The notes under the pieces were generated by a model, which saw only the letters and a program-made list of their open reading frames with translations, made no database searches and was not told the origin of the DNA. The position numbers and the translations under genes are program-made. DNA of 32,552 nt from NCBI GenBank assembly GCA_015663245.1, contig DQSN01000079.1, forward strand, positions 1 to 32,552, written 5' to 3'. The DNA comes from Leucothrix mucor. Its GTDB lineage: Bacteria; Pseudomonadota; Gammaproteobacteria; Thiotrichales; Thiotrichaceae. Shown in pieces: positions 1-32,552 of this stretch (position 1 is its first letter; every line of letters starts with the position of its first letter).

Positions 1-225
1 CGTATGACAGTTAGGATTTCTTGGGCGTGGAGCAGGTCTAACAGGTGCAGTAACTACAGGAGCTGGCTTTACTACGACAGGAGCTGGCTTTACTACGACA
101 GGAGCTGGTTTAGCTGGTGCTGGTGTAGCAACTGCGGGCTCCTGAATTTGTTGTTGCGAACAACCCGTTGTAAATAATCCTGCCAATACGAGAGATGCGA
201 GTGAAATTTTTTGTTTTCTGTTCAT
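1..225 (-). CDS. Pro/Ala/Val-rich lipoprotein, truncated by window edge
   Basis: Open minus frame from ATG at 225 to window start: MNRKQKISLASLVLAGLFTTGCSQQQIQEPAVATPAPAKPAPVVVKPAPVVVKPAPVVTAPVRPAPRPRNPNCHT...; signal peptide with lipobox LFTTGC. Confidence 0.7.
   Translation of the reverse strand, partial: MNRKQKISLASLVLAGLFTTGCSQQQIQEPAVATPAPAKPAPVVVKPAPVVVKPAPVVTAPVRPAPRPRNPNCHT
58..117. repeat. 21-bp tandem repeat (aggagctggctttactacgac x2 plus partial third copy) encoding KPAPVVV units
   Basis: Direct reading: units 58-78 and 79-99, degenerate third copy from 100. Confidence 0.85.
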
Positions 226-635
226 TAGTTGTGTCCCCATTTATAAATGATGTAGGTTAAATATAAAATATTGTATTTACCCTCTGCGCCAAGTGGATGT
301 TAAAGGATATAGCCGCTCCTTTTGTAAACTCTTGGTATTTCATGTTGTTGAAAGTATGAAATAGAAAATAAATATCAATTATTTTTGTTTATTAGCTTGA
401 TAACTATAATCTTGTCTAATACTACAACAGTTTTCCGACAAATAGAATATAAAAGATGATATTTGGGATAGGGTTCCGATGAGGTATCGTATTTTCTATA
501 GCTTTCTGAAGAAGGTTGTAGTTTTACTGAGTTTTGGTGAAACCCATAAATACAAGAGCCATCATTAGTCTATGCAACGACATCAGGTTATTTAGGAGGT
601 GCAGCTAAGTGGTAAAAAATAGACAAAATCATTTG

Positions 636-815
636 CTAGGCAATTTTCTTATAAGGGATTATTTCTATAATTGCCGAGGGGGTAATCTCTATTTCCACTA
701 ATGCAGGGTGTATGCGGCGTATATTAACGCTATTTCCTTTTGCCTTTTCCTCTGCTCTTATTTGCATTACTTGTTGAGTACTAAGGTTCTCTCGAATTAT
801 TTCTACGGGGGGCAT
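636..815 (-). CDS. Small hypothetical protein, 59 aa
   Basis: Minus ORF MPPVEIIRENLSTQQVMQIRAEEKAKGNSVNIRRIHPALVEIEITPSAIIEIIPYKKIA*; upstream AAGGAG 7 nt before the ATG. Below the size cutoff of the supplied ORF track. Confidence 0.55.
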   Translation of the reverse strand: MPPVEIIRENLSTQQVMQIRAEEKAKGNSVNIRRIHPALVEIEITPSAIIEIIPYKKIA

Positions 816-1067
816 CGTATTACTCCTTTAAGGTGATATTCACTATATTGGGGATCACTATAAAAGTGATTAAAATTAAGACAAAGAGTCTGTTGGAAGG
901 TATAAGTTGGCTTTTCAGGAGTCAAAAGTAGCGAGAAATTTTTTGATAATAGGGCGTATATCAAGGAGTCTGATCAAGAAGGGCTTTCGTTTTTCTTTTA
1001 ACTGCTAAATAGAGTGGAAAATTTTTAATCAATAGTGTTTCCCCACTTTTGAAGATGTCTATTTTTT

Positions 1068-1083
1068 TGTGAGAAATATCACA
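1068..1083 (+). promoter_or_regulatory. Candidate CRP-type binding site TGTGA-N6-TCACA inside a 10-bp-arm palindrome (1063-1088)
   Basis: ttttttgtga gaaata tcacaaaaaa; exact match to TGTGA-N6-TCACA core. Confidence 0.6.
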
Positions 1084-1103
1084 AAAAATACGCTATTCCT
1101 GTC

Positions 1104-1109
1104 TATAAT
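1104..1109 (+). promoter_or_regulatory. Candidate -10 box TATAAT for the ECF sigma gene
   Basis: Perfect TATAAT about 33 bp upstream of the ATG; CRP-like palindrome centred (1075.5) about 40-41 bp upstream of the inferred start site. Confidence 0.5.
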
Positions 1110-1141
1110 ATTCATACCCCGTAAATTAAGGAACCAGTGCT

Positions 1142-1696
1142 ATGTCTGCGACCATTGCTTATACTAATAATACTATTATCCCTGATGCAGAGTTAAAAAC
1201 TGCTGAACTAACGCCGACTATTTACCCAGAGTTAAAGCGTTTGGCTGCACGCCATATGTTTAAAGAACGTATTGGGCATACCATTACTCCAACTGTTTTG
1301 GTTAATGAAACGTACTTAAAACTGCTTAAAGGAAATCGTTTAAAAGTTGTTGATAAGCATCATTTTCTTGCTATTTCTAGTCGCTGTATGCGCCAAATAT
1401 TAGTGGATTATTCGCGTGAGCGTAATGCTCTAAAACGCGGTGGCTCGGATGTATTGTTAACTTTAAAAGAGGAGTTGGCGGAGTCTAATGACCAAGAAAC
1501 GATTGATGTATTGCAGCTTGATAATGCTTTACAAAAACTAGAACTGCGTGACCCTGTTCAGGTGCGTATTGTTGAGCTACGTTTTTTCTCAGGGATGACT
1601 AATATTGAAATATCTGAGGTGTTAGGCATTTCTCCTGCAACTATCAAACGTAAATGGGCATTGGCTAAAGCTTGGTTATATCGAGAAATGGCTTGA
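1142..1696 (+). CDS. ECF-type RNA polymerase sigma factor, TIGR02999/ECF43-like
   Basis: 184 aa; region 2 GHTITPTVLVNETYLKLL...HHFLAISSRCMRQILVDYSRERNALKRGG and sigma-4 HTH VQVRIVELRFFSGMTNIEISEVLGISPATIKRKWALAKAWLYREM. Confidence 0.85.
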   Translation: MSATIAYTNNTIIPDAELKTAELTPTIYPELKRLAARHMFKERIGHTITPTVLVNETYLKLLKGNRLKVVDKHHFLAISSRCMRQILVDYSRERNALKRGGSDVLLTLKEELAESNDQETIDVLQLDNALQKLELRDPVQVRIVELRFFSGMTNIEISEVLGISPATIKRKWALAKAWLYREMA

Positions 1697-2030
1697 TGTA
1701 TTAGATTTTTCAGTCAATTAATAGTTCTTCTAAAAGGGTTGCTTGCTTAATCGCAAAGTGTAAATCTCGGGGCAGCTTACGGAGCACGAAAAGAAAGAGA
1801 GCAAGTCAAATCAGCTCAACTTGTTTTAAAACTAGAGTAAGTTAGCTGTTCCTTCGTCGCTGTTTTGTCATCTATTTCTTGATTCGAGATGAAAGGTGTC
1901 TCTAACAATCCCGCATCATAAAATGTATTAGTTTTTAGGAAAAAATAGATGTTTTATCCCATTCTAAGTTGGTAGTAGCTTTTATCAACCATACTTTTTG
2001 AAGGTTTTTTTATAGTGCAAGGTAAAAAAC

Positions 2031-2567
2031 ATGAGTGAAAAATCACAGCTTATTTTAATGGCTAAATATAATAAGTTGATGAATCAACGCTTGTTGGCGG
2101 CTTCCGAAAAATTATCAGCAAGCAGCTTAGCGGAAGATAAAGGCGCATTTTTTAAATCTGTTATTGCGAGCTTAAACCATATTTTGATTGGAGATCTTTT
2201 ATGGCTAACACGCTTTGCTAGCCATTCCAGCTCATATGCTTCCCTAAAGCCACTCTTCGAGAAGCAAAAACCTGCGGGTTTAGATGTTATTTTATATGCT
2301 GATTTATCTGATTTTAGCCTTGAGAGGGCAAACATCGATAATATTATTATCGCATGGTGCGATGAAGTTAAGGAGGAGGACTTAGATAGTTCTTTGCGGC
2401 ATAAGAACTTTAAAGGCATAGAATTTAATAAGCGTTTGGGGGATTTAGTCCTACATCTCTTTTTACATCAAATACACCACAGAGGACAAATCACTACGCT
2501 TTTATCACAAGAAAATATTGATTTTGGCGAGACAGATTTGCCTGAAATTATTGCCAATGTCGAATGA
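2031..2567 (+). CDS. DinB family protein (four-helix bundle, putative metal binding)
   Basis: 178 aa; NHILIGDLLW and FLHQIHHRGQITTLL motifs typical of DinB family; GTG/ATG context with upstream AAGG. Confidence 0.75.
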   Translation: MSEKSQLILMAKYNKLMNQRLLAASEKLSASSLAEDKGAFFKSVIASLNHILIGDLLWLTRFASHSSSYASLKPLFEKQKPAGLDVILYADLSDFSLERANIDNIIIAWCDEVKEEDLDSSLRHKNFKGIEFNKRLGDLVLHLFLHQIHHRGQITTLLSQENIDFGETDLPEIIANVE

Positions 2568-4743
2568 GAGTAAACAAGTAGGTAGCTTTGAGGAAGTCGA
2601 GCTGCTATTCGATGGAGCTACTCAGCTAGAAGCGCAGGAGCAGCTTGCTTATTTGCAGGCAACGGCTTCATCAAAGCTTATTATTACGGAAGTGTTAGAG
2701 TTATTGCAAGCACATAATAGCTTGGGTGGATTTCTCACCAAACCACTGAAAATTGATGATTTACAAGCACCTATTTGTCCTGATTTAACGGAACGACGGG
2801 TAGGAGTTTGGCAAGTAGATCATTTAATTGGTCAAGGTGGTATGGGTAGGGTGTATCTTGCACACCGTGCTGATGGTGAGTATGAGCAGAAAGTTGCTTT
2901 TAAAGTGGTCGAATTTAAAAGCTTCGATAATGAGTCTTTTTTTAAAGAGCGCCAAATCCTTGCTGATTTAGATCACCCTAATATTGTTTCATTATTTGAT
3001 GCGGGTACTTTAGAGGAAGGTTTTCCTTATCTGGTAATGGAATATATTGATGGTACTCCTCTTGATAAATATGTCCGCCAACAACAAAATATTTCACAGC
3101 AACAACTTATTATTTTATTTCTTAATCTCTGTAAAGTAGTTCAATCAGCACATGGGCATGGCATTATTCATTGCGACCTTAAGCCAAGTAATATACTGGT
3201 GACACAAGACGGTGTTCTGAAGTTGTTAGATTTTGGTATTGCCCAGTCACTACTTGCTCTCAATTCTGATAAAGATAATAAAAACAAGAAACTATTTTCA
3301 TTTACCCCAGAGTATTCTAGTGCGAGCCGCCATCAACAAAAATCTCCCAATGTACAAGATGATATTTTTAGTTTAGGGGTTATTTTTGCGCAAATTTTAA
3401 CGGGAAAAGCTCCGTATACTAAAAAAACATCTGATTACGCTCAGCCCGACACAAAGAAAATTGCCGTTGAAATTGATGATGAATTGCGCCAAATTTTTTC
3501 AAGCTCAGTTGGTGAGGGTGATAAAGGTAACAAGCTGCGTTACTCCTTTTTACAGGAATTAATTGATGATCTTGGTTGGTATTTAGATAAGCTACCGATA
3601 AAAGCAATGGGGGATGGTTTTTCTTATAGAGCAAAAAAGAACTTACAAAGAAACTGGATGCTGTGGCTTTCTGGCTCACTTATTTTTTTATTGCTGGTAG
3701 CGGCTGGAATGAGCTCGTGGCAAACTCAAAAAACGGAGCAAAAGATTGACCTCATTCGTAATATGTCATCTGGATTAATCGTGTATGTGAATGATTCTTT
3801 GTCTAAAATTCCACAAACGACACCGACAAGAAAATTGCTAATTGAGTCGGTGGTTAGACAATTAGAATCATTTAGTCAACAAATGCCTGGTGATCTCGAA
3901 ATGAGCATACTGTTGGCGGATAACTATAAAAAGCTAGGTGTGGTGACGGGTAGTCCCTTTCTATTAAGTTTAGGTGATACTCAATCGTCCCGAGGTTTGT
4001 ATGATAAGGCTTTAGTGCTTTATAACGATATATTACCGCAGGTTGATGATCCTTTATTAATCCATAATAAGATTAATGATGTAAAGCGTGAAATAGGAAA
4101 ATTGTACGCCTTTCAAAAGGATATACCCAATATGAAGAAACTACTGTTGGAAATGCGCTTAGAAATGGAAGCTATTTATAGAAAGCTTCCTTTGTCAAAA
4201 CAACATGCTCTAGCTGTTACCTATATTGCAGAGGCACATGCAGAAATGCATTTGGATAACTTTACTCATTCACAAGCCTTGCTCAATCAAGCAAAGCAAA
4301 TTTTGCAAGCCTTGGGTAAAGTTGAACATACAGAAAGGTATTGGATTGAAACGCGTTTTGTTGAAGAAGAAACTGCCAATATACTGTTGTTAAAAAACAA
4401 ACCTAATGCTGCGGAGATCATTTATAAAAGCCTGCTTAAAAAAACACCCAAGCTGTCTCATTGGCGTATAGATAGGGCAAATGCACGGGTCAATATGGCT
4501 TTGGCATGCATTTATTTTAAGAAAAATAATAGAGACGATGCTTTGGAATATTTTTCTCAAGCTTTTAGTCGCTTTAAGTCTTTGAGTGAAAAATATCCCT
4601 CCGTGTTATCTTTAAAGAAAACAACACAGCGATACGCGGTGTTTAATAAAGCGGTGGTAGATACGATGGGGAATGAACATTTATCTAAACAGTTACAATG
4701 CCATCACCCACAGTCTTTTATGATGCCTTTAAATGATGGCTAA
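2557..4743 (+). CDS. Transmembrane Ser/Thr protein kinase with C-terminal TPR-like region
   Basis: Motifs IGQGGMGRVY, VAFKVV, HCDLKPSNI, DFG; TM NWMLWLSGSLIFLLLVAAGMSSW; helical repeats after TM. ORF opens at 2518, but ATG 2557 (MSNESKQVGS) is the more likely start. Confidence 0.88.
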   Translation: MSNESKQVGSFEEVELLFDGATQLEAQEQLAYLQATASSKLIITEVLELLQAHNSLGGFLTKPLKIDDLQAPICPDLTERRVGVWQVDHLIGQGGMGRVYLAHRADGEYEQKVAFKVVEFKSFDNESFFKERQILADLDHPNIVSLFDAGTLEEGFPYLVMEYIDGTPLDKYVRQQQNISQQQLIILFLNLCKVVQSAHGHGIIHCDLKPSNILVTQDGVLKLLDFGIAQSLLALNSDKDNKNKKLFSFTPEYSSASRHQQKSPNVQDDIFSLGVIFAQILTGKAPYTKKTSDYAQPDTKKIAVEIDDELRQIFSSSVGEGDKGNKLRYSFLQELIDDLGWYLDKLPIKAMGDGFSYRAKKNLQRNWMLWLSGSLIFLLLVAAGMSSWQTQKTEQKIDLIRNMSSGLIVYVNDSLSKIPQTTPTRKLLIESVVRQLESFSQQMPGDLEMSILLADNYKKLGVVTGSPFLLSLGDTQSSRGLYDKALVLYNDILPQVDDPLLIHNKINDVKREIGKLYAFQKDIPNMKKLLLEMRLEMEAIYRKLPLSKQHALAVTYIAEAHAEMHLDNFTHSQALLNQAKQILQALGKVEHTERYWIETRFVEEETANILLLKNKPNAAEIIYKSLLKKTPKLSHWRIDRANARVNMALACIYFKKNNRDDALEYFSQAFSRFKSLSEKYPSVLSLKKTTQRYAVFNKAVVDTMGNEHLSKQLQCHHPQSFMMPLNDG

Positions 4744-5675
4744 AAACTTAACTCAACATAAATAGGCAGATGATCCGAATCAATAGATTTAGTCGTTTCT
4801 ATTTTCAGAGTATTGATGTTTTGGCTAATCAAAACATGATCTAAAGGTAGTTGCAATACGCTACCCACCTGCCAACTTGCTAGTATGCCTTTCCCTTGTC
4901 GTGTATTTTTTAGTGATGATGAGTTGATAAAGTTCTTATAAGCTGATGACCACTGTGTTGTATTCAAATCACCCGCTAGCACAACGGGCTTGCTACTTTT
5001 TTTGATAAACCTGCTGATTGCATCAAAGTGATATTTTTGCTGCTGGGTGATAATTTGATTCATCGGTGGAAAAGGGTGAGTTGCTAATAATAAAACTTCT
5101 TTGCCATTGATACTGCTATTTGCAGAAATGCTCGGTGTTTGGTTCTGAGAAAAATCATGGACTTGAATATTGCTTAGTGGATGTTTGCTGTATAGAGCAA
5201 TACCAAAATTATCATGGCGGGGCAGTATTTTTTGATAGGGGTAGCTTAAATGTATAGCCTTCAGAGCTGCAGCCCATTGCGGGCTCACTTCTAGTACAAC
5301 AATAAAATCTGCTGCTTGCTGTTGGATCAAATTTACAAATTTTGCCTTAGAGGGATTGCTTGATAAAACATTGGCCATTAATAAACTAAAGTCGTTTTTT
5401 GTCTGGAGATTTATAGGGGGCGCTAAATGAAGCGGGACAATCGCAATAGTATTAAGGCTCACGCCAAAAAGGGATATTAATAACCATTTTTTAGCAGTTT
5501 TACGACGATAAAAAAAACTAAAAGACAGGCTTGAAAGTAAAAAAAGCAATAAATATTGCCATTTAAAATGCGTGAATATCTCGAAGATATAATAATAGGC
5601 GCCAAAATATGACAGCAAATTAATGAGTAATAGTGCAAGCGTGAGTTGCGCTGTAATATTAAAAATGAAGGTCAA
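4740..5675 (-). CDS. Endonuclease/exonuclease/phosphatase family protein with N-terminal membrane segments
   Basis: VVLEVSPQW, LLATHPFPP, VLAGDLNTTQWS, DSDHLPIYVEL motifs; hydrophobic N-terminus. Confidence 0.8.
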   Translation of the reverse strand: MTFIFNITAQLTLALLLINLLSYFGAYYYIFEIFTHFKWQYLLLFLLSSLSFSFFYRRKTAKKWLLISLFGVSLNTIAIVPLHLAPPINLQTKNDFSLLMANVLSSNPSKAKFVNLIQQQAADFIVVLEVSPQWAAALKAIHLSYPYQKILPRHDNFGIALYSKHPLSNIQVHDFSQNQTPSISANSSINGKEVLLLATHPFPPMNQIITQQQKYHFDAISRFIKKSSKPVVLAGDLNTTQWSSAYKNFINSSSLKNTRQGKGILASWQVGSVLQLPLDHVLISQNINTLKIETTKSIDSDHLPIYVELSF

Positions 5676-5688
5676 AATTCAGAGTGTT

Positions 5689-6792
5689 TTATGTTATTGA
5701 ATCTAAGCTAACTTGATCTGGGTTGACCTCTGAGCATTGCATTAGGCGGTCATATAGCTCGTCTTGCTCCATAATGGTATGTCTGCCATCGGCATGTTGC
5801 ACGTAAGCAGCCCATGGTACAAATTGAGTTTGGGCAAATGAGTGCTCATCATCAGGAGAGTAATCAATGTTCAAACCCGCAATGTAGATTAAGTTTCGAC
5901 CATGGTAGCTTTCTTCTCTTACGATAGAGCGGTAAGCACGATCAAACTCTACTTGAATATTAATCTCGGCTGCGCTTAGCATGGGCTCTGTTGATGTCAC
6001 TATCCATGGAATAAAGGGGTAAAGATTTTGCTCTACTTGGTGAGTATCAGTCGTAATTTCACGCTTATATTCAAATAGGCTGGGTTTTAAATATTTGCCA
6101 ATTTCTTGAGGTTTTTCTGGCCATGAGAAATCTTGCTCACTCATATAGGCTTTGAAATCTTTGGATACTCGATATGTTTTACTGGTGCTAAGCACGCGTA
6201 CAGACTTGCTCAGTTTCTGAGTTGATTTTTCTAGCTCAATAATATCCTTCAGATTAATAAACAAGCCTTCTACATATTCTTGGCTTAATAGCTGTTTGTC
6301 GATAGTGACAAAACTACCTTCTTCTGTACGATATAGAAGAATATTTTCACTGGCAAATTGATACTCATCACGATACCACTCAAGGATATGATCGATCATG
6401 CCGCAGTTAGATGAAAACTGTTGATCGCTTGTCTGTATGCGGCGATAGGTTCCGAATGTTTCTGTGTTTGGATCATAACCAACATGGCTCGCTTGAATGA
6501 TGGCAAGGTCTTGACCATGATGCGCATGAGGGCTATGACGTCCTGTTGCCATTACGCCTCCAACTAAACCATGATCAAAGGGGAAAGCCCCAAAATGTTT
6601 GCTAATGAGAATAATGGGTAAGCCCTGACTTTCGTCGGAGCAGAATGCACGTGAAGGAACTATTTTTCCTGCGGTCATGCCTTCTTCTAAACAAAAATTA
6701 TAGAACCTTGCCATAAAGCTATGATAGTCAATGGTCTTTTCTTCTATTGCAAAGTTGCCAAGTATGGATTGCAAGCGTAAATTTGAGATCAT
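5689..6792 (-). CDS. Hypothetical protein, possible LCIB/theta-type carbonic anhydrase family
   Basis: 367 aa; C51-x-D53, HSPHAHHGQDLAIIQASHVGYDP (H92) and NCGMIDH (C130); Cys-His-Cys spacing resembles that recalled for the LCIB/theta-CA family. Confidence 0.4.
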   Translation of the reverse strand: MISNLRLQSILGNFAIEEKTIDYHSFMARFYNFCLEEGMTAGKIVPSRAFCSDESQGLPIILISKHFGAFPFDHGLVGGVMATGRHSPHAHHGQDLAIIQASHVGYDPNTETFGTYRRIQTSDQQFSSNCGMIDHILEWYRDEYQFASENILLYRTEEGSFVTIDKQLLSQEYVEGLFINLKDIIELEKSTQKLSKSVRVLSTSKTYRVSKDFKAYMSEQDFSWPEKPQEIGKYLKPSLFEYKREITTDTHQVEQNLYPFIPWIVTSTEPMLSAAEINIQVEFDRAYRSIVREESYHGRNLIYIAGLNIDYSPDDEHSFAQTQFVPWAAYVQHADGRHTIMEQDELYDRLMQCSEVNPDQVSLDSIT

Positions 6793-8081
6793 AGTTGATA
6801 GTACTCGTTAATAGCTTCGCCAATTTTTTCTAAGGTTTGAGTAAAGATTGCATCATCCTCTTGTAATAGCGTCATGCGAAAGCCATTAATATGGCTGCCA
6901 AAACCTGTTAGCGGTACGACACAAATACCTTTAGACCCCATTAACTCATAAGAAAATTGGAAGTCTTCAGATAGCTGGTTTTTTTGTAATAAATCATCCA
7001 AAAACAACCTAACGGCTTTATTTTTTGCGTTGAGTTGCGCGCGTGGTAGTTCTAGTAACTCAAGTACTAAATAGAAAACACCTTTAGGTTTGTTGACGCG
7101 TACTTGTGAGTTTTTTTGGAAAAATTCAACGGCTTCAGTAGCACGCTTTTCATATTTATTTAAGCGTGATGCTAGGTATGCTTTATATTTAGGATGAGCG
7201 TAGAGATGAGGCAAAATAACTTGGGGCAAGGTAGTCGAGCAGACCTCTAGCATTTTTGCCAATAGAATCATTTTGATGTAGTCGCGGAAACTATCATCTT
7301 TTTCGGCATTGTAAATTTCTACCCAACCACAGCGAGAGCCTGGCCATGGAATATCTTTACTAATACCTTTTAGGCTCAAGCCTGGTACATCACCAATGAT
7401 CTCATGTAGTAGCGTCATTTTAACGCCTTCAAAGGTCATATGGTGGTATATCTCATCAAAGATTAAGAAGCAGTCGTAACGCCTTGCGATATCGACAATT
7501 TTTTCTAATGTTTCTCGTTTGTAAACACTGCCAGTAGGATTGTTTGGATTAATGACTAGAATGGCGACAATATGATCATTATATTTAACTTTATTTTCTA
7601 TTTCTTCAATATCTGGTTCCCAATCATTTTCAGGATCTAATGCGTAAGAGATAAAGTTACAGCCTGCGTGCATGGCTTCTGCGGTTGCATGAGATGGGTA
7701 GGTAGGGGAGGGAACTAAGACACGGACTTCACGTGGTAGATTGTTGATAATTTTATTAATAGCTTCACCTAAGCCATTGAAGAATAAAATATCATCAACG
7801 GTACAGATTTTATCACTTGAGAAATTATCTAAAACAAACTGGCGTGCCTCAATAAAACCACGTGAATCTGTGTAGGCAAAGGTTTCGTCTTTAGCAATAT
7901 GTTGCTGGGTGATTTCTTTCATCCAATCAGGTACAGCTTCACCTGCTGAAACAGGGTCACCTATGTTTTCCCAGATCATGGAAAAATTGCCTAGTTGTTC
8001 TAATTGCTTGCCGATTAAAACAACTTCTCTAATGGGGTAGCTTAATAATGTGCTATCTGCACGTAGTAGGTTTTGCCGCAC
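6789..8081 (-). CDS. Class I/II pyridoxal-phosphate aminotransferase
   Basis: 430 aa; INPNNPTGSVY, FDEIYHHMTF, SLKGISKDIPWPGSRCGWVE (PLP lysine region). Confidence 0.85.
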   Translation of the reverse strand: MRQNLLRADSTLLSYPIREVVLIGKQLEQLGNFSMIWENIGDPVSAGEAVPDWMKEITQQHIAKDETFAYTDSRGFIEARQFVLDNFSSDKICTVDDILFFNGLGEAINKIINNLPREVRVLVPSPTYPSHATAEAMHAGCNFISYALDPENDWEPDIEEIENKVKYNDHIVAILVINPNNPTGSVYKRETLEKIVDIARRYDCFLIFDEIYHHMTFEGVKMTLLHEIIGDVPGLSLKGISKDIPWPGSRCGWVEIYNAEKDDSFRDYIKMILLAKMLEVCSTTLPQVILPHLYAHPKYKAYLASRLNKYEKRATEAVEFFQKNSQVRVNKPKGVFYLVLELLELPRAQLNAKNKAVRLFLDDLLQKNQLSEDFQFSYELMGSKGICVVPLTGFGSHINGFRMTLLQEDDAIFTQTLEKIGEAINEYYQL

Positions 8082-8209
8082 TGCTTCACTCTGCTTTTGT
8101 TGATAATTTTTAAGGATTTTAAGCCATTGATTATAGCATGAATGATACTAAAGACTAAGGTTTAGAGAGTGAGGAAAGGGGAGGGGTGAATAAGAAGTTG
8201 ACAGGCTTT

Positions 8210-8524
8210 CTATGCTGGGGAGTCGCTCAGTTTGCTTGTAGATATATCCTGATCATTATTTTCAAGCGCAGTATCATTCGCTTCTTTTGTGTTAGAAATC
8301 ACAACGCGATTAGCCTCTTCGCGTATGGCATAGGCACGGCTAAGTGAAGTGGAATCATCTTGTCCTATGGCGCTTTCTAGTTCATCAATCCGCTGATTAA
8401 AATTGTCGGTATAGTTAGATTCTACAGACAGTTTTTCATTGGCCTGTTTTTTCAGGCGTGGATTGCCAGGAATGACAAGGTCTGATACGACAGGTATCAA
8501 TGTATTTTCATCAGAGTTAGACAT
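8210..8524 (-). CDS. Hypothetical protein downstream of holC
   Basis: 104-aa ORF, hydrophilic, closely spaced in the pepA-holC gene string. Confidence 0.6.
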   Translation of the reverse strand: MSNSDENTLIPVVSDLVIPGNPRLKKQANEKLSVESNYTDNFNQRIDELESAIGQDDSTSLSRAYAIREEANRVVISNTKEANDTALENNDQDISTSKLSDSPA

Positions 8525-8548
8525 GAGATCGGGGGACTCGTTTTAACA

Positions 8549-8977
8549 CTATAGTTGGTAATACTTTAGAGTATAGCCCCTGTTTTTATAAAAAGAATAA
8601 CGTTCTCGACCAGCGGTTAATATTGTTTCAGTTTGATCAATTATTTCAGCCATTTTTTTATAGCGAGAAAAGAAATTAGGTCTTTGATTTGAAAGGTTTA
8701 TCAGGTAATCACAGTTATTAATTGGCTCGTAATCATTGGCAATGGTAACCGTCTCTTCGGTTGTTTCGGTGATGCGATTTGTGTGGGGAATAAAGCTCGT
8801 TTCATTCCATGTCCAAAGTAATTCATCCATTTGCTTGGTGGTGCTAAACCCATCTGTGTGAATGTGCACGTGCATATTACGTTGGCGTGCCTTTTCGACT
8901 AAACGACAGGCTAAAAGTAACCTGCCGCGTAGTGTGTTGTTTTTGCCAACATAAAAACTAATTTCAGTCATTGTCAC
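8549..8977 (-). CDS. holC: DNA polymerase III chi subunit
   Basis: 142 aa; EISFYVGKNN...LLACRLVEKARQRNMHVHIHTDG...LLWTWNETSFIPH; directly downstream of pepA. Confidence 0.85.
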   Translation of the reverse strand: MTMTEISFYVGKNNTLRGRLLLACRLVEKARQRNMHVHIHTDGFSTTKQMDELLWTWNETSFIPHTNRITETTEETVTIANDYEPINNCDYLINLSNQRPNFFSRYKKMAEIIDQTETILTAGRERYSFYKNRGYTLKYYQL

Positions 8978-10466
8978 TATTCTTGGCTTTGTAGGCTTTA
9001 TTAATCAGGTATTGAGAGAGAAGGGGAACAGGGCGACCTGTGGCATCTTTTCCAGTCCATGCTGTTCCTGCTATGTCGATATGCGCCCACATATAATCTT
9101 TGGTGAATTCAGACAAGAAACAAGCCGCTGTAATTGTACCTGCAGAGCGACCGCCAATATTGCCTATATCCGCAAAGGCGCTTTTTAATTGTTTGCGATA
9201 AGAGTCATCCATTGGCAATTGCCAAGCTTTGTCGTTGATCTCTTTGCCTGCGTTCATAATATCTTTAGCAAGTTCATCATCATTGGAAAGTACCGCACAA
9301 ATTTGATGCCCTAATGCAACAATACAAGCACCTGTCAATGTGGCAGTATCAATGACTACTTCAGGGTTGTAGCGTCCTACATAGGTTAGAGCATCACATA
9401 GTACTAAGCGACCTTCCGCATCGGTGTTGAGGACTTCAATAGTTTTGCCAGACATCGAAGTAACAATATCACCTGGTTTAGTGGCTCTGCCGCTGGGCAT
9501 GTTTTCAGCAGCCGCTAAAACGGCAACTATATTGATAGGTAGCTTCATTTCAGCACAGGCATTAACTGTTCCCATGACGCTGGCTGCACCACACATATCA
9601 AACTTCATTTCATCCATACTAGCACCAGGCTTGAGTGAAATTCCGCCTGTGTCGAAAGTGACGCCTTTGCCCACAAGAGCGATGGGGCGTGTGGACTCAT
9701 CTGTGCCTTTGTACTGGAGGATAACCATTTTTCCTGCTTCATCACTGCCTTTGCTAACAGAGAGAAAAGATCCCATGCCAAGCTCTTCCATATCACTTTC
9801 TTCAAGCACATTAACGCTGACTGTTTCATATTGTCGACCTAATGATTGTGCAGTCTCGGCGATAAAGGTCGGCGTACAAACATTGCCTGGTTGATTGGCT
9901 AAGTCACGTGATAAGTGCATACCTTTTGCGATACCTTTACCTTGTGCAAGCATACTTGCAACATCACAGGGAGGCTCGGTGGTAAATGCCATACAAACTT
10001 CTTTTAGCTTAGAGTCGTTTTTAGCATCACTTTTATATTTGTTAAACTCATATAAAGAGTCTGCATAAGTCAGAATACTTTGGCGCATTGCATGCTCACA
10101 AATAATACGTTCAGATAAAGTATCAAGTAGATAAAGTGTGACGGTCTCAGCGGATGTTTTGGCAATTTCTTGGCTGGCTGTTTTTATGGTTGTGCAGACC
10201 GTTTCTTGATTAAACTTATTTTCTTTACCTGAACCTATCAGTAAAATTCGTGAACACTTCATGCCTGATTTTGGATACAGCATATGAGATTGACCACTCT
10301 CACCTGAGAAATCAGCAATACTTAGAAACTTACTAATGACTCCATTCGCCGCATCATCAATTTGGCTTGCTGCGCTTGAAAGCTTATTGTCTTCAAAAAT
10401 AGAGACAGCTATACAGTCAGAGTCAATTGTTGAAGGGTTTGTGGAGGTGAGTAATGTATAATTCAT
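8964..10466 (-). CDS. pepA: Leucyl (cytosol) aminopeptidase
   Basis: 500 aa; VGKGVTFDTGGISLKPGASMDEMKFDMCGAASV and NTDAEGRLVLCDALTY signatures. Confidence 0.95.
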   Translation of the reverse strand: MNYTLLTSTNPSTIDSDCIAVSIFEDNKLSSAASQIDDAANGVISKFLSIADFSGESGQSHMLYPKSGMKCSRILLIGSGKENKFNQETVCTTIKTASQEIAKTSAETVTLYLLDTLSERIICEHAMRQSILTYADSLYEFNKYKSDAKNDSKLKEVCMAFTTEPPCDVASMLAQGKGIAKGMHLSRDLANQPGNVCTPTFIAETAQSLGRQYETVSVNVLEESDMEELGMGSFLSVSKGSDEAGKMVILQYKGTDESTRPIALVGKGVTFDTGGISLKPGASMDEMKFDMCGAASVMGTVNACAEMKLPINIVAVLAAAENMPSGRATKPGDIVTSMSGKTIEVLNTDAEGRLVLCDALTYVGRYNPEVVIDTATLTGACIVALGHQICAVLSNDDELAKDIMNAGKEINDKAWQLPMDDSYRKQLKSAFADIGNIGGRSAGTITAACFLSEFTKDYMWAHIDIAGTAWTGKDATGRPVPLLSQYLINKAYKAKNSDND

Positions 10467-10507
10467 TTTTTAGTTATTCTCTGTTGTTATTTTTTAGTCA
10501 GTTAGTT

Positions 10508-11251
10508 TTAGCTTAAATTTAGTGCGATTTCCAGTGTTGCAACTAAATTCATTAAAAGATGCATTGCGATAGGTACATAAAGAGACTGCGATTTTACTTT
10601 TGCATACGATAATAATAGACCAATAAAAAAGATTATTACTATTTCATATAGACCATACTGTAGATGGATGCTAGCCCATAATGCAGATGTAATTATTGCG
10701 GTTGGGATTAAACCAACAGATGAGTGTCGTAAGCCTTCAAATAAAAAGCCACGAAATAAAATTTCTTCAAAAAAGGGAGCCGCAACAATAAGTGCAAACC
10801 AAAGTAGGGCGGGATGCTTTGCACTGTGATAAATATCCAGCATCACTTGCGGGGTTGGGTGATTGCTGATGGTTGCAACAATCGCCATCAATATCATCGC
10901 AATAGCCATCAAAGCTAAATAAATTAATGTTGTTCTCACGGTGATGGCATGTAGTAACAAGTAATCTTCGATACTTTGCCGCTTGTGTAGATAAATAAAG
11001 AAAAAGGTTATAGCGATACCAAAAGCAGCCGCAAAAATTTCTGCGATACTAATTGCATCACCATTGCTTAATAGTGAGTTTAGAAAAACCTCTTCATTTA
11101 CATTAGAGTGTTCAGCAAGTTTACTCTGTGCATAAATAAAGAAGACAATGGTTTGCACTATGATAAAACTTGTAAGTATCAATAAGCTAAAACCTATTGT
11201 CCCCCACAATCCCCAATAGTTACTGGCTGTTTTTTCGTTGCTATTTTCCAT
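10508..11251 (-). CDS. CPBP family intramembrane metalloprotease
   Basis: Multiple TM segments; FFEEILFRGFLFEGLR motif. Confidence 0.85.
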   Translation of the reverse strand: MENSNEKTASNYWGLWGTIGFSLLILTSFIIVQTIVFFIYAQSKLAEHSNVNEEVFLNSLLSNGDAISIAEIFAAAFGIAITFFFIYLHKRQSIEDYLLLHAITVRTTLIYLALMAIAMILMAIVATISNHPTPQVMLDIYHSAKHPALLWFALIVAAPFFEEILFRGFLFEGLRHSSVGLIPTAIITSALWASIHLQYGLYEIVIIFFIGLLLSYAKVKSQSLYVPIAMHLLMNLVATLEIALNLS

Positions 11252-11510
11252 ACTATTACAATGTTGAATTGCTACCGTTAATTATTTAAGAAGTGGAATT
11301 TGTCAGATTTCTGCTAACAAAGCTATTAAAAGTCATTGGCAAAGGTCATCCTATGGCTAAATCACTGTTAGCTGCGGAAAACATTTGCTTTATACGCTTA
11401 CAAACGCTAATCTTCCGCGATTGATTTAAACGGCTTTTCAAGAAGAACTAACAAGTCAACATCGCTTGATTTAGTTTGTCTTCTATAACAATAGATTAGG
11501 GGTAATTTAT

Positions 11511-12260
11511 ATGCGTCAGACACTCGTTGCTGGAAACTGGAAAATGAATGGCTCGAAAGAGAGCATTCAATCATTATTAAGCGGTATTACTGCTGGTATG
11601 TCAGATGTTAAAAATGCGGCAGTTGTCGTTTGTGCTCCTTATATCTATATCCCTATGGTAGCAGAACAACTAGCTGATTCTGATGTTAGCTTTGGCGCAG
11701 AAAATATCTCAGAACATGATGCTGGTGCTTTTACAGGCGAAATTTCGGCATCGATGTTAAACGATTTTGGTACACAGTACGTTATCGTTGGTCACTCAGA
11801 GCGTCGCAGCCTTTATGGCGAGCAAGATGCAGATACAGCAAACAAATATGCAGCAGTAAGAAAAGCTGGTATGAAGCCTATCTTATGTTTGGGTGAGTCA
11901 CTTGAAGAAAGAGAAGGTGGCATTACCGAAGACGTAGTAGCACGTCAATTAGATGCGGTATTAGAGCTTGAAGGTGTTGAGTCATTAAGCGATGCAGTAA
12001 TCGCTTATGAGCCAGTATGGGCAATTGGTACGGGTGTTACAGCCTCTCCAGAGCAAGCACAGGAAGTACATAATTTCATTCGTGGAAAAATAGCAGCAAT
12101 GAATGCAGATATTGCTGAAAAAGTACAAATTTTATATGGTGGTAGTATGAATGCAGGTAATGCAGATGAGCTACTCTCAATGGCAGATATCGATGGTGGT
12201 TTAATCGGTGGAGCTTCATTAAAAGCAGAAGACTTTTTAGCAATTTGTAAAGCAGGTTAA
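11511..12260 (+). CDS. tpiA: Triosephosphate isomerase
   Basis: MRQTLVAGNWKMNGS, YVIVGHSERR, AYEPVWAIGTG, ILYGGSMNAGN. Confidence 0.97.
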   Translation: MRQTLVAGNWKMNGSKESIQSLLSGITAGMSDVKNAAVVVCAPYIYIPMVAEQLADSDVSFGAENISEHDAGAFTGEISASMLNDFGTQYVIVGHSERRSLYGEQDADTANKYAAVRKAGMKPILCLGESLEEREGGITEDVVARQLDAVLELEGVESLSDAVIAYEPVWAIGTGVTASPEQAQEVHNFIRGKIAAMNADIAEKVQILYGGSMNAGNADELLSMADIDGGLIGGASLKAEDFLAICKAG

Positions 12261-12304
12261 TACAAGGTCTTAATATTTAAACACTTAGAAAAACTATAAC
12301 TATT

Positions 12305-12739
12305 ATGATTTACAATGTTTTACTTATTATTCAAATAATTGTCGCTTTATCCATTATCGGTCTTGTATTGATGCAACATGGTAAAGGCGCTGATGCGGGC
12401 GCAGCTTTCGGTGGTGGAGCATCAGGTACAGTATTTGGATCGCGTGGTTCAGGTAACTTCTTAACACGTGCTACAGGAGTTTTAGCTGCGGTATTCTTTG
12501 CTAACTCTCTAGCATTAGCATGGTTAGTATCACATCGAGGTGATGCATTTTCTGATGAACAATCGGTGGTTCCTCAAGCAGAAGTTGCTGGAGAAGTTAA
12601 ATCTGCTCCAGAAGCTGAGGCTAAAAAGCCGCCAACACCTTCAGACGTTCCAACAAGCGTAGGAAGTCCAGAAAAGACAGAAGTAGAAGCTAGATCTTCT
12701 GAAAATAAAGATGGCACTCCAGAAGACGTGCCTAAGTAA
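12305..12739 (+). CDS. secG: Preprotein translocase subunit SecG
   Basis: Two TM segments, GLVLMQHGKGADAGAAFGGGASGTVFGSRGSGNFLTRAT; follows tpiA. Confidence 0.95.
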   Translation: MIYNVLLIIQIIVALSIIGLVLMQHGKGADAGAAFGGGASGTVFGSRGSGNFLTRATGVLAAVFFANSLALAWLVSHRGDAFSDEQSVVPQAEVAGEVKSAPEAEAKKPPTPSDVPTSVGSPEKTEVEARSSENKDGTPEDVPK

Positions 12740-12751
12740 AGTTTAAAAATT

Positions 12752-12836
12752 GCCGATGTGGTGAAATTGGTAGACACGCACGCTTGAGGGGCGTGTTGCG
12801 CAAGCAGTGTCGGTTCGACTCCGACCATCGGCACCA
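12752..12836 (+). tRNA. tRNA-Leu (anticodon GAG), CCA encoded
   Basis: gccgatg...catcggc acceptor stem, ggttcgactcc T-arm, gcttgaggggcg anticodon region, long variable arm; tpiA-secG-tRNA-Leu order as in other Gammaproteobacteria. Confidence 0.95.
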
Positions 12837-12870
12837 ATATTCAAACCGTTATTATCCAATAACGTCCAGT

Positions 12871-12895
12871 AGCCTGCTTTCTAGCAGGCTTTCTT
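12871..12895 (+). terminator. Rho-independent terminator after tRNA-Leu
   Basis: AGCCTGCT ttct AGCAGGCT followed by ttctt. Confidence 0.75.
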
Positions 12896-13026
12896 ATGCT
12901 TGTCTATTTCATAGAGTCCTATGTTGTCCGTTTACTTCCCGCCATTTAGGCGGTATAGATGGCGGTACAATTTTCTTAATTATGAATAGATGCTACTACG
13001 CCTTCAAATGATAAAACAAATAGTAA

Positions 13027-13581
13027 TTAGGAATAGCCGCTCTAACACATCGCCAGTTTAAAAAGGAGCATGGCTCTGTAGTTGGTATGCCTAACACGCT
13101 GCCATTAAGCAACGAAGAGCTACTAGAAGTTGACTGTGATATTTTAATTCCCGCGGCTATTGCCATGCAGATTAATGAAAGTAATGCAGCTAATATTAAA
13201 GCCAAACTGATTGTTGAGGCTGCCAACAACCCGACCACACCTGCAGCCGATGAAATTTTACACCAAAGAGAGATTTATGTTATTCCCGATATTTTAGCCA
13301 ATGCGGGTGGTGTCACAGTGAGCTACTACGAATGGGTGCAAAACCATGCCAATGAACAGTGGGATCTTGAGACGGTTAACCATAAGCTAGAAAATAGAAT
13401 GTTTAGTGCAGTTGATGCCGTATTCGATCTTTGGCAAGGTTATGTTGTCGGTGATTTTCCTTATGCGGAAGACAAAAAGACGATGCCGCAAGAGTGCGTT
13501 CCTAGCTTTCGGACTATTGCATTAATTATTGCAATTAAACGGGTGGCAGATGCCACTTTGTTACGAGGGATATGGCCTTAA
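13027..13581 (+). pseudogene. C-terminal fragment of glutamate (Glu/Leu/Phe/Val) dehydrogenase
   Basis: Reading frame LGIAALTHRQFKKEHGSVVGMPNTLPLSNEELLEVDCDILIPAAIAMQI...IVEAANNPTTPAAD...ILANAGGVTVSYYEWVQN...LRGIWP*; preceded in frame by two stops (13021-13026); N-terminal domain absent. Confidence 0.8.
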
Positions 13582-13696
13582 AAGCCTCGACTGAAAATAA
13601 GGGGAGCCAAAATAAATAAGCCTGAGGAATATGCTACTTATGCATTTATAATTTTTAGTGGTTTTCTATACTTCTTTTAACTTATATTATTTCTCT

Positions 13697-13921
13697 ATGA
13701 TTACAATTGAAGAAAAATATAGAATAGAAGTCAATGCCTTACGTGATATGGCGGTAGATGAATATGAGGGAGTTATTGATTCTCTGATAAAAGAATTGGA
13801 GGAGGTGGGTTTGTTTGCTAAATATGAAAAAATATTATTAGAGATAGATAATGCTTTTGACGATGATTTCGAGAAGCAGTTTGATGAAGGAAAAAGTATC
13901 TTAAAAGAAATCAAACAGTAG
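13697..13921 (+). CDS. Small hypothetical protein
   Basis: ORF opening at 13658; likely start MITIEEKYRIEV at 13697; acidic and helical; no convincing RBS. Confidence 0.45.
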   Translation: MITIEEKYRIEVNALRDMAVDEYEGVIDSLIKELEEVGLFAKYEKILLEIDNAFDDDFEKQFDEGKSILKEIKQ

Positions 13922-13960
13922 TAATCTACTCTGCAATATCTCCTAACTCGCAAGAGTTTA

Positions 13961-13997
13961 TATAAAGAGCGCAAGATAAATTCTTGCGCTCTTTATA
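13961..13997. terminator. Probable bidirectional terminator hairpin
   Basis: Perfect 16-bp arms TATAAAGAGCGCAAGA / TCTTGCGCTCTTTATA with 5-nt loop, between convergent genes. Confidence 0.75.
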
Positions 13998-14059
13998 CTC
14001 TTTATTCACCCTCATATAATACAGCGGTATATAGTTATAAAATAGCCATATTAGTTGGT

Positions 14060-15352
14060 TTATAGCTTCAAGCGGTATTCAATAAAAGCATCGTCGCGTA
14101 TGCCTTGTAGCCATGTGTCGTAGCCACCTTTGGTTTTCTTCTTAGCCAATATTGATTTTGCAGATGCGCGTGTTGATGCTCTATTCGCATCAATACTTTT
14201 GCGTTCTAATACTTGAATAATATGCCAGCCAAATTTGCTTTTGACTGGTTGGCTGATAGATTTTAAAGGTGCGTTTTTTACGATAGCAGCAAAGCTAGGA
14301 ACATAAGTTGCAGGCTTTGCCCAGCCTAAATCACCACCGTTTACAGCACTACCTGTATCTGCCGAGTTGGTTTTGGCGAGTGTTGAAAAGTCACCGCCAG
14401 CGAGTAATTTGTTGCGGATTTTAATGGCTTTTTGTCGCCCTTGGCTGCTTGTGTCGCGAATAAGTATATGGCGCGAATGTGCTTGTTGTTCTAGTTGTTG
14501 TGAGCCACCACGCTTGGCCATTAATTTTAAAATGTGAAAGCCTTTACTGTCATGTACGACAGGGGATATTTCGTCAACGCCCATTATGCTCAAAGCACGA
14601 GAGTAGGATGCAGGCAGTTCTTGATTTGTTTTCCAGCCAAGGTCATTGCCTGCTACTCCATTACTCGCAAATGTCTGCTGCCCTAACAACTGTTTTCGTA
14701 GCTTCTCTGCTTTATGTCGTGCCGCTGTAAATTGAGCCAAAGGAATGCCATTTGCTGCGGGAATGAATAATTCTTGCAGATGATATTGAGCGCCTTGGTT
14801 GATAATAGCGGCTTGAGAGAAAATAAGGTCACTTACTTCTTGCTCAGATATATTTGATCGTTGTCCTGATTGACGTTGTTTTAGTGCATCAATCACTAAG
14901 CGGGAACGAATATCTTCACGAAAATCAGTGTATTTAACACCTTGGCGTTGGAGCGCGATACGAAAATCAGCAAGGGAAAGTTTATTCTGTTTAGCTATGC
15001 CTTCGATGGTGCGATTTAGCATCACATCATCAACTATAATTCCAAGCTCTTTGCCATATTGAGTTTGTACTTTTAGTAATACTAATTGCTCCAGCGCTTG
15101 CGTGACGAGTTTTTTATCTTCAGCAGCAGGGGAGGCTGCCTTCATTAATTTGGCGCGTGCAAGTACGCTACTTAACATGACTATATCATTGTTAACAACT
15201 GCGGCAATACGGTCTAATTGCTGTTCTGCTGCGCTTGCTAACTGGCTTGTTAATAATAAAGAAGCTAATAGTAAAGTGGGTGTTTTAAATAGAGAATGTA
15301 CTTTTCTATAAGCCAATGTCGTCACTTCCATTTTTTTGTTATTCATATCCAT
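14060..15352 (-). CDS. surA: Periplasmic peptidyl-prolyl isomerase/chaperone SurA
   Basis: Signal peptide; LDRIAAVVNNDIVMLSSVL; two parvulin domains (ARHKAEKLRKQLL..., SRHILIRDTSS...GGDLGWAKPATYVPSF); downstream of lptD. Confidence 0.93.
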   Translation of the reverse strand: MDMNNKKMEVTTLAYRKVHSLFKTPTLLLASLLLTSQLASAAEQQLDRIAAVVNNDIVMLSSVLARAKLMKAASPAAEDKKLVTQALEQLVLLKVQTQYGKELGIIVDDVMLNRTIEGIAKQNKLSLADFRIALQRQGVKYTDFREDIRSRLVIDALKQRQSGQRSNISEQEVSDLIFSQAAIINQGAQYHLQELFIPAANGIPLAQFTAARHKAEKLRKQLLGQQTFASNGVAGNDLGWKTNQELPASYSRALSIMGVDEISPVVHDSKGFHILKLMAKRGGSQQLEQQAHSRHILIRDTSSQGRQKAIKIRNKLLAGGDFSTLAKTNSADTGSAVNGGDLGWAKPATYVPSFAAIVKNAPLKSISQPVKSKFGWHIIQVLERKSIDANRASTRASAKSILAKKKTKGGYDTWLQGIRDDAFIEYRLKL

Positions 15353-17510
15353 ATATTTTATCTTCTAGTACATTATTTGCTTTATGTCCTAGATTGCCTA
15401 ATCCTTTTAACTCAAATTGAAGAAAAATAGCATCATCATAGTTGTGGTTATCTGAGGTTAGATATTTTCTACCTACAAGTCGTGCTTTCATGCAACAGTT
15501 TTGATATTCGATACCTGCTAGTGTCTCCAAATTTCGATCATTCTTCAAGTCGTGATCAACACGTCCGATGATTGATAACTCTTTACTCACAGGAATAGCA
15601 AATGATGCGCTGGTTTGTTTAAGTTCATCATTTAAACTTCTGTACGACACATTAGCAATTCTGTTTTTATCATCTTTATAGTTTAGACGAGTTTCTGTTG
15701 CTGTCCATTTTTGTGTTTTAGGATCCCAAAAAGATGCGGTAGAAAGCCTTACATTGTCATTAACTTTGCCACTAAGCTCAAATGCAAACTCAGATTGCGC
15801 ATTGGTTTGTACTGTCTCGCCAGGTAAGGTAACTTTTCTATCATCAAAGTGAAAAATCTGACCTGCGCTAAGCTGTAATAGTTCCTTTCCTGTTTCACGA
15901 TTTTGTATGCGGGACGTTACCGCAACGGTTAATTGATTACTATCACCAATGCGATCTTTACCTGTATAGCGGTTCTTAGAAAAAAGCTGGGTGCTGGTAG
16001 AAAAATCTGTCCTAGCGGTATCAAAGACAGGAATATCGCTCTGATCTCGAAATGGCGTGTAGGTATAGAATAGGCGTGGCTCTAGCGTCTGTGTCAGTTT
16101 ACCACCCGCTAGGGTTCTATCAAAAAACAACCCTGCATCTAGGCTTAAGGTGGGCAAGGTACGACTGTGCCGATTACCTGCTGGGTTGTTTTTTAAATTG
16201 TAATAGGTATGTCGCAGTCCTACAGAAGGTTTGAAATACCACGCATCATTACCGAACTTCTTACTGGCATCAATATTGACATCAAATCTCACGCCCGTTG
16301 GTCCATCATTTTTATCAAAGTTACTCAACTCAGTATCTAGTGATAGAGTGATATTATTGGGTAGTATTTTAGGGGTGTAGTTAAATTTCAATTCAGGTAA
16401 TTTTGAATAAGATGAATTTGTTGAATCTAATGTTTGATAGTCAAGGGAGGCTGCACTTAAACGCCAGTTTCTTCCCACTTTGATGATCTCGATGCGACGC
16501 TCTAAAGCGGAAGTGCTGGTGCCTGATAGTGACTTTCCAAAATCATCAAAATATTCTTTATCAGAAACCCCCTCGGTCTGGACATTAAATCGCACAGAAT
16601 CAGAAATTTTTGAGCTGTGTTTGATCTTAAAATAATCGCGCTGCTTGTCATTGGAGGCTCTGTCGCGAGGGAGTATTTCATACTCCCAAATACCTTGATG
16701 CTTTTTAGTTAGATAGCGAAATTCATTCTCAAGCTTTAGACCGCGTTTACTGAGATATGAAGGGGTTATAGTCGCATCATAACTAGGTGATAAATTTAGA
16801 TAGTAAGGTATCGATAGGGTAGTACCCGATTGTTCGGATAAACCTATCGTTGGAGTGAGGAAACCTGACTTTCTTTGATTGTTAAGTGAAAAACTTAACC
16901 ATGGAAAATAAAAAATAGGAGTGTCACCAATTTTTAATGTCACATCTTTGGCGCTACCGACCTGTTTGTCTTGATCTAGTTTGATATTAGCCGCCGCAAT
17001 ATGCCAACTATTTAGCGAGGTTGGACAGCTTGTATAAGTAGCATCTTGCAACTCAAGTTGAGTGGCATTTTTTTGAATAACATTGCGGCTACGCCCATTG
17101 CTTGTAGATTTTTTAAGTTGGTAGCGTACATTTTTTAATTGACCACTTTGAGAGTCAGTTTGATAATTAATCGAATCGCTATTTAATTGGATATTTTTAT
17201 TGGATAAAATCACCTTGCCGTCAGCGATAACGGTGTTATTTGCACCGCCAAAACTAGCATTTTCAGCATTAATGGTCAGATCATTTTGCTGAATAATTAC
17301 ATTGCCGACTAAACTAGAAACGCTACTACGGTTAATCAGCCCTGAGCCTGCCTCTAGGTATACCGCACCTTTAACAGGATTATTTGTTATCGTATTAACA
17401 TCAAAAATTGTAGGGATGGCGCACAAAGGGAATTGGCTTTCTGCTTGTGCCTGTAAAGCCAGCAAGCTAAGTCCTGATATGAGTCCAAGTTTGTAATTTA
17501 TTATTTTCAC
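15339..17510 (-). CDS. lptD: LPS-assembly protein LptD
   Basis: 723 aa; signal peptide; OstA-like domain and IFYFPWLSFSLNNQRKSGFLTPTIG; adjacent to surA. Confidence 0.93.
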   Translation of the reverse strand: MKIINYKLGLISGLSLLALQAQAESQFPLCAIPTIFDVNTITNNPVKGAVYLEAGSGLINRSSVSSLVGNVIIQQNDLTINAENASFGGANNTVIADGKVILSNKNIQLNSDSINYQTDSQSGQLKNVRYQLKKSTSNGRSRNVIQKNATQLELQDATYTSCPTSLNSWHIAAANIKLDQDKQVGSAKDVTLKIGDTPIFYFPWLSFSLNNQRKSGFLTPTIGLSEQSGTTLSIPYYLNLSPSYDATITPSYLSKRGLKLENEFRYLTKKHQGIWEYEILPRDRASNDKQRDYFKIKHSSKISDSVRFNVQTEGVSDKEYFDDFGKSLSGTSTSALERRIEIIKVGRNWRLSAASLDYQTLDSTNSSYSKLPELKFNYTPKILPNNITLSLDTELSNFDKNDGPTGVRFDVNIDASKKFGNDAWYFKPSVGLRHTYYNLKNNPAGNRHSRTLPTLSLDAGLFFDRTLAGGKLTQTLEPRLFYTYTPFRDQSDIPVFDTARTDFSTSTQLFSKNRYTGKDRIGDSNQLTVAVTSRIQNRETGKELLQLSAGQIFHFDDRKVTLPGETVQTNAQSEFAFELSGKVNDNVRLSTASFWDPKTQKWTATETRLNYKDDKNRIANVSYRSLNDELKQTSASFAIPVSKELSIIGRVDHDLKNDRNLETLAGIEYQNCCMKARLVGRKYLTSDNHNYDDAIFLQFELKGLGNLGHKANNVLEDKIYGYE

Positions 17511-17665
17511 TCGTCTATTATAAGCCCTGTGACAAACTATTGCAGGATAAAACGTATAAATGGGATGTACTTAAAATTTTTGTAAGAAAGCCTGCCTTGC
17601 TCTACACTGATGTAGATACTTTGAACTATTTGTGATGTGCTAGATTTCTAATAGGAGGTTTCGAT

Positions 17666-18040
17666 ATGAGTGATGAGCTGGTAGAAGAACGACCATCTGA
17701 ACTAATTAATACTTTAGAGTGTTGCCCTAATACACCCTTATGGCAGCGTGTTCCTACGCGAGATAGTGATGGTACTTACTTAAGTGATTTTATGATGATT
17801 ATTCCACGGTTAAAAAAACGTAGTTCATCGTATCGTCGTGGCATATTGGATGCTGTTATTGAGGTTTTGCAGCGCTATGACGGAATTGTGGTTTTTGCTG
17901 ATCTTAATATGAAGCTCAATGTTCTGTGGGTATCGCTACGTCCTGTTGAGGGCATGTGCTTAGAGATTGCCGCTGCAATCAAAGTAGCTGTACCAGAAGC
18001 CCTGCTGATTGCAGATAATCGTTCTGGAGAGAATGGATAG
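17666..18040 (+). CDS. Hypothetical protein, 124 aa
   Basis: ORF with strong AGGAGG RBS immediately upstream. Confidence 0.75.
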   Translation: MSDELVEERPSELINTLECCPNTPLWQRVPTRDSDGTYLSDFMMIIPRLKKRSSSYRRGILDAVIEVLQRYDGIVVFADLNMKLNVLWVSLRPVEGMCLEIAAAIKVAVPEALLIADNRSGENG

Positions 18041-18057
18041 TGGGACGCAATAATGAT

Positions 18058-18621
18058 CTAACGATGATTTGCGCGAAATTTAAGTAACAGCCACGCTGTC
18101 ATTGCTCCTGCAATGCCACCCATAAGGTGACCTTCCCATGAAACGCCTTGCTGCCAAGGCAATAGACCACTTAGCAATGTCGAGCCATAAACGACTGCAA
18201 CAACAATACTAATTATCATAGGAATAGTACGTCTTTCCAAAATCCCCGCGACCATAAGAAAACTAGCTAAGCCAAATACAAGTAAGCTCGCGCCAATATG
18301 AATAGAATTACTTCTACCAAAAACCCATAACAACAAGCCACCAAGGATAATAATAGACGCAACAATTTTTCGACTATCAGCTTGTGAGCCTGAGAGTAGC
18401 AGCAAAAGGACAATAAGCGGTACAGTGTTGCTCATAAGGTGCTGAAAATTTCCATGTAGAAAGGTCATTGCAATAATTCCAAAGAGACCACTTCCATCGC
18501 GTGGGATAAGCCCAAATTTTTCCAAAGGTAAAAATGTATCCAATAAAAAAACCAGCCAAATAGATGCAATAAAAATAGTAATAATAAGTACTTCTTCGCG
18601 TATTTTATGTACGTGATTCAT
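18058..18621 (-). CDS. Rhomboid family intramembrane serine protease
   Basis: HGNFQHLMSNTVPL, IHIGASLLVFGLASF (catalytic Ser) and GHLMGGIAGA (catalytic His) motifs with multiple TM segments. Confidence 0.85.
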   Translation of the reverse strand: MNHVHKIREEVLIITIFIASIWLVFLLDTFLPLEKFGLIPRDGSGLFGIIAMTFLHGNFQHLMSNTVPLIVLLLLLSGSQADSRKIVASIIILGGLLLWVFGRSNSIHIGASLLVFGLASFLMVAGILERRTIPMIISIVVAVVYGSTLLSGLLPWQQGVSWEGHLMGGIAGAMTAWLLLKFRANHR

Positions 18622-19036
18622 AGGTGTCCGTCACTCTCTTTAGGGTATTTCGATTAATATATGTTAAAGCATAAGTGCAGAAAACGTCTATCAACTTAAC
18701 ACAAAAATTGTCTTTTATGAGTTCCACGAATACTTAACAGCCTTGTAAGTTTGTTATTTTATATTAGTAGCAGATTTAATGGTTTGTATCTGATATTTCA
18801 ACTATTAATTCGTCTTCTTATGCCATTGTTTTTTATTAAAATGACTATAAATTCAGCTCCAGTTAGGTTTCCTTCGGTAATAATTGAGCCGCTTATCTGT
18901 TAAATAAGAGGTATCTATCTATATAGATATTTAATATGCCCTTATAGGTATATTAAATAAATTAAGGTTTCGTTAAGCTTTGGTTAAGTTTTGGTCTGTC
19001 AAGATTAGATGGTCATCAATTAGCCATGCTGTGAAA

Positions 19037-19053
19037 ACTAACAGGAAGTTAGT
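19037..19053 (+). promoter_or_regulatory. Candidate CsrA-binding hairpin in csrA leader
   Basis: ACTAAC AGGAA GTTAGT: 6-bp stem presenting GGA in the loop. Confidence 0.4.
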
Positions 19054-19152
19054 AAACATTCTTCATTGAAATACTTAATATTTATTCATAAGCATATAAA
19101 TGAAGAAAGTACCGCAAAGGGCTGGCGGTTATATCAATTAAAGTGGAGACTT

Positions 19153-19160
19153 AGGGATGT
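19153..19160 (+). promoter_or_regulatory. Candidate CsrA-binding site overlapping csrA start codon
   Basis: AGGGATGT matches ARGGAUGU core of the CsrA SELEX consensus; a second GGA lies in the SD (19145-19147). Confidence 0.45.
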
Positions 19161-19363
19161 TAATTTTGACGCGTAGAGTTGGAGAAACTCTTATGATAGG
19201 GGACGATATCAGCGTAACGGTTCTTGGAGTAAAGGGGAATCAAGTACGAATAGGTATTGATGCGCCAAAAAGTGTAGCTGTTCATCGTGAAGAGATTTAT
19301 AGGCGTATTCAAAATGAAGCGTTACATTTAGTCGATGTCGATGAGGAAAAATTTGCAAGTTAG
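19157..19363 (+). CDS. csrA: Carbon storage regulator CsrA
   Basis: [52 protein letters not shown]. Confidence 0.97.
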
Positions 19364-19434
19364 ATGATTGTAATTTATTGAGGGTGAAATTCCTCACTTC
19401 TCGCAGATACTATTTAATTACGTTATGATTATAG

Positions 19435-19474
19435 AAAGGAGCGTTGATTTAACTAAATCAACGCTCCTTTTGTT
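19435..19474 (+). terminator. Rho-independent terminator downstream of csrA
   Basis: AAAGGAGCGTTGATTT aact AAATCAACGCTCCTTT followed by T-rich tract. Confidence 0.88.
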
Positions 19475-19520
19475 GTTTTATGTTTTTACGTGATGACTGT
19501 TGTCGCATGGGGTGTGTTTT

Positions 19521-19943
19521 ATGTTGGACTATCTTTTCTTTAATCAGTTGGTTGCTGATAAGTTTATTGATTTTTTAAATCAAAATAAACTGGAGTGGAC
19601 GCAGGAAAGAGAAAAAATACAAAATGCAGTAGTTTTAAAAACCTCGGATGATATTACTGATGACTTATGGGACGCCTTAGATGATTTTTATGATGAATTA
19701 AGTGCTGAAGATTCGCAATTAAGTAATGCAAAAGCGATGTCTGAAGATGATACAGACACAGCAGGCGTTTATATTCAGCTGAAAAATGGTAAGCAAACCA
19801 TTGCTAAGGTTGATCCATTAATTATGAACCGTATGTTAGATGTGATTACTGTGGATGAGCTTAATGACTTTGTAGAAGCAATCGTGATAAGCGTCGAAGC
19901 ACCCGATGACTCCGCTATTTGTAAGAAAAAACCTCCTGAGTGA
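19521..19943 (+). CDS. Hypothetical acidic protein
   Basis: ORF opens at 19500; likely start MLDYLFFNQLVADKF at 19521. Confidence 0.7.
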   Translation: MLDYLFFNQLVADKFIDFLNQNKLEWTQEREKIQNAVVLKTSDDITDDLWDALDDFYDELSAEDSQLSNAKAMSEDDTDTAGVYIQLKNGKQTIAKVDPLIMNRMLDVITVDELNDFVEAIVISVEAPDDSAICKKKPPE

Positions 19944-19958
19944 ACGTGATCAAAGAAA

Positions 19959-20825
19959 CTACGGCGCGACACTCCAACCTAGTTTATTCCTTAAAATTGC
20001 ATAATAGTCATAGCCTTCAGGATGAATAAGCACAAGGTTATGTTTAGTTTGTCGAATCACAACTTTATCACCCGCACGTAGCTCAATATTGGCTTGTCCA
20101 TCAAAGGATAAGCGAGAATTCACCTCGCGGCTTGCGCATAAATCAATTTCAATAATCCCTTTATTACTTACCACAATTGGACGATTACTCAGCGTGTGCG
20201 GACAAATAGGAACAAGCACCACCGCCTCAAGACCAGGGTGTAGAATAGGTCCGCCGCCTGATAAAGAGTAGGCAGTAGAGCCTGTTGGCGTGGCGATAAC
20301 AATACCGTCAGCACGCTGACGATTAACAAACTTACCATCAATATGTGTATTGAATTCGATCATGCGAATATCATTACGCACATGTACCACTACATCATTG
20401 AGGGCGCTACCTTCACCTAATAAAGTATCGCCTCGATAGGCACAAGCATATAAAAGAGAACGAGACTCTGCGATGTATTTACCACTAAAAATATCATGTA
20501 ATTGCGCGGTGATTTGATCAGGGGATATATCCACTAAAAAGCCTAATCGTCCTAAATTTATACCAATAATAGGAATATCATACTCACTTAAAAAACGACC
20601 TATTTTTAATAAAGTACCATCACCTCCAACCACAATAGCAATATTGATATTGGCGATAATCTCTTTATCATCAAGAGCTTTTAAGTCTAAAAATTTAGCA
20701 GATGTTTTGTCCACAAAAACAGGAAAATTATGCTGCTCAAAAAAGTCATGCAGTGTTTTTAATGCAAGACTGATACGATCATCATTATCTTTAGAAAATA
20801 AACCAATAGCAGAAAAAGTAGTCAT
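19959..20825 (-). CDS. nadK: NAD kinase
   Basis: VVGGDGTLLKIGR, GINLGRLGFLVDI, DGIVIATPTGSTAYSLSGGGPILHP. Confidence 0.95.
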   Translation of the reverse strand: MTTFSAIGLFSKDNDDRISLALKTLHDFFEQHNFPVFVDKTSAKFLDLKALDDKEIIANINIAIVVGGDGTLLKIGRFLSEYDIPIIGINLGRLGFLVDISPDQITAQLHDIFSGKYIAESRSLLYACAYRGDTLLGEGSALNDVVVHVRNDIRMIEFNTHIDGKFVNRQRADGIVIATPTGSTAYSLSGGGPILHPGLEAVVLVPICPHTLSNRPIVVSNKGIIEIDLCASREVNSRLSFDGQANIELRAGDKVVIRQTKHNLVLIHPEGYDYYAILRNKLGWSVAP

Positions 20826-20920
20826 AGTGATTGTGTCATTATCTCAGTCTTGACAGGAAGAGGCTCGATTGCAATTATGAACCGTAAATACTGTAATATC
20901 ATATCAGGAACATACACTTT

Positions 20921-21979
20921 ATGCCCAACCACCAACACGACTTGAATGATCGCGCTAAGCATTTGTTAAAAGTGCTAGTGGAAGGCTATATTGAAGGTGG
21001 TCAACCAGTGGCATCCACCGCATTAGCCCGCCGTAGCGGTTTGAAACTCAGCTCGGCAACCATCCGCAATGTGATGGCATCGTTAGAGAAAAAAGGTTAT
21101 ATCCACTCTCCACACACTTCCGCTGGGCGTGTCCCGACCTCGCGTGGTTATCGTTTATTTGTTGATACGATGGTGAATGTTAACCCACTCGATGAGCAAG
21201 TGTTAACCGCACTACAAGCGACGCTTAATAGTGCTCAGCAATCTGTAAATGGCTTAATCCAGTCTGCATCGGGAGTTCTTTCTGGTATTACTCAGCTTGC
21301 GGGTATCATCAGCGTACCTCGAACCGAGGCGCAAGCGATTAGACATATCGAATTTTTGCAACTCTCAGCCACGCAAGTATTAGTCGTGATGGTGATGGCA
21401 AATAATGATGTGCAAAACCGCATCATCCAAGTCGAAAGTGATTTCACCAGCTCCGAGTTGCAGCAATCAAGCAACTATCTCAATGAAGTATTAGTTGGCA
21501 AAGATATTCATCAAGCGCGTCGTATTTTGCTAAATGATATGAAACAAGTGCATGAGCACATGAATAAAATGATGGTTTCTGCCATTGAGCTAGGCGAAAA
21601 GGCTTTAGATTTAGCAGACAATAATAGCGTTGATGATAACTGCGTCATTGCAGGAAAAACTAACTTAATGGAATACGATGATTTAGGTGATATGCACAAG
21701 CTGCGGCAATTATTCTCCGCTTTTAATCAAAAACGTGACGTATTAAGTTTGCTGGATAAGTCTCTACAAGCTGATGGCGTGCAAATATTTATTGGTAAAG
21801 AGTCTGGCTACACCGTGTTTGATGATTGCAGCGTGGTAACTGCACCCTATCAATTAGGTGATAACCAGATTGGTGTCTTAGGCGTGATAGGCCCTAAGCG
21901 TATGCAATATGACAGAGTAATTCCTGTGGTTGATGTGACGGCTAAATTACTCAGCGCAGCATTAAATTCAAAAACCTAA
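20921..21979 (+). CDS. hrcA: Heat-inducible transcription repressor HrcA
   Basis: N-terminal wHTH SSATIRNVMASLEKKGYIHSPHTSAGRVPTSRGYRLFVDTM; divergent from nadK. Confidence 0.95.
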   Translation: MPNHQHDLNDRAKHLLKVLVEGYIEGGQPVASTALARRSGLKLSSATIRNVMASLEKKGYIHSPHTSAGRVPTSRGYRLFVDTMVNVNPLDEQVLTALQATLNSAQQSVNGLIQSASGVLSGITQLAGIISVPRTEAQAIRHIEFLQLSATQVLVVMVMANNDVQNRIIQVESDFTSSELQQSSNYLNEVLVGKDIHQARRILLNDMKQVHEHMNKMMVSAIELGEKALDLADNNSVDDNCVIAGKTNLMEYDDLGDMHKLRQLFSAFNQKRDVLSLLDKSLQADGVQIFIGKESGYTVFDDCSVVTAPYQLGDNQIGVLGVIGPKRMQYDRVIPVVDVTAKLLSAALNSKT

Positions 21980-22080
21980 GTTCAAAACATTAAATCCTAC
22001 TATTACACTTCCCACTTAGTTAAAGATACTTTCTAGGCTGAATATTTTCCTTAAGAGCTTGGGGAATGTAATACTTCACA

Positions 22081-22917
22081 CTAAATTATTGCTGTCCACG
22101 TAGTCGAAACGCCCAATATAATCAACAACGCAAAAGCAGTGCGGCGCATATTAATATCACTAAGTGGTGGTGGGTATTTTTTACCTAACCAAGTAAATAA
22201 AAACACCACAGGCAAACTATACAGCGCAAATAATAAAATCTCTGTAGTGATATAACCTTGCGTGCCAATAACTCCAATACGTGTGATGGAGCCAATCATA
22301 AAAGTCATCAACAGCGTGTTTTTGATAGCTTTAATCGTCAACGGTTGCTTGTAGAGATAATAAATTAGCGGTGGGGCGCTAGTGCTAAATAAGCCACCCA
22401 TAACGCCTGATGATGCACCCGCTAATAGTGTGATATATGACGGTGAAAGCTGTTTTGTAGGATGAGGCTTTAGCATTAACAAAATACCGCCAAGCATAAT
22501 CACGATGCCAAGTATAAGTTGCAATAACTGGGTGGATGTTTTATCTAAGAAATACAGCAACGCAAGACCAGCAAATAGTGCGGGGATAAACCCAACCATA
22601 ATAATGCGTATAAGTTGCCAATTTATATGATGATGGCTTTTGTACACCGCGAGCACCACATTGGTAAACCCTGTTAGGCTAATTACTGCTGCAATAAAAG
22701 AAATAGGCATCAACTGCAATGAGGCAGTGATACCCATAATAATCAGCCCCATAGCGAAGCCTGTTACCGTCTGAGTATAGGCGCCAATCGCGATGGCAAA
22801 AAGAAAGATGAAGATAGTTTGTTCGTTCACGTCGTTGGCTTTTATTTGAAAAGGGCAGGGAGTGTTGCACAGGCAATAGGGCGTAACAAGTAAAAAAGGA
22901 TTTAAGAAAAATGACAT
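22081..22917 (-). CDS. Sulfite exporter TauE/SafE family protein
   Basis: Multiple TM; IGAYTQTVTGFAMGLI and AGASSGVMGGLFSTSAPPLIYYLY. True start may be internal (GTG at 22830). Confidence 0.82.
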   Translation of the reverse strand: MSFFLNPFLLVTPYCLCNTPCPFQIKANDVNEQTIFIFLFAIAIGAYTQTVTGFAMGLIIMGITASLQLMPISFIAAVISLTGFTNVVLAVYKSHHHINWQLIRIIMVGFIPALFAGLALLYFLDKTSTQLLQLILGIVIMLGGILLMLKPHPTKQLSPSYITLLAGASSGVMGGLFSTSAPPLIYYLYKQPLTIKAIKNTLLMTFMIGSITRIGVIGTQGYITTEILLFALYSLPVVFLFTWLGKKYPPPLSDINMRRTAFALLIILGVSTTWTAII

Positions 22918-23426
22918 ATATTATGGTCGATATAGAAGCAGATGGTCCCATTCCCAGTGATTATTCGATGGTGAGTTTTGGTGCAGTTATTGTTGAGTCA
23001 TCGCTTACACGTAGCTTCTATGGACAATTAAAACCGATCTCGGAGCAATGGGTTCCTCAAGCTTTGGCAGTGAGTATGCATAGCCGTGAAGAGACCTTGA
23101 GTTTTGATGACCCATTCAAGGTAATGACTGACTTTGCAGGGTGGATAAAGCAAGAGTGTGGCAATAGCCGCCCTATGTTTATATCGGATAACAATGGTTT
23201 TGATTGGCAATTTATCAATTGGTACTTCCATCACTTTACAGGAGGTAACCCCTTTGGATACAGCTCTACCAACCTAGGTTCTTTGTATAAAGGCTTATGC
23301 GGTAATTTACATAAAAACTTTAAACACCTGCGTAAAACCAAGCACACACATCACCCTGTTGACGATGCTAAAGGTAATGCTGAGGCGATGTTGATACTCA
23401 CTCAGCGGTATGATTTGACAATTTGA
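22911..23426 (+). CDS. DEDD-type 3'-5' exonuclease
   Basis: MVDIEADGPIPSDYSMVSFGAVIVE, FDWQFINWYFHH, HHPVDDAKGNAEAML. Confidence 0.82.
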   Translation: MTYIMVDIEADGPIPSDYSMVSFGAVIVESSLTRSFYGQLKPISEQWVPQALAVSMHSREETLSFDDPFKVMTDFAGWIKQECGNSRPMFISDNNGFDWQFINWYFHHFTGGNPFGYSSTNLGSLYKGLCGNLHKNFKHLRKTKHTHHPVDDAKGNAEAMLILTQRYDLTI

Positions 23427-23470
23427 TATTATCTACAGTGAATGTGTTTATGTAGATATATCAATATATT

Positions 23471-25033
23471 TTATAAAACCTGCACCCGAAACTGAATTTG
23501 GCAAGAGGGTGTACCCGCCGCTGTATTGGCAGAAAGTTGCCCTGTTGGGATGATTTTAATATGCGTTACATTACTGTCTACACCATCTGCATCGGCAATG
23601 GGGGTATAGTTATAGCTTGTGCCACCATCATTGGAAAAGCTTACGCTATCTGTATTACTGCTTAAATTAATAAAATTGTATGCCAAGCCACTAGCGATAG
23701 CGCCATCGCTAAAGTTTACAGGACCACCTCCTGCGTTTATATCATTCACATAGAGAGCGGTTGTGCTAGGAATCACATCAATAATGCTGATTGAGTTATT
23801 GTCTGTTGCACTGTAACCATGATTTGAGAGGGTGATGGTGTATTCAATAATCGCCCCTGGTATTGCTTTAGGTGATGCTGTTCCATTCACAGGGTCTGAT
23901 ATGGTTTGACTGGTTTTTTTCATGGATATTTCTGGCAACTGCATTTCGGGTGTGCCAAGGCTTGCACTTATAATACTCCACTCAATATCATCTATTTTTA
24001 CCCAGCTGCGATAAGAGTTATCGGAAAAAAAGTTTGTCCGAAAGCTTATATTAATTGTTTGATTAGCATAGGGGGCTAGATCAAGTGATCCTCGCTGCCA
24101 GCCAGTATCAACTAATTCAGAGGAATATTGCTTGCGGCGTCCAATACCTGCTGTTGTGATGCTGAGAGCATTTCCTGTATTGGCAATATTTAATTGGGTA
24201 TGGTTTACGGGTGTATTGTTTATTGCTAGCTGAAAGAAATCATAACTAGCATTGTCATAGGCTTGTAGTTGAAAGAAAAAATCTAAACGACCCGTGTTTG
24301 TGGCAGGAATAGTGATGGACTTACTGAGGCGAATACTTTCTCTTGTGCCTCCCGCGCCATCCTCACATTTATTTCGATAACCTAATAAGTGCCATTTACG
24401 CCCTGTTGTTGAAGCAGGAGTATTGGTATTATTGGGGGAGGTATCTGCATTATTAATTGCTTGCTCACTGCATCTGATTGTACCGCTATATGTATCTCCA
24501 TAGCTGGTGTCATACACTTCATTGTTTTCCGCGCCATTGGCGTTGACATTACTAATGGTCCAATTGCTGGGTACTGAACCACTAGAGTGCTCAAAGTTTC
24601 CATTAATGGTTGCTTGGCTGTTTGCTCCTTTTGCCCCATTTTCAATCGTATCAAAATAAAGGTAGTAAGTTGTTGCGCCTGCATCTTCAAAAATAAATTT
24701 TATTTCACCTTGCCCGTTGGATGCTGCATCAATCACGCCGTTATAAATTCGGTCAGAAAATTCTTGTTGCAGTGATAGAGACTCATTTGGGCGCACGATA
24801 CGGGGAGAGTTATTATCAAATGTTCCTGTGACGCCTAGTTGTGTCATTAGCACATTAAAATTAACATCAAATTTTATGGTGCTATTGACGGCAGTATTAG
24901 CAGGTATAGTAATAGGTACACGGTAATGCCAATTTGGTGCAATATTAGGTGTGTTTGGATCGTACCAAGAGTAGCCAAAGAAACTGCCTAATGAAAGGAG
25001 TAGCAAGGTGAGTAGTTTTGTAAACTTTTTCAT
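23471..25033 (-). CDS. Secreted DUF11-like protein with possible DUF2341-like N-terminal domain
   Basis: Signal peptide MKKFTKLLTLLLLSLGSFFGYS; NWHYRVPITIPAN...; C-terminal KAIPGAIIEYTITLSNHGYSATDNNSISIIDVIPSTTALYV. Confidence 0.75.
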   Translation of the reverse strand: MKKFTKLLTLLLLSLGSFFGYSWYDPNTPNIAPNWHYRVPITIPANTAVNSTIKFDVNFNVLMTQLGVTGTFDNNSPRIVRPNESLSLQQEFSDRIYNGVIDAASNGQGEIKFIFEDAGATTYYLYFDTIENGAKGANSQATINGNFEHSSGSVPSNWTISNVNANGAENNEVYDTSYGDTYSGTIRCSEQAINNADTSPNNTNTPASTTGRKWHLLGYRNKCEDGAGGTRESIRLSKSITIPATNTGRLDFFFQLQAYDNASYDFFQLAINNTPVNHTQLNIANTGNALSITTAGIGRRKQYSSELVDTGWQRGSLDLAPYANQTINISFRTNFFSDNSYRSWVKIDDIEWSIISASLGTPEMQLPEISMKKTSQTISDPVNGTASPKAIPGAIIEYTITLSNHGYSATDNNSISIIDVIPSTTALYVNDINAGGGPVNFSDGAIASGLAYNFINLSSNTDSVSFSNDGGTSYNYTPIADADGVDSNVTHIKIIPTGQLSANTAAGTPSCQIQFRVQVL

Positions 25034-28000
25034 GGTTTGCTGTCCTCCATTATTTCTGTTTTTATTGTTGAGTCATTATCATAAGTCTTTAATTTGAGCG
25101 TTTCTTGATCGAACTTATAGAGAATCTGTGTAAAAAAGCCTTCAGCGGTATAGCTACTGGTATCAAACTCATTATCAGTAAAGCCTTCAAAGTTATACCC
25201 AAGACTGATCTTGGTATTTTTAGCAGGGGAAGCACTCACAGAGACACCTGCTACCTTTTCAATATTGTCATTCTCCCAGTCACGCGAATAGCCTGCATGT
25301 GCGCCAACCGCCCACATTTTGCTAAGTTTGTATTTTGCTTCGATAAGTCCCACATCCACAGTACTGTCTTCTTGTTGCTCTGCATCATTAGACGACATGA
25401 TGTGTTGTATACCGTGGTGTAGTCCTACTTCAAAGTCATCATTAATTTGCTTGTTAATGTGAATATTGTTGATGAGCTTTCTAGTTTGCGTATGCTCGGA
25501 GCCATTTTTATCTGTCTCATCAATATAATCGAGACGTTCAAGTACGCTATAACTAGCATCGAAAGGCTGCCATGCTGCGCCTAAACTGATAGTTGATTGT
25601 TGATGTTGCTCATTATTATGCTTGCTGGAGCGTAAACTTCTAATTTTGGCGCTCAGGTGTTTGCCTTCCGCTATTTGGTGATTTAGTTCTAGCTGTACAT
25701 TAATTTTATCTTCAAGATCACCATCACGGTGTTCAAAGCGTCCCGAGCTACTCCAGCTATTATTTTTCCATTTATACGCTAGGCTAGTGGCAATATAATC
25801 ATCACGGTTGCTACCATGTTCTTTTAAAGCATCGTCTGCCGATGTTGTCTGCTTGATGATTGAGTCAATGGTGGTAGCTTGATCAAGGCTAAAATCAATG
25901 AGTAAATGATCGCTTAACTTTGCATGCTGTGATAGCCCAACCAGCGCATAGGTATCTGATCGATCAACTTTATTTTCTCTGCTTAGCGATGTTTTTAGTT
26001 TTGCGCCTTGCCATAATGAGCTGCTGATACCCACGCGAGTACTTTGTGTGATGGAGTCGTCATCATCAGAAACTTCGTGCTCTGCAAAGAGATTAACTCT
26101 ATCGCTAAGAGCAACATCTAGCCCAACAATTGCTTTATCAGGATCATTGCTTGTGTGGTTTCTGCCTGCTATTTGCCTCTCAATATTGCCATGTAAAGTG
26201 GCTTTTCTGTCCTTTGTAGAAATGCTGCCACCCAATAGCAGTGCGGTACTGCCAGAACTATCGCTTACTGTGGTATTTTTAGATTGGCGCACTCCAATAG
26301 AGAGGTTGGAGTTCTCAAACTGTTTTTCAGCTTCGATTGAAAGACGCTGTGTAATATCATCATTTTGTAGGTTTGTTTGTTGTGAAATATCACCTTTAAT
26401 TTTAGTATTTGCATTGATTGTATAGCGACTACTTAGTCCTAGCTTTTGTGTTCCTTTTTCACTGGTTTTCTGTTGCCCTAAGCCAAAGTTAGCTTCTTGT
26501 TTGCGTATATAAGCAGTTGATTCTGTCTTTTCAGTGCTTTTCTTTATTTCAGCCAACCACGCACGCCCTTGAGATTTTTTGTTATCGCTTGTCGTTTGTG
26601 TTTGCGCTACTTCTGCATGTATTTCTGTATTTTTGCTAGGCTTATAAGTAAGGTCTAACCCCACAAGTCGACCTGTGGAGTCATCACTATTACCTTCTTG
26701 GATAATACTTAGGCCTGTTTCGAGCTTGTTATCATTAAACTTAGCCGCTACACGCCCACCTGCCACTAAATTTTTCTCATTATTGTCATCGCTTTCATAA
26801 TCGACCACAATAATATTGGTGTTTAGATTTTTATCGCGCCCAGCAATAGGAAATTTGAAGAATAGGGTGCGGCTGTCGTAATCAATATCGTAATCTTTAT
26901 GGCGCACCATCGTTTGTGAGGAAACAATTTTCCCAGAGTTAAGCTGGTCACGTGCCTCAAGGCGGATTACTTCACTATTTTGCACAATAGGACGGCTTAA
27001 ATGATACAGCCCTGATGTACCATCACCGATGATTTCATCACGTTGGTGACGCTTTTCGGTATAACTGGCAAAGAGGTTATAGCTAAATTTATCACCATGA
27101 TACTCACTGTGTAATCCATCTAAAATACGCTCGTAACGTGATAATTCAGTGACCGTTAAACCTGTGCGGTAATCCCCAAATAGTGCATAAAATTGGTTTT
27201 TTTCTAGTTTTAGATAAAGTTTGTGCGAACTACTGGTTTCATATTGGCTATTAGATTTGTCTGCATACACGGTATACCACGTATCGGGGTCAATATTGCC
27301 TTCAAGCTGTGCGCCATTTTCAGTATTTTTATGACGTTGTTTTGCACTATCGTAGGCGAGCGTTAAGAGGTAATCCCCCTTAATTCTACCTTTAGCAAAT
27401 AAAGCGAGTCGCCCATGCTTGTAGTTTTCAGCCTGATTTTTATCGATAAGTGTTTGCAGATTGCCACTCAACTTTTTATGGGCGAGTGTACCTTCTGCAA
27501 TACCAACCAGAATCCAGTTGCGTAGTTTAGGCTTTAACCATGCGTTAATATTTTGTGTTTTATTAGCCAAATTAAAATCAATACTAATCTGTCCTGAGCG
27601 TGTAGTAGGAGTAAGTTTGATATGAGCAATACCACCCTCCTTAATGTAATACTTGTAGTTGCCCTTTGTGCTGGACTCATCATCAACTGTGTCAGTATTA
27701 CTTTGCTGTGCAATATTGTAATCCCCAGCTTTAATACTAAAGTAGCCATGTGTATTCGCACGCATCGGAAAGCCGTCTTCATCTTTTATACGTAGCGTAA
27801 TAATGGGTGAGTTTTTCCCGTCCGCAATCAGCAATGATTCTTTTTCTAAATACTCAATATTAGAGGGTGTTCCCGAGAAGTGGATAGTATGCGTTTTACG
27901 CGCTATTTCTTTGCCGCTCTTATTGAGTAAAATAGCCGTCAAAATATTGTCGCGCTGCTTAATATTAATATCGACCCCACGCCAGCGACGAATGGTTACA

Positions 28001-29718
28001 GTACCCGCTTTATTGGTGGTGCTACCATCGTAATTAAGCATGCTGATCGGCTTGTCGTTGAGGTACAGTTTTACTTTCTGTTTAGGAGGGTGCTTGATTG
28101 CAATTTTGGTTGAGGCTATTGCTGGCACATAGTTATGTGGTGGCCACAAGATTTCAAAGCCAATATTTGCATTATTAACGAATTGTTTATTGTATTTTTT
28201 TAATGGATCGTTGCTACTGTTTTTAAGTGCTTTGTTTGATTTTTTCTCTAATGGAATCGCCAATTTATTCTTCGCAACATAAAAATCAGCACGCCACAGT
28301 GTTTTGCTATTTACAAATTTTGAAATTTTACTGCCTGCACGATCATTATCATGGTCACAATCAATTGCACGATAGCCAGTAGGGAGGCTATCAATATCCA
28401 ACTGCATTACATGTGCTTGTTGGCTAAGACCTTCCATATGCCAATAGCCATCTTTGTCACTGAGTACGCTACGTCCTGATTCAGTATAAATTCGTGTGTT
28501 TGCTAAGGCTTTTCGTGGCGCTGCTTTTTCACAACCGATATAAACACGTCCCGTAATAATGATGGTATTTGTCATTAACACGTCTTCGATACGTACTCTA
28601 GCTTTAGCAATATTAGAGGTGTCATTTTGGGAAAAAGCTTGCGCGCGGTTAGTAATATCAGCAATGGCTGTATTGATACCAATTTTTGTTTTGTAGCGTA
28701 ATACCCAGCCTGAATCTACGTTACTAGGCATATTACCCAATGTAAAAGTAAGGCTACGACCTTGGATTCTGATCGCCGATTCAGGCAACACTGCACCATT
28801 TAGAAGTGCCGTACCATTTTGATAACGAAGACCAATTGGCAAAGTGTCCTGTATTTTTATATCGTTAAGGGGTTTGTCGATACTACTGTTGCGTAAAGTG
28901 ATTTCATAGCTAATCACATCTCCAATAGAGGCAGATTTTTTATCAGCTGTTTTACTTAGGTTGAGTGTGCCAACAGGGTCAATGACAGCAGCCGTCATAC
29001 TGATATCAGTGCTATCAACTTGATCATGGTAACTAACGGTCAACTTTGCGCCACGTTTGACGTTAAATCTTCCATCAAAATTAACAGTTTCTCCCGAGTG
29101 CGTGGGTACTGCGCCAATAAAAATACCTGAACTGGGAGAGGTTTCTTTTAGCTGGATGACTTCTTTATCGTTAGTCTCTGGAATGGTAACGGTTACAAAA
29201 ATAGTTTCCCTAATCTTTGGATCAAGGTTTTGGTCAAAGTCTTGAACACGAATGATAATAGGCTCATTAGTAATAAACTGATTTGCTTCTATTATTTTTA
29301 CAGGAGCAGGAAAGATAATTTTATCGCCATTAATACGCGTGATGACATCAATGGGGTTCCATAATTTCCCACCATTTTCACTGCTGTTATAAGCAGAGGA
29401 TGATAGTGTCGTGTCTTCGCCTCCATCTGAAAGGCGATGAAAACTAATAATAGAAGGTGTGTAAGTATCGGTTGTTATTAAAACGCTGGCTGTTGTTAGT
29501 TCTTGTGAGCCATCAACTGAGTAATTGGCAGTAGCTACACTGTTGATGACTGTTCCAGATAAAGTTGCAGCCATGCTCATTTGTAGTGTTGATAAAATAA
29601 AAACAAAGCTCAAAATCATAGACAGCACAAAGCACTGGCATAGTTGAGCCAGTTTGTTTTTGCTGCGCGTTAAAGCTTTCATCTCAACGCTATGTGAGTT
29701 ATGTATTTTAGGGTTCAT
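25030..29718 (-). CDS. Large secreted protein: N-terminal DUF11-type region, carboxypeptidase-regulatory/SdrB-like region, C-terminal predicted outer-membrane beta-barrel
   Basis: 1562 aa; signal peptide; SASIGDVISYEITLRNSSIDKPLNDIKIQDTLPIGLRYQNGTALLNG; ALANTRIYTESGRSVLSDKDGYWHMEGL; then long amphipathic-strand-rich C-terminal half ending GFFTQILYKF plus 26-aa tail. Confidence 0.75.
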   Translation of the reverse strand: MNPKIHNSHSVEMKALTRSKNKLAQLCQCFVLSMILSFVFILSTLQMSMAATLSGTVINSVATANYSVDGSQELTTASVLITTDTYTPSIISFHRLSDGGEDTTLSSSAYNSSENGGKLWNPIDVITRINGDKIIFPAPVKIIEANQFITNEPIIIRVQDFDQNLDPKIRETIFVTVTIPETNDKEVIQLKETSPSSGIFIGAVPTHSGETVNFDGRFNVKRGAKLTVSYHDQVDSTDISMTAAVIDPVGTLNLSKTADKKSASIGDVISYEITLRNSSIDKPLNDIKIQDTLPIGLRYQNGTALLNGAVLPESAIRIQGRSLTFTLGNMPSNVDSGWVLRYKTKIGINTAIADITNRAQAFSQNDTSNIAKARVRIEDVLMTNTIIITGRVYIGCEKAAPRKALANTRIYTESGRSVLSDKDGYWHMEGLSQQAHVMQLDIDSLPTGYRAIDCDHDNDRAGSKISKFVNSKTLWRADFYVAKNKLAIPLEKKSNKALKNSSNDPLKKYNKQFVNNANIGFEILWPPHNYVPAIASTKIAIKHPPKQKVKLYLNDKPISMLNYDGSTTNKAGTVTIRRWRGVDINIKQRDNILTAILLNKSGKEIARKTHTIHFSGTPSNIEYLEKESLLIADGKNSPIITLRIKDEDGFPMRANTHGYFSIKAGDYNIAQQSNTDTVDDESSTKGNYKYYIKEGGIAHIKLTPTTRSGQISIDFNLANKTQNINAWLKPKLRNWILVGIAEGTLAHKKLSGNLQTLIDKNQAENYKHGRLALFAKGRIKGDYLLTLAYDSAKQRHKNTENGAQLEGNIDPDTWYTVYADKSNSQYETSSSHKLYLKLEKNQFYALFGDYRTGLTVTELSRYERILDGLHSEYHGDKFSYNLFASYTEKRHQRDEIIGDGTSGLYHLSRPIVQNSEVIRLEARDQLNSGKIVSSQTMVRHKDYDIDYDSRTLFFKFPIAGRDKNLNTNIIVVDYESDDNNEKNLVAGGRVAAKFNDNKLETGLSIIQEGNSDDSTGRLVGLDLTYKPSKNTEIHAEVAQTQTTSDNKKSQGRAWLAEIKKSTEKTESTAYIRKQEANFGLGQQKTSEKGTQKLGLSSRYTINANTKIKGDISQQTNLQNDDITQRLSIEAEKQFENSNLSIGVRQSKNTTVSDSSGSTALLLGGSISTKDRKATLHGNIERQIAGRNHTSNDPDKAIVGLDVALSDRVNLFAEHEVSDDDDSITQSTRVGISSSLWQGAKLKTSLSRENKVDRSDTYALVGLSQHAKLSDHLLIDFSLDQATTIDSIIKQTTSADDALKEHGSNRDDYIATSLAYKWKNNSWSSSGRFEHRDGDLEDKINVQLELNHQIAEGKHLSAKIRSLRSSKHNNEQHQQSTISLGAAWQPFDASYSVLERLDYIDETDKNGSEHTQTRKLINNIHINKQINDDFEVGLHHGIQHIMSSNDAEQQEDSTVDVGLIEAKYKLSKMWAVGAHAGYSRDWENDNIEKVAGVSVSASPAKNTKISLGYNFEGFTDNEFDTSSYTAEGFFTQILYKFDQETLKLKTYDNDSTIKTEIMEDSKP

Positions 29719-29742
29719 TGTTTTTATTATTTTTTATAAGTC

Positions 29743-29785
29743 TTAGGAATATTGTTTATAAATATTGGGGAAACAGTATTCCTAA
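29743..29785. other. Intercistronic hairpin downstream of the 337-aa gene
   Basis: TTAGGAATA (29743-29751) / TATTCCTAA (29777-29785) plus inner GTTT/AAAC pairing. Confidence 0.6.
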
Positions 29786-29830
29786 AACTGTACGACTAGT
29801 TTTCTTTAGACGTACGAGTTTTTCATTATT

Positions 29831-30844
29831 TTAATTAACAGTAGCGATGATGGTTAGTGTTGCTGTTTGACCTGCAGCTAGATCAAAAGGAGTAGTTGAT
29901 ACTGCATTTCCTGTCGCAGAAGCATTGGTACTTGTTCCACCTGAAATTGTAGGGGTGCCTACAACTGTTAGATCCGCAGGTACGTCATCTGTTATTATAA
30001 TACCTGTTGCTGTGGCTGCTGTTGCAGCATTTACTACCGTAATAGTGTATTCAATAGTGGCACCAGGGATACGCTTTGCATTCGCTGCTACATCGCTGTT
30101 ATTAATCTTCATCTTAGTAACAGTCGATACTTTTTTAACGGTTAAATCCGCAGTATGTATCGTATAAGTATTAATAGCAGAATGGGATGCATCTCCATCA
30201 CCATCACCCGCTGCTCCTGCACTATCTGCCAAAACAGTTTCTACTACTGCTGCATCATCAGCTCCAGATGAAGTTGCTGCTGCCGCAGCCGCTGCTCCAA
30301 CTACCGTTGCTGTAAGACCTATTTTTGAAGTTGCTGCATTAACGATGGCTCCACCACTTGCAGGCATATCACAAAGAACGGTAATGGTAGCTTCTCCATC
30401 TGCTACAAGGTTGACACTTGAAGGGGTGTCACAACTTGTAGGATCAAAGTTATCACCTGAAAGTGCTTTAGAGACCGCAAAACTAAAGTCCTCAGTGCTG
30501 TTGCCATCATTAGTAAGTGTAAAGGTAATGGCTTGATCATTTTTTCCTGGCACAGTAGCAACATTTCCTGAGGTAGCTGTTACGGTTAAATCAATTTTTT
30601 TATCCACTTTGAACGTAGTTGCAGTACCAGCGCCATTACCAGGAGTGCTATTTCCAGTTCCAGAACTTTCAATTTTTGTTTGGGCAGTTCCTCCTACCTC
30701 GTAATTAATAGTCGCTGTATTTGCTATAGAGGTACCCGCTGCTGTTCCAGCCGCCCAAGATGCACTTGCAATAGCAATCGCTAGTACACTAATAGAAAGG
30801 GGAATTAACGTACTTGTTTTAATTATTTTCATGGTTATTCTCAT
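29831..30844 (-). CDS. Secreted DUF11-like Ala/Thr-rich protein, candidate major surface subunit
   Basis: Signal peptide; GTAAGTSIANTATINYEVGG; AKRIPGATIEYTITVVNAATAATATGIIITDDVPADLTVVGTPTISGG. Likely start MKIIKTST at 30832. Confidence 0.75.
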   Translation of the reverse strand: MRITMKIIKTSTLIPLSISVLAIAIASASWAAGTAAGTSIANTATINYEVGGTAQTKIESSGTGNSTPGNGAGTATTFKVDKKIDLTVTATSGNVATVPGKNDQAITFTLTNDGNSTEDFSFAVSKALSGDNFDPTSCDTPSSVNLVADGEATITVLCDMPASGGAIVNAATSKIGLTATVVGAAAAAAATSSGADDAAVVETVLADSAGAAGDGDGDASHSAINTYTIHTADLTVKKVSTVTKMKINNSDVAANAKRIPGATIEYTITVVNAATAATATGIIITDDVPADLTVVGTPTISGGTSTNASATGNAVSTTPFDLAAGQTATLTIIATVN

Positions 30845-30869
30845 TTTTTGGTTTGTGGTTTTTTTCTAC

Positions 30870-30902
30870 TGTAATCACCTAAAAAAAAGGGGAGTGATTA
30901 CA
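30870..30902. other. Intercistronic inverted repeat upstream of the 337-aa gene
   Basis: TGTAATCAC / GTGATTACA 9-bp arms flanking an A-rich loop; overlaps the stop codon of the 173-aa gene. Confidence 0.55.
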
Positions 30903-31419
30903 ATAATTTTGCTTGAAAGCTTACGTTTTTTTGCTCTGCTGGTGCTAAGTCTTGCAGATAGATCCAGCGAATATGCGTATAGTCTTTTGCGCTAGCAGGG
31001 ATTGCATCACCTTCTTTATTTAAAATGGTTAAGGCTTCTGGTTTGGCCCAGTGCTTACCGCCGTCAACAGAAAATGTAATGTCACTATTTTCACCTTGAG
31101 CAGAACCTACTTGATACAAGGTGTGCTGAGGAATAGGGTTTATCAACTTAATTTTATCAGCAGGTTCAGTGCTAATATTTGTGAAGGTATTTTGATAAAA
31201 AAGTACCGTATTAGGAAGTACTTTGGTGGCAGGAAATAGTTTTTGTACCTGCTTGCCATCTTCAATAACTGTTTTTAATATTTGTACGGTAGATTTAATT
31301 TCTATATGCCCTTGTTTTTCAGCGTAACTATAGGCGAAACTACCAATTAAAAGTCCAATAATAGCTGATGCTTTTAAAATATTTAAGATTTTCATTTTAT
31401 TATTCTCTTTATTAATCAA
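30898..31419 (-). CDS. Small secreted DUF11-like protein
   Basis: Signal peptide MKILNILKASAIIGLLIGSFAYSYA (likely start 31395); KVLPNTVLFYQNTFTNISTEPADKIKLINPIPQHTLYQVGSA. Confidence 0.7.
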   Translation of the reverse strand: MINKENNKMKILNILKASAIIGLLIGSFAYSYAEKQGHIEIKSTVQILKTVIEDGKQVQKLFPATKVLPNTVLFYQNTFTNISTEPADKIKLINPIPQHTLYQVGSAQGENSDITFSVDGGKHWAKPEALTILNKEGDAIPASAKDYTHIRWIYLQDLAPAEQKNVSFQAKLL

Positions 31420-32407
31420 TAATATAAGTTATTAAAATTGCAAAATGATCAGATGGCTTCATCTGTCCTAGTACTAAAGTGGCAGAATTTTTATTACTAC
31501 TGCCAAAATCACCTTGATCTCTATCTTTTAGGTCACTAAGTGAAATATTATTTAGTTTTAATGAACCTGTTTTATAGTGCATATGTAGTGGTGTAGGATC
31601 GGTAACGACTAAGTTTTTAATCACACCACTTCCTGTTGCACTCACCGATATTTCGTAGGTAACGGCAGTGCCTGGCATGACACGTTCTTTATTATATGGA
31701 CCAACTATTTTCACTATCTTTTTGCTCATGTTTAGGCGTAAAGATGTGGTTATATAAGTCCCTGTTACTGCTGTCTTCCCTTGATCTTTTAGCAACACAA
31801 GATCAACGCCATTGTCTCCCGCAGCAGCAATACTTTGACCAATTGTATATTGACTTATATCCGTAGTATCCGATGTCGCGATAAGTACAATTTTACCAGT
31901 TTCTGATCTACCCAAAGACTCAGGAATACTACTTAGCACATAGATGATGACCGACTCATCAGCCGCCAAGGTTATTTCATTAATATTAACTAAGTATTGG
32001 CTATCAGCATTATTAGTAGAGTTATTTTGTAAGCCTGAAATATTATTTGTTTCTACCCATATTGAATTAACAACTGGATCAAAATTATCACTCGTAATAT
32101 TTGCATGACTTGTTAATAGAAAGCTTTCTGTACCATTGCCTGTATTTGTAAGCTGAAAACTAAGTATCCGATCATTAGCAGGCGTCACTGTAGGCACAGC
32201 CTGACTATCCAAAGAAACCAAATCCATATTCAATACTTCTGCTACTGTAAACTCCGTGGTCGCGCGTAGCCCATGCTCAGGAATACCATCAGCGGTTACA
32301 ACAACCGTATTTGAAATAACAACACCCGCAGCTACTCCCTTCGCTTGCACACTAAAAGCAAGCAATAGAAGTAATAGATTGAGTAGGCTTGTGACAATTA
32401 TTTTCAT
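31412..32407 (-). CDS. Secreted DUF11-like protein, paralogue of the 337-aa protein
   Basis: Signal peptide; AAGVVISNTVVVTADG; DRILSFQLTNTGNGTESFLLTSHANITSDNFDP; RVMPGTAVTYEISVSATGSGVIKNLVVTDPTPLHMHYKTGSLKLN. Confidence 0.75.
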   Translation of the reverse strand: MKIIVTSLLNLLLLLLAFSVQAKGVAAGVVISNTVVVTADGIPEHGLRATTEFTVAEVLNMDLVSLDSQAVPTVTPANDRILSFQLTNTGNGTESFLLTSHANITSDNFDPVVNSIWVETNNISGLQNNSTNNADSQYLVNINEITLAADESVIIYVLSSIPESLGRSETGKIVLIATSDTTDISQYTIGQSIAAAGDNGVDLVLLKDQGKTAVTGTYITTSLRLNMSKKIVKIVGPYNKERVMPGTAVTYEISVSATGSGVIKNLVVTDPTPLHMHYKTGSLKLNNISLSDLKDRDQGDFGSSNKNSATLVLGQMKPSDHFAILITYIID

Positions 32408-32552
32408 GGGTTTTTATTTAATAGCGGTAAACTATTTTCTATTACATAGGAGAAAATGGTTACTGGGGTTTATTTTAATTATTGTAATCAGTTTATAATT
32501 TTGGAATGAAGCTAAGCTGAATAAAGCTCTCAGGGGAATGAAAGCAGATAGA

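Follow-up and report, generated by a model that had tools for sequence, protein, structure and literature searches.

We analyzed a stretch of 32,552 nucleotides (the window, always meant at its full length) from a genome of 2.7 Mb in 252 contigs, for which the nearest named relatives found were Leucothrix/Thiotrichaceae metagenome assemblies. Five genes follow one another on the minus strand at 23471-32407 and encode proteins of 331, 173, 337, 1562 and 520 aa (P0005, P0004, P0003, P0002 and P0001, respectively). The first-pass annotation of this DNA had described five consecutive minus-strand genes, each with a signal peptide, and an ATGA overlap between the gene of a barrel protein and that of the 520-aa protein. 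All five open reading frames were present where it had placed them and on the same strand, all five proteins opened with a signal-peptide-like stretch, and the overlap was located at 25030-25033. The start of P0004 is probably the ATG at 31395 rather than the TTG of the open reading frame at 31419. The genes and their features were as follows.

31412..32407 (-), P0005, 331 aa: N-terminal hairpin, NEW3/DUF11-like middle domain, C-terminal truncated DUF11
32234..32341 (-), putative donor hairpin of P0005, starting GVAAGVVISNTVVVTADG (tail-HMM, 11.8 bits)
31415..31714 (-), truncated (putative acceptor) DUF11 of P0005, reaching the protein C-terminus (TIGR01451 and local DUF11 profile)
30898..31395 (-), P0004, 173 aa: one truncated DUF11, without donor hairpin
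29831..30844 (-), P0003, 337 aa: putative donor hairpin, middle domain, truncated DUF11
30659..30748 (-), putative donor hairpin of P0003, GTAAGTSIANTATINYEVGGTAQTKIESS (from sequence)
29834..30088 (-), truncated (putative acceptor) DUF11 of P0003, reaching the C-terminus (Pfam profile positions 8-85 of 114)
29739..29789 (-), strong stem-loop between the P0003 and barrel genes (MFE -25.6, z -7.2)
25030..29718 (-), P0002, 1562 aa: putative donor hairpin, beta domains, complete DUF11, SdrD-like and Ig-like domains, predicted C-terminal giant beta-barrel
29461..29571 (-), putative donor hairpin of P0002, ATLSGTVINSVATANYSVDGSQELTTASVLI (the window copy scores weakly, orthologues more clearly)
28612..28965 (-), internal complete DUF11 of P0002, with its own last hairpin (Pfam DUF11 and local profile)
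25117..27195 (-), predicted outer-membrane beta-barrel of P0002, approximately residues 842-1534 (AlphaFold2 and Foldseek)
23471..25033 (-), P0001, 520 aa: variable N-terminal binding region (choice-of-anchor-J-like), C-terminal truncated DUF11
23474..23941 (-), truncated (putative acceptor) DUF11 of P0001, the sole part conserved between genera (local profile and locus comparison)

Outside the operon, positions 14060-17510 of the window resembled surA and lptD by eye, that is, general outer-membrane biogenesis genes.

DUF11-type matches were detected in all five proteins. The TIGR01451 E-values were 1.4e-12 for P0002, 5.9e-8 for P0003, 1.6e-6 for P0005, 2.7e-4 for P0001 and 0.0047 for P0004. 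Pfam DUF11 (PF01345) scored above its cut-off in P0002 and P0003 and below it in P0005, while the domains of P0001 and P0004 were detected by TIGR01451 or the local profile only. The earlier claim of a DUF11-like module in each gene stood as far as the matches are concerned, but in the four small proteins the module was truncated, not whole. The Pfam/NCBIfam search of the five proteins returned nothing beyond DUF11-type and weak matches. The PDB sequence search returned no informative homologue for whole proteins; PDB 5t98 matched a single Ig-like domain of P0002. PDB 9ifr, a solved DUF11 domain of 123 aa from an OmpA-like protein, matched the DUF11 of P0002-family proteins (E 1.1e-5) and would serve well as a modelling template.

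We searched 57 related genomes with P0002 and obtained matches in 33, with long orthologues of about 38-77 % identity in several genera. The order P5-P4-P3-barrel (the counterparts of P0005, P0004, P0003 and P0002) was observed in eight complete Thiotrichaceae-type loci (the window, L001, L033, L034, L036, L037, L038 and L039) and partially at the cut contigs L002, L035, L040 and L041. The flanking genes differed among loci sharing this order. Since the order is kept in independent contigs, the operon goes beyond chance. The gene for P0001 followed the barrel gene in most loci, occurred in two copies in L036 and was absent beside the barrel in L033, L039 and L040. In L034, the P4 and P3 genes were separated by 389 bases (L034:12768-13156) that fold into very long inverted repeats (MFE -163, z -15.8) and probably represent a small mobile element.

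Further, we examined a class sample of 369 genomes, in which a long barrel match was present in 25, P4 in 30 and both in 24. The association of the barrel family with small DUF11 proteins, on which the earlier reading depended, was borne out across these genomes: 24 of the 25 barrel genomes carried P4 (Fisher p = 5e-31), in 20 of the 24 on one contig within 10 kb. In the remaining 4 the two genes were on separate contigs of fragmented assemblies. Matches to P4, some weak and partial, were found in 44 of 399 genomes across the phylum, and the same operon appeared in the gene maps drawn for a number of the P4-positive genomes. Related operons occur across Gammaproteobacteria and other Pseudomonadota, and were plasmid-borne in Novosphingobium sp. 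THN1 and Acinetobacter haemolyticus w12. The A. haemolyticus plasmid p4 (CP085288.1, L063) is mobilizable, and in its operon the subunit gene upstream of the barrel was broken into several pieces by frame changes.

A second, enlarged operon type, with parts of about 170, 1000, 2100 and 900 aa, was present in the same family. Such operons, observed in this family and beyond at L044-L049, L058-L062, L144 and L145, comprise P4, a subunit of ~1000 aa, a barrel of ~2100 aa and a protein of ~900 aa. They often add a small lipoprotein; the one copy that was tested had an OmpA domain. At five other loci (L051, L052, L053, L056 and L057) a different barrel of ~1200 aa, from the same superfamily, was situated beside giant DUF11/Ig-repeat proteins, with no P4 partner seen. 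This pair looks like a two-gene giant-adhesin system.

The truncation was assessed with a local DUF11 profile built from internal domains of the large proteins. Measured against it, the DUF11 of P0001, P0003, P0004 and P0005 halted at the C-terminus before the last hairpin. Among 552 proteins of these loci, C-terminal DUF11 matches ended at profile positions 92-98 in 93 of 96 cases, and most internal, complete matches extended to about position 130-150. The consensus of the missing last hairpin was aGtaiNtAqat....tSNtasAtVtV, and P0003, P0005 and P0002 begin with AGTxIxNTATxxY...S... directly behind the signal peptide. Judged by its sequence, this N-terminal stretch is the missing piece of DUF11. 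Hairpin and truncated domain were both carried by P3 and P5, the hairpin alone by the barrel protein, and the truncated domain alone by P4 and the putative tip protein. The hairpin stood ahead of different domains in different proteins. This donor/acceptor pattern of truncated domain and N-terminal hairpin is a new result of the present analysis.

A hairpin profile was trained solely on internal last hairpins, with the first 200 residues of every protein excluded. When it was run against 270 N-termini intended as background, almost all of the top 30 were matching proteins of the enlarged operons. The combined donor detector, which also drew on a profile of the N-terminal hairpins as such, called donors in 42 of 54 barrels and in 73 of 97 other DUF11 proteins near a barrel, compared with 1 of the 37 P4 proteins and none of 124 distant genes. 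Five of the 12 missed barrels were of the different 1200-aa type, one was a split gene, and most others presented the motif by eye. Appending the hairpin behind the truncated domain of P0003 raised the Pfam DUF11 score from 40.5 to 44.1 bits (shuffled control, 41.1 bits). In the Pfam permutation test the hairpin added about 1-6 bits, and shuffled hairpins at most 0.6. An earlier version of this test, with a crude signal-peptide rule, gave a mean gain near zero for some families, because leader residues remained attached. The reverse search of internal tails with the N-terminal hairpin profile gave a moderate enrichment (17 in the top 100 vs 5 expected). The hairpin is short and individual sequences score low against the profile, many of them under 8 bits; the proposed homology between hairpin and tail is likewise short, with modest single-sequence statistics.

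In homologues of P0001 from other genera the C-terminal 150-190 residues were retained at about 46-57 % identity and the rest was replaced. The N-terminal domains identified by Pfam in P0001-type proteins were H-type lectin (H_lectin), nidogen-like (NIDO), P-domain (P_proprotein), fibronectin III (fn3) and GEVED; P0001 itself gave a weak choice-of-anchor-J match. L141 carried two tip genes with an H-type lectin. The 520-aa product had been proposed as a tip-like binding protein, and we agree, because only its N-terminal domain gets swapped. Its layout would be that of a two-domain tip adhesin, and we regard P0001 as a tip-adhesin candidate. Elsewhere in its own genome we found acceptor-only DUF11 proteins at L154:7131-13151 (G000:C86) and L153:9792-11242 (G000:C199), one of them 2006 aa long and bearing SdrD_B and GEVED domains. 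These may be alternative tip proteins. P0005 would be an accessory or minor subunit, and P0004 a conserved core component, adaptor or cap.

P3 was situated upstream of the barrel in nearly every mapped operon. The stem-loop between the two genes was strong in L001, L034, L035, L036, L037, L038 and L128 (z -4.7 to -8.1) and absent or weak in L033, L039 and L041; in most relatives its position was shared and its sequences were unrelated. In fimbrial operons, for example, an element of this kind typically increases the yield of the gene product encoded upstream of it. Because P0003 lies upstream of the barrel nearly everywhere and is followed by the stem-loop in most relatives, it is likely to be the major, repeating subunit, the role already suggested for the 337-aa protein. 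Its gene had also been called hairpin-flanked, which was right for the side toward the barrel gene (z -7.2) but weak on the other (z -1.7). The AlphaFold2 model of P0003 was all-beta with a pLDDT of 93.6, and Foldseek returned generic Ig-sandwich matches only, including RbmA, SafDAA and a CfaB fusion. The monomer model is consistent with packing of the hairpin on its own C-terminal domain, on the middle domain or on a neighbour, and does not show which.

The C-terminal half of the 1562-aa protein had been read as an outer-membrane barrel, and structure prediction agreed with this. The AlphaFold2 model of P0002 residues 489-1562 contained 33 long consecutive strands, starting from about residue 951 (mean pLDDT 73.8, pTM 0.47, one long stretch below 50). 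At low TM-scores throughout, its Foldseek matches included outer-membrane barrels such as SlpA, SprA, LptD, the barrel of the Mtr complex, TonB-dependent receptors and the PapC usher. The model supports a very large outer-membrane barrel in this half of P0002 and does not support a specific family. In the barrel protein of L128, an OmpA peptidoglycan-binding domain (residues 912-1020), absent from the window P0002, lies between the DUF11 domains and the barrel. Its place in this relative suggests that the region ahead of the barrel sits in the periplasm, which would count against a simple route of the fibre to the surface.

The first-pass annotation had noted no usher or chaperone. The usher family (PF00577) had no match in the own genome or in 8 other system-carrying genomes tested, and PapD-type chaperones (PF00345) had none in the own genome. 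Relatives with ushers had these genes elsewhere, away from this system. The control sets for both searches mistakenly included G141, a genome without this barrel match. The parts of the operon resemble chaperone-usher pili (FimA/FimH/FimD; PapC) in their incomplete Ig-like subunits, putative N-terminal donor, candidate donor-less two-domain tip adhesin and predicted outer-membrane barrel, a layout from which a shared working principle would be predicted (PMC9715654). The likeness of the subunits (incomplete Ig fold plus N-terminal donor) lies in the sequence pattern alone, and the domain families are unrelated. Here the fold is DUF11 and the donor is seemingly a hairpin, whereas in chaperone-usher pili it is one strand; the predicted barrel has about 33 strands vs 24 and itself bears a donor hairpin.

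Donor-strand chains without chaperone-usher machinery, like those proposed here, are formed by TasA fibres, archaeal bundling pili and archaeal threads, but in single-membrane hosts with no outer-membrane barrel. In the threads of Sulfolobus (Saci_0406) the N-terminal tail of one subunit completes the head at the C-terminus of the adjacent one, a donor/acceptor layout shared with the operon proteins, and no chaperone or usher was identified in the thread gene cluster (PMC9715654). TasA fibres, from a Gram-positive bacterium, form by donor-strand exchange and do not need the chaperone-usher machinery of Gram-negatives, and TapA was suggested as the source of the first donor strand (PMC9674648). 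Our P0004- and P0003-family profiles had no match to TasA, AbpA or AbpX. A relation between P0001 and AbpX was not significant (E = 0.15) and is a lead only. Type V pili of Bacteroidota also use donor-strand exchange without a chaperone-usher, but their subunits start out as lipoproteins that an arginine protease processes (PMC9715654), whereas the leaders here read by eye as ordinary Sec signal peptides with no obvious lipobox cysteine. Our literature search found no paper linking DUF11 to donor-strand assembly in Gram-negatives. A donor-strand type of mechanism is already known, and the parts found here belong to none of the known fibre families tested.

We propose that the product of the operon is an adhesive fibre on the cell surface, with DUF11 domains joined through the exchange of donor hairpins, a reading that we consider evenly balanced as a whole. 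Its parts differ in strength. A surface-exposed, adhesive system is quite probable; pairing of the hairpin in trans is favoured to a lesser extent, formation of a polymeric fibre only slightly, and the role of the barrel as exporter is tentative. According to this proposal, Sec would carry the subunits across the inner membrane. The C-terminal, immunoglobulin-like DUF11 of a subunit would lack its last hairpin, which the N-terminus of the next subunit would supply. The incomplete domain may first be completed transiently, by the N-terminal hairpin of the barrel protein or in cis, and would then be passed to the N-terminal hairpin of the following subunit. P0003, with both halves, would repeat along the chain, and P0005, also with both, would be a minor subunit. 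The chain would begin with the tip P0001, which has no donor, and end at the barrel protein P0002, which has no acceptor; P0004, with the incomplete domain alone, may cap, nucleate or adapt. A P0002 barrel of 30 or more strands would anchor the fibre base in the outer membrane and would probably serve as assembly and export platform, thereby taking the roles of usher and anchor.

The strongest alternative, which we consider unlikely, takes type IX secretion as its model. That system has a very large barrel, SprA, and diverse cargo with a common C-terminal Ig-like domain. The truncated C-terminal DUF11 could similarly be a targeting domain recognised by the giant barrel, directly or through the barrel hairpin, and the proteins would be displayed singly, with no polymer. 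As in type IX secretion, a very large barrel is accompanied here by diverse proteins that end in one Ig-like domain behind unrelated N-terminal domains; SprA, whose size class the barrel shares, was among the Foldseek matches, and acceptor-only proteins also occur elsewhere in the genome. No sequence relation to type IX secretion was found and the operon has no other type IX component. SprA_N had no match in the system, but none in the controls either, so that its silence carries no weight; the Foldseek likeness to SprA is one of size and barrel class. However, targeting by the C-terminal domain leaves unexplained why P0003 and P0005 carry both hairpin and truncated domain, and why a stem-loop marks P0003 for high expression.

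Less probable still is that, instead of a fibre, the barrel and the DUF11 proteins make up a lattice that resembles an S-layer or spans the periplasm. SlpA of Deinococcus radiodurans likewise has a very large outer-membrane barrel with an N-terminal extension, and its complexes ranked with the best matches that Foldseek gave for the barrel model, at a TM-score below 0.2; an OmpA peptidoglycan-binding domain, fused or separate, is also present in related operons. We know of no DUF11 donor/acceptor partners of SlpA. Against a lattice, the lectin and other binding domains of the tip-like proteins point outward, and the donor/acceptor pattern fits a linear chain. Least probable is that the hairpin folds back on its own protein as a circularly permuted domain in an operon of ordinary DUF11 surface proteins and a large porin: AlphaFold places the P0003 hairpin within the monomer at high confidence and self-complementation was also reported in Saci_0406 predictions (PMC9715654), but different domains stand behind the hairpin in different proteins, and cis pairing cannot serve the barrel protein (hairpin without incomplete DUF11) or P0001 and P0004 (incomplete DUF11 without hairpin), because each holds only one of the two halves.

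Few classes of outer-membrane fibres are known, namely chaperone-usher, curli, type IV and type V. Assembly by donor-hairpin exchange may represent an undescribed Gram-negative class, in which DUF11 hairpins are exchanged without a dedicated chaperone, a barrel of >30 strands with a terminal donor hairpin is the anchor and export platform, and the system is widespread in Proteobacteria; this extended reading is more doubtful than any of its parts. If it is true, a further class of outer-membrane fibre, wide in environmental Proteobacteria and undescribed as far as our searches show, would be added to those known. DUF11, long of unknown function, would gain a role as a fibre-building module, and the stalked display of lectins and other binding domains by bacteria without ushers would be explained. 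The donor/acceptor rule would further let annotators tell subunits, tips and anchors from sequence alone.
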